Positions 1 through 64,000 of a DNA stretch of 64,000 nt are shown piece by piece. The DNA is from an uncultured Ignavibacteria bacterium. Lineage in GTDB: Bacteria > Bacteroidota > Ignavibacteria > SZUA-365. Within the stretch, counting starts at the first letter, position 1; each line of letters begins with the position of its first letter. The translations under genes and the position numbers were made by a program. Where the stretch lies: contig CAJXVM010000007.1 in assembly GCA_913061095.1 (NCBI GenBank), positions 124,001 through 188,000 of the forward strand, read 5' to 3'. The notes under the pieces were generated by a model, which was given only the letters and a program-made list of their open reading frames with translations, had not been told where the DNA came from and did no database searches.

Positions 1-1318
1 TGACCGCCCCGCGCACGGTGAGATCCAGATCGGGAAATTCCTCGATCGCCACGTCGCTGGCGGAATAAATCGATGCACCGGATTCGTTGACCATGACCTT
101 CACCGGGCGCGGATCCATCTCGCGGATCACCTCGGCGACGAAGGTGTCGGTTTCGCGTCCCGCCGTGCCGTTACCGATGGCGATGAGTTCGACGCCATGC
201 CGCGTGATCATGTCGCGCAGCACCCCGACTGCTTCGATGCGTTTCTGTTCGCCGGTGTGCGGAAACACCGCGCGGTATTCGAGGAATTTCCCCGTGCGGT
301 CGATGGCCACGACCTTGCAGCCAGTACGGAAGCCGGGATCGACACCCAGTGTCGGCTTCATGCCCGCGGGCGCGGAGAGCAGGAGTTCGCGCAGGTTGAC
401 CTCGAAGGTCTGTATGGACGCCATATCTGCTTCGAGCTTTTTCTCGTAGCGCACTTCACCGATGAGCGTGTGCTTCATGAGCCGGTCGAATGCATCGGCG
501 ATCATGGCATGGTAGAAGTCGCGCACCTCCCGCGCGCCGCTGTGCGACACGCGCTGTTCGATCCACGCGAGCAGCGCATCCCGCTCGAACTCGAGATCGA
601 AGGACAGGATTCCTTCCGCCTCCCCGCGCCGCAGGGCGAGCATGTTGTGCGGCGCGATGTCGCGCACGGGCACGGAGAAGTCGCGGTACATCTCAAATTT
701 CGTCGTTCCCTCGGGATGGTCGTCCTTGATGCGCGAGCGGAATACACCGTTGCGCACGAATTCGCCGCGGACGTGCGCGCGCAGTTCGGCCTTTTCCGAG
801 ATTTCCTCGGCGAGGATGTCGGATGCACCCGCCAGTGCCTCTTCCGCGGTTGCGACGCCCTTCTCTTCGTCGACGAATGCGGAGGCCTGCGCAGAGAGAT
901 CCGCCGCGGTTGTTTCCGGCGAATTGCATGCGCGGATGATGTCCGCCAGCGGCTCGAGTCCTTTCTCCCGCGCCACCGTCGCACGCGTGCGCTTTTTCGG
1001 TTTGTACGGCAGATAGAGATCCTCGAGCTCGGTTTTCCGCATGCACTGCTCGATGGCCGTGCGGAGCTCATCCGTCAGCTTGCCCTGTTCCTCGATGGAG
1101 CTGAGGATCGTCTGCCTGCGTTCCTCGAGCTCGGTCAGGTAGGTGTAGCGCTCGACCAGGTCACGGAGCCGGATTTCGTCGAGTTCGCCCGTGCGTTCCT
1201 TGCGGTAGCGCGCGATGAATGGGATGGTACCTCCCTCCTCCAGCAGAGCCAGCGTGTTGGTCACCTGCCACGGCTGAAGGGAGAATTCGTCTGTGAGGAT
1301 TTCGGGGATGTTGATCAT
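1..1318 (-). CDS. tex: Tex family RNA-binding transcription accessory protein, N-terminal part (runs off the window)
   Basis: About 439 codons are visible, reading from the ATG at 1318 to the window edge. The N-terminus has the Tex helical region (IPFIARYRKERTGELDE, then LEDLYLPYKPKKRTRA). A YqgF/RNase H-like domain follows, with LGVDPGFRTGCK and the conserved IGNGTAGRET. The helix-hairpin-helix and C-terminal S1 domains expected of Tex lie beyond the window. Tex is a cytosolic nucleic-acid-binding protein linked to transcription. A TAG stop lies in frame three codons upstream of this ATG, so the start is fixed. It follows the small gene at 1325-1729 by 6 nt and is probably co-transcribed with it. 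Confidence 0.95.
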   Translation of the reverse strand, partial: MINIPEILTDEFSLQPWQVTNTLALLEEGGTIPFIARYRKERTGELDEIRLRDLVERYTYLTELEERRQTILSSIEEQGKLTDELRTAIEQCMRKTELEDLYLPYKPKKRTRATVAREKGLEPLADIIRACNSPETTAADLSAQASAFVDEEKGVATAEEALAGASDILAEEISEKAELRAHVRGEFVRNGVFRSRIKDDHPEGTTKFEMYRDFSVPVRDIAPHNMLALRRGEAEGILSFDLEFERDALLAWIEQRVSHSGAREVRDFYHAMIADAFDRLMKHTLIGEVRYEKKLEADMASIQTFEVNLRELLLSAPAGMKPTLGVDPGFRTGCKVVAIDRTGKFLEYRAVFPHTGEQKRIEAVGVLRDMITRHGVELIAIGNGTAGRETDTFVAEVIREMDPRPVKVMVNESGASIYSASDVAIEEFPDLDLTVRGAV

Positions 1319-1324
1319 GTACTT

Positions 1325-1729
1325 CTACAGCGAATCCGGCCAGGAGTCGATTTCGCGCAGCTTCTGCTCGGACATGTGGAGGGTGATGTGTGAGTGGATT
1401 TCGCGAATGCGGTCTTTCGGGGATTTGCGCACGTTGAGGATGATGCATCCGTCATCGTCTCCCGGGAAATCCTCGACGAGCTGCAGACTGCGGGTGTGAA
1501 TGAAAAGGCGGCGGCGGAACCAGCCGATTTTCAGCTCGAAGGACTCGATATCCGCGTAGGGGATGAATACCTCTTTGACGCGGGATTTGAGCACACCGAA
1601 CACCGCATCCTTTACGCGAAATTCGAGGCGCAGGCCTTCCTCGCCCACGTGCAGGCGGCCGTGCCCTTCCGCGAGTCCGTGATAGATCTCGGGAAGACGG
1701 AATGGAATGCTCATGGAGGTTCCGTTCAT
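1325..1729 (-). CDS. Small hypothetical cytosolic protein (PH-like fold possible)
   Basis: 134 codons with no signal peptide or membrane segment. The sequence has alternating short hydrophobic and basic stretches (LHVGEEGLRLEFRV, VFIPYADIESFELKIGWF), which would suit a small beta-rich domain such as a bacterial PH-like fold. That is an inference from pattern, not a recognised family. A second in-frame ATG at 1714 could be the true start; neither start has a good Shine-Dalgarno. It ends 6 nt before tex, so the two are likely co-transcribed. Its function is unknown. Confidence 0.7.
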   Translation of the reverse strand: MNGTSMSIPFRLPEIYHGLAEGHGRLHVGEEGLRLEFRVKDAVFGVLKSRVKEVFIPYADIESFELKIGWFRRRLFIHTRSLQLVEDFPGDDDGCIILNVRKSPKDRIREIHSHITLHMSEQKLREIDSWPDSL

Positions 1730-1845
1730 ACCGCAAGATACGGTCTGCGCGGAAAAGAATCATTTCTCGCGTATGACATCTGCGCGCAAATCCGTACTTT
1801 TTTCTCAGCCATCATATCCATGGACATCGCAATCCCCGGCACGGC

Positions 1846-2064
1846 ATGGAACGCTATCTCACTCTCATCCTCGAAAACCCCATTCTCGGTGTCATCATCG
1901 TCAGCCTGCTGGCGTCGCTGGTTTTCACCATCTTCAAGAAGCTCTTCAAGTTCGCCGTGGGGATCGGCATCATCATCATCGCGCTCGCGATCGTGCTGCA
2001 TTTTTTCGGGGTGGATTCGCTGCCGGAGGAGGGCAAGGAGATTCTCAACGAAATGACGGATTGA
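1846..2064 (+). CDS. Small membrane protein with two hydrophobic segments
   Basis: 72 codons. Residues about 12-28 and 37-54 are strongly hydrophobic, with a short basic KKLFK link between them, as in a helical hairpin in the inner membrane. The tail is acidic (PEEGKEILNEMTD). It is divergent from the tex operon and stands alone, followed by a strong terminator at 2175-2217. I do not recognise the family. The regular membrane pattern and the terminator support it as a real gene. Confidence 0.65.
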   Translation: MERYLTLILENPILGVIIVSLLASLVFTIFKKLFKFAVGIGIIIIALAIVLHFFGVDSLPEEGKEILNEMTD

Positions 2065-2174
2065 TTCCCCTGAGTATGAGAACATCACGGTTTCTGTTCT
2101 CTCGCAGCCTCATGTTTCTTCTGTCGAGCCATCGATATCGGGAATCAATCCGTCCTACAATAGGATCATTGAAC

Positions 2175-2217
2175 CAGATAAAAAACGGTCCCGCCAGGCG
2201 GGACCGTTTTTTATCTG
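2175..2217. terminator. Bidirectional intrinsic terminator, perfect 21-bp inverted repeat
   Basis: Two 21-nt arms (2175-2195 and 2197-2217) are exact reverse complements around a single central base. Each has a GC-rich core (GGTCCCGCC) and a run of six A or T. It sits between the convergent small membrane protein (+) and the large secreted protein (-) and can end transcription in both directions. Confidence 0.93.
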
Positions 2218-2231
2218 AACGACGGTGCGGG

Positions 2232-5200
2232 TTATTTGACCAGCACCATCTTGCGGGTCTGGATCTTGCCGGCCGTCTGCAGCGTGTAGAGATACGTGCC
2301 GCTGGGCAGGTTGTCGGCGGTCCAGGTCAGGTCGTAGCTTCCGGCTTCGCGCATGCCGTCGACGAGGACGTCCATGAGCTGACCGTACATGTTGTATACG
2401 GCGAGGCGCACGTGTCCGGCCTGCGGAACTGCGAAGCGGATGGTGGTTGAGGGATTGAACGGGTTGGGATAGTTCTGCTCCAGTTCCACCGTGGTCGGAA
2501 TGCGGGTGTCGAACGACTCCTGCACGCCAAGCACATCGGCAGTGGAAAGATAGCTCCAGCCATTGGCCCAGTTGTCGGTGCTGCTGAAAGCGCCAATGTA
2601 GGAGACCTGGCTGTAGAAGCCGTCGTTCGGGGGCATCGCGCCACTCTGCATGGCAGGACTGTCGCCGGCGGGACGCGGATCGAGTGCTCCGTTATTTGTG
2701 TGGCTGATGCTCATGAGCTTCGGATCGACGATCTGGTTGTTGTTCGCACCGAGATGCGTCTGCACGAAGTCCTGCGTGGCGATGTCTGCAATGGTGCTGC
2801 CGGCACCGAAGTTCCACCAGATATTGTTCACCAGCGCGAGCTCACCGGCCTCGAGACGGGCGCGGGAGTCCTCGCCACTGGCGAGATCCTCCACCTCAAC
2901 TCCGCTGCCAGCGAACTCGGTGAAGATACTGTTGTGGTACTTGCCGCCCGCATTGTCACGGAAGATCAGCGCGAGGTCGTTGTCGACGTTGACACTGTTC
3001 ATACCGCTGCCGATGTACGTAGCATTGTAAATGGTCGGCATGGCGTAGGGCATGCCGTCCTCGGGCGTGGTGCCGCCATCCTGCTCGGCGCCGCGGTTGC
3101 CGACTTCGTCACTCTGCAGCACGAACCAGAACTGGCCCTTGCCGCGGAAGCCTTCGTCGTAATCGAACGCATCGTCGCCGTTGAACGCGGAGATGAGATA
3201 CTTGCTGTTGACGGTGCCGCCGAACCACTCGAATCCGTCGTCGGCGTTGTTGACGACCTCGACATACTCGATCGTAGTGCCGGAGCCGACACCGGCCATG
3301 GTCAGACCGTTGATCTCGTTGCCTTCACCGATGTTCGTACCGCCGTAGCGGATGGACACGTAGCGGATGACACCGGAGTTGTCCGCATCGTCATTGCCGC
3401 CGTATGCGCCGCGCGGTTCGGTCGAGGGAATGCCCTCGATCTGGCCGACGCCGGTGGCAGTATTGATCTGCGCGTTGCCGAGCACGATCACGCCGCCCCA
3501 GAGGCCGCGGGTGTCGAAAGGAAGGTCGTTTGTGTTCTCGACGTCATCAGCCTCGGCGGTGAAGATGATCGGGTTTTCCTTCGTGCCGTTGGCGAAAATC
3601 TGTCCGCCCTGCGCAACGATGAGCGCACTGGCGTTCTCGGCCTGTCCCGGACGGCCCTTGATGACCGTACCCGGCTGAATGGTCAGGCTCTCGTCGTTCT
3701 CGACGAACACGAAACCGTTGAGGATGTAGGTGTTGCGTGCCGTCCACACGACGTCACCATCGATATCCTCATCGGAGACCTGAACGATTTCGGACTGCGG
3801 AATCGCGGCAACGCCGAGCTGGGAGAGGGCGGTCCAGCCGTCAATCCACATGTCAAACGGACCGAAGGCGCCGCGGTAGGTGACCTTGCTGAAGTAGTTG
3901 TCACCCTCGGGAGGGTCAACGGCGCCGGTGAGTGCTGGACTGCCGATTGCCGGACGCGGATCGAGTCCGGCATCGTTGGTGCGGCTGATGCCACGCAGCT
4001 GCGGATTGACGATTTCGTTGTTGTTGGCGCCGAGATGCGTCTGCACAAAATCCTGCGTGGCGATATCGGTGATGGCGCTGCCGGCACCGAAATTCCACCA
4101 CATGTTGTTGCTCATGACGAGGTCACCGGCCTCGAGACGGGCACGGGAGTCCTCGCCACTGGCGAGATCCTCCACCTCGACGCCATTGCCGGCGAAATCG
4201 GTGAAGATACTGTTGACATACTTCCCACCGGCATTATCGCGGAAAATCATGGCAAGGTCGTTGTCGGCGTTGACACTGTTCATACCGCTGCCGATGTATG
4301 TCACATTATAAATCTGCGGTGTCGCATATGGTGTACCGTCTTCCGGCGTGGTGCCACCGTCCTGCTCGGCGCCACGGTTGCCGACTTCGTCGGACTGAAT
4401 GGCGAACCAGAACTGGCCCTTGCCGCGGAAACCTTCATCGTAATCGAACGCGTCGTCACCGTTAAAGGCGGAGACGAGGTATTTCGTGTTGGCGGTGCCG
4501 CCGAACCACTCGAATCCGTCATCGGCGTTGTTCATTACCTCTACGTACTCGATGCGGGTGCCGGATCCGACACCGGCCATCGTAAGCCCGTTGATCTCGT
4601 TGCCTTCACCGATGTTCGTGCCGCCGTAGCGGATGGACACGTAGCGGAAGACACCTGAGTTGTCCTCATCGTCGTTGCCGCCATATGCGCCACGCGGCTC
4701 GGTCGAGGGGATGCCCTCGATCTGTCCGACGCCGGTCGCGGTGTTGATCGTCGACTTGCCGAGCATGATCACGCCACCCCAGAGGCCGCGCGTATCGAGC
4801 GGAAGGTCGTTGGGATTGTTTACATCGTCGGCTTCCGCCGTAAAGATGATAGGCTTCGCGGGTGTACCTTCTGCGTAAATTTTACCCCCCTGCGCCACGA
4901 TCAGCGCGCTGGCATTCTCGGCCTGTCCCGGACGGCCCTTGATGACCGTGCCTGGCTCGATGGTCAGCATTTCGCCATTTTCGACGAACACAAAACCGTT
5001 CAGAATATAGGTCTTGTCGGACGTCCAGGTGACGCTCCCGTCGATGTCTTCGTCGGTGATCTGTACGATCTCGGACTGCGGCTCGGCAACGATACCATAG
5101 TCGGAGATGGCAGTCCAGCCGTAAATCCAGAGATCGCTCGGGCCAAAGGCACCAAGATAGGTCACTTTGGTGAAGAACACATCGTCGGGCGGATCCATGG

Positions 5201-6407
5201 CGCCGGTGAGTGCGGGGCTGCCCGATCCCGGACGGGGGTCGAGTCCCATGTCATTGGTGCGGCTGATGCCGCGCAGCATCGGATCGGCGATCGAGTTGTT
5301 GTTGGCACCGAGATGCGTCTGCACGAAATCCTGCGTGGCAATGTCGGTGATGGCGCTGCCGGCACCGAAGTTCCACCACAGGTTGGTATTCAGAACGAGT
5401 TCACCGGCCTCGAGACGGGCGCGGGAGTCCTCGCCGCTGGCGAGATCCTCGACCTCGATACCGCTGCCGGCAAATTCCGTGAAAATGCTGTTGTAGTACT
5501 TGCCGCCGGCATTGTCACGGAAAATCATGGCGAGGTCGTTATCGACGTTCTCGCTGTCCATTCCGCTGCCGATGTATGTGACATTATAGATGTTCGGCAT
5601 GGCGTACGGCATGCCGTCCTCAGGCGTCGTACCGCCGTCCTGCTCGGCGCCGCGGTTGCCGACTTCGTCGGACTGGATGACGAACCAGAACTGTCCGTTT
5701 CCGCGGAAACCTTCATCGTAGTCGAAAGCATCGTCTCCGTTGAAGGCAGAGACGAGGTACTTGCAGTTGGCGGTGCCGCCGAACCATTCGAAACCGTCAT
5801 CGGCATTGTTGAAGACCTCCACATACTCGATGCGGGTCTTGCTGCCGACCGCGGCCATCGTCAGACCGTTGATCTCGTTGCCTTCGCCGATATTTGTGCC
5901 GCCGTAACGGATCGACACGTAGCGGAATACACCCGAGTCATCTTCGTCATCGTTTCCGCCGTAGGCGCCGCGGGGTTCGGTCGAGGGGATGCCCTCGATC
6001 TGTCCCTCGCCGGTCGCAGTGTTGATCGTCGCCTTTCCAAGCAGGATGACACCGCCCCAGAGGCCGCGGGTGTCCAGCGGAAGGTTGCCGTTGAGCTGGT
6101 CTGCTTCGGCAGTGAAGATGATGGGATTGGCGGGAGTGCCGTTGGCGAAGATTTTCCCGCCGCGCGCCACGATCAGCGCGGTGGCGTTTTCGGCCTGTCC
6201 CGGCTTGCCCTTGATCACGGTGCCGGGTTCGATGGTCAGGGACTCGCCGTCCTCGACGAATACGAATCCGTCAAGAACGTATGTGTTGTTTGCGGTCCAG
6301 GTCACGTCGCCGTTGATATCGGCGTCGGTGATGTTCACGACGTTCTGCGCGAACAGTCCGGATGCCGTCATCAGGAAGACGAACACGGTCAGCAATGTTC
6401 TCAGCAT
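2232..6407 (-). CDS. Very large secreted protein with three near-identical ~425-residue repeats and a T9SS C-terminal sorting domain
   Basis: 1391 codons from the ATG at 6407, chosen because GGAG lies about 7 nt upstream; an ATG at 6419 is the alternative. A signal peptide ends near GLFAQ. Three copies of one domain follow, spaced about 1.28 kb. Each starts with ITDxDIxG and contains LTIEPGTVIKG (LTIQ in the third), GLWGGVI, IPSTEPRGAYGG and FNGDDAFDYDEGF, a pattern that suggests parallel beta-helix coils. The last ~80 residues are a Por/T9SS sorting domain (NYPNPFNPST, then LPSGTYLYTL and RKMVLVK). The protein is therefore probably exported through T9SS and anchored at the cell surface. It lies 33 nt downstream of the TonB receptor gene, so it may bind or process that receptor's ligand. 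The ligand is unknown. Confidence 0.9.
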   Translation of the reverse strand: MLRTLLTVFVFLMTASGLFAQNVVNITDADINGDVTWTANNTYVLDGFVFVEDGESLTIEPGTVIKGKPGQAENATALIVARGGKIFANGTPANPIIFTAEADQLNGNLPLDTRGLWGGVILLGKATINTATGEGQIEGIPSTEPRGAYGGNDDEDDSGVFRYVSIRYGGTNIGEGNEINGLTMAAVGSKTRIEYVEVFNNADDGFEWFGGTANCKYLVSAFNGDDAFDYDEGFRGNGQFWFVIQSDEVGNRGAEQDGGTTPEDGMPYAMPNIYNVTYIGSGMDSENVDNDLAMIFRDNAGGKYYNSIFTEFAGSGIEVEDLASGEDSRARLEAGELVLNTNLWWNFGAGSAITDIATQDFVQTHLGANNNSIADPMLRGISRTNDMGLDPRPGSGSPALTGAMDPPDDVFFTKVTYLGAFGPSDLWIYGWTAISDYGIVAEPQSEIVQITDEDIDGSVTWTSDKTYILNGFVFVENGEMLTIEPGTVIKGRPGQAENASALIVAQGGKIYAEGTPAKPIIFTAEADDVNNPNDLPLDTRGLWGGVIMLGKSTINTATGVGQIEGIPSTEPRGAYGGNDDEDNSGVFRYVSIRYGGTNIGEGNEINGLTMAGVGSGTRIEYVEVMNNADDGFEWFGGTANTKYLVSAFNGDDAFDYDEGFRGKGQFWFAIQSDEVGNRGAEQDGGTTPEDGTPYATPQIYNVTYIGSGMNSVNADNDLAMIFRDNAGGKYVNSIFTDFAGNGVEVEDLASGEDSRARLEAGDLVMSNNMWWNFGAGSAITDIATQDFVQTHLGANNNEIVNPQLRGISRTNDAGLDPRPAIGSPALTGAVDPPEGDNYFSKVTYRGAFGPFDMWIDGWTALSQLGVAAIPQSEIVQVSDEDIDGDVVWTARNTYILNGFVFVENDESLTIQPGTVIKGRPGQAENASALIVAQGGQIFANGTKENPIIFTAEADDVENTNDLPFDTRGLWGGVIVLGNAQINTATGVGQIEGIPSTEPRGAYGGNDDADNSGVIRYVSIRYGGTNIGEGNEINGLTMAGVGSGTTIEYVEVVNNADDGFEWFGGTVNSKYLISAFNGDDAFDYDEGFRGKGQFWFVLQSDEVGNRGAEQDGGTTPEDGMPYAMPTIYNATYIGSGMNSVNVDNDLALIFRDNAGGKYHNSIFTEFAGSGVEVEDLASGEDSRARLEAGELALVNNIWWNFGAGSTIADIATQDFVQTHLGANNNQIVDPKLMSISHTNNGALDPRPAGDSPAMQSGAMPPNDGFYSQVSYIGAFSSTDNWANGWSYLSTADVLGVQESFDTRIPTTVELEQNYPNPFNPSTTIRFAVPQAGHVRLAVYNMYGQLMDVLVDGMREAGSYDLTWTADNLPSGTYLYTLQTAGKIQTRKMVLVK

Positions 6408-6440
6408 GAAATGCTCCATAGATTGATAAAACGGGTGATT

Positions 6441-9311
6441 TTACTCAAATGTGTAACTGATGCCGAATGAGAAATCACGCCCCGTGTTGAACCGCGAGTA
6501 AATGTAGTCCGTGCCCTCGAAATGATGGACGTGCTCCACCGCTTCATTGAGCAGGTTCTTCGCGGCGAATTTCGCGGAGAACCCTCCGAACAGCTTCTGC
6601 GAGAGGATCAGATCGAGCATCCCGCGAGGCTGTTCGTAGACGTTCGGCGTCCCACCCAGCGACACGGCAGAGAGGCGTTCGCCGAACACGTTGTAGTACA
6701 CGCTGACGGACGTGCCCATGTCATAGTTCTGATATGCGAAGTTGACATTGAACAGGTACGGCGACTGCCCCTGCAGTTCGCGCGTGCCGTCGACGTAGGG
6801 ATTCACCGCGCGGATCACCTCCAGCTCGTCGGCGGAGATGTCAACCACGGAGGCGGTATATGTGAAATTGGCGCCAACATAGAAGTAGTTCAGGAAGCTG
6901 GCGATTTCATCGAGACGCTTGCGGAATTCCAGCTCGAAGCCGTAGACCTCGGCTTCCGAGACATTCTGGTATTCAATCTCGCCGTTCACGTTTTTGATGA
7001 CGCGCTCGATGGGATTCTGGAAAAGCTTGTAGAATCCGCTGACAGCGAGAATTTCACCCGGACGCACGAACCACTCCCAGCGGAGGTCGTAGTTGTCGAT
7101 CAGGGTGCGTTCGAGTTCCGCGTTCCCGATGAACGTGAAGTCGTTGACGAAGTTGAATGACGCGTACGGGGCAAGCTCACGGAAGGTCGGACGCGCGAGC
7201 GTCTTGCCGTAGGCGGCGCGGACGTTCATTCGATCGGAGACATTGTACAGAAGGTTGAACGACGGCAGGAAATCCTGGTTGTCGAGATTGCCTCGTGTCA
7301 GCGAGGTGTCCATGCTGGCGACATCCATCTCCGTCGTCTCGTAGCGGGCACCGGTGATCAGGCGGAAGTCGTTGAAAATCGGAAGATCCACCATGACGTA
7401 TCCGGCGTAGATATCCTGCGTGCCGTCGTAATTGTTGGACAGCGACGTCGCGTCGATCACGTAATTTCCGAAGCGATAGAACATCTCCGTGCTCTCTTCG
7501 GGAAGAATGCCCACGTTGGAGGCCGAAAAGAAATCGTCGGCGTTGCCGTCGTAGGAAATGCGGTCCTGCCCGAAATCGAAGCGGCGCTCGCGGAAGCTGC
7601 GCTCCTTGTTGAGCCAGGCTCCGCCGAACTTGACCTTCGAAGCAAGTCCGTTCCACTGCGCGAACGGCATTTCGAGATCGATATTGAAGGAATTGTTGTC
7701 CTCCGCAAGGTTGCGATAGTAACGCGCGGGGATGGGATAGATCGACGGGCGGATCGTGTAAATCGTATCCACGTTGTCGTTACGCTCACGAATCGTATAG
7801 TTGTTCGTGAAGTAGCGAACATCCGGCTCATCCTGCGTATTGCTCGACACCGATCCGATCCACTCGACATTCAGTCCGCCCAGCGCCTCGAAATGATGCT
7901 TGCCGCGCAGCTGGTAGGTCTGCAGCTCGCGTTCGATGTAATGCAGGTTTCGCGTTTCGTAAATCGCATTGCCGGTCAGGTCACGCGGGAACGTCCCCGC
8001 CAGGTAGCGGGCCGTGTTGTCGGCCGCACGATTATAAATGACGTTGAAGCCCATCTCGTGCGCCTGTCCGAGCTTGTACGAGAGGTTCATCAGACCGCCC
8101 CAGAGCACTTCGTCCGAGCCTTTCTGGTCGGTGAACAGGTAGTCGTTGGTCAGCTCATCCACGTCGTCGACATGGCCGGTGAGCTGATAGCGGCCGACGG
8201 TACCATCGGTATAGAGGGAATACTTGCGGCTGTACGTCAGGCTGCCGAGGAAGCCGAAGGGCTGTCCGAGCAGGTCGACCTGGTTGCCGAAGGACATCGA
8301 GTAGCTCTGATTGATCGGCGCGGAGCCGCGACGCGGGGCCATGACGCTGTTGAAGGATTTCGACAGCTCATCGAGCTGCTGCGCTTTCTCCTGATCGGTA
8401 AACGCGAAGCTCAGGTCGGGGATTTCCACATTGGGATCCTGCAGGGCCGCGGGAATCTCGCGCGTGCCATCGTCGAAGCCGAGCCAGTCGGTTCCGCCAC
8501 CCGCGTAAGTCAGGAATTCATTGCTGCCCGTGGTCTGCGAATTCCATGAGGTGGATGTCGACAGAGAGAGCGAGAACTTGTCCGGGAAGGACTTCGTGGA
8601 AATGTTCACGCTGCCGCCGGTGTAGTTGCCGGGCTTGTCGGGCGTGAACGTCTTCGTGGTGACGAGATTCTCGAGGAAACTCGCCGGGAAGAGATCCAGC
8701 TGCACCGCGCGGCGGTTGGGATCCGCGCTCGGCACTTCGGCACCGTTAAGCTGCGTGGAAGTGTAGCGCTCACCGAGTCCGCGGATGTAAATATACTTGC
8801 CGTCCACCGTGGAGGCGCCGGTCACCTTGTTCATGGCGGCGGCGGCATCACCGGAGCCAGAGCGGGAGATATCTTCCGCACTGATGGCGTCGCTGATGGA
8901 GGTGGCCTTCTGCCGGTCCTTGAGCAGGCCGGCTTCGTTGTTCGTGAGCAGTTTCGCCTCGATGACGACCTCGTCCATTTCGAAGGCTTCCGGGGCGAGC
9001 GTCAGGTCCAGTTTCGTCGTTTCCCCCGCCTTCACCACAACGCCAGTGACCGTCTTTTTGGTGTAGCCGATCATGGATGCGTGAAGGGTGTATGTTCCGG
9101 GGGGAACCGGTTCGATGGTGAAATTCCCATCGATGTCGGCGGCGGCGCCGAGCGACATGCCGTCAAGAATGACATTGGCACCGATCAGGCCTTCGCCGTT
9201 TGCTGCGTCAACCAACTTTCCTCTGATCTTACCGGTGTCCTGGGAGGAAACACTCGGAGCGAAAAGGAGGTGGAGGGAAAGAATGGCGGTAAGAAGAAGT
9301 GTGGTACGCAT
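6441..9311 (-). CDS. TonB-dependent outer-membrane receptor
   Basis: 956 codons. A signal peptide (1-24) is followed by a carboxypeptidase-regulatory-like beta-sandwich (about 28-108; GANVILDG, DGNFTIEPVPPGTYTL). A TonB-box-like DEVVIEA lies at 113-119. The plug domain has YIYIRGLGERYTSTQLNG and GGSVNISTKSFP, and the beta-barrel runs to the C-terminus (FSFGISYTFE). The YIRGLGERY plug signature resembles receptors usually called TonB-dependent receptors of undefined substrate in Bacteroidota and Proteobacteria. It is the first gene of a two-gene operon with the triple-repeat secreted protein. The upstream region carries 11-bp periodic TTA repeats of the kind bound by PhoB/OmpR-type regulators, so phosphate or phospho-ester uptake is possible but unproven. 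Confidence 0.95.
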   Translation of the reverse strand: MRTTLLLTAILSLHLLFAPSVSSQDTGKIRGKLVDAANGEGLIGANVILDGMSLGAAADIDGNFTIEPVPPGTYTLHASMIGYTKKTVTGVVVKAGETTKLDLTLAPEAFEMDEVVIEAKLLTNNEAGLLKDRQKATSISDAISAEDISRSGSGDAAAAMNKVTGASTVDGKYIYIRGLGERYTSTQLNGAEVPSADPNRRAVQLDLFPASFLENLVTTKTFTPDKPGNYTGGSVNISTKSFPDKFSLSLSTSTSWNSQTTGSNEFLTYAGGGTDWLGFDDGTREIPAALQDPNVEIPDLSFAFTDQEKAQQLDELSKSFNSVMAPRRGSAPINQSYSMSFGNQVDLLGQPFGFLGSLTYSRKYSLYTDGTVGRYQLTGHVDDVDELTNDYLFTDQKGSDEVLWGGLMNLSYKLGQAHEMGFNVIYNRAADNTARYLAGTFPRDLTGNAIYETRNLHYIERELQTYQLRGKHHFEALGGLNVEWIGSVSSNTQDEPDVRYFTNNYTIRERNDNVDTIYTIRPSIYPIPARYYRNLAEDNNSFNIDLEMPFAQWNGLASKVKFGGAWLNKERSFRERRFDFGQDRISYDGNADDFFSASNVGILPEESTEMFYRFGNYVIDATSLSNNYDGTQDIYAGYVMVDLPIFNDFRLITGARYETTEMDVASMDTSLTRGNLDNQDFLPSFNLLYNVSDRMNVRAAYGKTLARPTFRELAPYASFNFVNDFTFIGNAELERTLIDNYDLRWEWFVRPGEILAVSGFYKLFQNPIERVIKNVNGEIEYQNVSEAEVYGFELEFRKRLDEIASFLNYFYVGANFTYTASVVDISADELEVIRAVNPYVDGTRELQGQSPYLFNVNFAYQNYDMGTSVSVYYNVFGERLSAVSLGGTPNVYEQPRGMLDLILSQKLFGGFSAKFAAKNLLNEAVEHVHHFEGTDYIYSRFNTGRDFSFGISYTFE

Positions 9312-9401
9312 GGTCCTTGAATTATGTGAGTAAAGCTGTGTGTCCTTTTTTGTCTTTGTTTTCAGAAATCAATTTTCATCGTACTAATGTGCGCAATCGC
9401 T

Positions 9402-9440
9402 GTTCAGGCCGGATTAACGGTGTGTTAGGGGATTGTTAGC
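9402..9440. promoter_or_regulatory. Four 11-bp-periodic direct repeats (Pho-box-like)
   Basis: TTC or TTA triplets begin at 9403, 9414, 9425 and 9436, exactly 11 bp apart, in the series GTTCA, ATTAA, GTTAG, GTTAG. Repeats spaced 11 bp are the usual footprint of PhoB/PhoP-type response regulators. The site lies about 90-125 bp upstream of the TonB receptor ATG. The periodicity is seen directly; the regulator is inferred. Confidence 0.5.
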
Positions 9441-9533
9441 TTCACCGGTGCCGCTATTCTCCGCGCCCGCGTCCTCGACGGACGGACGGTGCCATTCCGC
9501 TCCTTGTTTGATGTACCCCGCCCCCCGCGAGCC

Positions 9534-9550
9534 GTTAGCGGTGCGTTAGA
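9534..9550. promoter_or_regulatory. Second 11-bp direct-repeat site upstream of the photolyase
   Basis: GTTAG occurs at 9534 and 9545, 11 bp apart, and the segment TTAGCGGTGCGTTAG matches TTAACGGTGTGTTAG of the first cluster at 13 of 15 positions. The rest of the 336-nt gap (9312-9647) has no gene I can support. The two clusters may serve the divergent TonB operon and the photolyase. Confidence 0.4.
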
Positions 9551-9647
9551 ACTATTTGAGCTTTGTGTTGCGTTAGGAGTATTACCACGGATATTTGCGA
9601 GATTATGTATCCTGATATTTGCCGTACCATCTGAAGGAGAAGAACAC

Positions 9648-11102
9648 ATGCCTCATGGCACGGATGCAGCATTCGAACGAGTGATATTCTGGTTCCGCAG
9701 GGATCTGCGGTTGAGCGACAACCGCGGACTGGCGGAGGCGACGCGGCAATCCCGGCAGGTCATTCCCCTGTTTGTATTCGACACGAACATCCTCGACGAT
9801 CTCGACAACACACAGGACCGCCGTGTCACCTTCATCCATGAATCCATCAGGGAGCTGCAGCGAATGCTGCAAGAAACGGGGTCCGACATCGTCGTACTGC
9901 ACGGGGATCCGGAGGATGCGGTTCCGCACCTCGCCGATCGCGTCAACGCCGACGCCGTGTTCACCAACAGGGATTATGAGCCCTACGCCGCCGCACGTGA
10001 TGCACAGGTGCAGCGGGCGCTCGCCGATGACGGGCGGGCGTTCGTGGATTTCAAGGACCAGGTGATTTTCGAAAAAGACGAGATCCTGACGCAGTCAGGT
10101 GAACCGTACAAGGTGTTCAGTCCCTACAAGCGGGCCTGGCTGCAGCGCTTCGAAGAGAACACCGAATACGGACGCTCCCCCGCCGCGGAGGAGGTGCCGG
10201 ATTACGCGCAATTGGCACCGCGGCGGACGCTCCGCGGACTCAGTGATGCGTGGGACATGGATGCCCTGGGATTCGTGCCCACTGATCTCTGGCTGGTTCC
10301 GGGGGAATCGGCGGCACGCGAGCGGCTGGCAGGTTTCCTTCCCAGGATGGCGGAGTATAAAACGGACAGGGATTTCCCGTCCCGCGAAGGCACCTCAGGA
10401 CTCTCGGTCCATTTGCGCTTCGGAACGATATCCATCCGTGCGGCGGTGCGCGCCGCGATGGAAGATGACTCGAAGGGTGCGCAGACCTGGCTGTCTGAGC
10501 TGATCTGGCGGGAATTCTACCAGATGCTGCTCGACCGCTTCCCGCGTGTCGTCTCGCACAGCTTCAAGCCGGAATACGACGCCATTCGCTGGCCGGGCAC
10601 GGATGACCATTTTCAGGCGTGGTGTGAGGGACGCACGGGCTATCCCATCGTGGATGCGGCCATGCGGCATTTCAACGCGACGGGCTGGATGCACAATCGC
10701 CTGCGCATGATCACTGCGATGTTCCTGACAAAGGATCTTCTGGTGGACTGGCGTCTGGGCGAGGCCTACTTCGCCGGGCATCTCCTCGATTACGATCTCG
10801 CCTCCAACAACGGCGGCTGGCAGTGGTCCGCTTCGACCGGCGCGGACGGCGCTCCCTATTTCCGCATCTTCAACCCCATCCTGCAGTCAAAGCGCTTCGA
10901 TCCCGACGGCAGCTACATCCGCGAACATGTGCCGGAACTGGCCGGCTTCGAAGGCGACACGCTGCACTGGCCGCACGACGCCGACATGTTCACCCAGCGC
11001 GACGCCGGCTGCGTGCTCGGGGAAGATTATCCGCATCCCGTCGTGGATCACTTCGAACAGAAAGAAAAAGCCATCGCGTTGTTTAAAGCTGTAGAAAAAT
11101 AG
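9648..11102 (+). CDS. phrB: Deoxyribodipyrimidine photo-lyase (cryptochrome/photolyase family)
   Basis: 484 codons from the ATG at 9648, which follows an AAGGAGA Shine-Dalgarno. The open frame extends back to 9489, but that extension runs over the direct-repeat control region and is not family-like. The N-terminal antenna-binding alpha/beta domain starts VIFWFRRDLRLSDNRGL. The FAD-binding domain has WLSELIWREFYQMLL, MHNRLRMITAMFLTKD and the signature DYDLASNNGGWQWSASTG. The enzyme uses light energy to split pyrimidine dimers in DNA; the length and motifs fit the class I CPD type. It stands alone, followed by a long inverted repeat. Confidence 0.95.
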   Translation: MPHGTDAAFERVIFWFRRDLRLSDNRGLAEATRQSRQVIPLFVFDTNILDDLDNTQDRRVTFIHESIRELQRMLQETGSDIVVLHGDPEDAVPHLADRVNADAVFTNRDYEPYAAARDAQVQRALADDGRAFVDFKDQVIFEKDEILTQSGEPYKVFSPYKRAWLQRFEENTEYGRSPAAEEVPDYAQLAPRRTLRGLSDAWDMDALGFVPTDLWLVPGESAARERLAGFLPRMAEYKTDRDFPSREGTSGLSVHLRFGTISIRAAVRAAMEDDSKGAQTWLSELIWREFYQMLLDRFPRVVSHSFKPEYDAIRWPGTDDHFQAWCEGRTGYPIVDAAMRHFNATGWMHNRLRMITAMFLTKDLLVDWRLGEAYFAGHLLDYDLASNNGGWQWSASTGADGAPYFRIFNPILQSKRFDPDGSYIREHVPELAGFEGDTLHWPHDADMFTQRDAGCVLGEDYPHPVVDHFEQKEKAIALFKAVEK

Positions 11103-11110
11103 CGCTTGAT

Positions 11111-11214
11111 CTGTCCCGATTTGTGGACTCGACTGCAGAGTGCAAAGCACAAAGTGCAAAACCGGTTTACCCGACTTTGCACTTTGTGCTTTGTTTTCAA
11201 TTCCTCTGGGACAG
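11111..11214. repeat. Long intergenic inverted repeat with an 18-bp perfect core stem
   Basis: 11143-11160 and 11176-11193 are perfect reverse complements (18 bp, rich in TTTGCAC and GTGCAAA) around a 15-nt loop. Outer arms continue the pairing imperfectly, ending with CTGTCCC (11111-11117) against GGGACAG (11208-11214). It fills the gap between the convergent photolyase and transporter genes and lacks a T-run directly after the core stem. It could be a dispersed palindromic element as well as a terminator. Confidence 0.75.
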
Positions 11215-11232
11215 TCCACTTAGAGGGAGCAG

Positions 11233-12651
11233 TTATTGAACCTGTTTGCGCAGCCAGCGGTTGTACAGCCACATGCTGAGGGCGGAGACAAAGCCGATGC
11301 TCATCAGAACGATCCAGCCGAGGGCGTTCCAGGTGGGATCGAGTTCAAGCAGTCCGTTGTCGAGCTTGACGGCGTTGGTGCACATGATCTCATTGAAAAT
11401 GGCCGCGCCGGCGGGACCGCCGATGAGCGAACCGATGGCCATCGGGAGATTGGCATAGCCGAGGAAGAGTCCCTCCTTGCCTTTCGGCGCCAGCGCGCCG
11501 ATGTACTCGTAGGTGCGAGCCGATGTGAACAGCTCGCCGAACGCGATCATGGCGACGGTGAGCGTCGCGAACAGCGCTCCGAGCGGCAGAAGATCCCACA
11601 CTTCCATGCGCACGCCGCCCGCGTAGATGGGAATGATGTTAATCAGCATGGACGCGCCGATGATGATGATGCCCACGATGATGGAGCTGATAGGCTTCAT
11701 CTTCCCGAAGAGCTTCGTGATCAGGAGCTGGAAAAACACGATGGTGAAAGGGTTCGCCATGGTGTAGATATCCACCGCCGGATCGGTTTCCACCACTTTC
11801 TTGAGATACAGCGGGATAACGTTGTACACCTGTGAGTAGATGAAAAAAAATCCGCTGGAGACGACCAGGAAGAGCGCGAAACGGCCGTTCTTCAGGACAA
11901 ATATCATATCCAGCAGGATCTGTCCCACACTGCGCTGATGCTTCTTTCGTTCGCGCCGGGCGGCGACATCCTCCTCGGTGTCGCGGTACATGAACAGTAC
12001 CACGAGAAACGCGACGATGGAGCAGCCGACGGCGACCGCGAAGATGAAGCTCAGATCGTAGGAGGTGCGGACGATGTAGCTGATACCACGGCCGACGAGC
12101 GACCCGATATTGACGACCATGTAGAAAATCGCGAATGCAAGCGTGGCCCGCGCTCCCGCGGTTTTCTGCACCGTGCCGGAAATGCAGGGCTTGATAACCG
12201 ATCCGCCCATGCCGATGATGAGAATGCCGATCACCACGGGTACGATCACGCCCGCTCCTGCGGTGACCTCGCTGCCGACCATGTCGTAGAGCGTTTCTCC
12301 GCCGAACCACACGGGATATCCCATGAGGAAATACCCGATGGATAACATCACAAATGCCGCAAGCAGCGAACGCCGGAAACCCACCTGGTCGGCAATGGTG
12401 CCGGAGAGAATCGGAAGGAAGTAGACCAGTGTCCAGAGGATCCCGTTCAGCGTGCTTGGCCAGTAATCACCGAGTCCGAGCTGTCCGAGATACAGCACCA
12501 CGAAGCTCGCCATGGCGTAGTAGGCACCGCGTTCGAACAGCTCCGTGACATTGGCAGACCAGAAGGAAAGCGGAAAGGCCTCCTTCGGGGGAGGTGTGGC
12601 GGCGGCGGTTTCTTTTTCGGGAGGAGGAGTGTCTGAGGTGGGGTTGCGCAT
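11233..12651 (-). CDS. POT/PTR-family proton-dependent peptide transporter (MFS)
   Basis: 472 codons from the ATG at 12651, which follows AAGGA at good spacing; in-frame ATGs further up lie in a non-hydrophobic stretch. About a dozen hydrophobic segments make it an inner-membrane major-facilitator protein. Near the N-terminus, ELFERGAYYAM matches the ExxERxxYYG motif of the POT family, which imports di- and tripeptides with protons. The N-terminus is a Pro/Glu-rich cytosolic tail. The substrate is inferred from the family. Confidence 0.85.
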   Translation of the reverse strand: MRNPTSDTPPPEKETAAATPPPKEAFPLSFWSANVTELFERGAYYAMASFVVLYLGQLGLGDYWPSTLNGILWTLVYFLPILSGTIADQVGFRRSLLAAFVMLSIGYFLMGYPVWFGGETLYDMVGSEVTAGAGVIVPVVIGILIIGMGGSVIKPCISGTVQKTAGARATLAFAIFYMVVNIGSLVGRGISYIVRTSYDLSFIFAVAVGCSIVAFLVVLFMYRDTEEDVAARRERKKHQRSVGQILLDMIFVLKNGRFALFLVVSSGFFFIYSQVYNVIPLYLKKVVETDPAVDIYTMANPFTIVFFQLLITKLFGKMKPISSIIVGIIIIGASMLINIIPIYAGGVRMEVWDLLPLGALFATLTVAMIAFGELFTSARTYEYIGALAPKGKEGLFLGYANLPMAIGSLIGGPAGAAIFNEIMCTNAVKLDNGLLELDPTWNALGWIVLMSIGFVSALSMWLYNRWLRKQVQ

Positions 12652-12839
12652 GAAGCAGTCCTTCGTAATACGGAACATTGCACAAACATAGCACTTTTTT
12701 TCGGAGGATGGAATATGAATATCCTCTGCATATCCCTGCGCCGGACGGCACATCCGCGGACGGCACGTTGAATCTTCTGTGCTTCGTTCGTATTATTCGA
12801 TGACACACTGCCTGTTGTTTTCACTCCCCGGGTATCCAC

Positions 12840-15203
12840 ATGAAAAGACTGCTTCTTCTTGCACTGCTGCTGGGTGTATTTACCACGGCGGCTGCACAGC
12901 CGGTACTTATCCAGCGCGACAACGGCACTCCCGCCGGCGCCTATTTCAATGCTCCATCTTTCATGAACGAGTCGGGTATCGTCTCCTTCGACGGTCCCTG
13001 TGAAGTGCTCGAAATACAGATCTACTACATGGGTCAGAATCCCGCGAAGGACACGCTGTTCATCACCGGCGATGCTTCCGAAGGCGCCATCCCACCGACA
13101 CACTGGGTATGGTCTTACAATACACTCATCCCCCCCATCGTCGTGGACTACGACGGCAACGCGGGATGGAAAACCGTCGATGTCCGTGGCATGGGTCTTC
13201 GCAGCGACGGCTACGACCGCATTGTCATCCAGCACTGGATTCAGAATCCGGCCGGTCCGTGGTTCGCGGTAGACAACAATCAGCAGCAGCAGCCCTACTG
13301 GTCATTCATCATGAATCCGCACGAGACCAACAGTCTCGGTGGACCGGGTGCGTACGGGCTCGTGCAGAACGATTTCATGATCCGCGTGCTTGTCGAGTAT
13401 GATTTCCCGGAAGACGGCGGTTCCGAGGATCCCCCGCCACCGGTGATGCCGGATGTGGCGGTGGATGTCGGTCTCGCGAAAGACGGCAATCCCATCAACT
13501 CCGCGATCGCCGGCGTGGCGGACTGGAATAACGACGGCTGGGACGATATCGCCATCGGCTCGAATTATTTCCAGAACAACGGTGACGGAACGTTCCAGAA
13601 TGTCACAAGCGAACTCGGACTTCCCGGCGGCCATGCCAGCTGGGGCGATTTCGACAACGACGGCTGGGCGGATGTCTATATCGCCAGCGGCGGTACGAAC
13701 GACAAACTGATGCGCAACGACGGACAGGGCGGTTTTGAGGATGTAACAGCCGCATCCGGAATAAGCAATAATGCACCTACCGTCACACCGATCTGGCTGG
13801 ATTACGACAATGACGGTCACCTCGACCTCTTCATCGCGAACGGACGCAGGACGGTGAACAACCAGGAAGTGTATTTCCAGGACAAGCTCTGGAAGAACAA
13901 CGGCGACGGGACATTCTCCGATGTGACATCGGCCTGCGGCATCGCCGCCGCAGAGCGCTCGCCATACGAGGACTGCTGGGGTGCAAGCGCCTGCGACTAC
14001 AACAACGACGGCCGCACGGACATCTTCGTGTCGACGTATCGTCTCGCTCCTGACCGCCTGTACCGCAACAATGGAGACGGGACATTCACCGAGGTCGGTG
14101 CGCAGAGCCGCACACGCGGTGTCGAAACCGAGGCGCCGCAGTACTTCGGTCATGGCATGGGCAGCGACTGGGGAGATTTCAACAACGACGGTCTGACCGA
14201 TCTCGTGGTCGGCAATCTGGGACACCCCGACTGGCGCGGCGCCGTGTCGAATCCCTCACTGATCTACATGAATCTCAACGGCAGCGTGTTCGACGAAGTG
14301 CATCATCCCATGGGATTGAAATTCCGCGAAATGAATGCGGGCGTTACCTGGGCGGATCTCGATTGCGACGGCTGGCTGGATCTCTGGCAGTCGCAGTATT
14401 CATACCACAAGGAAGGACAGGACGGTGAGCCCGGCCGCTATTCGCGTCTCTACATCAACGAGGGCGCCCCGAATTTCAACCTGCTCGACCGCACCTGGCA
14501 TTACGGATCCAAGGTGCACGGCGCATGGACAGTCGCGCGCTGCGATTTCGATCAGGACGGGGATGTCGATCTGCTCGTGGCCAGTCAGCATGAGGGCGTC
14601 AAACTCTTCCGCAATGACATTCCCCGAAAAGGCAGCTGGCTCGCGCTCCGCCTTGAAGGCAGTCCGGAAGACGGCGTTCCGATGAATGCCTTTGGCACAC
14701 GTGTGGTCGTTCATGCTGATGGACGCATGTTCACGCGCACACTGTCCACTTCCGCAGCCGGATCACGCGTGGCGATGAACAGCACCGAACTGCATTTCGG
14801 ACTTGGCGACGCATCGCGCATCGACAGCGCGCTGGTGTACTATCCCGATGGTACACAGATGAAGCTGACGACGCTTCAGCCGAACAAACGCTATGAACTC
14901 GCCTATGGCGGCGAGCCGACAACCAGTGTTGACGGTGCCGGACTTCCCTCCTCATGGCGCATCGAACATGCATCACTGCATGCCGGTGTGCTTTCTTTCA
15001 CGCTGCTGCACAACCGCGATCTGGAACATGCGCGGATAGAGATATACGATGCGCTGGGCAAGCGGGTGACCGCAATGCAGGCACCGCGTCTCACTCCCGG
15101 AGTTCAGAGCTTCGCACTCCCCGTGCTGCCCGCATCGGGCATGCATTTCATGGTCCTTCGCACGACGAATGCCGTACGCACACTCAAGTTCATGGTGCCT
15201 TGA
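12840..15203 (+). CDS. Secreted VCBS/FG-GAP repeat protein with ASPIC/UnbV domain and T9SS-type C-terminus
   Basis: 787 codons. The signal peptide is MKRLLLLALLLGVFTTAAAQ. After an N-terminal beta-rich domain, residues about 200-600 carry FG-GAP/VCBS repeats with calcium-binding loops such as DWNNDGWDD, DFDNDGWAD, DYDNDGHLD and DFNNDGLTD. An ASPIC/UnbV domain follows (about 600-690; GSWLALRLEGS, HFGLGDAS). The last 80 residues look like a weak T9SS sorting domain (EIYDALGKRV, ASGMHFMVLRT). The protein is probably exported to the cell surface as an adhesin or binding protein. Its stop overlaps the ATG of the next gene (TGATG), so the pair is translationally coupled. Confidence 0.9.
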   Translation: MKRLLLLALLLGVFTTAAAQPVLIQRDNGTPAGAYFNAPSFMNESGIVSFDGPCEVLEIQIYYMGQNPAKDTLFITGDASEGAIPPTHWVWSYNTLIPPIVVDYDGNAGWKTVDVRGMGLRSDGYDRIVIQHWIQNPAGPWFAVDNNQQQQPYWSFIMNPHETNSLGGPGAYGLVQNDFMIRVLVEYDFPEDGGSEDPPPPVMPDVAVDVGLAKDGNPINSAIAGVADWNNDGWDDIAIGSNYFQNNGDGTFQNVTSELGLPGGHASWGDFDNDGWADVYIASGGTNDKLMRNDGQGGFEDVTAASGISNNAPTVTPIWLDYDNDGHLDLFIANGRRTVNNQEVYFQDKLWKNNGDGTFSDVTSACGIAAAERSPYEDCWGASACDYNNDGRTDIFVSTYRLAPDRLYRNNGDGTFTEVGAQSRTRGVETEAPQYFGHGMGSDWGDFNNDGLTDLVVGNLGHPDWRGAVSNPSLIYMNLNGSVFDEVHHPMGLKFREMNAGVTWADLDCDGWLDLWQSQYSYHKEGQDGEPGRYSRLYINEGAPNFNLLDRTWHYGSKVHGAWTVARCDFDQDGDVDLLVASQHEGVKLFRNDIPRKGSWLALRLEGSPEDGVPMNAFGTRVVVHADGRMFTRTLSTSAAGSRVAMNSTELHFGLGDASRIDSALVYYPDGTQMKLTTLQPNKRYELAYGGEPTTSVDGAGLPSSWRIEHASLHAGVLSFTLLHNRDLEHARIEIYDALGKRVTAMQAPRLTPGVQSFALPVLPASGMHFMVLRTTNAVRTLKFMVP

Positions 15204-16891
15204 TGAAACAGCTGATCTGCTTTCTTCCGTTTTTCCTCGCACTGCCGCTCGGCATTCGGGCGCAGGTGCTCGAAAACATCTCCGTCAAGGAGGTTCTGCC
15301 GACAGTGAACAGCGCAGCACAGAATGATTTCGCTTCGGATGCCGCGCTCACACACACCATGTTTTTCGACCTCGAATACCAGGGGATCGGGCTGGAAATG
15401 GACATCCAGACCGGCAAGGCAAACGGATGGCTGTATCGCTACTATTCCGCGTCGCTGGATTCCTCGGTCTTTTTCGTCGGCGTGAAAGTGCCCATCGCCG
15501 GTGCGCAGGCAGTGAAGCTGCCGCTTGACACGATCACGCAGTACTTCCCTGTCACCATCGGCACGACGTCGATGAACGAGCCGTGGGTGGATTCGGACGC
15601 GGCGCTGCAGGGGTCAAAAGACGGAGGCGCAGATACGTTCATCCAATCGCACCCGGAGACACGCATCGCACTTGCGTTTACCATCAACAATCCGGTGCAG
15701 AACCGCTACATCCCGCAGGGCAAATACTGGGTCTTCCGCTACCAGGCCGATGCGGATACGATGACATGCATGGTGGATGCGCCCACGGGCCTCCCATTCC
15801 GCTGCATTGCCGGCAACAGTCCCACCATTCTCACAAATCCGCCATCCACGGCGCGTATCGGTGTCGAGTACATGTACAATGTCAATGCGTTCGGAAATCC
15901 ACTGCCGCGATACCGGCTGAACACGGCTCCGGCAGGGATGACCATCGATGAGGTCAGCGGGCGCATCAGCTGGACGCCGGCACCGGGCAGTGAAGGGAAA
16001 TACGACGTTGAAGTTGAAGCGTACAACAGCTCCGGCAGCACCCGGCAGAACTTCGCGATCACGGTTTCCGCGGCGGCGACCGAGCCCCGCATTACGTCAA
16101 CTCCGGTGACGGAAGTCATTGCCGGCCGGCAGTACATGTACCAGCTTTCCGCCACGGGCAGTCCGCCGCCGACCTACACGCTCGAGGAGCATCCGACGGG
16201 CATGCTGATCGACGGCGGCCGCGGCAATGTGCTCTGGGCGCCGACGCGGACACATGCGGGATCGCATCCCGTGCGCATCCGTGCGACGAATACCGCGGGC
16301 AGTGATGAACAGAGCTACACGCTTGAAGTCATCACCGTGCCGGTGATCGCGACCATTCCCGATCAGCGCATCGCCCCGGAAAAGGAGTTCACCATTCAGC
16401 CGAGCACGGACGCCTATCCCGATCCGACCTATGCGCTGAACTCCGGTCCGGATGGATTGACGATCGATCCGTCGAGCGGCGTGATTCGCTGGACGCCGAC
16501 GGCGCAGCAGACCGGCACACATGTGGTGCTGTTCGAAGCGTCGAACCGCGCGGGCAAGGGACAACAGTCTTTCGACATCGAAGTCGACGCAACCGTGTCG
16601 GCCAGCAGGCTGACGGATGTGCCCGCGGAATTCGGCATCGTCTCTGCGTGGCCCCAGCCGGCGTCATCAGCGGTCACGCTCTCGCTCACCCTGACCGGAC
16701 ACAGCGAGACAATGCGCATCTCGGTGTATGATGCACTCGGCCGTCTGCGCATGACGCGGACACTGCAGCAGAGCCGTACGACGCGTGCCTACGTGACGCT
16801 CCCTGTTCACACACTCGAGAACGGGATGTACAACGTCATCGTCAGCAGCGGTTCAGATGTTACGGAAACGCGAGTGATCGTCCGGCGCTGA
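15203..16891 (+). CDS. Secreted protein with putative Ig (He_PIG-type) repeats and T9SS sorting domain
   Basis: 562 codons from the ATG that overlaps the upstream stop; the open frame extends further back but would run through the VCBS gene. A signal peptide ends near GIRAQ. After a ~200-residue unique domain, three Ig-like repeats (about 205-475) share the pattern PxxxLN-P-GMTID-SGRISWTP and end in NFAITV, SYTLEV or SFDIEV. The last 75 residues form a T9SS-like sorting domain (SVYDALGRLRM, LENGMYNVIVSS, TRVIVRR). It is probably a surface protein paired with the VCBS protein. Its last 32 nt overlap the convergent hydrolase gene. Confidence 0.88.
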   Translation: MKQLICFLPFFLALPLGIRAQVLENISVKEVLPTVNSAAQNDFASDAALTHTMFFDLEYQGIGLEMDIQTGKANGWLYRYYSASLDSSVFFVGVKVPIAGAQAVKLPLDTITQYFPVTIGTTSMNEPWVDSDAALQGSKDGGADTFIQSHPETRIALAFTINNPVQNRYIPQGKYWVFRYQADADTMTCMVDAPTGLPFRCIAGNSPTILTNPPSTARIGVEYMYNVNAFGNPLPRYRLNTAPAGMTIDEVSGRISWTPAPGSEGKYDVEVEAYNSSGSTRQNFAITVSAAATEPRITSTPVTEVIAGRQYMYQLSATGSPPPTYTLEEHPTGMLIDGGRGNVLWAPTRTHAGSHPVRIRATNTAGSDEQSYTLEVITVPVIATIPDQRIAPEKEFTIQPSTDAYPDPTYALNSGPDGLTIDPSSGVIRWTPTAQQTGTHVVLFEASNRAGKGQQSFDIEVDATVSASRLTDVPAEFGIVSAWPQPASSAVTLSLTLTGHSETMRISVYDALGRLRMTRTLQQSRTTRAYVTLPVHTLENGMYNVIVSSGSDVTETRVIVRR

Positions 16892-17681
16892 TGAATTCAC
16901 CCATCCTCTCGACAACCGCCACGCGCTTCTCCAGGTGCGGCACGTGACCACAGTTCTCAATCCAGAAAATCTCGGAGTGTCCGCTGACATGCGCCGCGAT
17001 GAGGTCGACCTGCTGCCGGCTGCCGTACTGATCATCGGCTCCCTGGACGACGAGGACGGGACAGCGAACGGCATGAAGATCCTCGAGCATATTCCATGAC
17101 GCAAGTTCCGGCGACAGCCAGGTATCGGCCCAGGCGCGGAACACATCGTCGGTTTTATCCCCGTGATAGCGTGACAGTTTTACGCCGAGGTCCGTACTCT
17201 CATAGAGCCCGCGCGCCTCGCGGATACCCTCCAGCGTGATATCCTCAATGATCACATGCGCCGCTTCTGAGATGACACCGACCGGACGGTCCGGGAACGA
17301 CGACGCGAATTTCAGTGCGATGGTAGCGCCATCGCTGTGGCCGACGAGCAGCGGACGACGGATGTTGAGCGTGTCGAGAAGTCCCGCCAGATACCGTTCG
17401 GCCTCCTCGGTGTAAAAATCCGGAGAACGCGGGGCATCCATGGGAGAGGATTTCCCGTGTCCCTTGCGGTCGTAGACGATACCATCACATCCCGTCGCTT
17501 TACAGAGTTCGTACGGGAAGCTCTTCCACTGCCCGACACTGCCGAGTGCCTCATGAAGAAACACGAGCGTTGCTCGCTCCTCCGACGCCTGTGCACTGAT
17601 GTGTGCGTACATTTTGACGAACAGTCCCGCCCCGGCAACGGGCACGTGCATTGTTTTTTCCATCAGTCGGGCTGATTCCAT
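16860..17681 (-). CDS. Alpha/beta hydrolase
   Basis: 273 codons from the ATG at 17681, which has GGGAGA upstream; starts at 17663 and 17729 are alternatives. The alpha/beta-hydrolase fold is clear: FLHEALGS oxyanion region, GHSDG nucleophile elbow (Ser), GADDQYG acid and CGHVPHLE histidine. YDRKGHGKS is typical of the family. It has no signal peptide and is cytosolic. The substrate cannot be told; esterase or C-C hydrolase activity is possible. It overlaps the convergent secreted-protein gene by 32 nt and diverges from ypdA. Confidence 0.88.
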   Translation of the reverse strand: MESARLMEKTMHVPVAGAGLFVKMYAHISAQASEERATLVFLHEALGSVGQWKSFPYELCKATGCDGIVYDRKGHGKSSPMDAPRSPDFYTEEAERYLAGLLDTLNIRRPLLVGHSDGATIALKFASSFPDRPVGVISEAAHVIIEDITLEGIREARGLYESTDLGVKLSRYHGDKTDDVFRAWADTWLSPELASWNMLEDLHAVRCPVLVVQGADDQYGSRQQVDLIAAHVSGHSEIFWIENCGHVPHLEKRVAVVERMGEFISAGRSLAFP

Positions 17682-17859
17682 GGGCGTTCTCCCGTGAGCT
17701 TCGCAGTACCGGTAATCTCGCCATTCCACGCGAGGTATTCAAGCGCAGCGTGGCAACACCATTCACCGGATGGCCCGGCGAAGCTGCGCTTGCAGTCCTG
17801 CGCGATCGGGTGTATGTTTTCCCTGACAGCGGGAGAGGAAATCAACCACCGGAGGACAT

Positions 17860-18927
17860 GTGAGCGAACAGACTGACGCGCAGATACAGGAGACGACATA
17901 CGATGCCGCGATTATCGGCGCGGGCCCGATCGGTATCGAAATCGCGATCGCGCTGAAAAAGGAGGGATTGGATTATATTCATTTCGACAAGGGGCAGATC
18001 GGGGAAACGATCAGCGGATATCCGCCGCAGACGCAGTTTTTCAGTTCCGCCGACCGGATTGCCATCGCCGGTGTTCCCATCCCGATCGCGGACAGATCCA
18101 AGTGCACGAAAGAGGAATACCTCGCGTATCTCCGGGCCGTGGTGCGGCAGTTTGGCCTGACCATCAACACCTATGAGCAGGTGTACCTCGTGGAACGGCA
18201 TGAAGACCGCACTTTCACCCTGCGTACGGTGCGTATCGACGGTGAGCGCACGTGGCGGGTGCGCAATGTCATTTTTGCGCACGGCGACATGGCCTCATTT
18301 CGCGAACTCGACCTGCCGGGTGAAACCCTGCCGCATGTAAGTCACGTGCTCGGTGATCCGCATGCCTATTTCAATCGGCATGTGTTCATTGTCGGAGGGA
18401 AGAATTCGGCCGTGGAAGCCTCACTGCGCTGCTGGCACACGGGCGCCGAGGTCACCATCTGCTATCGAAAGGGGGAATTCGACACCGCATCGGTCAAGTA
18501 CTGGCTTTTACCTGAGCTGCAGGGACGCATCGAGCGCGGAGAGATCCGTGCCATCATGCGCGCGGTGCCCGTGGAGATCACTCCGTCCTCCGTACGCATC
18601 CGGTACATCGACAGCGACCGGATGGAGGAGATTCCGGCTGACGCGGTGCTGCTTCTCACCGGATACCGTCCCGACTATACGCTGCTGCGCAATCTCGGCG
18701 CATCGTTCACCGGTGAAGAAGGCCGCCCCGTATTCAACGAGCGTACGATGGAGACCAGCATCCCCGGCGTGTACATCGCCGGAACGGCAACCGCGGGCGA
18801 GCAGCGCAGCTTCCGTGTGTTCATCGAGAACTGCCACATCCACGCCGACCGCATCGCGGCAGCACTGACCGGAGGGCAACCGCCGGAGGGAGATACATCC
18901 TACGGGGAGAGACATCAGGAGAGCTGA
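17860..18927 (+). CDS. ypdA: YpdA-family FAD/NAD(P)-binding oxidoreductase (putative bacillithiol disulfide reductase)
   Basis: 355 codons from a GTG at 17860 with GGAGGA just upstream; the ATG at 17858 is out of frame and meets a stop at once. A Rossmann FAD motif (IIGAGPIGIE) is followed by the family signature GQIGETISGYPPQTQFFSSADR. A second nucleotide motif is VFIVGGKNSAVEASL, and the C-terminal TGYRPDY and PGVYIAGTAT close the FAD fold. YpdA reduces oxidised bacillithiol using NADPH. Bacillithiol is known in Bacillota and parts of the Bacteroidota/Chlorobiota, which fits this genome. No bacillithiol synthesis genes are seen in the window. Confidence 0.85.
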   Translation: MSEQTDAQIQETTYDAAIIGAGPIGIEIAIALKKEGLDYIHFDKGQIGETISGYPPQTQFFSSADRIAIAGVPIPIADRSKCTKEEYLAYLRAVVRQFGLTINTYEQVYLVERHEDRTFTLRTVRIDGERTWRVRNVIFAHGDMASFRELDLPGETLPHVSHVLGDPHAYFNRHVFIVGGKNSAVEASLRCWHTGAEVTICYRKGEFDTASVKYWLLPELQGRIERGEIRAIMRAVPVEITPSSVRIRYIDSDRMEEIPADAVLLLTGYRPDYTLLRNLGASFTGEEGRPVFNERTMETSIPGVYIAGTATAGEQRSFRVFIENCHIHADRIAAALTGGQPPEGDTSYGERHQES

Positions 18928-18947
18928 TCGGTTCAGTGAATAAAAAG

Positions 18948-18973
18948 AGAGAGCGCACATGTGTGCGCCCTCT
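18948..18973. terminator. Stem-loop between convergent ypdA and serpin genes
   Basis: AGAG-a-GCGCACA (18948-18959) pairs with TGTGCGC-c-CTCT (18962-18973), giving 11 paired bases, one mismatch and a 2-nt loop. An A-run lies on the left, so it should work best for the minus-strand serpin transcript; it may act both ways. Confidence 0.7.
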
Positions 18974-18999
18974 GTGAATTATCCGGCCGGTGAATCCGG

Positions 19000-20220
19000 T
19001 CAGATATTCAGGTCGTTCACCTGTCCGATAAACAGAATTGTGTTTGAGTGCCGTTCGTGAATCAGGAAAATGAACGGACGGTTGACACGCATGACCGGCG
19101 GAACAGAGGTCAGTCCCACTTCAACCGATGTCGCGGCCGCTGCCTCGGTACCTTCCTCGTTCACCTCGACAAAGGTCTTGTGCTTGACGCGACTGATGAA
19201 GAGATCTCCGGCGGGATTGATCCCCGTGAAATCCGCGCGTCCGCCTTCGAAGGCAATGCCCATGCCCATCGTGGTGAGGATGTCCTTCAATCCCACTTCG
19301 TATTCGAGCGTGAACCTGGGTAGTTCCAGCGTCATGTCAGTGTCGACCAGTTTCTCGAGCTGACCGTCCCAGTCCTCTGACAGTGTTTCAACGGTCTCGG
19401 CGAGCGAGCGTTCTCCGCGCGGCAGGATCACGGCCATGCTGTAGCGGTCCCAGCCGTACGGCAGGTCGACCATTTCGAGGCGCTCGTCGACGTAATGCCG
19501 CATGTTGCCATCCCGCGTCATCATGGGAACCGTCTGCTTCGCGCCGGAGCGGGCAGTGAAGGTGCCGTCGTGCGTATCCTCCGGATCGAACTGCGCTGTC
19601 CAGCTGCCCTTGAAATACACCGCGTTGATGAGGTAGAGCATCACCTCGGGCGGAATGGGCGGATCAACGATCTCGGGGATGCGGCTCTCTGTCGCATTGC
19701 TCACCCAGTCATTGATGACGTTCACCGACTGCGGATCATTGAAATCGAGGGACTGCACTTCCGCGCCGAAATACTTCACGTTCGTATCGATGAACTCCTG
19801 GAGGATTGGATAGCCTTCCCTTCCCCAGATCGAGTTGGCGATGCGCAGGGTCACCCGCGGATCCGTATCGCGAAGCAGTTCGATGAGTCCCTGAAAGGCC
19901 TCGTTGATCTCCTGTTCGGAAAGGCCCTGCAGTTCCAGCGCATCTTTCATGGCGGCGCGCGTTTCACCGGCAGCGCCGTTCAGCGTCATGCCGAGCGCCA
20001 TCGAGACACTCAGCGGCGAGATGAACACGTTGTTCCCGGGTTCGGCCGTGATGGTCTGCCGGAACAGCGAGAAGGAAAAATCGGTGTTGCTGCGTGCCAC
20101 CGTTTTCTCGGCCTCGGTCAGGGAACGAAGCGGCGTCGGCTGCTCGGGACCGGCGCCGTCGTCGGAACAGGAAGCGAGGACGAATGCGGCGGCAAGAGAG
20201 AGAATGAGCAGATGTTTCAT
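19000..20220 (-). CDS. Lipoprotein serpin (serine protease inhibitor)
   Basis: 406 codons. A lipoprotein signal (LASC, Cys17) anchors it in the envelope. The serpin fold is clear: NVFISPLSVSMALGMTLNGA near the N-terminus, VYFKGSWTAQFDPEDT, and the C-terminal NRPFIFLIHERHSNTILFIGQV. The reactive-centre hinge EEGTEAAAAT keeps the small residues needed for loop insertion, so it should inhibit by the suicide mechanism rather than be a non-inhibitory member. The P1 position falls near GLTS, suggesting a target with small or aliphatic preference. It may guard the envelope against the cell's own or foreign proteases. Confidence 0.93.
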   Translation of the reverse strand: MKHLLILSLAAAFVLASCSDDGAGPEQPTPLRSLTEAEKTVARSNTDFSFSLFRQTITAEPGNNVFISPLSVSMALGMTLNGAAGETRAAMKDALELQGLSEQEINEAFQGLIELLRDTDPRVTLRIANSIWGREGYPILQEFIDTNVKYFGAEVQSLDFNDPQSVNVINDWVSNATESRIPEIVDPPIPPEVMLYLINAVYFKGSWTAQFDPEDTHDGTFTARSGAKQTVPMMTRDGNMRHYVDERLEMVDLPYGWDRYSMAVILPRGERSLAETVETLSEDWDGQLEKLVDTDMTLELPRFTLEYEVGLKDILTTMGMGIAFEGGRADFTGINPAGDLFISRVKHKTFVEVNEEGTEAAAATSVEVGLTSVPPVMRVNRPFIFLIHERHSNTILFIGQVNDLNI

Positions 20221-20259
20221 GATGCCTCCGTGTACTGTTACATCACGCAGTCGGAATGA

Positions 20260-21741
20260 TCAGAATCCGATCGCCACGCCGAATGTGAAATTGAGCTTGC
20301 TCGTGTAATATGCCATATCCTCTACCGAATAGCGAAGGAGTCCGCCTTCGATGCCGACATTGAGCATGGAAAAATTCGACGGGAACATTTCGAGCCCGAT
20401 ACGCACCTTGCCGAGCGGTCCCAGCCGGGTCGCTCCGACGAAACTGCGCATATAGGGATAGACGACGCCGAACATGCCGTACTCGGGCAGGGACAGCTTC
20501 CAGACTGCGCCGAATAGGTCGAGCATGCGGTTTTCGCGCACTTCACGCATCATCATGGTTTCAGGAGGATCAAAGAGCTCCTGCACGGATGCATCCGTGT
20601 ATCGGGTGGCGGCGGGATCATAATCCTGATAGGAGCGGCCAAAACCCTCCCGTCCGTATTCGAAGCCGAACGCGTGATGTTCCGTCACCTTGTAGACAGC
20701 GCTGAGGGCCATGTTTTCGAACACATTGTGTGAACTGTGCGGCTGATCCACTTCGGGAAAAGACTGTCCGTAATACTTCCGCAGCTCGAAGACGAGATTG
20801 GAAAGAATGTTCGCACGGGGTCCGGGACGGAAGAAGTGCCACTCCCCGCTGCCGTCGCCGGGTTCTTTCATGACCGGTTCGATGTCGGCGAGATCCATCA
20901 GCCGCTCCATGGGATTCGCGCCGGTGACCTGTTCACCGGTGAAGGCGGCCGCGCCTCGCGGGTCGGGAAGAGAGAGCACGGCGGCGTAATCGGTTTGTCC
21001 CGGCGGGGAGACGTGCATCTCCGCGGCGGAGATCGCCGAAGCAGTGTTGTCGGTGGATTCGGTCGCAGAGGAGCGTTCGCTCGCCGTGGAAACTGCCGGT
21101 GCCGAGGTCGCGTCCGCATATTTCTGTCCGAGACTGCCGCCGTCTTCGACGCTCTCCTTCTGGCCGGTGCCGGCACGTAATGAGGATGATCCGGCGTCAG
21201 CGATGGCCGATCGCGGAGATGCCTGCGGGTTCGCAATCGCCGGAGCCTGTCCGCGCCCGTTCACTGCTGCCGGTTCACTGCCGGACAGTGGATTCACGGT
21301 CTCCGCAGCATCCCGAACGGACTCCGTTCCGGGCATTCGCGGATCCTGTTTCACGGCACCGGTCTCCGTAATGGTTTCGCTGATACCGAAGATCAGCAGT
21401 GCCGTCACGGCTGCAGAGCCGAGCGCTGTATATATATAGCGGCGCTTTTTGGCGATCTGCGTACGCAGTCCCACAGCCAGCGCGCCGATTTTCTGACGAA
21501 GTCCGCCCGCGGGGACATGTTCAGGAGGAGTAAGACCAAGATCGACGAACAACTGCTGAGACACATGCGACGGCGTTGTTATCGTGGCCACATCCTCCTG
21601 AATCATTGAATGCAGCTTCAGATGCTGCAGAAATTCCCCGCGCAGATCGGGATCGACGGCCATGCGTTCAAAGAGGACATCTTCGAGCGACTCATCGAGG
21701 CCTTCGTCGAAAAATCTGTGAAGTAATTCCGTGTGCTGCAT
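20260..21741 (-). CDS. Membrane-anchored anti-sigma-like protein with C-terminal outer-membrane-barrel-like domain
   Basis: 493 codons. Residues 1-100 are a cytosolic helical domain (VLFERMAVDPDLRGEFLQHL) that resembles the N-terminus of the protein at 25451-26419. A single hydrophobic segment spans about 102-121. A ~190-residue Ser/Ala/Thr-rich linker follows. From about 310 to the end there are alternating aromatic/polar strands (HHAFGFEYGREGF, KVRIGLEMF) ending in VAIGF, a terminal Phe as in outer-membrane barrels. The gene lies 50 nt after an ECF sigma gene on the same strand, so an anti-sigma role is inferred. Having both an inner-membrane helix and an outer-membrane-type C-terminus in one chain is unusual. 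Confidence 0.75.
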   Translation of the reverse strand: MQHTELLHRFFDEGLDESLEDVLFERMAVDPDLRGEFLQHLKLHSMIQEDVATITTPSHVSQQLFVDLGLTPPEHVPAGGLRQKIGALAVGLRTQIAKKRRYIYTALGSAAVTALLIFGISETITETGAVKQDPRMPGTESVRDAAETVNPLSGSEPAAVNGRGQAPAIANPQASPRSAIADAGSSSLRAGTGQKESVEDGGSLGQKYADATSAPAVSTASERSSATESTDNTASAISAAEMHVSPPGQTDYAAVLSLPDPRGAAAFTGEQVTGANPMERLMDLADIEPVMKEPGDGSGEWHFFRPGPRANILSNLVFELRKYYGQSFPEVDQPHSSHNVFENMALSAVYKVTEHHAFGFEYGREGFGRSYQDYDPAATRYTDASVQELFDPPETMMMREVRENRMLDLFGAVWKLSLPEYGMFGVVYPYMRSFVGATRLGPLGKVRIGLEMFPSNFSMLNVGIEGGLLRYSVEDMAYYTSKLNFTFGVAIGF

Positions 21742-21791
21742 GATTTGAAAATTCTATGCTGTATGTATTTCGTTGCTGCCGGGAAACATAT

Positions 21792-22355
21792 CTATCGAAT
21801 AAGATCACTGATGTATGGTTGCAGAATATCTTTCACCTGGTCTTTCGCGCGCATGACACGCACCTTCAGCGAGGAGACCGAGTCACCGGTAATTTCCGCG
21901 ATCTGTTTGTATGACAACCCCTGGTAGAATCGAAGGATGAACGCCTCCCGGTAGGGCACATCAAGAAGCTCGAGAGCGGAGCTGATCATGTTGAGTAATT
22001 CCTCACGCTCATACATCGGCGCCCGGTCGGCAATCTGCTCATCCTCGAATGGCGTCCAGTAAATCCTGTTCCTCCGTGTGTTCAGAAACGTATTCCGCGC
22101 GCTGGTCAGCAGATAGGCGAGGATATTGCTGACATGCTCATCCTCCTTCTGCGACTGGCGGTAGAATTTCGTGAACGTCTCCTGGAATATGTCATTCGCA
22201 TCGTCCGGACTGCCTGTCAGGCGAAGGCAGAACATATAGACCTTTCTCTCGTATCGCGAAAACAGTTCGCGAAACGCGGCATCCTTTTCCTTGCCACTGC
22301 GCTTGAAGGCGTTGAAAAGCTGCTCGTCTGTATATCTGCTGTAATCCTCGGGCAT
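21792..22355 (-). CDS. RNA polymerase sigma factor, ECF subfamily (locus 1)
   Basis: 187 codons. Sigma region 2 contains FRELFSRYERKVYMFCLRLTGSPDDANDIFQETF, listed here by its ends only at residues about 27-62. Region 4 (about 120-180) has the helix-turn-helix LPYREAFILRFYQ-type segment with LSYKQIAEITGDS and SSLKVRVMRAK. It directs core polymerase to stress or envelope promoters. The barrel-bearing anti-sigma-like gene follows in the same operon. A good ECF-type promoter (TGGAAC, 16 nt, CGTA) sits just upstream, suggesting that the factor transcribes its own operon. Confidence 0.95.
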   Translation of the reverse strand: MPEDYSRYTDEQLFNAFKRSGKEKDAAFRELFSRYERKVYMFCLRLTGSPDDANDIFQETFTKFYRQSQKEDEHVSNILAYLLTSARNTFLNTRRNRIYWTPFEDEQIADRAPMYEREELLNMISSALELLDVPYREAFILRFYQGLSYKQIAEITGDSVSSLKVRVMRAKDQVKDILQPYISDLIR

Positions 22356-22368
22356 ACGCGCCGGAGTG

Positions 22369-22394
22369 TACGAAAAATAGCCGCCGTTGTTCCA
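22369..22394 (-). promoter_or_regulatory. ECF-type promoter upstream of the locus-1 sigma gene
   Basis: On the minus strand TGGAAC (22394-22389) and CGTA (22372-22369) are separated by exactly 16 nt, one base from the TGAAAC-N16-CGTA pattern of sigma-W-type promoters. Transcription would start only 5-9 nt before the ATG at 22355, so the mRNA would have a very short leader. Autoregulation is inferred. Confidence 0.5.
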
Positions 22395-22435
22395 GCGGAT
22401 TCTGCATATGTTAAGACACCGGAGTGACGATGGGG

Positions 22436-23044
22436 TTACAAGGCCAAGCCCACTCCATCAAAAAAGCGGTTCAGGGAGGATGGATCAAGGACAATCGTCA
22501 GCACCAGGCCCGACAGCGCGCCATAGAGATGGACATCATGTCCGACATTCCCCCAGTTTTTTCGCGCTCCGAGAATGCTGACGACGATGAAAATGACCGC
22601 GAACAGAGGCCATGGAAGCGGAATCGGAAGGAACAGGAGCATGATCTTGGCCGTCGGGAAATACAGCATGCCGGAGAAGAACAGGGCCGAGACCGCTCCC
22701 GATGCCCCGAGAGCACGGTATTCCGCGTCATTTCGATGCCGAAAGAGCGGAGGGACCGCAGCAAGGATCATGGAACCAAGATATATGACCAGGAAGCGCG
22801 CCGTACCCGCAACTGCTTCGACGTACATCGAAACAGAATACAGGGCTATCAGATTGAAGAGAAGATGCATCAGGTCGGCATGGATGAAGCCGTATGTCAG
22901 AATGCGCTCATACTGATTTCCACGGAATACCTTCCACGGAAACAACAGAAATCGATCAGCAACCGCATTCTTTCGGAATGCCAGCGCGCTCGCTCCGATG
23001 GTAAGAATCAGGATTCCCAGGGATGCCGGGGCGTGCGTGATCAT
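22436..23044 (-). CDS. Rhomboid-family intramembrane serine protease
   Basis: 202 codons from the ATG at 23044; the frame is open further up but overlaps the redoxin gene. Six hydrophobic segments are seen. Catalytic features are complete: HLLFN (His60, Asn64), the GASGA loop with nucleophile Ser115, and the HLYG histidine (His172) in the last helix. The protein cleaves transmembrane helices within the inner membrane. It is the last gene of a four-gene minus-strand operon (DUF192, HMA lipoprotein, redoxin, rhomboid), 19 nt after the redoxin stop. It lacks an extra N-terminal or C-terminal domain. Confidence 0.9.
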   Translation of the reverse strand: MITHAPASLGILILTIGASALAFRKNAVADRFLLFPWKVFRGNQYERILTYGFIHADLMHLLFNLIALYSVSMYVEAVAGTARFLVIYLGSMILAAVPPLFRHRNDAEYRALGASGAVSALFFSGMLYFPTAKIMLLFLPIPLPWPLFAVIFIVVSILGARKNWGNVGHDVHLYGALSGLVLTIVLDPSSLNRFFDGVGLAL

Positions 23045-23063
23045 GAACTGCAGCTGCGAGGAG

Positions 23064-23738
23064 TCATTCACGCAATGAATTCCCTGCGATGGATTCGGCA
23101 CGCGTGATCGCGCATCCAAGTGACATTTTTTCGCGGTGACGGAGCGCGCGGCCGGAGAGCAGCGTATCCAGAGCCAGGCGGAGAGATTCCTCCTCCACGA
23201 AAAACCCGCTCTTGTCATCATCGATGCGTCCGTGATACTGCAGCGTCCATGCGCGATCGAACACAAATACTTCCGGCGTGACCGTCGCCTGCATCAAGTC
23301 GGCTGCGGCGGTCAGATCGTCGCGATAGACCGGCAGAGGATACTCCTCCCGCTGAATATACTGCGTCATGCCATCCATGGTCTCATCACTGTTGGAATGA
23401 ACAGCGATGAAGCGCACGCCGCGCGGTGCGAAATGCTGGCGGAGTTCCCGGAGGCGGTCGACGTATCCGTCAGAGCAGGGACAGCGATAGGAACAGAAAA
23501 TGACCGTGGTTAATGCGTCGCCGGCGAGGTCGTGCAGCATGACCGGGCGACGATCCATGCTGGTCAGCGCCACGTTCCCGAGCGTATCGCCGAAAAGCGG
23601 AGAAATCTCGGACGCCGCGTCATCTTCGCAGACCAGCGGGGATTCCGGAATCTCCGCATCCTCATTGCCGCCGACCGTCAGCGCAACGACCGCGAGTGCC
23701 ACCATGGCGAGGCCGAACAGCGCAATACGGGGAGCCAT
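23064..23738 (-). CDS. Membrane-anchored redoxin (thioredoxin-fold, peroxiredoxin/SCO-like)
   Basis: 224 codons from the ATG at 23738 (AGGA just upstream); a GTG at 23756 that overlaps the preceding stop (GTGA) is an alternative. An N-terminal hydrophobic anchor (about 4-24) puts the domain in the periplasm. The thioredoxin fold has TVIFCSYRCPCSDGYVDRL with cysteines in a CxxxCxC pattern instead of plain CxxC, and the cis-Pro loop TVTPEVFVFD. This resembles redoxins of the AhpC/TSA superfamily. Beside an exported HMA protein, a role in envelope thiol or copper chemistry is plausible but inferred. Confidence 0.85.
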   Translation of the reverse strand: MAPRIALFGLAMVALAVVALTVGGNEDAEIPESPLVCEDDAASEISPLFGDTLGNVALTSMDRRPVMLHDLAGDALTTVIFCSYRCPCSDGYVDRLRELRQHFAPRGVRFIAVHSNSDETMDGMTQYIQREEYPLPVYRDDLTAAADLMQATVTPEVFVFDRAWTLQYHGRIDDDKSGFFVEEESLRLALDTLLSGRALRHREKMSLGCAITRAESIAGNSLRE

Positions 23739-23752
23739 GTTTCCTCGCCAGG

Positions 23753-24058
23753 TCACTGCATTTCCTCCGCCGCCGGCGCGGACGCATATCCGAGACGTTC
23801 AATCATGTTTTCAAGTGCCTGGCGGCTGGTCAGGCTCGTGTCAACCCGAACATAGACATCCTTGCTGTCGAGATCGGCGGCGACGGAATCCACGCCGTTC
23901 ATTTTGGCGAGTGTTTCCTGAACGGTGTTCACGCAGCCCTCGCAGTGCATCCCCGGAGCGGAGACCTGAATCTCCGCGACCGGTGAAGGCTGCTCTTCAG
24001 AGCACGCCGAGGCCAGCATGATACCGCCGGCACACAGAATGGCGGTGAGAATACGCAT
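23753..24058 (-). CDS. Exported heavy-metal-associated (HMA) domain lipoprotein
   Basis: 101 codons. A lipoprotein-type signal ends at ASAC (Cys19). The mature part is one HMA domain: VSAPGMHCEGCVNTVQETL with the metal-binding MxCxxC, followed by the betas and LEEMIERLGY-like end of the fold. Usual HMA proteins are cytosolic chaperones or parts of P-type ATPases; this one is sent to the envelope. It probably binds Cu(I) or a similar soft metal. It lies 3 nt after the DUF192 gene and overlaps or nearly touches the redoxin gene. Confidence 0.9.
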   Translation of the reverse strand: MRILTAILCAGGIMLASACSEEQPSPVAEIQVSAPGMHCEGCVNTVQETLAKMNGVDSVAADLDSKDVYVRVDTSLTSRQALENMIERLGYASAPAAEEMQ

Positions 24059-24061
24059 GGC

Positions 24062-24649
24062 TTACATCCTTACCCAGTGTACGTTGAGTCCCTCCCGAAT
24101 GCCGTGGCGGTCGCAGAAACCGGCATTGACCTCGATCACATATCTGGCCGGGGCAGTGGAAGGGATGGATTCCTCTGAATACGGGACCGTATTGCGCTGA
24201 ATGGTCACGATCGTACCGGCCTCGTTCACGAAGAGAATATCGAGCGGAAGCGGAGTATTGGCCATCCAGAAGGAGCGAAACTGCTGGTCAGGGAAAATAA
24301 ACAGCATGCCCTCTTCTTCGGCCATACGGTCCCTTCCCATCAGTCCCTGCGTCCGCGCCTCCTCCGTCTCGGCGATTTCCACGTTCACGGAAACGAGATT
24401 GCTTCCGTTTTCATCGCGGAATGTCAGCGCGGCATCATCGCGGAACAGGCTTTTTGGAGCAGTCTGTTCCCCGGCCTGTTCAGCGAGGGTGCGGACGGCT
24501 TCCGGGTCGCGATTATCGATCACATACCCCGAGATCAGGTAAAACCCCGCGGCCAGCACCAGAATGGTCCCGCCGATAATTACGAGAGGAGAGGGGATCC
24601 GACGTTTGTTTTTCTGCGCAGTGTGTTTCTGCTTGCTCATTGCAGTCAT
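24062..24649 (-). CDS. DUF192 family protein with N-terminal membrane anchor
   Basis: 195 codons; an ATG at 24640 is an equally possible start. A transmembrane segment at about 21-43 anchors a periplasmic DUF192 domain recognised by ETEEARTQGLMGRDRM, GMLFIFP, FWMANTPLPLDILFV and YVIEVNAGF. The function of DUF192 is not established. It heads the operon that continues with the HMA lipoprotein, redoxin and rhomboid. The 296-nt gap upstream (24650-24945) is divergent from the second ECF sigma gene and should hold both promoters; I could not identify a convincing one. Confidence 0.92.
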   Translation of the reverse strand: MTAMSKQKHTAQKNKRRIPSPLVIIGGTILVLAAGFYLISGYVIDNRDPEAVRTLAEQAGEQTAPKSLFRDDAALTFRDENGSNLVSVNVEIAETEEARTQGLMGRDRMAEEEGMLFIFPDQQFRSFWMANTPLPLDILFVNEAGTIVTIQRNTVPYSEESIPSTAPARYVIEVNAGFCDRHGIREGLNVHWVRM

Positions 24650-24945
24650 CCATCATGGCTGAATTACCCAACACACAATATACGGGAGAAACCCGCTGGA
24701 TGCATGTGGCCATGTTCCAAACATCAGCGGGATGTGAAACGCTCCCGCCGGAAGGGAAAATCGGGGTGACCGGCGAGGAAGATTCACCGTATCCTGTTAT
24801 TTTAAGGATGCTTTCAAAATAGCAATTCATGATTTCATGTAACTTTCGGTGCTGCCGCACTGTCATTACTCCGCAGCCGGCATCCGCGACGGAGACCTGC
24901 TGTGGAAGTGAGTCACGAGGATGCTGCAGGCGATTCGGATAGCAG

Positions 24946-25464
24946 ATGACTGAACGCGAACGGCGAGAGCGTTTCAACGAGCTGTACACGCTGTATGACC
25001 GGCGCGTGTTTGCCTATTGCGTCTATGTCACCAGTGATCGCGACATCGCGCATGATGTCTATCAGGAGGTGTTCGTCAAAGCGTTTCAGGCGATGCACAC
25101 GCTGAAGGATCCTGAGAAGCAGGCGCACTGGCTGTTCCGTATCGCCCGCAACGAGTGCCTCAATGCAATGAAGGCGCGGCAGCGCAGTGAGAAGCGCAGC
25201 GTCGATATCGATCACGTGTACGACCAACTGCAGCATGAAATCCTCCCTGAACAGCATGATGAAATCGCGCACCTCCGCAGAGCCATCGCGCAGCTGCCGC
25301 AGGATTACCGCGAAGCCCTGCTGCTCGCGGAGTTCGAGGGATTTTCGCTCAAGGAAATCGCGAACATGACGGGGGCATCGCTGTCGAACGTTAAGGTCCG
25401 GATTCACCGGGCAAAACTGAAATTGCATGCAATTCTGGAACCGATACTGAATGACTATGAATGA
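24946..25464 (+). CDS. RNA polymerase sigma factor, ECF subfamily (locus 2)
   Basis: 172 codons. Region 2 (about 8-75) has YDRRVFAYCVYVTSDRDIA and the DVYQEVFVKAFQ core-binding helix. Region 4 (about 105-165) has LPQDYREALLLAEFEG, FSLKEIANMTGAS and SNVKVRIHRAK. The stop overlaps the start of the anti-sigma-like gene by 14 nt, so the two are translationally coupled, the usual arrangement for a sigma factor and its regulator. Confidence 0.95.
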   Translation: MTERERRERFNELYTLYDRRVFAYCVYVTSDRDIAHDVYQEVFVKAFQAMHTLKDPEKQAHWLFRIARNECLNAMKARQRSEKRSVDIDHVYDQLQHEILPEQHDEIAHLRRAIAQLPQDYREALLLAEFEGFSLKEIANMTGASLSNVKVRIHRAKLKLHAILEPILNDYE

Positions 25465-26419
25465 GCGCATCCAGGAACTGATCACCGTCTACCTGCACCG
25501 GGGAAGCACTCCCGCACAGGAGCGGGAGCTGTTCGAGGCCTGTAAAAACGATCCCGAGGTCGCCGAACATCTCCGCCAGCATCTGATCCTCTCTCTGAAG
25601 CTTCGTCGTCTGCGCGATGATATCACGGTGGAGGACACGCTGCACGCCGCCGTTTCGCGGCGCATTTCCCGCCTCGCGGAAAAAGACGCGGCCGTGCCAT
25701 CTGCCGTGGAAGCACCGAGGGCAACAGGGACCGCACACGCTACCGGGATCGCCAACGCTGCCGGGATCGCCGACGCTGCCGCGCCACCGCGCCGCTACGG
25801 TCTTCGTCACGTTTTCGGCAGCGCCGTCGCCACTGCGGCCGCCGCCCTGCTGCTCTTCCTGTTCCTTCCCGATGGAGGCAACACCCCGCCGGCCCAGCGC
25901 GCTGAAATGCGGCCAGCGGCCGACACGGTGCTCGTTGTGCAGCGGGATACCGTGCTGCAGGTGCGGGAAGTCGAGCGTCCAGTGTATATTGTCAGGACGG
26001 AGCGGGTCAATGAAAGCGATCAGACGGCAGGCGATGGCGGGTACGCCGCATCAGCGGACAATGCCGCAGGCGCTGATGCCGCCGGACAGACGGGAACACC
26101 TCCGGCTGATCAGCCTTCCGAACTGATTGACGCACCACTGCCGCAGAGCACCGCTCCGGATACACCAGCACTGACTGATCGCAGCCGACACGACTCTGCC
26201 GGCGATGACGTCGAAGGCGTGTATCCTTCGGAGACGGATCAGACCGAGCAGCATTCCGCGGCAGCAACAACTGACCGTTCGCAGCTGTATGCGGATGCCG
26301 GTGATCCGACACAGCAGGCACGCGCCGAAAAGGCCCGGAATTATCTCGAACAGTACAATGCCATGCTCGTATCCGTCGAATCCGTTCAGCTTACTCGTGA
26401 GGACCGCGTCACGTACTGA
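25451..26419 (+). CDS. Membrane-anchored anti-sigma-like protein (locus 2)
   Basis: 322 codons; the ATG at 25457 is an alternative start. Residues 1-80 form a helical cytosolic domain (LFEACKNDPEVAEHLRQHL) matching the N-terminus of the locus-1 protein at 20260-21741. An Ala-rich stretch with an 18-bp tandem repeat comes next. One transmembrane helix lies at about 120-139, and a ~180-residue periplasmic low-complexity tail follows (Ala, Asp, Gln, Thr rich). It overlaps the sigma gene by 14 nt and is followed 2 nt later by the barrel protein. An anti-sigma role is inferred from context; no zinc-binding HxxxCxxC motif is present. Confidence 0.8.
   Translation: MTMNERIQELITVYLHRGSTPAQERELFEACKNDPEVAEHLRQHLILSLKLRRLRDDITVEDTLHAAVSRRISRLAEKDAAVPSAVEAPRATGTAHATGIANAAGIADAAAPPRRYGLRHVFGSAVATAAAALLLFLFLPDGGNTPPAQRAEMRPAADTVLVVQRDTVLQVREVERPVYIVRTERVNESDQTAGDGGYAASADNAAGADAAGQTGTPPADQPSELIDAPLPQSTAPDTPALTDRSRHDSAGDDVEGVYPSETDQTEQHSAAATTDRSQLYADAGDPTQQARAEKARNYLEQYNAMLVSVESVQLTREDRVTY
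25721..25774 (+). repeat. Three 18-bp tandem repeats inside the locus-2 anti-sigma-like gene
   Basis: Three imperfect 18-bp units start at 25721, 25739 and 25757 and encode ATGTAH, ATGIAN and AAGIAD. They lie between the cytosolic domain and the transmembrane helix, so copy-number change would alter linker length without a frameshift. Confidence 0.75.
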
Positions 26420-26421
26420 TC

Positions 26422-27891
26422 ATGCTGCAAGCAGCCCGCATACTGACAATCATGATCGCACTGATCGCCACCGCAGTCACGGCGGGAGCGCAGGACGTCA
26501 CGTCCTATACCATTCGCGGCGGAGAGGAGGATGTGTTCGAGCGTGAGGTCGCCGCGGCACGGGCGCGCACTACACTGGATGCATCACTTCCCGGGCTCGG
26601 CTGCACGGTCGAGTACATCCGCCGCCTCGGGGGCGAGGAAATCGTGTACCGCCGTGGTCCGATCGACCTTCATGTCACGCAGCAGCCCGATATCTCCGAT
26701 CGTCAGGAGCGGGGCACCCGTCCGGCTTCCGAAGATGACAGACTGACTCCGCATTTTTACGGCGGCATTCTCGTTGATCTTCCCCGTCCGGGAGAAAGCG
26801 CCCAGCCCGTGCCGATGCTGCCGGAGCGCTATCGGTACATGCTGCGCCTGGCACTTGTCCCGCAGCACTATGAGGATGCGACGCTCCATGCGGTCATTCT
26901 TCTCGAACGCGCCGTCGTTGAAGAAGACGGCGATGAACTGACACTGCATCGTGGGGAGTTGTTCACGCGCAGCGTGGAACTGAACGGGAATCTGCCGCTC
27001 AAGTTTGATCTGCCGGAATGGGATTCGCGGCTGCCGAACGGTGTTCATGCCGTGCCGCCAAATCTGCGCGAAGGGGTGCTCGTGACGCTCGAGACGCCGC
27101 ATGCATTCAGTCTGCCCGGCAGTTATCCCGATCCGTTCCGCAGCGCGGCACTTCTGACGTACGCCGTGCCACGTACCAGTTCGGTGCGCCTCACCATCAC
27201 GGTGGCCGGCGAGGAGCGCGTGATCGACCAGGGCAGGCGACAGCCTGGAACCTACGAAGTGGTATGGGACGCGGAGTCGCTCCCCGACGACAGTTACACC
27301 GCGGTGCTGACGGCAACGAACGATGAGGGCGCTCGCCTCTTTCGCACCGAACGCACGCTCGTGAAAAGCCGCAATGCGGAACCGTTCAGACCGGAACAGT
27401 TTTCCATGTTCCGTCGCGATATCTCGGGACATGTTGTCATCGGTACGGAGAGCGGGATCGGGTTCCAGATACCGGTGGACGATTCGAAGGCACTGCGGAA
27501 CATGTTCACACATATCGCCTTCCGGGTGGGATATCGCCTCAGCCCATCATGGGAAATCGGTGTGCTTGCAGGGCAGGATGCCTTCCATGAGAGTCCCGGA
27601 TCGGAGGTCGATGTGGATCGAATCAGCAATTACGGCGGCGTGGTCGCATATACGTACGGCTATCTCGGTCCCTACCTGCGCTGGATGCCGGGCCATGCCT
27701 TCCTGCAGCCGGTATTACAGGTGTCCGCCGCCTGGAGCGACGCGGCGATGGTCGCGGAGACCGCAGTGGGACTCAAAGCGGAAATCTTCCGCAACGTCGA
27801 GTTGTATGCCGCACCGGCGGCGTTCTTCCATCTGCGCAGCAGCGTCAGTACGAAACTCGGGATTCATTACGGACTGACGATGCGATTCTGA
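26422..27891 (+). CDS. Exported protein with internal sorting-domain-like fold and C-terminal outer-membrane-barrel-like domain
   Basis: 489 codons. A signal peptide ends at about 24 (TAGAQ). Residues 25-230 are a beta-rich domain I do not recognise. Residues about 234-315 resemble a T9SS sorting or FlgD-like Ig domain (YPDPFRSAALLTYAVP, then QPGTYEVVWDAESLP), but it is internal. From about 335 to the end there are barrel-like strands (WEIGVLAGQDAF, YLGPYLRWM) ending in LTMRF. This C-terminal part resembles the end of the locus-1 protein. It starts 2 nt after the anti-sigma-like gene, so it probably belongs to the same signalling unit, perhaps as its outer-membrane sensor. Confidence 0.75.
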   Translation: MLQAARILTIMIALIATAVTAGAQDVTSYTIRGGEEDVFEREVAAARARTTLDASLPGLGCTVEYIRRLGGEEIVYRRGPIDLHVTQQPDISDRQERGTRPASEDDRLTPHFYGGILVDLPRPGESAQPVPMLPERYRYMLRLALVPQHYEDATLHAVILLERAVVEEDGDELTLHRGELFTRSVELNGNLPLKFDLPEWDSRLPNGVHAVPPNLREGVLVTLETPHAFSLPGSYPDPFRSAALLTYAVPRTSSVRLTITVAGEERVIDQGRRQPGTYEVVWDAESLPDDSYTAVLTATNDEGARLFRTERTLVKSRNAEPFRPEQFSMFRRDISGHVVIGTESGIGFQIPVDDSKALRNMFTHIAFRVGYRLSPSWEIGVLAGQDAFHESPGSEVDVDRISNYGGVVAYTYGYLGPYLRWMPGHAFLQPVLQVSAAWSDAAMVAETAVGLKAEIFRNVELYAAPAAFFHLRSSVSTKLGIHYGLTMRF

Positions 27892-28553
27892 TGCGGATGC
27901 TCCCCCCCATATTGCTCTTTGCGATGCTGTTTCCACTGCTGTCCGGATGTGATTTCCCATCGGATCCGCCGCTGCGTGGCGCGGATGACGACGTCAATCC
28001 TCCTCCCGATCCCGTACAACATGGCGATCTCCTGCCGCTCAAGCCCCGGCATCGCTGGATCTACGTCGCGGATCCCTATTTTCGTCCTTCCCTCAATCCC
28101 GAATCCGCCGTTGCCCGGGAGCTGGTTTATGAGGCCGACACATTCTATTACCTGCCCTACGCCTTCATTCCCACCGGGGAAGACGCCCCTGTCGCCGCCT
28201 TTCCTCCACTGCTCAGGAACGACAGCACGGGACTCCAGTTCTACGACCCCGGTGTGCCGGGCGACACCCTGCGTCTGCGAACGAAACCTGTCCATCGTTT
28301 TACCCTGCCGCACCCGGCACGTCTCGGGACGAACATGGTGTTTGCTGACCAGACGGTTCGCGTGCAGGTGACGGCGGTCGACACTCTCGTGAGCATGCGC
28401 AGCTTCAGTTCGATTCTGCTGCCCTGCACGCGCTACCAGGTTACCGGCCGGGGACGGTCGCCAACCACGTTCTACGTGCTGCCTGGCATCTGCCTGCTGC
28501 GCATTGAAACGGAGTACGGCGTGTATCACACAATATCCTGGTATCTCTCCTGA
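27891..28553 (+). CDS. Hypothetical lipoprotein of ECF locus 2
   Basis: 220 codons. A lipoprotein signal (LLSGC, Cys19) is followed by a Pro/Asp-rich linker and a mainly beta domain (LPLKPRHRWIYVADP, FRPSLNPES). I do not recognise the family. The start overlaps the stop of the barrel gene by one base (TGATG), so it is co-translated with the ECF locus-2 operon and may act with the barrel at the outer membrane. Confidence 0.78.
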   Translation: MRMLPPILLFAMLFPLLSGCDFPSDPPLRGADDDVNPPPDPVQHGDLLPLKPRHRWIYVADPYFRPSLNPESAVARELVYEADTFYYLPYAFIPTGEDAPVAAFPPLLRNDSTGLQFYDPGVPGDTLRLRTKPVHRFTLPHPARLGTNMVFADQTVRVQVTAVDTLVSMRSFSSILLPCTRYQVTGRGRSPTTFYVLPGICLLRIETEYGVYHTISWYLS

Positions 28554-28593
28554 GCGATTTTCTCCCCGTTCCGAGAATTGGCATATTGCGTTC

Positions 28594-29724
28594 ATGTCCG
28601 CATCATTCGGCATAGGGCTGCTCTGCACGACGCGCTCACTCGGCGGCATTGAACTCAATGTTCTGCGTCTGGCGGGCTGGATGCGTGAGCGCGGGCATCG
28701 CTGTCTCGTCATCGGAGTGGACGAAGCGCCCCTGCTGAGACGTGCCGACGAACTCGATCTGCCATGGTATTCCGTGGGGGATCCACCGAAATACGGCGCG
28801 CTCGGTGCAGCCAGACGTCTGGGCGCGAAGCTGGTGAATGAGGGCTACTCCTCACTGATGCTCAATGCGACCAAGGACCTGAATCTCGGCGTCCTGACGC
28901 GGGCGGCATCGCGGCAGGCAATTCATCTGATCCATACCCAGCACATGCAGTTCGGGGCGAAGAAAACCGACCTGCTGCACCGGCTCCAGCATGCGAAACT
29001 GGATGCATGGATCGCACCTCTGCCCTGGCTCGCGGAACAGACACGGACGCACACGACATTGCCGCCCGGACGCATCCATGTCATTCCATTCGGGATTGAT
29101 CTCTCGCGCCTTTCCGCGAAACCCGACAGGGATACCGCCCGTGAACACGTTGCGCTGCCGCGGGAGGCATTCGTGGCGGGCGTTGTCGGGCGCCTCGACC
29201 GCGGGAAGGGACAGGAATACCTGATCCGCGCCGCCGCCCTGCTGCGCGAGCGCGGCATCGTGGTGCACGTTCTGATCGTCGGCGAGGAAACCCGCGGCGA
29301 GGACCAGGGTTACGCGCAGGAACTCAGAACGCTGACGGAACAGCTGTCTCTGCAGGAGCATGTTCATTTCCGTGGTTTCCTCGAACATGTCGAGGATGCG
29401 TACGCAGCCATGGACTGCTTCGTTCTGCCCTCGCTCTCAGAAACATTCGGCATGGTGACCATCGAAGCCATGGCCGCCGGTCTGCCGGTGATCGGCACGA
29501 ATACTGCCGGCACACCCGATATCATCCGCGACGACGTGACGGGGCTGCTGGTTTCTCCGCGCAGTGCCGGGGAAATCGCCGATCAGCTGCAGCGGCTGAT
29601 CCATGACGCGGAACTGCGAGACACGCTGGCCGCAGCGGGATGCGCGGATGCGCATGCACGTTTCTCCCATCGGGAACAGTGCGCACGAATCGAGCAGCTG
29701 CTTGAACGCATTCATCCCCGGTGA
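28594..29724 (+). CDS. Glycosyltransferase family 4 protein
   Basis: 376 codons from the ATG at 28594; the frame opens earlier but overlaps the lipoprotein gene. GT-B fold: an N-terminal Rossmann half starting GIGLLCTTRSLGGIELNVLR and a C-terminal half with GVVGRLDRGKGQEYLIRA and the donor-binding SLSETFGMVTIEAMAAGLPVI. Such retaining enzymes move a sugar from a nucleotide-sugar onto lipid, protein or glycan acceptors in the cytosol. The acceptor is unknown; a second GT4 gene lies at 30316-31380 on the other strand. Confidence 0.9.
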   Translation: MSASFGIGLLCTTRSLGGIELNVLRLAGWMRERGHRCLVIGVDEAPLLRRADELDLPWYSVGDPPKYGALGAARRLGAKLVNEGYSSLMLNATKDLNLGVLTRAASRQAIHLIHTQHMQFGAKKTDLLHRLQHAKLDAWIAPLPWLAEQTRTHTTLPPGRIHVIPFGIDLSRLSAKPDRDTAREHVALPREAFVAGVVGRLDRGKGQEYLIRAAALLRERGIVVHVLIVGEETRGEDQGYAQELRTLTEQLSLQEHVHFRGFLEHVEDAYAAMDCFVLPSLSETFGMVTIEAMAAGLPVIGTNTAGTPDIIRDDVTGLLVSPRSAGEIADQLQRLIHDAELRDTLAAAGCADAHARFSHREQCARIEQLLERIHPR

Positions 29725-29784
29725 TGTTTATATTCTGGAGTTGATATCCACCCCATGTTTCACTTTCTGCTGAAAGCATATCCC

Positions 29785-30243
29785 ATGAAAAATATAGCCG
29801 TACTCGCAATGACCGTCCTGCTTCTCTCCGCCTGTTCACAGCAAAACGAGACCGAGGAAACCGCCGGAGACGCCGCGCAGGAGATGAGCTCCTCCACGGA
29901 ACAGGCGAACACAGCTGACCGAGATATTTCCACCGAGACGCTTGTCAAGATCGATCCCGCAATCCAGGAATACGCTGACGAGGTGGAGCGTGAGAAACGT
30001 GCGTTCGAAAAGCAGCCGGATGAGGAAAGCCGGGCGGAACTGGTCAACGCCTATGTCGAATTCGCTGATTACATGACGTATGAAAGCCCGGTGTCCCCAC
30101 GCGAGGGGAAATATCATCGTGCCCTGATCGAATATCGTCACGCGCTGGAACTCGATCCCGGTAACAGCAAAGTCATCGCCGAGATTCAGCAGATCGAGGA
30201 TATTTACCGCAGCATGAATCGTCCAATACCGGGCGAGGAATAA
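29785..30243 (+). CDS. Small lipoprotein with a possible TPR-like C-terminus
   Basis: 152 codons from the ATG at 29785; this start puts the lipobox (LLSAC) in the right place, unlike the ATG at 29755. After an acidic, Ser/Thr-rich linker, the C-terminal half is helical (YHRALIEYRHALELDPGNSKVIAEI), like one or two TPR units. It is likely an outer-membrane lipoprotein of unknown role. An intrinsic terminator follows at 30328-30356. Confidence 0.8.
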   Translation: MKNIAVLAMTVLLLSACSQQNETEETAGDAAQEMSSSTEQANTADRDISTETLVKIDPAIQEYADEVEREKRAFEKQPDEESRAELVNAYVEFADYMTYESPVSPREGKYHRALIEYRHALELDPGNSKVIAEIQQIEDIYRSMNRPIPGEE

Positions 30244-30315
30244 TCCACGGCATATGTGAGCCGACCTGGAGAAAGCGCGCGTATGAGGCCCGCTTCTCCG
30301 GAGGACAACACACCG

Positions 30316-31380
30316 TCACTCCCCGAACAGCCGCCGGTACACGGCGGCTGTTTTTTGTATCATGGCATCCATCCGGTAGAGGCTCGCGACCGTTTCCTTT
30401 CCCCTCTGTCCCATGGCGCGCATGTCATCAGCGTGCCGCACGGCTTCACGCAATGCTTTCACCCATGCTTCAGGAGTGGGCTCGAGAACGATCACCCCCG
30501 TACGTGCGTGATCGACCAGTCCACGCAGCACCGGAATATCATTTGCGATGACGGGAATGCCATGGGCGAAGGCCTCGAGAACGACGTAGCCAAGTCCCTC
30601 CAGCGCATCCGACGGAAACAGCAGGGCAAGTGCTTTGCCGGTCCGCTTAAAAGGATGCGTGCAGAATCCTTCATACGTAATCGGCGATCCGCGATCAGCA
30701 GCAGTGCGCACCTCCTGCCACAGCGGACCATCCCCACAGATGCGCACGCTGATCGCATCCCCGGGGTCAATGCGATCGAGTGCCTCCAGAAGAAGGGGAA
30801 CACCTTTCTGTTCCACGAGTCGTCCCACAAAGAGAAATTCCGTCGTGGGATCCGCTTCCACCCGATCCCCCGGCAGTGTGATCCCGTTATGAATAACATT
30901 GATACGACTGCCGCGGACAAATCGCATCCGGGCACGGAACGCGGAGGCCAGTCCCTCGGAAACGGCAATCATTTCGCGCGGATAAAACGGGAACAGACGC
31001 AGATCATTGAAATTGGTGTGGACGGTATGCAGGCGTCGAACGCCGGGAAGCAGCGGTATTGCGGCCGCCGAAAGCATGGCAGCGAGGCGGCTGTGGGAAT
31101 GGAGGATGTCAACGTTCTCACGCCTGATGATCGATCGGATCATCCCCGGCGAGCGCAGGATGCCGGGAAGGGATCTGTTCCGGGAGTCTCCCCTGTACAG
31201 CGGCAGCTGCGTAAAGCGCGTGTCATCGTGCAGCGGACTCTCAGGCGGTGCCCATGCAGCGAAGACACTGTGAATGCCGTATGCGGAGAGACCGCTGGCA
31301 AGATCCATGACGTGACGGTACACACCGCCGAATTCCAGGGTGTTGACGAGATGCAGGACGGTGATCCGCTGGTCGCTCAT
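30316..31380 (-). CDS. Glycosyltransferase family 4 protein
   Basis: 354 codons from the ATG at 31380; a GTG at 31392 that overlaps the upstream stop (GTGA) is the alternative. GT-B fold: N-terminal VLHLVNTLEFGGVYRHV, then HTVHTNF and IHNGI, and C-terminal FVGRLVEQKGVPLLLEAL, ICGDGPL and PSDALEGLGYVVLEAFAHG with the donor-binding glutamates. It follows the GH13 gene closely on the same strand. A role in cell-surface glycan or storage-glycan handling is possible; the substrate is unknown. Confidence 0.9.
   Translation of the reverse strand: MSDQRITVLHLVNTLEFGGVYRHVMDLASGLSAYGIHSVFAAWAPPESPLHDDTRFTQLPLYRGDSRNRSLPGILRSPGMIRSIIRRENVDILHSHSRLAAMLSAAAIPLLPGVRRLHTVHTNFNDLRLFPFYPREMIAVSEGLASAFRARMRFVRGSRINVIHNGITLPGDRVEADPTTEFLFVGRLVEQKGVPLLLEALDRIDPGDAISVRICGDGPLWQEVRTAADRGSPITYEGFCTHPFKRTGKALALLFPSDALEGLGYVVLEAFAHGIPVIANDIPVLRGLVDHARTGVIVLEPTPEAWVKALREAVRHADDMRAMGQRGKETVASLYRMDAMIQKTAAVYRRLFGE
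30328..30356 (+). terminator. Intrinsic terminator overlapping the 3' end of the convergent gene
   Basis: CAGCCGCCG (30328-30336) pairs perfectly with CGGCGGCTG (30342-30350) around a 5-nt loop and is followed by six T. It ends the plus-strand lipoprotein transcript. The same bases encode VYRRL near the end of the minus-strand glycosyltransferase. Confidence 0.88.
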
Positions 31381-31388
31381 CGAACGGC

Positions 31389-32963
31389 TCACTCCGGCAG
31401 CAGGTACAATACGGATTTTGCAGGGATCGACACATGCTGCTCCCGCCCCATTCGCTTCACCGGTACTTCTTCAGGCCAGGCCTTCAGCGGTCCTTTCCAC
31501 GGGATGACGACATCCGCGGAGGCGGATCCGGTGTTGCAGAGTATGACGGCCGCTTCGCCGGCGATGCGGCGTTCGATGACACAGATCCCACGCGCGGGAT
31601 CTGCCGTCAGCACATGCATTGAACCGCGCTGCAGCGCCTCACTGCCCGCGCGGATGCGATTCAGCGCTGCGACGTGGCGGAACATCCCGCTCGTGGTATC
31701 GAAGGATCCGCCGCCCGTGGGATTCCCCCAGCCTTCGGCGAACATGCTTTCACGATTTTCCCAGTCGGGACCGGTGCCACCGCGAAATGCCTGCTCGGTG
31801 CCGTAGTACAGCAGCGGAACGCCCTGCAGTCCGTAAATGAATGTCAGCGCATTGCGCATGGCGCGTGTATCACCCTCAGCCACCGCGAGGAAACGGGATA
31901 TGTCATGATTGTCGATGAAGTTGAGCAGGAAGGGGCGTGTGCGCGCATCGTAGAGATGCAGCTGCTCGAAACTGTTCAGAATACGGGTGAGGCTGTGGCC
32001 GCGGCCGAACACGTCACGCACGGCCTCGGCCATGCTGAAATTGAACACGGCATCGAATCCGCGGCGACCGTCAGGAGTGGGGTGCGTGTAATACGCCGCC
32101 TTGGCATCATTCGCCGACAGCACTTCACCGAAAATGAAAAATTCCTTTTTGCGCATGTCATGCGCGTGTCGCCGGATGGCCGCAAGCCATGCGTACCAGA
32201 ATGGCATGTCCACATGCTTGACGGTATCCACGCGGAAGCCGTCACATCCGGTCTGCTCCATCCACCAGGTCCAGATATCGATCATGGCCGCAAGCACGCG
32301 CGGGTCTTCGGTGCGGAAGTCATCGAGACCGCCGGGCAGTTCCCCGACGACCTGGTAGGGATCGCTCCACTCCTTCACTTCCCCGAAATTGTGATACAGG
32401 CTGAGATCCTGCAATGCGGGTGGTGTGGGAAGCTGTGTGCTGTCGCGCCATGTGAGCGTGTATCCCTCCGCGTTCCATTCCCATCCGCCTTCCTCCGTGC
32501 CGATCAGTGGACCGGTGTGATTGCAGACGACATCAAGGTACACGCGCATGTCCATTTCGTGGGCGCGCCGGATGAGACGCCGCAGATCCTTCATGGTACC
32601 GAGGCGCGGATCGATCCGCTTGAAATGCTGGATCCAGTATCCGTGAAATGCTCCCGGTACATTCTGCTGCACCGGTGTCAGCCAGATGGCATTCACACCG
32701 AGCGCCTTCAGGTAGGGCAGACGCCGTTCGACACCGACGAGGTCGCCGCCCTGAACGGCCAGCGGGTCCGTGGGATCCGGCATGCCGTTTGCATCGTTGT
32801 TTGCGGGATCGCCGTCATCAAAGCGATCGGGCATGATCAGGTACATGCGCAGCGGCTCCGGTCCCGGCCTCAGCGTCCCGGCATCACCGAGCAGAATCCA
32901 TGCGATGATCGCGGCTGCGGCGAGAAGGATGGAAACGCTGGGAAGGATATTCCTTGAGATCAT
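31389..32963 (-). CDS. Exported alpha-amylase family glycoside hydrolase (GH13)
   Basis: 524 codons. An N-terminal hydrophobic segment (about 7-25) directs or anchors it outside the cytosol. The GH13 barrel has all core motifs: DVVCNHTG (region I), GFRVDTVKHVD with the nucleophile Asp (II), FIFGEVL with the acid/base Glu (III), and NFIDNHDISRF with the third Asp (IV). A C-terminal beta domain ends IPAKSVLYLLPE. It hydrolyses or rearranges alpha-1,4-glucans in the periplasm. It is probably co-transcribed with the downstream GT4 gene. Confidence 0.93.
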   Translation of the reverse strand: MISRNILPSVSILLAAAAIIAWILLGDAGTLRPGPEPLRMYLIMPDRFDDGDPANNDANGMPDPTDPLAVQGGDLVGVERRLPYLKALGVNAIWLTPVQQNVPGAFHGYWIQHFKRIDPRLGTMKDLRRLIRRAHEMDMRVYLDVVCNHTGPLIGTEEGGWEWNAEGYTLTWRDSTQLPTPPALQDLSLYHNFGEVKEWSDPYQVVGELPGGLDDFRTEDPRVLAAMIDIWTWWMEQTGCDGFRVDTVKHVDMPFWYAWLAAIRRHAHDMRKKEFFIFGEVLSANDAKAAYYTHPTPDGRRGFDAVFNFSMAEAVRDVFGRGHSLTRILNSFEQLHLYDARTRPFLLNFIDNHDISRFLAVAEGDTRAMRNALTFIYGLQGVPLLYYGTEQAFRGGTGPDWENRESMFAEGWGNPTGGGSFDTTSGMFRHVAALNRIRAGSEALQRGSMHVLTADPARGICVIERRIAGEAAVILCNTGSASADVVIPWKGPLKAWPEEVPVKRMGREQHVSIPAKSVLYLLPE

Positions 32964-33096
32964 GGCGGATCGCGGAATGGTGATTGTACAGAAGGAAAAT
33001 CATGTTAGTGATTTCAGGATGGAAATTCCACCGCTACGCGCGGGACGTGGATTTTGCCGCCGCTCTTTGTAATATGGACAAAACCCGCGAGACACG

Positions 33097-35169
33097 ATGA
33101 AACGCTTGACACAACTCCCCGCGCGATCAAAGCTGCTGCTAGCCGGCCTGCTCGTTCTGGCACTTGTTCTGACCGTGTTCGTCTACATCGAGGTGACCCA
33201 GAGCCGCAAGGAACTTCTGGGGAATGTACGCGCGGAAGCATCCATTCTCATTGAAACGCTGAATCGCGGAAGTGAAACCATCATCAATGCGAACGAGGAG
33301 CTCGAAAATGCGCTGATCGACCGCTTGATCGTCACTGCGCAGCTGATCGATCACATGGAGCAGCACGGATCGCTGAACTCTGAACGTCTGCGGCACGAGG
33401 CTCACGAACTGGGGGTCGCGCTCGTCGTGCTCTTCGATGGTGCCGGCGACGTCGCCGCAGCAAGCGCGGGAGAGCTCCCCACCGCACACGCAGGGAATGT
33501 CGCCGCTGCACCGGAACATGCAACGGCTATTGAACGGGTGATCGCACCCGTCCTGAACGGGACATACATCTGGACATCCGACGCACGGATTATCTCTCCA
33601 TGGTCTGGTGACACGTTGTTCGTTCTCGCCCACGAGCGTCGCACGGCCGACGGGGCCGTCCTGATCGGGTATTCATCCGCACAGCTGTTGGAGGTGCGCA
33701 AGCGGCTGGGTATCGGTCAGATCGCGCAGCAGATCGGCCGGCTCGAGGACATCGTCTATGTGGTCCTGCAGGATGAAGACGGCATCATCACCGCAAGCAG
33801 GGATGTCGAGGAAATGAGCGCCGTACGGGATGACGCGTTCCTTCGGGAAGCCCTCGTAAAGGACAGCACGCAGACACGTTTCCGGGAGTATGCGGGCAGG
33901 CGAATTTTCGAAGTGGTTAAGCGACTGGAAATCGACGGGGCCGGACCCGTGCTCTCGCGCATCGGCCTATCGCTCGAGCGTGTCAGAAACATTCAGCAGC
34001 GCTCCATGCGCCGCGTCATTTTTATTGCCGCCGGGTTTTTCGTCACTGCGCTAATTCTGATTGTGCTGCTGCTGACGCGGCAGCGCTATGGTGTGCTGGC
34101 GGAGGAGCACCGGAAAATCCGCACATACACCGGACTCGTGCTTGACAACATCGCCGACGCCGTGGTGGCCACCGACAGCCAGGGTGTCATCACCGTATTC
34201 AACAAGGCGGCGGAGCGGCTTCTTGAGCTCGATGCAGACACGGCAATCGGAACACAGCATGCAGGCGTGATTCCCTCCGACAGCCTCCTGATCGAGCGTA
34301 CGCACACCGACCGGGCGACAATTGATTACGCGGAAACCACACTGCCGACCGCGCAGGGCGAACGCCGCACCGTGGCCGTCAGCACGTCCATCATCCGGAC
34401 GAATGACGGCAGCCTGGATACGGTGGTTTGCATCGCGCGCGACATCACCGAACAGCGCCGGGCGCAGGAGCAGCTGCAGCGTCGCGACCGCCTGACGGCC
34501 ATGGGAGAACTGGCGGGTGGAATTGCACATGAAATCCGTAATCCCCTGAACGCAATCAATATCATCGCGCAGCGTTTCAACGCGGAGTTCGAACCGAAGG
34601 CAGATGCCGAAGAATTCCACCGGCTCAGCAGCACCATTCGCTCGGAAGTGAAGCGCGTCAATAATATCATCACGCAGTTCCTCGAGTTCGCGCGTCCCCC
34701 CCGTCTCGCACTTGCGGAAACCGACATGAGCCGCCTCCTGCGGGATAGCGTCGATGTCATTCGCTCGCAGGCAATGATGAAACAGGTTCGCATTCAGCTG
34801 TTCACCGACTCGCATCTGCCCATGCTCGCGGATGCGGAAAAGATGCAGCAGGTGTTCCTCAACCTGCTGCAGAACGCACTGGACGCCGTACAGGACGGCG
34901 GAGAGATCAAATGCATCGCCTGCAGGAAAAACGACCGTGTCATGGTATCCATCGCCGACAACGGACCGGGGATTCCCGAAGCTCTGCAATCGAAAATTTT
35001 CAATCTCTACTTCACAACGAAATCTTCCGGCACGGGACTCGGCCTGAGTATCGTTCATCAAATCGTCGGCGAACACGGCGGGGACATCGCCGTGACCAGC
35101 AGCGAGGGACACGGAACGACATTCCGCATGGTCTTTCCTCCCATGCAGGAAAACCGGCACGATGATTGA
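33097..35169 (+). CDS. Sensor histidine kinase with periplasmic domain and PAS domain (NtrB/AtoS type)
   Basis: 690 codons. Two transmembrane helices (about 15-32 and 306-329) bound a ~270-residue periplasmic sensor region. A PAS domain (about 345-460; YTGLVLDNIADAVVATDSQG) follows, then the kinase core: GGIAHEIRNPLNAI with phospho-acceptor His, NLLQNALDAV (N box), DNGPGIP (G1) and GTGLGLS (G2). It autophosphorylates in response to an envelope signal and passes phosphate to the sigma-54 activator encoded 39 nt downstream. The ligand is unknown. Confidence 0.95.
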   Translation: MKRLTQLPARSKLLLAGLLVLALVLTVFVYIEVTQSRKELLGNVRAEASILIETLNRGSETIINANEELENALIDRLIVTAQLIDHMEQHGSLNSERLRHEAHELGVALVVLFDGAGDVAAASAGELPTAHAGNVAAAPEHATAIERVIAPVLNGTYIWTSDARIISPWSGDTLFVLAHERRTADGAVLIGYSSAQLLEVRKRLGIGQIAQQIGRLEDIVYVVLQDEDGIITASRDVEEMSAVRDDAFLREALVKDSTQTRFREYAGRRIFEVVKRLEIDGAGPVLSRIGLSLERVRNIQQRSMRRVIFIAAGFFVTALILIVLLLTRQRYGVLAEEHRKIRTYTGLVLDNIADAVVATDSQGVITVFNKAAERLLELDADTAIGTQHAGVIPSDSLLIERTHTDRATIDYAETTLPTAQGERRTVAVSTSIIRTNDGSLDTVVCIARDITEQRRAQEQLQRRDRLTAMGELAGGIAHEIRNPLNAINIIAQRFNAEFEPKADAEEFHRLSSTIRSEVKRVNNIITQFLEFARPPRLALAETDMSRLLRDSVDVIRSQAMMKQVRIQLFTDSHLPMLADAEKMQQVFLNLLQNALDAVQDGGEIKCIACRKNDRVMVSIADNGPGIPEALQSKIFNLYFTTKSSGTGLGLSIVHQIVGEHGGDIAVTSSEGHGTTFRMVFPPMQENRHDD

Positions 35170-35208
35170 TGCATCATATCTGATGAACAGCAATAACCTG
35201 GACGAGAC

Positions 35209-36579
35209 ATGAAGGAAATCACCATACTGATCATTGACGACGAAGAGCCGCAGCGCGAATCCATCGCGGGATTTCTCGGGAAGAAAGGATTCCGGACGGC
35301 AACTGCCCCGAACGGAAGAGCGGGCGTCGATTACGTGCACGGCAATCACGTGGATCTCGTTCTGACCGACTTCCGCATGCCTGATATCACCGGCGAGGAC
35401 GTCCTGCGGGAAATTCACGCCATCAATCCCTCAATCCCGGTGATCGTCATCACGGCCTATGGCAGCATCGAAAGCGCTGTCGGCCTGATGAAACTCGGCG
35501 CATATGACTATGTGCAGAAACCTGTCGATCTCGAAGAGCTGTTGCTCAGCATCGAACGCGCGCGTGAACGCGTCCTGCTCGTCTCGGAAAACCGCATCCT
35601 GCGCGAACAGCTTGCCGAGCGCTTCTCGTTCAGCAGTATCATATCGCAGAGCGCGGAAATGGAAGAAGTGCTGAACACCGCGGGGCGCGTCGCATCCAGC
35701 AAGGCATCGGTGCTCGTGCGCGGGGAGAGCGGAACCGGAAAGGAACTGATCGCGCGCGCGATCCACCAGGCCAGCGACCGGAAAGACAAACCGTTCGTGG
35801 TGGTGAACTGCGCAGCCGTCCCTGAAAGCCTGTTCGAGAGCGAGTTGTTCGGGCATGAAAAGGGCGCCTTCACGGGCGCGGACCGCCAGCGAATCGGGAA
35901 ATTCGAACAGGCGGACGGCGGGACGCTGTTCATCGATGAGGTGGGAGACATCCCTCTGCCGATTCAGGTGAAACTGCTGCGCGCATTGCAATTCGGGCAG
36001 ATCGAACGTGTCGGCGGCTCGGAGACGCTCGAACTGAATGTCCGCATCGTGGCAGCGACAAATCGTGACCTCGAGTCAATGATGGATGACAGCAGCTTCC
36101 GCGAGGATCTCTACTATCGTCTGAATGTCGTCACGATCACGATCCCCCCTCTCCGCAAGCGCCGCCTCGATATACGGCCGCTGGTCCAGGAGTTCATCCG
36201 CAAATACGCCGACATCAACGGGAAGAAGGTTGAGGGCATTTCAGCCGAAGCCATGGATCTGCTCATGCGGCACAGCTTTCCGGGGAATGTCCGCGAACTC
36301 GAGAATATCGTGCAACGTGCGGTCGTGCTGACACGTGAGGAAGTGGTCACTTCACGCGACCTTCCGCCCGGACTTGCAGAGGAGCAGCATGCCCACGCGG
36401 ATATTGGCGGGCCCGACCTGTTCGAAATCGGCGATCTCAACAGCAAGACCGCCCAGCTTGAGAAAATCCTGATCGACAGGGCTCTCGAAGAAACGGAAGG
36501 TAACCAGGTAAAGGCCGCCGAGCTGCTGCGCATTTCCGAGCGCACGCTGCGTTACAAACTTTCGAAGTTCCGTTCGTGA
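35209..36579 (+). CDS. Sigma-54-dependent response regulator (NtrC/AtoC family)
   Basis: 456 codons. The receiver domain (about 1-120) has DDEEP, the phospho-acceptor Asp in LVLTDFRMPD, the conserved ITAYGS and the Lys in YVQKPVD. The AAA+ domain (about 140-375) has GESGTGKE (Walker A), ELFGHEKGAFTGA (the sigma-54-contacting GAFTGA loop), GGTLFIDEVGD (Walker B) and R-fingers. A Fis-type helix-turn-helix (about 415-455; VKAAELLRISERTLRYKLSK) ends the protein. It activates sigma-54 promoters when phosphorylated by the preceding kinase. A matching promoter and repeated sites lie just downstream. Confidence 0.97.
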   Translation: MKEITILIIDDEEPQRESIAGFLGKKGFRTATAPNGRAGVDYVHGNHVDLVLTDFRMPDITGEDVLREIHAINPSIPVIVITAYGSIESAVGLMKLGAYDYVQKPVDLEELLLSIERARERVLLVSENRILREQLAERFSFSSIISQSAEMEEVLNTAGRVASSKASVLVRGESGTGKELIARAIHQASDRKDKPFVVVNCAAVPESLFESELFGHEKGAFTGADRQRIGKFEQADGGTLFIDEVGDIPLPIQVKLLRALQFGQIERVGGSETLELNVRIVAATNRDLESMMDDSSFREDLYYRLNVVTITIPPLRKRRLDIRPLVQEFIRKYADINGKKVEGISAEAMDLLMRHSFPGNVRELENIVQRAVVLTREEVVTSRDLPPGLAEEQHAHADIGGPDLFEIGDLNSKTAQLEKILIDRALEETEGNQVKAAELLRISERTLRYKLSKFRS

Positions 36580-36588
36580 AACTGCAGA

Positions 36589-36622
36589 TCGACAATATCT
36601 GCCAATTATGCTCGACAATTTC
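36589..36622 (+). promoter_or_regulatory. Candidate upstream activator sites (repeated TCGACAATWTC)
   Basis: TCGACAATATC (36589-36599) and TCGACAATTTC (36612-36622) are direct repeats 23 bp apart, about 67-100 bp upstream of a sigma-54-type promoter. The second forms an inverted repeat with GTCGA at 36623. This is the expected position for enhancer sites of an NtrC-type activator. A 7-bp stem (36643-36660) lies between the repeats and the promoter. Confidence 0.45.
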
Positions 36623-36687
36623 GTCGAATTCGGCCCTCACGCATCGCCTTTTCAGGCGATCACGTTCGGAAATCACGGGTACAATGG

Positions 36688-36702
36688 TGGCATGATCTTT
36701 GT
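36688..36702 (+). promoter_or_regulatory. Candidate sigma-54 (-24/-12) promoter
   Basis: TGGCATG, four bases, TTTGT is close to the TGGCACG-N4-TTGC consensus. GG at 36689-36690 and GT at 36701-36702 have the required 10-nt spacing; the only -12 deviation is GT for GC. It lies 40 nt before the ATG at 36742 and directly downstream of a sigma-54 activator gene, so it probably drives the two genes that follow. Confidence 0.6.
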
Positions 36703-36741
36703 CCCTTTTTCTGAGACCGGAAGCAAACTATTGAGGTCATC

Positions 36742-37119
36742 ATGAAATACATCGCAATACTCTTCGCAGCTCTTTTCATCGGCCTGGCAGTTGTCCCATC
36801 CGCACGCGCCCAGGAAGACAGGCGGGGTGGAGATTCAGGCACCGAAGTCACGCAAGCGCAGGAACGCTCGGAGCATGAGCAGGGCGACCGGGGGAAAAAG
36901 GATATCCCGTTCGTGGACGAAGATGGCGACGGCATCAATGACAACCTCCGCAGTTCCGCGAAGCGCGGAGACGGCGATGGCAGCGGGACCCGCCTGCGTG
37001 AACGCCGTCGGGATCACTTCATCGACAATGACGGCGACGGCATCAACGACAATCGCTGCAGCGGTATGGGAATCATGCACGGCAAACGGCGCGGCCAGCA
37101 GAAAGGAGGCCAGAAATGA
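36742..37119 (+). CDS. Small secreted protein with two EF-hand-like calcium loops
   Basis: 125 codons. A signal peptide ends at about 24 (SARAQ). The mature chain is very polar and has two DxDGDGINDN loops (about 56-65 and 93-102), which resemble the calcium-binding loops of dockerin, thrombospondin-3 or EF-hand proteins, with a third weaker DGDGSG between. The C-terminus is Lys/Arg/Gly rich. I do not recognise a named family. The stop overlaps the start of the barrel gene (ATGA), and a sigma-54 promoter lies upstream, so both proteins are probably made together. Confidence 0.8.
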   Translation: MKYIAILFAALFIGLAVVPSARAQEDRRGGDSGTEVTQAQERSEHEQGDRGKKDIPFVDEDGDGINDNLRSSAKRGDGDGSGTRLRERRRDHFIDNDGDGINDNRCSGMGIMHGKRRGQQKGGQK

Positions 37120-38441
37120 GACGGACGCTCACGGCGATCGCCCTGATCGGGATGCTGATACCGTTCGCAGCAAAGGCCCAGTGGATGGGCTCCTTTTCAA
37201 TCGAAAGCGGGTACGACGACAACATGTTCCGGAATTACAGTGCCAGCAGCGCACTGTCGACGGATTTCGCGCTCTCGTACGGGTACTTCCCGAAGGATGC
37301 GGACTGGGCTGTCAATTATTCCGGGGCACTGACGACATTTTCCGAATTTCCCGAGCGGCTGTATTCCACGCACACGCTCGGCACGTCCTATGCACTTTCC
37401 TACGGCGACAACGATAAAAACACGCTGTCGTTTGTCGCCAGCGGCAGTTTCCGCATCGACCAGCCAGACTACCAGCTGTACGACTATTCACAGGCGCTCG
37501 GGTATGTATCCCTCAAGCACACGCTGTTCGATAATCTGCCGCTGATGCTCTCGTATCGCGCACGGTACCGTTCCTATCCGAATTTCGGTGAACTCAGCTA
37601 TCTCGAACATTTTGCTTCTCTGGGAACGATGATGTTTTTCCAGACCAGAACGAGCATCCGCATTCAGGCGGATCTCGGGATCAAGAATTATTCATCGTCT
37701 TTCAGCATCAGCGACGGCGGGGATGCCAGCGGCTTTGCGTCAGAGAGCGACGGACTGACGCTCGACGGCGGCGGACCGGGAGGTGGTGGTGGAAACGGCG
37801 GGAACGGTGACAGCGGCGGGAACGGCGACAGCGGTGGGAACGGGAGCGGGAACGGCATGGGCGGTGAGGGATCCGGTCGGAGAGGAATCAATACGGGCGG
37901 TGCACAGCAGGGGATGGATCAGAGCGTCGAATATCTCGTCTACGACGAGCCTTCAACCAGTCAGCTGCGCACCTGGATCAACATCGGACAGTCCATCGCA
38001 CAGGGGACCGGACTGAGTGTTCGCTTTCTGCAGCGATGGAATCTCACAGACCGCGGCCGGGCATTCGTCGGCGGTGCGGTGGATTTCATCGGTGAGGAGG
38101 AGCTCTTCGACGACCCCTACGGCTATGAGAGCAGCGAGATTTCCGTGACACTCACCCAGCTGCTCCCGTGGAGCATGAAACTGCAGACCGGTGGGTACTA
38201 TCTATTCAAGAAGTACGATTATCCCGCGACCTTCGATGACTCAGACTCTGCCGCACCGCTGCGCAACGATGAGCGTATGGGCGGCTGGGTGACACTGCAG
38301 AAGCCGATTGCCGGCGACTGGCTGATGTTCAGCGGACTGAACCTATCCCTCAGCTACGTGTATCTGCGCAACCAGTCAAACACCAGCTACTATGATTACT
38401 TCAGCAACGCCCTGAGCCTGGGGATCGGCACAAATTTCTGA
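37116..38441 (+). CDS. Outer-membrane beta-barrel protein with a Gly/Asn-rich loop
   Basis: 441 codons. A signal peptide ends at about 22 (AAKAQ). The chain has alternating aromatic/polar strands throughout (SFSIESGYDDNMF, TDFALSYGYF) and ends in GIGTNF, a terminal Phe typical of outer-membrane barrels. A long Gly/Asn/Ser-rich segment (about 215-260), built from near-repeats of GGNGDS, lies between two halves and would form a loop. It overlaps the calcium-loop protein gene by 4 nt and is its likely partner in the sigma-54-controlled operon. The function is unknown. Confidence 0.85.
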   Translation: MRRTLTAIALIGMLIPFAAKAQWMGSFSIESGYDDNMFRNYSASSALSTDFALSYGYFPKDADWAVNYSGALTTFSEFPERLYSTHTLGTSYALSYGDNDKNTLSFVASGSFRIDQPDYQLYDYSQALGYVSLKHTLFDNLPLMLSYRARYRSYPNFGELSYLEHFASLGTMMFFQTRTSIRIQADLGIKNYSSSFSISDGGDASGFASESDGLTLDGGGPGGGGGNGGNGDSGGNGDSGGNGSGNGMGGEGSGRRGINTGGAQQGMDQSVEYLVYDEPSTSQLRTWINIGQSIAQGTGLSVRFLQRWNLTDRGRAFVGGAVDFIGEEELFDDPYGYESSEISVTLTQLLPWSMKLQTGGYYLFKKYDYPATFDDSDSAAPLRNDERMGGWVTLQKPIAGDWLMFSGLNLSLSYVYLRNQSNTSYYDYFSNALSLGIGTNF

Positions 38442-38479
38442 TCATCCACGCGGGAATGCCGCCAGACACCTGCTGCTGT

Positions 38480-38535
38480 CCCGGCTGACTGCTGCTGCAG
38501 GCAGCTTCTGCAACGAGGCAGCGGTTGCAGCCGGG
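38480..38535. repeat. Intergenic stem-loop
   Basis: CCCGGCTG (38480-38487) pairs with CAGCCGGG (38528-38535), with further CTGCTGCAG pairing inside. It lies in the 181-nt gap between the convergent barrel and phosphatase genes and has no T-run. Confidence 0.5.
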
Positions 38536-38562
38536 CAGTAATCGTTCGGCACACCGCAACCC

Positions 38563-38616
38563 GACATCTCCGTCCTGACGATCCGCATACCGCGGACAAT
38601 GCATGACGGAGATGTC
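38563..38616. repeat. Perfect 12-bp inverted repeat with a 30-nt loop
   Basis: GACATCTCCGTC (38563-38574) and GACGGAGATGTC (38605-38616) are exact reverse complements. With the stem-loop at 38480-38535 it fills the same convergent intergenic gap; it may be a terminator without a T-run or a palindromic repeat. Confidence 0.55.
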
Positions 38617-38622
38617 CCGTCT

Positions 38623-39549
38623 TCAGGGCTTCGTCTCAAACGTGTCTGTCGTTTCATACAGCAGTTTCCCTCCGCTGTCGACATACGCAATGTGCATGCG
38701 GTCACTGCGGAGATCGATCCGCACGAAGCCCAGACTGCTTGCACTGAACTCCGTACGTTTCCCAGGGGTTGATTTTCGCTTTCCGCCTCCGCCGCCGCTG
38801 ATAATGTACCGCACCCCGTCGATGGGCTTGATCAGCTGCAAATCATGCTCGTGACCGTTGAGGTACGCGCGCACGCCATGACCGACTAGCAGCGGCGCAA
38901 GATGCCGGACAAGTGTGCGGTTGTTCCCGTAGTGTCCATGTGAATACACCGGATGGTGCCCAATGACGAATATGTGCTCCTCCTCGCTCGCAGCCAGCAC
39001 AGAATCGAGCCAGGCGAGATGCGATTTGCGCGTGCCGGCGTTACCGACGAGAAGCTGCGTGTCGATTCCCACCAGACGCAGCTCAACGGCGCCGTCAGGA
39101 CTTCTCAGCCTCGTTGACCAGTAGCGTCCGGGCATTTTCCAGCGCGTGATGCTGCCGTCCTCGAGACGATGTCCTGTATACGCAACCTGTGCGTCGGGAT
39201 TTTTACGATAGTCATGATTCCCCAGGATGGCCCAGAACGGCACGGGCAGGGATTCTGCCGGAAATATGCGTTCGAACTTGCTGTCCCACTGCGGATCGTC
39301 AACGCCACTGACACCGGATGGATAAATATTGTCTCCCGTGCTCACAATCGCCTGCACCGCTCCGCTACCGTGTGAGGCCGCCATGGCCTCACCGACGCGA
39401 CGCGCCCCTTTTCCCCCGGTTCCCCAGTCCCCGACGACTAGGACTGAAACAACGGAATCCACGCCATTCTGCGCGGTCACCGAGAAGGGCAGGAATGCCG
39501 TCAGCAGGAATGCCAGGAGAAGCAATTCTGCAATTTTCGTGCGTTTCAT
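38623..39549 (-). CDS. Secreted metallophosphoesterase (calcineurin-like, purple acid phosphatase-type)
   Basis: 308 codons. A signal peptide ends at about 26 (SVTAQ). All metal-binding motifs of the calcineurin-like fold are present: VVGDWG, STGDNIYP, LGNHDY, VIGHHPVYSHG and NGHEHDLQ. The pattern resembles the tartrate-resistant acid phosphatase (ACP5) group. It would hydrolyse phosphate esters in the periplasm or outside the cell with a two-metal centre. It is a single gene, divergent from the desaturase gene across an 86-nt gap. Confidence 0.92.
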   Translation of the reverse strand: MKRTKIAELLLLAFLLTAFLPFSVTAQNGVDSVVSVLVVGDWGTGGKGARRVGEAMAASHGSGAVQAIVSTGDNIYPSGVSGVDDPQWDSKFERIFPAESLPVPFWAILGNHDYRKNPDAQVAYTGHRLEDGSITRWKMPGRYWSTRLRSPDGAVELRLVGIDTQLLVGNAGTRKSHLAWLDSVLAASEEEHIFVIGHHPVYSHGHYGNNRTLVRHLAPLLVGHGVRAYLNGHEHDLQLIKPIDGVRYIISGGGGGKRKSTPGKRTEFSASSLGFVRIDLRSDRMHIAYVDSGGKLLYETTDTFETKP

Positions 39550-39635
39550 CGGAACTTTGATCGTGAAAAAATGCTTTTACTAGAGTTATCAAAGTACGCG
39601 CTGCACAGAAACTATACAACACGGAGCACATCGAC

Positions 39636-41120
39636 ATGAGTCGCATCGTCGTGATCGGATCGGGATTCGGAGGAATGGGGTCGGCCCTGCGCCTGCTTGC
39701 GCAAGGTCATGAGGTGACGATTCTCGAGAAACTGGACAAGCCCGGGGGACGGGCATATGTTTTCGAACAGGACGGATACAGGTTTGACGCCGGTCCGACA
39801 GTGATCACCGCACCGTGGCTCATTCACGAGTTGTTTGAACTCTTCGGAAAGCGCAGTGAGGATTACGTGCACATCGTTCCCGTGCATCCCTTCTACCGAA
39901 TCTATTTCCACGACCGCAGTTTCTTCGAGTACAACAACGATCCGGGCTTCATCGAAGAGAACATCCGGAAATTCAATCCAGACGACGTTGACGGATATCG
40001 CGCGTTCATGAAAAAAACGAAGCCGATATTCGAAAAAGGCTTCGTCGAACTCGCCGATAAACCCTTTCTCACGATCGGGAGCATGCTGAAGGTGCTCCCC
40101 GATCTCGTAAAGCTCGGTTCCCATCGCAGCGTGTACGCATACGTTTCGAAATACATCAAGGATCCGCGCCTTCGCATGGTCTTCACATTCCATCCTCTCC
40201 TCGTAGGCGGCAATCCCTTTCACACGACATCCATCTATTCCATGATTCACTACCTCGAGAAGGAATGGGGTGTGCATTACGCCATGGGCGGCACGGGTGA
40301 GGTTATCAGGGCGTTTGTGAAGCTGTTCGAAGAGGAAGGCGGCACCATGCGCCTGAACGCCGAGGTTGACAGCATCGATGTGGAAGGACGCCGCGCGAAA
40401 GGCGTGCGACTGAAAGACGGCAGCTATATCGAAGCCGACGCCGTGGTCTCGAACGCGGATGTCGCATATACATATCTCAACATGATCGATCGTGACCAGC
40501 GGAAAAAGTACAGCGACCGCAAAGTCCAGAGCATGCGTTATTCGATGTCACTGTTCGTGATCTATTTTGGAACGACGCGGCAGTATCCGGATATCGCGCA
40601 TCACGACATCATCCTGAGCCATCGATACAAAGAACTGCTCGAGGATATTTTCACGCGGAAGACACTCGCAGATGATTTTTCACTCTATCTGCATCGCCCC
40701 ACCGCCACAGATCCGTCCATGGCGCCGGAAGGATGCGATGCATTCTACGCTCTCATCCCGGTACCCCACAATGCCTCAGGCATAGACTGGAAAACGGAAG
40801 CTCCCCGATTCAAGGATCGCATATTCGATTTTCTGGAAGAACATTATCTTCCGAACCTGCGGCAGCATCTCGCCACCGAGCGCGTCTTCACGCCGGATGA
40901 CTTTCAGACACGGCTCAACAGCTATCTCGGATCCGCGTTCTCTGTTGAACCCGTCCTGACACAGAGTGCGTGGTTCCGCCCCCATAACCGTAGCGAAGAT
41001 GTGGAAAATCTGTATTTTACGGGTGCCGGAACTCACCCGGGTGCTGGTCTTCCCGGTGTGCTCTCATCGTCAAAAATCGTGGAACAGCTCGTCGGTCCGG
41101 CAGAGGCTGTTGCGGTTTGA
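39636..41120 (+). CDS. Phytoene desaturase family FAD oxidoreductase (CrtI-like)
   Basis: 494 codons. A dinucleotide-binding motif (VVIGSGFGGMGSALRL) starts the protein and the conserved GGRAYVFEQDGYRFDAGPT-like substrate region follows (positions about 34-52). The C-terminus has the carotenoid-desaturase signature NLYFTGAGTHPGAGLPGV. CrtI-type enzymes desaturate or isomerise C30 or C40 carotenoids in the membrane. No crtB or other carotenoid gene is in the window, so the exact substrate (phytoene, diapophytoene or a further product) is open. The next gene follows after 17 nt. Confidence 0.92.
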   Translation: MSRIVVIGSGFGGMGSALRLLAQGHEVTILEKLDKPGGRAYVFEQDGYRFDAGPTVITAPWLIHELFELFGKRSEDYVHIVPVHPFYRIYFHDRSFFEYNNDPGFIEENIRKFNPDDVDGYRAFMKKTKPIFEKGFVELADKPFLTIGSMLKVLPDLVKLGSHRSVYAYVSKYIKDPRLRMVFTFHPLLVGGNPFHTTSIYSMIHYLEKEWGVHYAMGGTGEVIRAFVKLFEEEGGTMRLNAEVDSIDVEGRRAKGVRLKDGSYIEADAVVSNADVAYTYLNMIDRDQRKKYSDRKVQSMRYSMSLFVIYFGTTRQYPDIAHHDIILSHRYKELLEDIFTRKTLADDFSLYLHRPTATDPSMAPEGCDAFYALIPVPHNASGIDWKTEAPRFKDRIFDFLEEHYLPNLRQHLATERVFTPDDFQTRLNSYLGSAFSVEPVLTQSAWFRPHNRSEDVENLYFTGAGTHPGAGLPGVLSSSKIVEQLVGPAEAVAV

Positions 41121-41137
41121 TCAACATGTGAGTCACT

Positions 41138-42229
41138 ATGACCACTCTGCATCAGTCCGATGAATCGGACGGAAAAGACCCCTGGCTCATATATGGTGCC
41201 AACGGGTATACGGGGAAACTGATTGCACGTGAGGCAGTGAGGCGGGGGATGAAACCGATTCTCGCAGGTCGATCCGAGCAGCGTATCCGGGGGCTGGCAG
41301 AGGAACTGGAATGCGATTATCGCATTTTCTCTCTTGACAGTATCGCGGGTATACAGGACGCGCTGAAGGGCGTGAAGGTCGTGCTCCACTGTGCGGGACC
41401 ATTCTCCCGCACAGCAGAACCCATGGTTCGCGCGTGCATCGAGGCTGGGATCGACTATGCGGATATCGACGGGGAGATCCCGGTCCTTGAGCGCATATAC
41501 ACACGTCATGAAGAAGCGGTCGCCGCCGGGGTGACGTTGCTCCCCGGCTCCGGATACGATGTCGTGCCCACTGACTGCCTTTCCGCCATGCTTCACGAAA
41601 CACTGCCCGATGCCACACGGCTGCGCATCGCATTCGCGGGGAAAATTTCTCAGAGTCCCGGGACGTGGAACGTGACACTGGAGACCATCCCGAACTGCGG
41701 TACAATCCGGAGGGACGCACAGCTGGTAACCGTACCGCATGCATGGAAGATTGAGCATATCGATTTTGATGACCGGCGGCGATGTACGATGAGCATCCCC
41801 TGGGGTGACGTTTCATCGGCCTTTCGCAGTACCGGTATTCCGAATATTCATGTCGCGATCGGCGTTCCCTGCCTGTCTGCATTCATCATGCGCATGGTCC
41901 GTCGTCCCGTCTGTGCGCTGCTTCGCATCCCCACCGTTCTTCGTTTGATGGAATCGGTCGTGCCCCGCTTTATCAAAGGTCCCAGCGAGCGAACGCGCCA
42001 TACCGTGATCTATCATCTGCGCGGGGATGTGTGGAATGCGGCGGGCGAGCAGCGCAGCCTGTGCATGCAGACGCCGGAAGGGTACACCTGCACGGTCGAG
42101 AGTACGATCGCAATCGTGGAACGCCTGCGCACGAAAACCCTGCCCCATGGCGCACTCACGCCTTCCCGCGCAATGGGAAGCGAATTCGCACTGTCTCTTC
42201 CGGGTATCAGTCTGGTCGACTGTCCCTAA
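41138..42229 (+). CDS. Saccharopine dehydrogenase-like / trans-acting enoyl reductase family protein
   Basis: 363 codons. An N-terminal NAD(P)-binding Rossmann fold (LIYGANGYTGKLIAREAV) is followed by HCAGPFSRTAEPMVRAC and YADIDGE, which are typical of the saccharopine dehydrogenase-like family that includes trans-acting enoyl reductases. Members reduce double bonds of isoprenoid or polyketide chains or act on lipids. Coming 17 nt after a CrtI-type desaturase, it could saturate or modify the same polyene. Its end overlaps the convergent marC stop by 4 nt. Confidence 0.85.
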   Translation: MTTLHQSDESDGKDPWLIYGANGYTGKLIAREAVRRGMKPILAGRSEQRIRGLAEELECDYRIFSLDSIAGIQDALKGVKVVLHCAGPFSRTAEPMVRACIEAGIDYADIDGEIPVLERIYTRHEEAVAAGVTLLPGSGYDVVPTDCLSAMLHETLPDATRLRIAFAGKISQSPGTWNVTLETIPNCGTIRRDAQLVTVPHAWKIEHIDFDDRRRCTMSIPWGDVSSAFRSTGIPNIHVAIGVPCLSAFIMRMVRRPVCALLRIPTVLRLMESVVPRFIKGPSERTRHTVIYHLRGDVWNAAGEQRSLCMQTPEGYTCTVESTIAIVERLRTKTLPHGALTPSRAMGSEFALSLPGISLVDCP

Positions 42230-42804
42230 AGCACGCTCTCAATTCCGGAACGAATCATCATCACCGCGATACCGGCCATAAACAGGCTGGCGACCTTAGC
42301 GAAGGCCTGCGATCCGGCTTCCCCCATGATGCGGATGATCCACTTCGCGTTGAGCAGCAGTACCAGCACGACGATAAAGTTCGCGACCAGGGCTCCCAGT
42401 GTCATCGAGATTCCGTAGGAATCGACGAGCACCAGAATGGTTGTCATCGCGGCTGGTCCCATGATCAGCGGGATCCCGATGGGGACTACACCGATGGTGG
42501 ATTTGGGCTTCCGCCGTTCGCTGCCGTTCGAGGAAGCGAGATCCTGGATCGCGAGCACGAGCAGCACGATACCGCCCCCGATACGAAAGTCGCCGGACTT
42601 GATTCCCAGGAAATCGAACACGGCAGTCCCGGTAAAGAGAAAAATGATCGCAATGATGAATGCAGTTGCGGCCGCGCTGAATATCAGCCGGCGCAGTTCC
42701 CTGCTCTCCATTCCCTGCGTGAGACCGAGGAAGAGCGGGATCAATCCCAGCGTATCCATCGCGACGAAGAGCGGGATGAATGATTGGACGAATGTTTCAA
42801 ACAT
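42226..42804 (-). CDS. MarC/NAAT family inner-membrane protein
   Basis: 192 codons from the ATG at 42804; the open frame reaches further up only by crossing engB. Six hydrophobic segments and the MarC motifs AMDTLGLIPLF, GGGIVLLVLAIQDL and GIPLIMGPAAMTTI identify the family. MarC-type proteins are annotated as neutral amino acid transporters, but their physiological role is poorly defined. It follows engB by 13 nt on the same strand and is probably co-transcribed with it. Confidence 0.9.
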   Translation of the reverse strand: MFETFVQSFIPLFVAMDTLGLIPLFLGLTQGMESRELRRLIFSAAATAFIIAIIFLFTGTAVFDFLGIKSGDFRIGGGIVLLVLAIQDLASSNGSERRKPKSTIGVVPIGIPLIMGPAAMTTILVLVDSYGISMTLGALVANFIVVLVLLLNAKWIIRIMGEAGSQAFAKVASLFMAGIAVMMIRSGIESVL

Positions 42805-42817
42805 GGTGCTGTGTCTG

Positions 42818-43408
42818 TCAGCCGCTCCCCGCGGCTGTGTAAATTCGGTGAAGTAGTTCTTTTCTCCCGATGTTCCGCACGCTGGAGAACAGGAGGATGC
42901 GGTTACGATAGCCAAGCTCCTCGAGTGCAGTGCCCAGGATACGTTCCTGCCGGACACGTTCACCCTGCTTGAGCTTGTCGATTTTCGTGAGAACGACCTG
43001 AAGGGGAAAACCCGCCTCAATAAACCAGCGCAGTACTCCGGCATCGGACTGCTGCAATGGCAGGCGTGAATCAATCAGCAGTACGATCAGTGCGAGTGGA
43101 CGCCCGATCTCGAAATAGGTCGTGATAAGCCGTCCCCAGCTTCGGCGATTCTCATGGGACGTTTTCGCATAGCCATATCCAGGGAGGTCGACAAATCGCA
43201 ACTGCTCGTCAACGAGAAAAAAATTGATCTCGCGTGTTTTTCCCGGAGTGGTGGAGACGCGGGCAAGTTTCTTCGCGCCGACGAGATTGTTCAGCAGCGA
43301 GGATTTGCCTACGTTCGAACGGCCGACAAAGACCACCTCGGGATAGTCGGGATCCGGGAACTGTTTCGCGCTCACGGCGCCGATTTCAAATATCGCCTGC
43401 ATTCTCAT
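42818..43408 (-). CDS. engB: Ribosome biogenesis GTP-binding protein EngB (YihA/YsxC)
   Basis: 196 codons from the ATG at 43408; the frame extends upstream only through the rplQ terminator hairpin. GTPase motifs are complete: GRSNVGKSSLLN (G1), TTPGKTREIN (G2), DLPGYGYA (G3), TKIDK (G4) and SS in G5. EngB helps assemble the large ribosomal subunit. It sits just after the ribosomal superoperon terminator, so it is made either by read-through or from a promoter in that region. Confidence 0.95.
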   Translation of the reverse strand: MRMQAIFEIGAVSAKQFPDPDYPEVVFVGRSNVGKSSLLNNLVGAKKLARVSTTPGKTREINFFLVDEQLRFVDLPGYGYAKTSHENRRSWGRLITTYFEIGRPLALIVLLIDSRLPLQQSDAGVLRWFIEAGFPLQVVLTKIDKLKQGERVRQERILGTALEELGYRNRILLFSSVRNIGRKELLHRIYTAAGSG

Positions 43409-43412
43409 ATTC

Positions 43413-43447
43413 AAAAAAAACGCCGTGGAAATGAAACCCACGGCGTT
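43413..43447 (-). terminator. Intrinsic terminator of the ribosomal superoperon
   Basis: On the minus strand AACGCCGTGG (43447-43438) pairs with CCACGGCGTT (43428-43419) around a 9-nt loop, giving a 10-bp stem that runs into eight T. It lies 22 nt after the rplQ stop and 5 nt before the engB ATG. Confidence 0.92.
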
Positions 43448-43468
43448 CGACACGTTATTCGGAACAGG

Positions 43469-44320
43469 TCAGGATTTCTTGTCGTCCGCTTCGTCGGAAG
43501 CCGATTCGTCCGGTGTCTCTTTCTCGTCTCCGGGGAGAACGTCCTTGACGTTTTCCTTCACGGATTCTGCGGCATCGGATGCGGCTTCTTTCGCGTCCTC
43601 GACTTTTTCTTCAACCGCGTCAGCGGCTTTGTCGGTGACCTCCTCGGCCTTATCGACGATTTCGGCAGCAGTTTCTTTCGTCGCCTCGACAGCGTCTTCA
43701 ACTGCGTCGGCAGTCTGGTCAACGGCAGCCTCTGCGGCAGCGGCGACCTCACCGGCCTTTTCGGCGACTTTCTCTGCCGCGGATGCGTCCTTGTCCTCTT
43801 CAGCGGTCTCGCCCTTCTGATCTGAAGTTTCCTTTTCCGCCTTGGCTTTCCGCTCCTCGGCGGCCTTGCGCCGCTGGGCGGCTGCCTTCGAACGTGCGGC
43901 ACGTTCCTTCCGCTGCTTGCTGTCCTGCGCCTCGTTGTAATCCACGAGTTCGATAACAGCCATTTCCGCACCGTCGCCCTGGCGATGACCGAGTTTCAGT
44001 ACGCGGGTGTATCCGCCGGCGCGCTTGCCGACCTTTTCGGCGACTTCGGAAAAGAGCAGCTGCACGGCCTCTTTATCGCGAATAAAGCGCGCGATTTCGC
44101 GGCGGGCATGCACATCGACCGGCTCCCCGCTTTTTTCACGGAGATACGCGTCGCGGGCGCGCGTGATCAGCGGCTCGATAATGCGGCGTGTTTCCTTGGC
44201 CTTCGCCGACGTCGTGCGAATGCGTTTGTGTTTGATCAGCGCGGTCGAGAGCGCTGCCAGCAGCGCCTTGCGATGGCTCGCGGACCTGCTGAGTCTTCTT
44301 CCAACTTTTGCGTGTCTCAT
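43469..44320 (-). CDS. rplQ: 50S ribosomal protein L17 with a ~150-residue C-terminal extension
   Basis: 283 codons. Residues 1-130 are a normal bacterial L17 ([34 protein letters not shown], and [10 protein letters not shown] at the end), which helps line the exit region of the large subunit. Residues 131-283 form a Lys/Ala/Glu/Asp-rich tail with alternating basic then acidic stretches ([21 protein letters not shown], cited by its start near 137, then many AE/VEDA repeats), probably a long helix or disordered. Normal L17 is about 115-200 residues. The gene closes the alpha operon and is followed by the superoperon terminator. Confidence 0.96.
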
Positions 44321-44341
44321 GGTGTTTTTCTATTCCTCAGT

Positions 44342-45343
44342 TTACTCGTCTTCCTGCGAAGAACCGTCAGAGAGATACTGTTCGACATCCATGCCGAAGT
44401 GCAACCCGAAATCTTCCACGATCGCGCCGAGCTCGGCGAGGGACTTGCGGCCGAAGTTGCGGAACTTCAGCATTTCAGCCTCCTCACGACGGACGAGATC
44501 CGCGATCGTCTTGATATTTGCGGCTTTCAGGCAATTATGTGAGCGCACAGACAGCTCGAGATCGTCCACGGAGGTCGTAAGGATTTTGCGAACGCGTGCA
44601 GTTTCATCGTCTTCCGGCGCGCTTTCCTCCTCGTCCTTTTTGGAGATGTCGAAATTGATGAACATCTGCACGTGATCGAGCAGGATTTTCGCGGACTGCG
44701 AAAGTGCTTCCTGCGGCGAGATGGATCCGTCCGTGGTGATTTCCAGCGTCAGCTTGTCGTAGTCCGTGCTTCCGCCGACGCGTGTATTCTCGACAAGCAC
44801 CTTCACATTCTTGATCGGTGTGAAAATGGCATCAATCGAAATCGTACCAATGGGCTGGTCGGGCACCTTATTCTCGTCCGCAGGCACATACCCGCGACCG
44901 CGGGAGATGCGCAGTTCGATATTGAATGCGGCCTCGGGGCCGAGGGTGCAGATATATTTATCGGGGTTGAGCACTTCGAATTCAGAGGAAGCCGCCTGGA
45001 TGTCGGCAGCCGTAAAGGTGTGCGGTCCCTTGAGCGACACGTTGATCGCGGTCGCCTTGGGATTGACGGCCTTGAAGCGAACTTCCTTGAGATTGAGGAT
45101 GATTTCCGATACATCCTCAACAACCCCGTGAATGGTGGAGAACTCGTGCATCACTTCATCGATCTTGACAGCGGTCGTAGCCAGACCGGTGAGCGACGAA
45201 AGCAGTACTCTTCTGAACGAATTGCCGATCGTTATTCCATAACCCTTTTCAAGCGGCTGGATGACAAAGCGTCCGAATGTATCGGTATACGTTGTCTCAT
45301 CCAGGACGATGCCGTCAGGCATTTGAATCGTTGTCGTAGTCAT
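44342..45343 (-). CDS. rpoA: DNA-directed RNA polymerase subunit alpha
   Basis: 333 codons, normal length. The N-terminal dimerisation domain has FVIQPLEKGYGITIGNSFRRVLLSS. The C-terminal domain that contacts UP elements and activators has LELSVRSHNCLKAANI and FGRKSLAELG. It assembles with beta and beta-prime; the end of rpoC is in the same window. rpsD, which normally precedes rpoA, is absent; a 134-nt gap with short palindromes (for example GCACGCG at 45410 against CGCGTGC at 45425) lies there instead. Confidence 0.98.
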   Translation of the reverse strand: MTTTTIQMPDGIVLDETTYTDTFGRFVIQPLEKGYGITIGNSFRRVLLSSLTGLATTAVKIDEVMHEFSTIHGVVEDVSEIILNLKEVRFKAVNPKATAINVSLKGPHTFTAADIQAASSEFEVLNPDKYICTLGPEAAFNIELRISRGRGYVPADENKVPDQPIGTISIDAIFTPIKNVKVLVENTRVGGSTDYDKLTLEITTDGSISPQEALSQSAKILLDHVQMFINFDISKKDEEESAPEDDETARVRKILTTSVDDLELSVRSHNCLKAANIKTIADLVRREEAEMLKFRNFGRKSLAELGAIVEDFGLHFGMDVEQYLSDGSSQEDE

Positions 45344-45477
45344 CTGGTAAAATGTTCTCCTGTTAAAGGGTTCTGAGTCTGGTCGTTATCCAACACGTTT
45401 CCGTCACATGCACGCGCAGCTACACGCGTGCGGGAGCGCATGCGGCCAGGCATGCGGCATCGCCATCGCAGACGGCG

Positions 45478-45864
45478 TCAGACTCTTCTGCGTTTCGGCG
45501 GTCTGCAGCCGTTGTGCGGAATCGGTGTGACATCACGAATCGCCATGATCTCGAGACCAGCTGTCTGCAGCGCACGAATGGCTGCTTCCCGGCCCGAACC
45601 GGGGCCTTTCACATAGACCTCGACTTTCCGGAGTCCCAGATCATACGCCTCTTTGGCGGCTGCTTCAGAGGAGGTCTGCGCAGCGTACGGCGTATTCTTC
45701 CTGGAGCCCTTGAAACCGTTCTTGCCGGCGGACGACCATGAGATGGTATTACCGTAGACGTCTGTCAGCGTAACGATCACGTTGTTGAACGTCGCCTTGA
45801 TATACGCACGCCCGGTCGTGTCGACCTGAATTTTTTTCCTGGTTTTCTTTACGGCTTTAGCCAC
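45478..45864 (-). CDS. rpsK: 30S ribosomal protein S11
   Basis: 128 codons. Recognised by [20 protein letters not shown] and the C-terminal [17 protein letters not shown]11 sits on the platform of the small subunit, near the mRNA exit and the Shine-Dalgarno region. Residues KKTRKK at the N-terminus are typical. In this alpha operon it is followed directly by rpoA, without rpsD. Confidence 0.98.
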
Positions 45865-45902
45865 AGTTTCTCCTGTCTATACTCTCAATTACTGACTGTC
45901 TG

Positions 45903-46283
45903 CTACTTCTTGCCGGGTGCCTTCTTCTTGCCGGCAACCGTTTTCCTGCGGCCCTTACGGGTGCGTGAATTGGTTTTGGTGCGCTGACCGCGAACGGGGA
46001 GACCCCTCCTGTGACGCAGTCCACGGTAACAGCCGATGTCCATCAGTCGCTTGATATTCATCTGCGTTTCGCTGCGCACCGCACCTTCCACCTTCATGCC
46101 CTGCACGATACTCCGGATCGCGCTGACTTCATCATCATTGAGATCCTCGATCTTCTTGTCATGCGGGATGCCGGCTTCGTCCAGGATTTTGGCGGCTGTC
46201 GAACGACCAATGCCGTAAATGTAGGTCAGACCGATGACGGCATGCTTCGTTCGCGGTAGATCGACTCCTGCTATACGTGCCAA
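45903..46283 (-). CDS. rpsM: 30S ribosomal protein S13
   Basis: 126 codons. [26 protein letters not shown] at the N-terminus (given here by its first residues only as ARIAGVDLP) and [19 protein letters not shown] near the C-terminus are diagnostic. S13 is in the head of the small subunit and contacts the P-site tRNA and the large subunit. The C-terminus is very basic ([18 protein letters not shown]). Confidence 0.98.
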
Positions 46284-46326
46284 GTGTTACTCCTTGCAGC
46301 TCGGTGATTGGTTCTGAAATCTTCGA

Positions 46327-46440
46327 TTAGCCTTGACGTTGCTTGTGCTTTGGATTCGTGCAGATGACGCGGACCACCCCCTTGCGGCGGATGATCTTGC
46401 ACTTGTCACACATTTTTTTTACTGACGCACGGACTTTCAT
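46327..46440 (-). CDS. rpmJ: 50S ribosomal protein L36
   Basis: 37 codons, starting [20 protein letters not shown] and ending KHKQRQG. It is the zinc-binding form (CxxC, then Cys and His). It fits the gap between infA and rpsM, its usual place in the alpha operon. Confidence 0.95.
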
Positions 46441-46456
46441 GGGTTCTCCACGATAT

Positions 46457-46675
46457 CTATTTGTAGCGATACGTTATTCTGCCTTTGGTCAGGTCGTACG
46501 GCGACAGCTCGACAGTAACCTTGTCGCCCTGCAGGATTCTGATGAAATGCATCCGCATCTTTCCGGACACATGCGCCAGCACCTCGTGACCGTTTTCCAG
46601 TCGCACGCGGAACATGGCGTTCGGAAGTGTTTCCGTGATAACTCCGTCAACTGATATGGAACCCTGTTTAGCCAT
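46457..46675 (-). CDS. infA: Translation initiation factor IF-1
   Basis: 72 codons from the ATG at 46675 ([11 protein letters not shown]); the longer open frame overlaps map and is not conserved. The OB fold has [21 protein letters not shown]-like residues (about 18-37) and ends [15 protein letters not shown]-1 occupies the A site during initiation. Its start overlaps the map stop by 8 nt, so the two are translationally coupled. Confidence 0.97.
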
Positions 46676-47453
46676 TCTCTCGATCAAAATGATTTGTGAG
46701 CAATACTGGTCCGTCCTTCGAAATACATATCGTGTGCTCGAAATGGGCCGATGGAGATCCGTCACGAGTCCGCACCGTCCATCCGTTGGCCTCAATACGA
46801 ACGCGGAAGCTGCCATAATTCACCATGGGTTCGATTGCAAGCGTCATGCCCTCTTTGAGGAGGGGACCGCTGCCCGGTCGACCGAAATTCGGTACGGGCG
46901 GCTCTTCATGCAGCTTCTTTCCGATGCCATGGCCAACGAGGTCGCGCACGACCGAAAAGCCGTTCTCTTCAACGCAGGCCTGTATCGCGGCAGAGACGTC
47001 ACCGAGATGATTGTCTACGATCGCCTTGCTGATTCCACGGTACAGCGACTCGCGGGTGACCTGCATCAATCGCAGCTTCTCGGCTTCCACCGTTCCGACG
47101 GGGTGCGTCATGGCACCATCGCCGAAAAAACCATTCTTTTCCGTCCCGACATCGATCGACACGATCTGTCCTTCTTCGAGGACTCTGTTCGACGGAATGC
47201 CGTGTACGACTTCATCGTCGATGGAGACGCAGAGCGTCGCGGGAAAGGCAGGGACGGAGGCACTGCCTGATCCGTATCCTTTGAATGCCGGGCGCGCTCC
47301 GTTTGCGCGGATGAAATCTTCCGCCATGGCATCCAGATCCGACACACGCGTGCCGGGTTTCACGTGGGGCATCAGGAGGCGGTGCACATCGGATACGATC
47401 TGCGCGCTTTCGCGCATCGCCTCAATTTCCTGCTCGTTCTTTCGATGGATCAT
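46668..47453 (-). CDS. map: Type I methionine aminopeptidase
   Basis: 261 codons from the ATG at 47453, which has AAGGGG just upstream; a GTG at 47465 is less likely. The two-metal catalytic residues are in place: IVSIDVG and GAMTHPVG (Asp residues), GHGIG (His), and MTLAIEPM and HFEHTI (Glu/His). It removes the N-terminal Met from new proteins. The secY-map-infA-rpmJ order is the usual one for this superoperon. Confidence 0.97.
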
Positions 47454-47477
47454 GCCCCTTTTCACATACCTCGGCGG

Positions 47478-48818
47478 TCAGCCCCGGCCGATTCGGCCGC
47501 GGATCTTGCCGCTCTTCATGAATCCATCATAATGCCGCATCAGCATGTGCGACTCGATCTGCTGGAGCGTATCCAGCGCGACACCGACGATAATGAGCAG
47601 GCTGGTGCCGCCGAAAAACTGTGCGAAGCCTGGCGTGACGTTCATTTTCATCATGAACGTGGGGAGCACCGCAATAATCGCCAGGAAAATCGATCCCGGC
47701 AACGTGATCTTCGTCAGGATGTTGTCAATGTAATCACGCGTGTGCGCTCCGGGACGAATGCCCGGGATGAAGCCGCCCTGCTTCTTCATGTTGTCACTGA
47801 CATCCTGCGGATTGAAGGAAATCGCCGTGTAAAAATACGTGAAGAAGATGATCATCACGCCGTACACGGCTGCGTAGAAGAATGAGTCATAGCGGAAATA
47901 CACCGCGAGGTTCTGCATGAATTCATTCTCGGGGAAGAACATGGTAATCGTCTCCGGAATGAACATGAGCGCCTGAGCAAAGATGATCGGCATGACGCCG
48001 GCGGTATTCACGCGAAGCGGGATGTACTGTGTCACACCGCCGTATACTTTGCGTCCCACCACACGTTTGGCGTATTGAACCGGTATTCGTCGTGTCCCCT
48101 GCGTTACCATGACCACACCGGCGGTGATAAACACCATGAGGATGATGATCACCAGCTGAATGATCAGGTTCTCACCGCGGGTAAACTCGCCCAACGCCGA
48201 CTGCGGCAGTCGTGCTACAATGCCGATGAAAATGATCAGTGATATACCGTTTCCGATTCCGCGTTCCGTGATCTGTTCACCGATCCACATCATGAGAATG
48301 GTCGATGCGGCGATGATGATCATGGTCGAGAAGGCGAAGAACACGCCCTGCACTTCCGGCGGAACAATCGGCGCACCGCCCGGCGTGGTCAGATTCTGCA
48401 GACGGATCTGCACACCCCAGCCCTGAAGTGCCGCGATGAAAATCGTGCCGTAGCGCGTATACTGATTGATCTTTTTCCGCCCTTCCTCACCGCCTTCCTT
48501 TTGCAGCTTCTGGAAGTACGGGATCACGGCACCGAGCAACTGAAGGATAATCGATGCAGTGATATAGGGCATGATGCCGAGAGAGAAAATCGCGGCGTTG
48601 CTGAACGCACCTCCGACGAACAGGTCGAAGAGCCCGAACAGGCCGCCGGAACCGGTCTGGGATTCCAACCAGTTGGCCAGCTCCCCGGCGTTGACACCCG
48701 GGAGCGTCACATGCGCGCCGAAGCGCACGATGATCAGCATGAAAAGAGTAAACAGGATCCGCTGCCGCAGCTCCTGAATCTTAAACATGTTACGAAAGCT
48801 TTCGCTGAAACCAGCCAT
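47478..48818 (-). CDS. secY: Preprotein translocase subunit SecY
   Basis: 446 codons. Ten hydrophobic helices; recognised by RILFTLFMLIIVRFGAHV near the N-terminus, NGISLIIFIGIVARLP and YFYTAISFNPQDVSDNMKKQ. It forms the inner-membrane channel used by the many exported proteins in this window. It starts 15 nt after rplO and is followed 24 nt later by map. Confidence 0.98.
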   Translation of the reverse strand: MAGFSESFRNMFKIQELRQRILFTLFMLIIVRFGAHVTLPGVNAGELANWLESQTGSGGLFGLFDLFVGGAFSNAAIFSLGIMPYITASIILQLLGAVIPYFQKLQKEGGEEGRKKINQYTRYGTIFIAALQGWGVQIRLQNLTTPGGAPIVPPEVQGVFFAFSTMIIIAASTILMMWIGEQITERGIGNGISLIIFIGIVARLPQSALGEFTRGENLIIQLVIIILMVFITAGVVMVTQGTRRIPVQYAKRVVGRKVYGGVTQYIPLRVNTAGVMPIIFAQALMFIPETITMFFPENEFMQNLAVYFRYDSFFYAAVYGVMIIFFTYFYTAISFNPQDVSDNMKKQGGFIPGIRPGAHTRDYIDNILTKITLPGSIFLAIIAVLPTFMMKMNVTPGFAQFFGGTSLLIIVGVALDTLQQIESHMLMRHYDGFMKSGKIRGRIGRG

Positions 48819-48833
48819 GTATCAACCTGTTTC

Positions 48834-49301
48834 TTACGCTGTAACTAAGGTGACGGTACCGCCGGCCGCCTCAATTTTCTCTTTTGCGGTCGCACTGCAT
48901 CCATGGGCCGTAATGTCGACCTTGCTCTTCAGCTCGCCGCCGCCCAGAATCTTCACGAGCGAACGTCGCTTGGAGACGACACCCAGATTATAAAGGATCT
49001 CGGGGGTGATCACACCGTCTGTTACCGCGCCCTTCTCGATGAGCTCCTCGATGCGCGAGACGTTGATGCCCTGATAATCCTTCCGGTTGATATTCGTAAA
49101 GCCGAACTTGGGAAGCCTGCGCTGCAGCGGCATCTGCCCGCCTTCAAAACCGGGCTTGCTCTTGTAGCCGGAGCGCGACTGTGCACCCTTGTGCCCGCGT
49201 GTGGACGTGCCACCACGTCCGCTGCCCTGTCCGCGGCCGATCCGCTTCTTCTTTTTTCTTGATCCTTCTGCGTACCGCAGATTTCCAAGATGATTTGCCA
49301 T
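48834..49301 (-). CDS. rplO: 50S ribosomal protein L15
   Basis: 155 codons. The Gly/Arg-rich N-terminal segment RIGRGQGSGRGGTSTRGHKGA and FEGGQMPLQRRLPKFGF are diagnostic. L15 is a late-assembly protein near the base of the central protuberance. The C-terminus carries the VDITAHGCSATAKEKIEAAGG fold typical of L15/L18e. Confidence 0.98.
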   Translation of the reverse strand: MANHLGNLRYAEGSRKKKKRIGRGQGSGRGGTSTRGHKGAQSRSGYKSKPGFEGGQMPLQRRLPKFGFTNINRKDYQGINVSRIEELIEKGAVTDGVITPEILYNLGVVSKRRSLVKILGGGELKSKVDITAHGCSATAKEKIEAAGGTVTLVTA

Positions 49302-49333
49302 GATATATGTTCCCGTTTTCCTGTGCGTTCGTG

Positions 49334-49519
49334 TTATTCTTCCACTTCCTCGACCTTGACGAGGTGGGCGACCTTGCGGATCATCCCACGAATCTGCGGC
49401 GTGTCATTCTGCAACACGACATTGTTGGGACGCCCGAGACCGAGCGCTTCGATGGTCCGTTTCTGGTTTTCGAGGCGCTTGATGGTGCTGCGGATCTGTG
49501 TGATTTTAAGCTTCGCCAT
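49334..49519 (-). CDS. rpmD: 50S ribosomal protein L30
   Basis: 61 codons from MAKLKITQIRSTIKR; a longer frame overlaps rpsE. It has the L30 core LGLGRPNNVVLQNDTPQIRGM and an acidic tail (VKVEEVEE). It lies between rpsE and rplO as usual in the spc operon. Confidence 0.96.
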   Translation of the reverse strand: MAKLKITQIRSTIKRLENQKRTIEALGLGRPNNVVLQNDTPQIRGMIRKVAHLVKVEEVEE

Positions 49520-49536
49520 TTCGCTATCCGTTGCGG

Positions 49537-50058
49537 TCATTTACTCTGAGGGGTTTGGGTGAAAACTTCCTGCATGGTCATGTTCCGGCGCTCCGCCATG
49601 CTGCGGGCGTCGACCAGGCTTTCGAGAGCATTCATGGTCGCCTTGACCACGTTATGCTGATTCGAAGTCCCGAGCGACTTGGTCAGGATGTCCTGCAGGC
49701 CGGCCGATTCCAGTACGGCGCGAACACCGCCGCCGGCGATGAGTCCCGTACCGGGTGATGCAGGGCGAAGGATGACCCTCCCGGCGCCGAATCGGCCAAT
49801 GACCTCGTGCGGGATGGTTCCGTTGATGATGGGAATGCGAAGGACACGCTTGCGTGCATCCTCGACACCCTTGGAAATCGCGTCCGTGACTTCGTTGGCC
49901 TTTCCAAGGCCGATGCCCACATGACCGTTTCCGTCACCGACGACAACGATGGCGTTGAAACTGAACCGGCGTCCGCCTTTGACAACCTTTGCAACGCGCT
50001 TGATCTGGACAAGGCGCTCTTTCAGTTCGAGCTCGCTTGCTTTAACGACTGTAGCCAA
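49537..50058 (-). CDS. rpsE: 30S ribosomal protein S5
   Basis: 173 codons. The N-terminal double-stranded-RNA-binding domain has [21 protein letters not shown] and [17 protein letters not shown]; the C-terminal domain has [21 protein letters not shown]5 is on the back of the small subunit and affects decoding accuracy. Confidence 0.98.
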
Positions 50059-50084
50059 GAATCACTCCTTTTGCTATCTGCTTA

Positions 50085-50459
50085 TTAAAACTGTAATCCG
50101 CCTTCACGCGCACCATCGGCAACCGCTTTGACACGACCATGGAAGAGGTAGCCGTTGCGATCGAAAACCACGGTGCTGATGTTCTTCTCCTGGGCGATCC
50201 TGGCAATTTCCTTTCCGACCAGCTTTGCCTTGTCCACCTTGCTCTCCGCGGATGCCAGGGCATCGGAAAGCGCTTTGCTGTTCGTGGATACGGTCGCGAT
50301 CGAGATGTGATTGGTATCATCGATCAGCTGGGCGTACATATGCTTCAAACTGCGGTAGACCGACAGGCGCGGCTTCTCAGTCGTGCCGTAAATCTTCTTG
50401 CGGATACGAATCTTCCGCTTTTCCCGCGAATGATATTTCTTCACTTTCCGAATGGACAT
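50085..50459 (-). CDS. rplR: 50S ribosomal protein L18
   Basis: 124 codons. The basic N-terminus ([17 protein letters not shown]) is followed by [20 protein letters not shown] and the C-terminal [24 protein letters not shown]. It binds 5S rRNA in the central protuberance together with L5. Confidence 0.97.
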
Positions 50460-50493
50460 GGTCTCAAGTCTCCTGCTGACAACGTCTTTTCAA

Positions 50494-51033
50494 TTACGCT
50501 TTTGCGGTCTTCCCGGCCTTGCGGCGGATGTACTCACCGGCATACTTGATGCCTTTTCCCTTATACGGCTCGGGCGGACGCACGCGGCGAATCTTCGCGG
50601 CGATCTGTCCGACAAGCTGCTTGTCAATGCCACTGACGTTCAGGGCCGTCGCGGAGGTCACCTCGAAGGTGATCCCCTCGGGCGGAATGAACGCGACCTG
50701 ATGCGAGTACCCGATATTGAGAATCAGATTCTTGCCGGAGAGTTCGGCCCTGTATCCCACGCCGACAAGCTCCAGGCCCTTCGTGAACCCGTTGGTAACG
50801 CCTGTCACCATGTTCTGGATGTTCGCCCGCGTCGTTCCGTGCAGCGAGCGATGCGCCTTCAGGTCACTCGGACGCGTCACGGTGATCGATCCTTCCTCGA
50901 CGGCGACCGCGATCTCGTTATGAATCGGCCGTGAAAGCTCTCCTTTGGGGCCCTTGACGCTCAGAATTCCATTTTCGAACGTGACCTGCACGCCGGAGGG
51001 AACCTCGATGGGATTTTTGCCTACTCTAGACAC
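50494..51033 (-). CDS. rplF: 50S ribosomal protein L6
   Basis: 179 codons. [15 protein letters not shown] starts the first of two related domains and the C-terminal signature [19 protein letters not shown] marks the second. L6 is near the sarcin-ricin loop and the factor-binding site. Confidence 0.98.
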
Positions 51034-51058
51034 GTAACTACTCCTTTATCCAAATAGC

Positions 51059-51448
51059 TTACCAGATTCTGCACAGTACTTCACCACCCACATTCTCCTC
51101 ACGCGCCTGCGCATCGGTCAGCAAACCCTTCGGTGTGGAAACAACCGTGATGCCGAGACCGTTGAGCGTGCGGGGAATATCCTTCGACGCCATGTAGCGT
51201 CGCAGTCCGGGCGTACTGATGCGCTCGAGTCCTTCGATGACGGACTTCCCGTCCTTGTACCGCAGATAGATGCGGACAGTGCCCTGCGGTGTGTCTTCGA
51301 GCAGGGAATAGCCGTTGATGAAATTCTGCTTGTACAGAATATCGGTCAGGCTGATTTTCATGCGGGAAGCCGGAATTTCGACTTGCTTGTGCTGCGCGCG
51401 AACGGCGTTGCGGATGCGCGTCAGATAATCTGCGATGGGATCTGTCAT
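51059..51448 (-). CDS. rpsH: 30S ribosomal protein S8
   Basis: 129 codons. MTDPIADYLTRIRNAVRAQH and the C-terminal GLGITVVSTPKGLLTDAQAR are diagnostic. S8 binds central-domain 16S rRNA and, in many bacteria, its own operon mRNA for feedback control. It lies between rpsN and rplF as usual. Confidence 0.98.
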   Translation of the reverse strand: MTDPIADYLTRIRNAVRAQHKQVEIPASRMKISLTDILYKQNFINGYSLLEDTPQGTVRIYLRYKDGKSVIEGLERISTPGLRRYMASKDIPRTLNGLGITVVSTPKGLLTDAQAREENVGGEVLCRIW

Positions 51449-51484
51449 TGTGATCTCTATTCGATGTATCCGTTGAATATCCAG

Positions 51485-51670
51485 TTACCAGCTTGCCTTG
51501 CGCACGCCGGGGATCTTGCCCTCCAGCGCGAGTTCACGGAAGCACAGACGGCAGATGCCGAATTTACGGTAATATGCGCGAGGACGACCGCATCGCTGAC
51601 AGCGGTTATAGTCGCGAACGCCGAATTTGTGCTTTTTGTTGGCCTTGACAATCAGTGCTTTACGAGCCAC
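51485..51670 (-). CDS. rpsN: 30S ribosomal protein S14, zinc-binding short form
   Basis: 61 codons with [20 protein letters not shown]-type zinc ligands (CxxC...CxxC) and the C-terminal [11 protein letters not shown]. This is the short type-Z form; zinc-free longer forms also exist in bacteria. Confidence 0.98.
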
Positions 51671-51704
51671 GGTTCATTCCTTCTGCTGTCGTGTTCAATG
51701 ATGC

Positions 51705-52337
51705 TTAAGCGACTTCTTTCTTGCGGAACGGCAGACCGAAGTGCTCCAGCAGCGCCTTGGCCTCCTCGTCGGTTTTCGCGGACGTGACAATCGTGATATC
51801 CATGCCGAAAATCCGTGCGATCTTGTCTACGTCGATTTCGGGGAAGATGATCTGTTCCTTGACGCCGAGCGTGTAATTTCCACGACCGTCGAAGGATTTA
51901 TCGGACACGCCGCGGAAGTCCCTGATGCGCGGGATCGCCGTGCTGATCAGGCGGTCGAGGAACTCGTACATGCGTGCACGGCGGAGCGTCGCACGCAGAC
52001 CGATCTGCATGCCCTCACGCAGTTTGAAGTTCGAGATACTCTTCTTCGCCTTGGTGACCACCACCTTCTGACCGACGATGGTTTCCATGTCCTCCGCAGC
52101 CTGCTCCAGGATCTTGGCATCCTGAATAGCGTCGCCGAGTCCCATGTTCACGCTGATTTTTTCCAGCTTGGGCACTTCCATCACGCTTTTGTAGGAAAAC
52201 TGCTTCATCATCTCCGGGATGATGGTTTCCTTGTAGCGATCAAACAGGCGCAGTGCCTCGATGGGATCGTCGCCGTGTTCTTTCTGCTTCGCCGCGGATT
52301 TTGCCGCAGCGTCTTTCTGTTTTTTCTTCGATGCCAT
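51705..52337 (-). CDS. rplE: 50S ribosomal protein L5 with a short basic N-terminal extension
   Basis: 210 codons from [14 protein letters not shown]; the frame extends upstream only through rplX. The L5 core starts near residue 30 ([19 protein letters not shown]) and includes [11 protein letters not shown] and [20 protein letters not shown]. The ~28-residue Lys/Ala-rich leader is longer than in typical L5 (about 180 residues). L5 binds 5S rRNA and the P-site tRNA. Confidence 0.97.
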
Positions 52338-52365
52338 TGTTCTGCTGTATGACTGAGCGTAATGA

Positions 52366-52692
52366 TTATTCGATTGTTTCGCCGGTCGCGACACTGCGAC
52401 GGACGTAGCGCGTCTTGCCCGTATTCTCGTCAATGATCGCGGCCTTGCCGACGCGGGTCGCCTCATTGGATTTGGGATCGAGCAGCATCACGTTGGAAAC
52501 GTGAATGGGGGCTTCCTGGCGCATGATGCCACCCTGCGGGTTGTTCTGCGTCGGCTTGCGATGCCTGCTGACGAGATTGACGCCCTCAATAATGACGCGC
52601 TGTTTCTCGGGAAACACCCGAAGGACCTTGCCGGTGCGTCCCTTGGAATTCCCGGCGATGACCATGACCATATCGTTTTTCTTGATCTTCAT
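52366..52692 (-). CDS. rplX: 50S ribosomal protein L24
   Basis: 108 codons. [23 protein letters not shown] is the KOW motif; [20 protein letters not shown] follows. L24 starts large-subunit assembly near the exit tunnel. Confidence 0.98.
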
Positions 52693-52722
52693 TGTATATC
52701 TGCGCGTTACGTGATGAATTGC

Positions 52723-53091
52723 TTAGAGGACCTCAGGGGCCAGGGAAACGATTTTCATGAAGGCCCGTTCACGCAGTTCCCGTGCCACCGGGCCGAAAAT
52801 ACGCGTTCCGCGGGGTTCCATGTTCTGGTTGATGAGTACTGCCGCATTCTCATCGAAGCGAATGTACGACCCGTCCGGACGGCGGAATTCCTTCTTGGTG
52901 CGAACGATGACGGCGCGGGAGATTTCCCCTTTTTTTACACCGCCGCCGGGGATGGCCGATTTCACCGTCACGACGACGATGTCTCCGACCGAGGCGTATC
53001 GCCTGCCCGACCCGCCGAGTACGCGGATGCAGCGGATTTTCTTTGCGCCGGAATTATCGGCGGCCACAAGATTGGTTTCTTCCTGAATCAT
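52723..53091 (-). CDS. rplN: 50S ribosomal protein L14
   Basis: 122 codons. [19 protein letters not shown] and [20 protein letters not shown] are diagnostic. L14 forms part of the inter-subunit bridge. It is the usual first gene of the spc operon, after rpsQ. Confidence 0.98.
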
Positions 53092-53108
53092 CGGTATTAC
53101 CTACAAAT

Positions 53109-53390
53109 TTAGCGTGCACGTTCAACGATTTCGACGAGGCGCCAGCGCTTGCGCTTGCTCAGCGGACGCGTTTCCATGATCAGCACTTTGTCACCGAGAT
53201 CGGCCGTCGAATGCTCGTCATGCACAAGATATTTTTTACTCGTCTTGTAATACTTCTTGTACAGCGGATGGGGAACCTGTCGCTCGACCAGCACGGTCAC
53301 GGTCTTGTTCATCTTGCTGGACACGACAATCCCGGTCCTGGTCTTGCGGGAAACCCGCGTCTTGGGCTGTGTTGCCTGAACTGTAGCCAT
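53109..53390 (-). CDS. rpsQ: 30S ribosomal protein S17
   Basis: 93 codons. The OB-fold core has [18 protein letters not shown] and [20 protein letters not shown]. The N-terminus is a short Thr/Lys leader. It lies 2 nt after rpmC, so the two are translated together. Confidence 0.97.
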
Positions 53391-53392
53391 GG

Positions 53393-53596
53393 TTATTTCT
53401 CTTCTCCGCTAATTTCGCGTTCCTTCAGAATGGTCCTCATCCGGGCGATGTCCCTGCGCACTTTCACCAGCTGTGATGTATCCGCAAGCTGAGCGCTCGC
53501 GAGCTGAAAATTCAGCACAGAGAGATTCTCATGGTCTTCCGCCATGCGATCGCGGATTTCCTGCGTGGTCATTTGACGAATTTCATTAGCCTTCAT
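53393..53596 (-). CDS. rpmC: 50S ribosomal protein L29
   Basis: 67 codons. Two helices with [18 protein letters not shown] and [16 protein letters not shown] are typical of L29, which sits by the exit tunnel and helps bind signal recognition particle and trigger factor. Confidence 0.96.
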
Positions 53597-53613
53597 GAAT
53601 CGGACTCCAGCGC

Positions 53614-54030
53614 TTATTCGCCTGAATAATCAGGACGTGTAACAATCTTGACCTTGAGCGGCAGCTTGTATGCCGCAAGCTTGAGCGCCTCATGCGCCAG
53701 TTCGCTGCTGACACCGCCCACTTCGAACATGACGCGGCCCGGTTTGATTACCGCGACCCAGAATTCCGGGGCGCCCTTTCCTTTTCCCATACGAGTCTCG
53801 AGCGGCTTCTTGGAGACCGGCTTGTCGGGAAAGATGCGAATCCAGACTTTTCCGTCACGCTTCATGCGGCGGGTCAGGGCGACACGGGCCGCCTCGATCT
53901 GGCGAGAGGTGATCCAGCCGGGTTCAAGCGCCTTCAGTCCGAAGGAGCCAAACGCCACGGTCGAACCGCGGTGGGCCTTTCCGCGCATGCGGCCGCGCTG
54001 CTGCTTTCTGTACTTGACACGTTTGGGCAT
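53614..54030 (-). CDS. rplP: 50S ribosomal protein L16
   Basis: 138 codons from [20 protein letters not shown]; an ATG two codons upstream (54036) is possible. [20 protein letters not shown] and [16 protein letters not shown] are diagnostic. L16 is near the A site and the peptidyl transferase centre. Confidence 0.98.
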
Positions 54031-54076
54031 TAACATCGTCTAAATCCTTCTTCAATTCGATTCGTAATGACTCGGC

Positions 54077-54730
54077 TTACATCCGGGAGGCGGGACCGGC
54101 CTTTTTGCCGAGCACCTCACCCTTGCAGATCCAGACCTTCACTCCGATGGTGCCATAAATGGTTTTCGCAGTGGCCTGGGCAAAATCGATATTCGAGCGA
54201 AGCGTATGCAGGGGAATACGTCCATCCTTGTACTGCTCCGTGCGCGACATCTCCGCACCGCCGAGACGTCCGGCGCACATGACACGCACACCGTCTGCGC
54301 CCATGCGCATTGCGGCAGTGATCGCAGACTTCATGGCGCGGCGGAAGGAAACCCGGCCCTCGAGCTGGTTGGCGATATTCTCAGCGACGAGATAGGCATC
54401 GAGCTCCGGGCGCTTGATCTCGGAGATGAGAATCTTCACGTCCTTGTTCGTCACCTTTTTCAGCTCCTCTTCGAGCTGCGCAATTTCCTTGCCGCTTTTA
54501 CCGATCACGACGCCGGGCCGCGAGGTGTGGATCGCGAGCACGACCCGCTTCGGTGTGCGCTCGATCACGATACGCGAAATACCGGCCTTGCGCAGGCGGT
54601 TGCGGATGTAATTGCGGATCATCAGATCCTCGTCGAGCTTCGTCGCAAAATTCCGCTCGTCGTACCAGTTGGCATCCCATTCGCGGGTGATGCCGAGGCG
54701 GATTCCAGTGGGATTAGTCTTCTGGCCCAA
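54077..54730 (-). CDS. rpsC: 30S ribosomal protein S3
   Basis: 217 codons. MGQKTNPTGIRLGITREWDA starts it; the KH domain has VVIGKSGKEIAQLEEELKK and the C-terminal domain has GRLGGAEMSRTEQYKDGRIP. S3 is at the mRNA entry channel and has helicase activity. Confidence 0.98.
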   Translation of the reverse strand: MGQKTNPTGIRLGITREWDANWYDERNFATKLDEDLMIRNYIRNRLRKAGISRIVIERTPKRVVLAIHTSRPGVVIGKSGKEIAQLEEELKKVTNKDVKILISEIKRPELDAYLVAENIANQLEGRVSFRRAMKSAITAAMRMGADGVRVMCAGRLGGAEMSRTEQYKDGRIPLHTLRSNIDFAQATAKTIYGTIGVKVWICKGEVLGKKAGPASRM

Positions 54731-54748
54731 AATGCTTCTCCTGCTTGC

Positions 54749-55099
54749 CTACTCTTTTTCAGTAACTACGATGGTAAGATGATTCGAGCGCTTGCGGATG
54801 CGATACGCGCGTCCCTGCGGCGCCGGCTGAATACGCTTCATCACCGGACCACCATCAACGGTGATCGTGGTGACGAACACGCTTTCGGGATCGATACGGC
54901 CGCCGTCCTTCGCGTTGATGAGATTCGAGACCGCCGACCGCAGGGTCGTCTCGCACACTTTCGAGGCGTGCTTGGGCGAATAGTGCAGGATGTCGAGCGC
55001 CTCCTCAACGGATTTCCCGCGGATCAGGTCCGCCACCAGACGCATCTTCCGGGGCGACCCCGGGATATATCGCTTGATTGCGCGTGCTTCCAGATTCAT
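54749..55099 (-). CDS. rplV: 50S ribosomal protein L22
   Basis: 116 codons. YIPGSPRKMRLVADLIRGKS and the tunnel loop with GPVMKRIQPAPQGRAYRIRK identify it. The loop residues line the peptide exit tunnel near the macrolide site. Confidence 0.98.
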   Translation of the reverse strand: MNLEARAIKRYIPGSPRKMRLVADLIRGKSVEEALDILHYSPKHASKVCETTLRSAVSNLINAKDGGRIDPESVFVTTITVDGGPVMKRIQPAPQGRAYRIRKRSNHLTIVVTEKE

Positions 55100-55121
55100 A
55101 ATTTCTACCTACACTCTTCCG

Positions 55122-55403
55122 TTATCGAGAGGATTTTTCTGCTTTGCCGCCGGGGTGGCTGCGGAAAATGCGCGTCGGTGCAAACTCTCCGAGCTTGTGC
55201 CCGATCATGTTTTCCTGCACATACACCGGGATGAACTTGTTTCCGTTGTGCACGGCGAACGTGTGACCGATGAAATCAGGCGGAATGGTGCTGCGACGCG
55301 CCCACGTCTTGATGACACGCTTCTGGTTGGTGCGATTCAGATCCTCCACCTTGCGCGCCAGCTTCTCGTCAATGAACGGTCCTTTTTTGAGTGAACGTGC
55401 CAT
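55122..55403 (-). CDS. rpsS: 30S ribosomal protein S19
   Basis: 93 codons from [41 protein letters not shown] and [18 protein letters not shown] are diagnostic. The start overlaps the rplB stop by one base (TAATG), so translation is coupled. S19 binds the head of the small subunit near S13. Confidence 0.98.
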
Positions 55404-56242
55404 TACTTCTTCTTCCGCGATCTGATGATGTACTTGTTGGACTGATTCTTCTTCTTCCGCGTCTTCAGACCCTTGGCATAATTGCCCCAGGGAGAGACAG
55501 GATGCTGACGACCGCCGCCGGACTTTGACTTGCCCTCGCCACCGCCGTTGGGGTGATCGACGGGGTTCATGCACATGCCGCGCACATGCGGACGGCGCCC
55601 CAACCAGCGCGAACGGCCGGCCTTGCCGAGATTCACATTCTCGTGCGTCTTGTTTCCGACTTCACCGAGCGTGGCGTAGCACTCCTGCCGTACAAGCCGG
55701 ACTTCACCGGACGGGAGCTTGACCTGGGCATATTTGCCCTCCTTGGCCACGAGCTGCGCGGCATTGCCTGCGCTGCGGGCGATCTGTCCGCCCTTGCCCG
55801 GCTTCAGTTCAATGTTATGAATGAACGTACCGACGGGGATGTTCTGCAGCGGCAGTGCGTTGCCTTCCTTGATTTCCGCATCGGGTCCGTTCATGATCTG
55901 CTCCCCGACCTTCAGACCGTCCGGAGCGAGGATATAGCGCTTTTCGCCGTCTGCGTAGACAACCAGTGCGATGTAGGCGGAGCGATTCGGGTCATATTCG
56001 ATTGTATCCACGCGACCCGGCACGCCGATCTTGTTCCGTTTGAAATCGATGATGCGATAGCGGCGCTTGTGACCGCCGCCGCGATGTCGCGTCGTCATGC
56101 GACCGTTGCTGTTGCGGCCACCGCTCTTCTTGAGCGGCGCGAGAAGCGATTTCTCCGGCGACGCACAGGTCACTTCCTCGAACGTTGCGATCGAGTAGTA
56201 CCGCGTTGCGGGGGTCATCGGACGTAATTTTCTAACAGCCAC
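55403..56242 (-). CDS. rplB: 50S ribosomal protein L2
   Basis: 279 codons. [20 protein letters not shown] and the C-terminal [20 protein letters not shown], with the catalytic-centre His, are diagnostic. L2 is needed for subunit joining and peptidyl transfer. Confidence 0.98.
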
Positions 56243-56278
56243 TGCTCGTTCCTTGTATTATAGTACTCGTAAACTTCC

Positions 56279-56566
56279 TCAGGCTTCCAGCAGCTCGATC
56301 ATCTGTCCCTCCTTGAGGGTGACAATCGCCTTTTTCCAGCTTGCACGCGACCCTTCGAGGCGTCCGCGGCGGGTGAACTGCGACTTGCGCTTGCCCTTGT
56401 AACGGATGGTCCGGATGCTCTCGATATCGACGGAAAACCGCCTGGTAATTTCCTGAGCGATTTCAATTTTATTGGCGTTGATATCCACTTCGAATGCGTA
56501 CTGATTACGCTCTCCGAGCATGGTCATCTTTTCCGTCAGGATCGGCCGTTTGATGATGGTTTTCAT
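56279..56566 (-). CDS. rplW: 50S ribosomal protein L23
   Basis: 95 codons. IIKRPILTEKMTMLGERNQY and VDINANKIEIAQEI are typical of L23 in the exit-tunnel rim, the docking site of trigger factor. Confidence 0.97.
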   Translation of the reverse strand: MKTIIKRPILTEKMTMLGERNQYAFEVDINANKIEIAQEITRRFSVDIESIRTIRYKGKRKSQFTRRGRLEGSRASWKKAIVTLKEGQMIELLEA

Positions 56567-56581
56567 TGCAAGTCCACAGAA

Positions 56582-57229
56582 TTAATTGTTCGTAAACGTC
56601 TCTTCGATCACCGACAGAGCGCTCTTCTGAATGAGAAGCATCTGATTGTTCAGCAGCTCGTACGTGGAGGCCTTGGCGGCTTCGCAGATCTGCAGCGTCG
56701 GGATGTTGCGTCCGGCGAGCCAGAGGTCGCGGTCGTATTCGGCGACGATAAGAAGCGTCTTGGTGCCGTCCAGCGAGAGCGCTTTGAGAATGGCCTGCAT
56801 CTCGCGGGTCTTGGCTTCCTTCAGCTTGAAATCCTCGACGACCATGACCTGTTCGTCCTGTGCTTTCATCGCATAGGCCGACTTGCGTGCGAGCTGACGC
56901 ATTTTCTGCGGTAGCTTTTTCCGGTAGTCACGGGGACGCGGTCCGAAAATCGTACCACCGCCCACCCACAGAGGGGAGCGCGTGGAGCCGGCGCGCGCGG
57001 TTCCGCGGCCCTTCTGGCGCCACGGCTTGCGTCCGCCACCGCGTACCTCGGAGCGCTCCTTCGCCTTCGAGGTCCCCTGACGGCGGTTCCCGAGATGAAT
57101 GCGCACGGCCTGATACACGACATGGGGATTCGGCTCGATGCCGAAAATCTGTTCACTCAGGGCGACGTCTTCGCCCCTGGAGCCTGATGTGGTATATGCT
57201 TGAACGTTCTTCATGATGTCAGCGATCAT
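56582..57229 (-). CDS. rplD: 50S ribosomal protein L4
   Basis: 215 codons from the ATG at 57229, which has AAGG upstream and overlaps the rplC stop by 4 nt; MKNVQAY at 57214 is the alternative start. [20 protein letters not shown] and [19 protein letters not shown] are the tunnel-lining loop; [12 protein letters not shown] follows. L4 also acts as a feedback regulator of the S10 operon in some bacteria. Confidence 0.97.
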
Positions 57230-57855
57230 TTGCCTTGTTTGTGAATCTCGAGAAGGCTTTTGCGGGAGCCCGGAACAGCGCCCTTCACGATGATGATATT
57301 CGACTCGGGGATCACGCGCAGAACGGTGAGGTTCTTGTAGCTCACGCGGCGGCCGCCGGTACGTCCGCCCATGCGCATGCCGCGGAAGACGCGCGACGGA
57401 TACGAACTCTGACCGATGGATCCGGGCGCGCGGAGACGGTTGTGCTGACCGTGCGTCGCACCGCCAACACCGCCAAACCCGTGGCGCTTCATGACACCCT
57501 GGAAACCCTTGCCCTTGGAGGTGCCCGAAACGGTCACTTTCTCACCGGCCTCGAACATTTCCACGGTCACGGTGTCACCCGTATTCATGGCTTCCATGTC
57601 AAAGCCCTTGAACTCGCGAATAACGCGCTGCGGCTTCACGTTGAATGATTTGAACTGGCCCGCCATGGGCTGGTTCACGTTCTTCTCGGATTTCTCCTGA
57701 AAGCCGAGCTGCAGGGCTTCGTAGCCATCCTTATCCTTTGACCGCTTCTGCAGAACCGTGCAGGGGCCGGCCTCGATCACGGTACAGGGAATCAGCTTCC
57801 CGTCCGCATCGAAGATGCTCGTCATTCCGAGTTTTTTACCAAGTAATCCAGGCAT
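57226..57855 (-). CDS. rplC: 50S ribosomal protein L3
   Basis: 209 codons. [20 protein letters not shown] and [20 protein letters not shown], followed by [18 protein letters not shown], are diagnostic. L3 is near the peptidyl transferase centre and starts assembly of the large subunit. Confidence 0.98.
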
Positions 57856-57880
57856 TGTGTCACACCAGCTAGCTTATGTC

Positions 57881-58189
57881 TTAAACTTTGATTTCCACGT
57901 CCACGCCGGCCGGCAGCTCCAGCTTCATCAGCGAATCCACCGTGCGCTGCGTCGAATTGAAGATGTCGATCAGCCGCTTGTGCGAACGGGTTTCGAACTG
58001 CTCGCGGGACTTTTTGTCGACATGCGGCGATCGCAGCACGGTAAACACTGACCGCTTCGTCGGCAGCGGAATCGGCCCCGAGACCACGGCGCCGGTGGAC
58101 TTCACCGTCTTGATGATTTTTTCCGCTGATTTGTCAATCAGGTTGTGATCGTATGATTTCAGTTTGATGCGAATCTTCTGCTGCGCCAC
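57881..58189 (-). CDS. rpsJ: 30S ribosomal protein S10
   Basis: 102 codons. [40 protein letters not shown] and THKRLI-type C-terminal residues ([10 protein letters not shown]) identify it. S10 also works in transcription antitermination as NusE. Its ATG is 27 nt from a strong terminator, so the S10 operon depends on its own promoter, probably inside tuf, or on partial read-through. Confidence 0.98.
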
Positions 58190-58215
58190 GGTCTACCTAC
58201 CTTAGGGAGTGAGAG

Positions 58216-58249
58216 AAAAAAACAGTGGGTGGTGTTTCCACCCACTGTT
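58216..58249 (-). terminator. Intrinsic terminator between tuf and rpsJ
   Basis: On the minus strand AACAGTGGGTGG (58249-58238) pairs perfectly with CCACCCACTGTT (58232-58221) around a 5-nt loop, followed by five more T after the stem. It lies 15 nt after the tuf stop. Confidence 0.92.
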
Positions 58250-58264
58250 CCGGTCTCAAATACA

Positions 58265-59476
58265 TTATTCAATGATCTTGGTCACAACGCCGGCACCAAC
58301 GGTGCGTCCGCCTTCACGGACGGCGAAGCGCAGACCTTCTTCCATCGCGATCTCGGAGATCAGCTCCACGGTCATACCGTCGACATTGTCGCCGGGCATC
58401 ACCATTTCGGTGCCCTCGGGAAGCTGCACGATTCCGGTCACGTCGGTCGTGCGGAAGTAGAACTGCGGACGATAGTTGTTGAAGAACGGCGTATGACGGC
58501 CGCCCTCTTCCTTCTTCAGGACGTACACCTGTGCGTGGAACTTCTTGTGCGGGGTAATGCTGCCGGGCTTCGCGATGACCATACCGCGCTCGAGCTCGGT
58601 CTTCTCAACACCGCGGAGAAGCAGACCGACATTGTCACCGGCGAGACCCTCGTCGAGCTCCTTGCGGAACATCTCGACGCCGGTCACGACCGTCTTCTTG
58701 TGCGCGCCGAGACCGACGACTTCGACCTCTTCGCCGACCACGACCTTACCGCGTTCGACGCGACCGGTACCCACGGTTCCGCGGCCGGTGATGGAGAAGA
58801 CGTCCTCGATGGACATCAGGAAGGGCTTGTCGATCTCGCGCTCGGGGATGGGGATGTAGTTGTCACAGGCATCCATCAGCTCCCAGATGCACTTCAGACG
58901 GGGATCCTCCATGTCCACGTCTTCGGCGGTGCCGGCTTCGAGAGCCTGCAACGCGCTGCCGCGGACGATGGGGATGTCGTCGCCGGGGAATTCGTAGGAG
59001 CTGAGCAGCTCACGAAGCTCCATCTCGACCAGCTCGAGAAGCTCTTCGTCATCGACCATGTCCACCTTGTTCATGAATACCACGATACGCGGCACGTTGA
59101 CCTGGCGGGCGAGAAGGATGTGCTCGCGGGTCTGCGGCATCGGACCGTCGGATGCTGCGACCACCAGAATTGCGCCGTCCATCTGGGCTGCGCCTGTGAT
59201 CATATTCTTGACGTAATCGGCGTGACCCGGGCAGTCGACGTGGGCGTAGTGACGCGCATCGGTCTGATACTCGACGTGCGCCGTTGCAATCGTGATACCG
59301 CGCTCGCGCTCTTCCGGTGCGTTGTCAATGGAGTCAAAGGTACGGACCTCGGAGAGACCCTTGCGGCCGAGCGCCATCGTGATGGCGGCAGTCAGCGTGG
59401 TCTTTCCGTGATCGACGTGACCGATGGTTCCGATGTTCACGTGAGGCTTTGAGCGGTCAAATTTTTCCTTGGCCAT
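58265..59476 (-). CDS. tuf: Elongation factor Tu
   Basis: 403 codons, close to the normal length. GTP motifs [14 protein letters not shown] (G1), DCPGHADY (G3) and NKVDM (G4) are present, as is GERGIT-type switch I (RERGITI). Domains 2 and 3 follow ([21 protein letters not shown]). It carries aminoacyl-tRNA to the ribosome. It is the last gene of the str operon (rpsL, rpsG, fusA, tuf). The window shows one copy; a second elsewhere cannot be excluded. Confidence 0.99.
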
Positions 59477-59530
59477 GGTACTGTTGCTCCTGTGACTGTA
59501 TTGAGTGAACGTTGCTATTCTATGTTGAAA

Positions 59531-61618
59531 TCAGTTTTTGCCCTGGTACTTCTCAACGAGCTTGTCACTGATGCTCGCAGGCACTTCGTCGTAATGACTG
59601 AAGTGCATCGTGTAAATGGCGCGCCCCTGGGACACGGAACGCAGTGTCGTCGCGTAGCCGAACATCTCCGAGAGCGGGACCAGAGCGCGGACGACCTGTG
59701 CGTCGCTGCGCGTTCCCATGCCCTCGATGCGGCCGCGGCGGGAATTCAGATCGCCCACAACACTGCCCATGTATTCCTCGGGGGTGACGACCTCAATGAG
59801 AAACACGGGCTCGAGGAGCACCGGCTTCGCCTTTCTGGCGGCTTCCTTGAAGGCCATCGATCCTGCGACCTTGAATGCCATCTCAGAGGAATCGACCTCG
59901 TGGTAGGAGCCGTCGTAAAGACGAATCTTGATATCCTCCATCGGATACCCGGCCAGAAGCCCGTTTCGCATCGCTTCCTGAATGCCCTGGGAAACGGCAG
60001 GGATGTATTCCTTCGGGATGGAACCGCCGACAATGGCGTCCTCAAACTCGTATCCCTTGCCCTTCTCGTTCGGCATGAGCTCGATGACCACATGGCCGTA
60101 CTGGCCGCGTCCACCGGACTGGCGTGCGAACTTCGTGTCGGCCTTTGACGCCTCGCGGATCGTCTCCTTGTAGGCGACCTGCGGCTTGCCAATGTTCGCT
60201 TCGACATTGAATTCGCGCTTCATGCGGTCGATCAGAATTTCAAGGTGCAGCTCACCCATTCCGCTGATGATCGTTTGCCCCGTCTCTTCATCGGTGCGAA
60301 CGCGGAATGTCGGATCCTCGTCGGCGAGTTTCTGAATTGCCTCGCTGAGGCTCTCCTGATCAGCCTTCGTCTTCGGCTCGACAGCCACGTCGATAACGGG
60401 CTCGGGGAACTCCATTTTTTCCAGCACGACCGGATCGGACTCATCACAGAGCGTATCGCCGGTCTTGGTATGCTTCAGGCCGATCGCCGCGCAGATATCG
60501 CCGGTATAGGCCGTCTCGACGTCTTCGCGATGATTCGCATGCATACGAAGGATGCGTCCCAGCCGCTCTTTCTTCCCGCTGATGGAGTTGAAAATATAGG
60601 AGCCGGACTTGACGGATCCGGAATACACGCGAAAGAAAATCAGCTTACCCACGTAGGGATCCGTCGCGACCTTGAAGGCCAGCGCCGAGAACTTCTCTTC
60701 GTCGGATGGCGCACGCTCAACGTGGTCGGAAAGGTTCACGTGGTGACCGACTGTACTGCCGATGTCGCTCGGCGACGGAAGCAGGTCAACGACCGCGTCA
60801 AGCAGACGCTGCACGCCCTTGTTCTTGAACGAAGATCCGCACAGCACCGGGATAATTTTCATTTCCAGCGTCGCGCGACGCAGAACGTCCGCGACCTCGT
60901 CGGGACTGATTTCCTCGCCCTCGAGATACTTCTCGAGAAGGGAATCGTCGACTTCCGCCACGGCCTCGAGCATGTTCGTGCGGTACTCGTGTGCCGTTTC
61001 CTTCAGATCGTCGGGGATCTCGATCTCGTCCCACGTGCCGCCGAGGCTCTCATCATGATAGATACGGGCGGTGTTGGAGATCAGATCGATGATGCCGACG
61101 AAGGTTTCACCCTTGCCAATCGGCAGGACGATCGGAATTGCGTTCGCGCCGAGGCGCGTTTTCATCATGTCGACGGCGTTGTAAAAATCGGCGCCGACTC
61201 GATCCATCTTGTTGACAAAAGCGATGCGGGGCACACGGTACTTGTCGGCCTGACGCCACACCGTCTCCGACTGCGGCTCCACGCCGCCGACGGCGCAGAA
61301 GAGCGCAACGGCTCCGTCGAGCACACGCAGCGCGCGTTCCACCTCGACGGTGAAATCGACATGCCCGGGCGTATCGATAATATTGATACGATGGTTGCGC
61401 CAGAAGCAGGTGGTCGCAGCGCTGGTGATCGTAATCCCGCGCTCCTTTTCCTGCTCCATCCAGTCCATGGTCGCAGCACCGTCGTGGACCTCGCCCATGC
61501 GGTGCAGAATGCCGGTGTAGTAGAGAATACGCTCCGTGGTGGTCGTCTTCCCGGCATCGATATGCGCCATGATACCGATGTTCCTGGTTTTCTCTATGGA
61601 ATATTCCCGCTTTGCCAT
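59531..61618 (-). CDS. fusA: Elongation factor G
   Basis: 695 codons, normal length. G1 is [17 protein letters not shown]3 is DTPGHVDFT and G4 is NKMDRVG. Domain II (about 290-400) and domains III-V ([25 protein letters not shown]) follow. It catalyses translocation of tRNA and mRNA. It lies between rpsG and tuf as in most str operons. Confidence 0.99.
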
Positions 61619-61649
61619 TGTTCCTTATTCTATCTCAACTCTCCGTCGC

Positions 61650-62117
61650 TTACCACTTGAAGTGGGCGAAGGCCTTGTTTGACTCTGCCATGCGGTGCAC
61701 GTCGTCTTTCTTCTTGACGGCGCCGCCCTCATTGTTTGCGGCTGCAACCAGCTCGCTTGCCAGTCTGCGGATCATGGACTTGTCTCCTCTTCCGCGGGAG
61801 GCGTTCAGGATCCAGCGGATCGACAGTGCGGTGCGACGCTCGGGACGCACTTCCATGGGCACCTGATAGGTCGCACCACCGACGCGGCGGGCACGCACCT
61901 CGATAACCGGCTGCGCATTGAACAGCGCCTTGCGAAACACTTCATAACCGTTCTGATTCGTGCGCCGCTCGATCTCATCGATGGCGGCATACACGATGCG
62001 CCGTGCGGTGGTCTTCTTGCCGTCCAGCATGACCGAATTGATGAAGCGCGAGACCAGAATATCATTGTACTTCGGGTCGGGCGAGACGGGTCTGCGATCT
62101 GCGCGTTTTTTTCTCAT
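61650..62117 (-). CDS. rpsG: 30S ribosomal protein S7
   Basis: 155 codons. PKYNDILVSRFINSVMLDGK and YQVPMEVRPERRTALSIRW are diagnostic. S7 starts assembly of the small-subunit head and is a feedback regulator of the str operon in some bacteria. Confidence 0.98.
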   Translation of the reverse strand: MRKKRADRRPVSPDPKYNDILVSRFINSVMLDGKKTTARRIVYAAIDEIERRTNQNGYEVFRKALFNAQPVIEVRARRVGGATYQVPMEVRPERRTALSIRWILNASRGRGDKSMIRRLASELVAAANNEGGAVKKKDDVHRMAESNKAFAHFKW

Positions 62118-62139
62118 GGCTGCTTACAATCCTGACTGG

Positions 62140-62514
62140 TTACGATTTCGGCCGCTTGGCACCGTACTTGGAACGGCCCTGCCGGCGCGCTTCGACACCC
62201 TGTGTGTCAAGCGTGCCGCGGATGATGTGATAGCGCACACCCGGAAGATCCTTGACGCGGCCGCCGCGAATCATCACGATGGAGTGCTCCTGAAGGTTAT
62301 GCCCTTCGCCGGGAATGTACGCCGTCACTTCCTGACCGTTCGAGAGCCGGATACGCGCAACCTTGCGCAGTGCGGAATTCGGCTTCTTGGGCGTCGTGGT
62401 GTATACGCGCGTACAGACACCGCGCTTCTGCGGACAGGACTCGAGGGCCGGGGCTTTCTTCTTCGCCTTGACGACCTTTCTTCCTTTGCGTACAAGCTGA
62501 CTAATCGTGGGCAC
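62140..62514 (-). CDS. rpsL: 30S ribosomal protein S12
   Basis: 124 codons. [19 protein letters not shown] and the loop [20 protein letters not shown] have the normal Lys residues at the positions where streptomycin-resistance changes occur, so no resistance allele is seen. It heads the str operon; a sigma-70-like promoter lies upstream. Confidence 0.98.
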
Positions 62515-62583
62515 TGTTTCGATCCTTTAGTGAGATACGTAAAAAATCTCCCGTGAGATCATAAGAGCTCACAAGAGCTTATA

Positions 62584-62612
62584 AATTTAGCGAGAATCAT
62601 AATCTAAGTCAA
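62584..62612 (-). promoter_or_regulatory. Candidate housekeeping promoter of the str operon
   Basis: On the minus strand TTGACT (62612-62607) and TAAATT (62589-62584) are separated by exactly 17 nt. This gives a ~63-nt leader before rpsL. The leader holds a short stem (ATCTC against GAGAT) followed by T, at about 62541-62560, which might be an attenuator. Confidence 0.6.
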
Positions 62613-62627
62613 GTGGACAGAGACGAA

Positions 62628-62688
62628 ATGTTGCACTTTTCTTCCCCCGCCATAAATAAACCGGCGGGGGAAGCATGAAGTGCAACAT
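62628..62688. repeat. Long two-part stem-loop after rpoC
   Basis: CTTCCCCCGCC (62641-62651) pairs with GGCGGGGGAAG (62663-62673); outside it ATGTTGCACTT (62628-62638) pairs with AAGTGCAACAT (62678-62688), with small internal bulges. The 22 paired bases lie 14 nt after the rpoC stop but lack a T-run, so it may stabilise the rpoC mRNA end or reduce read-through. Confidence 0.75.
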
Positions 62689-62702
62689 GTGTCCCCGGGA
62701 AA

Positions 62703-64000
62703 TTACTTCACTGCAGGGATGAGTTCTTCAGGCTGCGCAGCCTCCTCGGTCTCATCCTGCATCGAAGTGACAATAATATCCCGGAATTTCTTCAGTCCTG
62801 TTCCCGCAGGGATCAGATGACCGATGATCACGTTCTCCTTCAGACCACTCAGTCCGTCGACCTTGCCCGCGATGGCGGCCTCGGTCAGCACCTTCGTGGT
62901 CTCCTGGAAGGAGGCCGCGGAGATGAAGCTTTCGGTCGTCAGCGATGCCTGCGTGATGCCGAGAAGAATCGGCTCGTAGTTGGCCGGCTCCGCATCGCGG
63001 TATCCCGGCGCCTCCTTGCCTTTCTTCTTCAGCTCGAAACTGGCTTCGCGGACCTTTTTCTTCGAAATCTGCTGACCTCTCTTGAATTTCGAGTCCTTCT
63101 TGTCCGTAATAATGATTTTGTCCTCGAGCTCGCTGTTCTCCTCGACGACACGCGCGCGTTCCACGACGTCACCCTCGAGGAACTGCGTATCACCCGGCGA
63201 GAGAATGCGTACCTTCTGCAGCATCTGACGCACGATTATCTCGATGTGCTTGTCATTGATGCGCACACCCTGCATGCGATACACTTCCTGGATCTCGTTG
63301 ACCAGGTACTCCTGCACCGCACCGGCGCCCTTGATACTGAGGATGTCATGCGGATTGATGGACCCGTCGGTCAGTCGCTCACCGGCCTTGACGACATCGT
63401 GCTCCTGCACAAGGACGTGGCGGCCGATTGGCGCAAGGTACGTGCGGATATCGCTGCCGTCATGACTGGTGACGATGATCTCGCGCGAACCGCGCTTCTG
63501 CGCTCCGAACGTAACGGTACCGTCGATCTCGGAAACGATCGAAGGATTCTGTGAACTGCGCGCCTCGAACAGCTCGGTGACGCGCGGCAGACCACCGGTA
63601 ATATCGCGGGTCTTTCCGATCTCGCGCGGGATTTTCACCAGCACGGTACCGGCAATGATGCGCTGTCCGTCGTCAACGATCAGGTTGGCCCGCACAGGTG
63701 TGTTGTACTCGGCGAGCACCTCTCCTGCATCATCGACGATCTGAATGCGCGGATTGAGCGACTTGTCTTTCGACTCGGTCACGACTTTCTGAATGTGACC
63801 GGTCTGCTCATCGGGTTCCTCGCGGAACGTGCGTCCCTCATAGAGATCCGCGAAACGCACGGTGCCCGGATAGGCGGCGATGATCGTTGCGTTGTAGGGA
63901 TCCCACTCGTAAAGCACCTCTCCGCGCGCGACCATCTGCTTCTCGTCCACCAGAAGCGTCGCACCATACGGGATGTCATACCGGGACAGGACGCGGTTGT
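62703..64000 (-). CDS. rpoC: DNA-directed RNA polymerase subunit beta-prime, C-terminal part (runs off the window)
   Basis: About 432 codons are visible, ending at the TAA near 62703. The C-terminal region has VLVKIPREIGKTRDITGGLPRV, RGSREIIV, and the conserved TKVLTEAAIAGKVDGLSGLKENVIIG region (residues near 62870-62960, cited by its ends TKVLTEAA and NVIIG). The catalytic NADFDGD motif lies upstream outside the window. The end shows the usual short acidic tail. It precedes the str operon, as in many bacteria. Confidence 0.98.
   Translation of the reverse strand, partial: NRVLSRYDIPYGATLLVDEKQMVARGEVLYEWDPYNATIIAAYPGTVRFADLYEGRTFREEPDEQTGHIQKVVTESKDKSLNPRIQIVDDAGEVLAEYNTPVRANLIVDDGQRIIAGTVLVKIPREIGKTRDITGGLPRVTELFEARSSQNPSIVSEIDGTVTFGAQKRGSREIIVTSHDGSDIRTYLAPIGRHVLVQEHDVVKAGERLTDGSINPHDILSIKGAGAVQEYLVNEIQEVYRMQGVRINDKHIEIIVRQMLQKVRILSPGDTQFLEGDVVERARVVEENSELEDKIIITDKKDSKFKRGQQISKKKVREASFELKKKGKEAPGYRDAEPANYEPILLGITQASLTTESFISAASFQETTKVLTEAAIAGKVDGLSGLKENVIIGHLIPAGTGLKKFRDIIVTSMQDETEEAAQPEELIPAVK

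Follow-up and report, generated by a model that had tools for sequence, protein, structure and literature searches.

A predicted anti-sigma factor with a tethered outer-membrane-type barrel is paired with an ECF sigma factor in an uncultured Ignavibacteria bacterium

Analysis of the window, a stretch of 64,000 nucleotides from an uncultured Ignavibacteria bacterium, indicated that an ECF sigma factor gene is followed by the gene for a 493-aa protein which very probably has a two-membrane anti-sigma build. The protein would be a class I anti-sigma factor anchored in the inner membrane and continued by a flexible tether into an eight-stranded outer-membrane barrel. The original prediction of an ECF sigma gene followed by an anti-sigma-like gene with a fused barrel-like domain was borne out, since both genes are real, lie on the minus strand (21792-22355 and 20260-21741) and are 50 bp apart. 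The two genes and the parts of the 493-aa protein are as follows.

21792..22355, minus strand: 187-aa ECF sigma factor (Sigma70_r2 and Sigma70_r4_2 in Pfam, TIGR02937; orthologues lie 5' of the anti-sigma gene)
20260..21741, minus strand: putative anti-sigma factor, 493 aa (AlphaFold2 model, fold searches, family alignment)
21541..21741, minus strand: predicted four-helix anti-sigma domain, residues 1-67 (model of the N-domain, Foldseek, profile search)
21382..21438, minus strand: predicted inner-membrane helix, residues 102-120 (hydropathy scan; helix 100-126 in the model)
20839..21363, minus strand: Ala/Ser/Gly-rich disordered tether, predicted periplasmic, residues 127-301 (low pLDDT, linker survey)
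20263..20796, minus strand: predicted eight-stranded outer-membrane-type beta-barrel, residues 316-493, ending in Phe (model, Foldseek)

The sigma factor of the window consists of regions 2 and 4 only, the composition that defines an ECF sigma factor (Pfam, TIGR02937). The 493-aa protein gave no family match in Pfam and NCBIfam searches, and the order of parts claimed for it was recovered: an N-domain, one helix (102-120), a disordered linker, an all-beta C-terminus and a final Phe. The AlphaFold2 models of the full-length protein and of the N-domain alone placed N-terminal helices at residues 3-12, 17-29, 31-53/54 and 58-67, the N-domain modelled separately having a mean pLDDT of 71. The best four Foldseek matches of this domain were RsiW and MucA in sigma complexes (RsiW probability 0.98), and ranks 1-3 of its sequence profile against the PDB were RsiW, RseA and DdvA; the E-values are weak in both searches (0.34 for the anti-sigma fold in Foldseek and 0.036 for the profile), and the assignment is based on match rank and context, not on E-values. 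Weak Pfam-type matches among 36 family members were to zf-HC2 (20/36) and RseA_N (9/36). The four modelled helices fit a class I anti-sigma domain (ASDI), in which a bundle of three is joined by a fourth clamping the sigma factor; the clamp itself is putative in the window protein. The zinc motif HxxxCxxC of the ASDI zinc subgroup is absent from the window protein, which has no Cys in residues 1-80, and Cys is present in just 4 of the 49 fused-family members.

The AlphaFold2 model of the 493-aa protein, built from 24 sequences, showed pLDDT values mainly below 50 over residues 126-301, about 180 disordered residues with a linker composition of 17% Ala, 12% Ser and 10% Gly. Linker length ranged from 97 to 251 residues in all 49 complete members, so that the minimum is 97. 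With some 0.35 nm for each residue, an extended stretch of 97 spans about 34 nm, which exceeds a typical periplasm. The C-terminus, which the original prediction had proposed to examine by modelling, was predicted as a confident eight-stranded barrel and not as a soluble periplasmic domain; its strands lie between residues 316 and 492, and several 10-residue blocks have pLDDT values of 94-98. Nearly all matches of the C-domain in the PDB (Foldseek) were outer-membrane barrels, with NspA first and OmpA, OprF and Ail also found, and the final residue is Phe in 36 of the 49 complete fused-family members. Structure prediction and fold searches thereby support the idea that one chain spans both membranes, as do conservation and a linker of at least 97 residues in 49/49 members. 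A difficulty for this build is that a single chain must be anchored in the inner membrane and also be inserted into the outer one.

Relatives of the fused family were found in 24 of 61 close genomes. Started from an alignment, in the manner of the profile search proposed for other proteins joining these parts, the search recovered relatives from up to 103 genomes out of 245 in the class of the window's organism, in several copies each; the stronger of these matches are mostly full-length and some weak ones are to the N-domain only. Given this recurrence in the class, the fused architecture is far from chance. The family alignment revealed that the N-domain and the C-domain are conserved and the intervening stretch is not, and an ECF sigma ORF lies immediately 5' of the anti-sigma gene in every locus whose flank is available. 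Matches in the rest of the phylum are to the N-domain alone, mainly within short proteins, and a plasmid search gave no match. Further sigma/anti-sigma pairs of the same genome are located on contigs C14, C1, C5 and C2, the C2 pair being the most distant. A protein at L027:1501-2577 (plus strand) joins the same N-terminal anti-sigma domain to another C-terminus, ending in ...MTQDAGATWKLIK, which may form a propeller or repeats in place of the barrel. Contig C4 of the same genome carries at about 56.9 kb (L093) an ECF sigma gene followed by that of a single-TM 430-aa protein, the C-terminus of which resembles a secretion sorting domain and not a barrel.

A second ECF locus of the window (24946-27891) carries related parts in separate genes.

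24946..25464, plus strand: ECF sigma factor of the split locus (Pfam; conserved)
25451..26419, plus strand: putative split anti-sigma factor, 322 aa, with a related N-domain, TM helix 118-136 and a tether, barrel-less (profile-profile comparison)
26422..27891, plus strand: predicted secreted protein, 489 aa, with a related barrel at the C-terminus (profile-profile comparison; signal-peptide-like start)

Profile-profile comparison with the fused family gave 96.3% for the N-domain of the split anti-sigma and 97.2% for the barrel of the split locus. By these values both halves are related to the fused protein, and the locus carries its modules as two genes, an arrangement that is newly found. The order sigma, anti-sigma, barrel is intact in 11 genomes, including that of the window. 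The split anti-sigma retains a conserved SVQL...DR tail, for example SVQLTREDRVTY or SVQLTAKDRVSN, a possible docking element for the barrel protein. Only a few kilobases separate the fused locus from the split one, and the two offer a natural comparison for the role of the covalent tether.

The fused pair is itself flanked by two further genes and is preceded by a conserved promoter element.

19000..20220, minus strand: serpin lipoprotein, 406 aa (Pfam Serpin, E 8e-114)
22436..23104, minus strand: rhomboid intramembrane protease, 5' of the sigma gene (Pfam Rhomboid, E 1.5e-23)
22414..22440, minus strand: predicted ECF-type promoter TGTAACC-N14-GTGTCT (conserved 5' of the sigma genes in orthologues)

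The gene order rhomboid, sigma, anti-sigma, serpin is conserved across orthologous loci. The serpin gene lies directly 3' of the orthologous anti-sigma gene in 7 genomes; in one record (L003) it adjoins the barrel end, which is all that precedes it there. The rhomboid gene lies 5' in those orthologous loci whose flank extends far enough, with the exception of genome G005, where it is downstream and no serpin gene is adjacent. The serpin, seen as a partner in this orthologue group only, is a probable operon partner of the ECF pair. The cassette serpins share a lipobox-like start and the conserved hinge EEGTEAAAxTS, which we take to be typical of inhibitory serpins, so that the cassette serpin is presumably of the inhibitory type. 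By alignment with alpha-1-antitrypsin, P1-P1' is presumably Thr-Ser in the window and Val-Ser in genome G008, and these residues suggest elastase-like proteases as targets. Cleavage of the anti-sigma by the cassette rhomboid is only a possibility, because rhomboids mostly cleave helices of the opposite orientation. Two neighbouring large ORFs of the window (2232-6419 and 6441-9311, minus strand; 1395 and 956 aa) have secretion-signal-like starts.

Autoregulation of the sigma gene had been proposed from the motif TGGAAC-N16-CGTA (22369-22394). This motif is present but unconserved in orthologues, with 0.3 chance occurrences expected per window, and was rejected as the promoter of the locus because it is not common to the orthologous upstream regions. 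Autoregulation as such is likely, through the conserved element TGTAACC-N14-GTGTCT, which matches once in the window against 0.05 expected and falls just beyond the span (20260-22394) that the original prediction covered. The paralogue group on contig C14 carries the variant TGTAACC-N14-GTGTTA. A genome scan for the conserved pattern gave 9 sites against 2 control matches; the remaining sites adjoin a few secreted-protein genes and are too few for defining a regulon. The conserved promoter, the conserved rhomboid-sigma-anti-sigma-serpin cassette and the split second locus are new here.

The two-membrane build has been known in gut Bacteroides since 2024 (PMC13088901, citing 10.1073/pnas.2321910121). 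The earlier view, that a regulator of this architecture had yet to be characterised, is outdated, because Dma1 and Dma2 of Bacteroides thetaiotaomicron share the four-part order, are encoded next to ECF21 sigma genes and are functional in that organism (PMC13088901). The same source states that the build is restricted to Bacteroidota and gives glycan sensing at the outer-membrane surface as its authors' hypothesis for Dma2. The window protein is predicted to follow the part order by which PMC13088901 defines the build: a sigma-binding N-domain, one TM helix, a long disordered tether and a C-terminal barrel, with the ECF sigma gene adjacent.

For comparison, Dma-type loci of Bacteroidales were located through NigD and ECF genes (in L139, for example, NigD is divergent from the sigma gene). 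We infer from build and NigD neighbourhood, rather than through BT_1558 itself, that their products are Dma proteins. Profile-profile comparison of the window family with the Dma-type proteins gave a probability of 1.9% for the N-domain; for the barrel it was 30.4%, with the profiles aligned out of register. A Dma-type query gave no match in the genome of the window or in its class. In most Dma-type proteins the TM helix follows after some 45-70 residues, in the window family after about 100; the Dma-type barrel belongs to Pfam OMP_b-brl/OMP_b-brl_2, whereas the 493-aa protein has no Pfam match. NigD is the neighbour of the former, and serpin and rhomboid flank the window locus; the window family, unlike the Dma type, also has a split two-gene form. 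In the sigma tree the partners of the two families formed separate clades, with a joint clade not recovered and not rejected (p-AU 0.38). Since no sequence relation to Dma-type proteins is detectable, the window family appears to be a separate variant of the same kind, and its fusion possibly arose independently. The two-membrane build would then not be limited to Bacteroides, and a second, apparently unrelated family carries it in several copies per genome. A 547-aa Bacteroidales protein (L154:1498-3141, minus strand) begins with a sigma domain, followed by a TM helix (174-192) and a Dma-type barrel, the layout described for Dma3.

The explanation that best fits the locus as a whole, and which is probably correct, is that of a tethered-barrel anti-sigma factor whose sigma factor is released to induce its own operon and the serpin. 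The 493-aa protein would bind its partner ECF sigma and keep it inactive at the inner membrane. The trigger would act at the outer end and could be a ligand or damage at the inserted barrel, failed assembly of the barrel, or a protease cutting the exposed tether. Such an event would lead to proteolysis of the anti-sigma, and the freed sigma would transcribe its own operon from TGTAACC-N14-GTGTCT, the downstream lipoprotein serpin with it; the serpin cassette is in this way a concrete candidate output of the switch. That the signal is a protease or damage, with the serpin as the response, is a tentative reading. The fuller version, a class I domain fused independently of Dma and beside an unfused form, with the fused serpin cassette as a protease alarm, is quite doubtful; here an attacker would cut the tether or the barrel loops, the sigma would be freed and the matching surface serpin produced.

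A general envelope-stress sensor is possible, if somewhat improbable. An unassembled barrel would be cut in the periplasm and the sigma freed, much as misfolded porins lead to cleavage of RseA, and the serpin would be one among several envelope genes. The RseA/RsiW-like N-domain agrees with this reading, as does the C-terminal Phe of most members, which fits barrels assembled by BAM, but the multiple paralogues with diverged barrels argue for specific inputs and the serpin partner is confined to this orthologue group. Rather unlikely is recognition of a particular ligand at the surface, for instance a glycan or a peptide, by the barrel, with tension in the tether as the signal, as proposed for Dma2: the divergent barrels of the paralogues and the build shared with Dma2, for which glycan sensing is hypothesised (PMC13088901), would suit such a role, but no uptake genes adjoin the cassette and its neighbours are protease-related. 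Very unlikely is a soluble periplasmic beta domain at the C-terminus of an ordinary inner-membrane anti-sigma with a periplasmic sensor, which is consistent with strand alternation being only partly significant (on its own in strands 5 and 8 alone) but is opposed by the high-confidence barrel model, the fold matches almost all to membrane barrels, the aromatic C-terminus and the separate secretion predicted for the split-locus homologue with the same barrel.

The predicted tethered-barrel anti-sigma factor resembles the class I anti-sigmas RseA, RsiW and MucA in the fold of its N-domain and in its single-pass inner-membrane anchor, but in these the chain stops with a domain in the periplasm or outside the cell, whereas the window protein runs on into a predicted outer-membrane barrel. 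The FecR domain is absent from the window locus (Pfam, NCBIfam) and the barrel has 8 predicted strands, so that the locus is not of the FecR type; FecA is a separate 22-stranded TonB-dependent transporter, whereas the window barrel is 8-stranded and fused. The barrel of the split locus is separate like FecA but has no recognised plug or TonB parts. In FecI-FecR-FecA, too, an anti-sigma of the inner membrane relays the signal of an outer-membrane barrel to the ECF sigma, and the split second locus would follow a similar logic.
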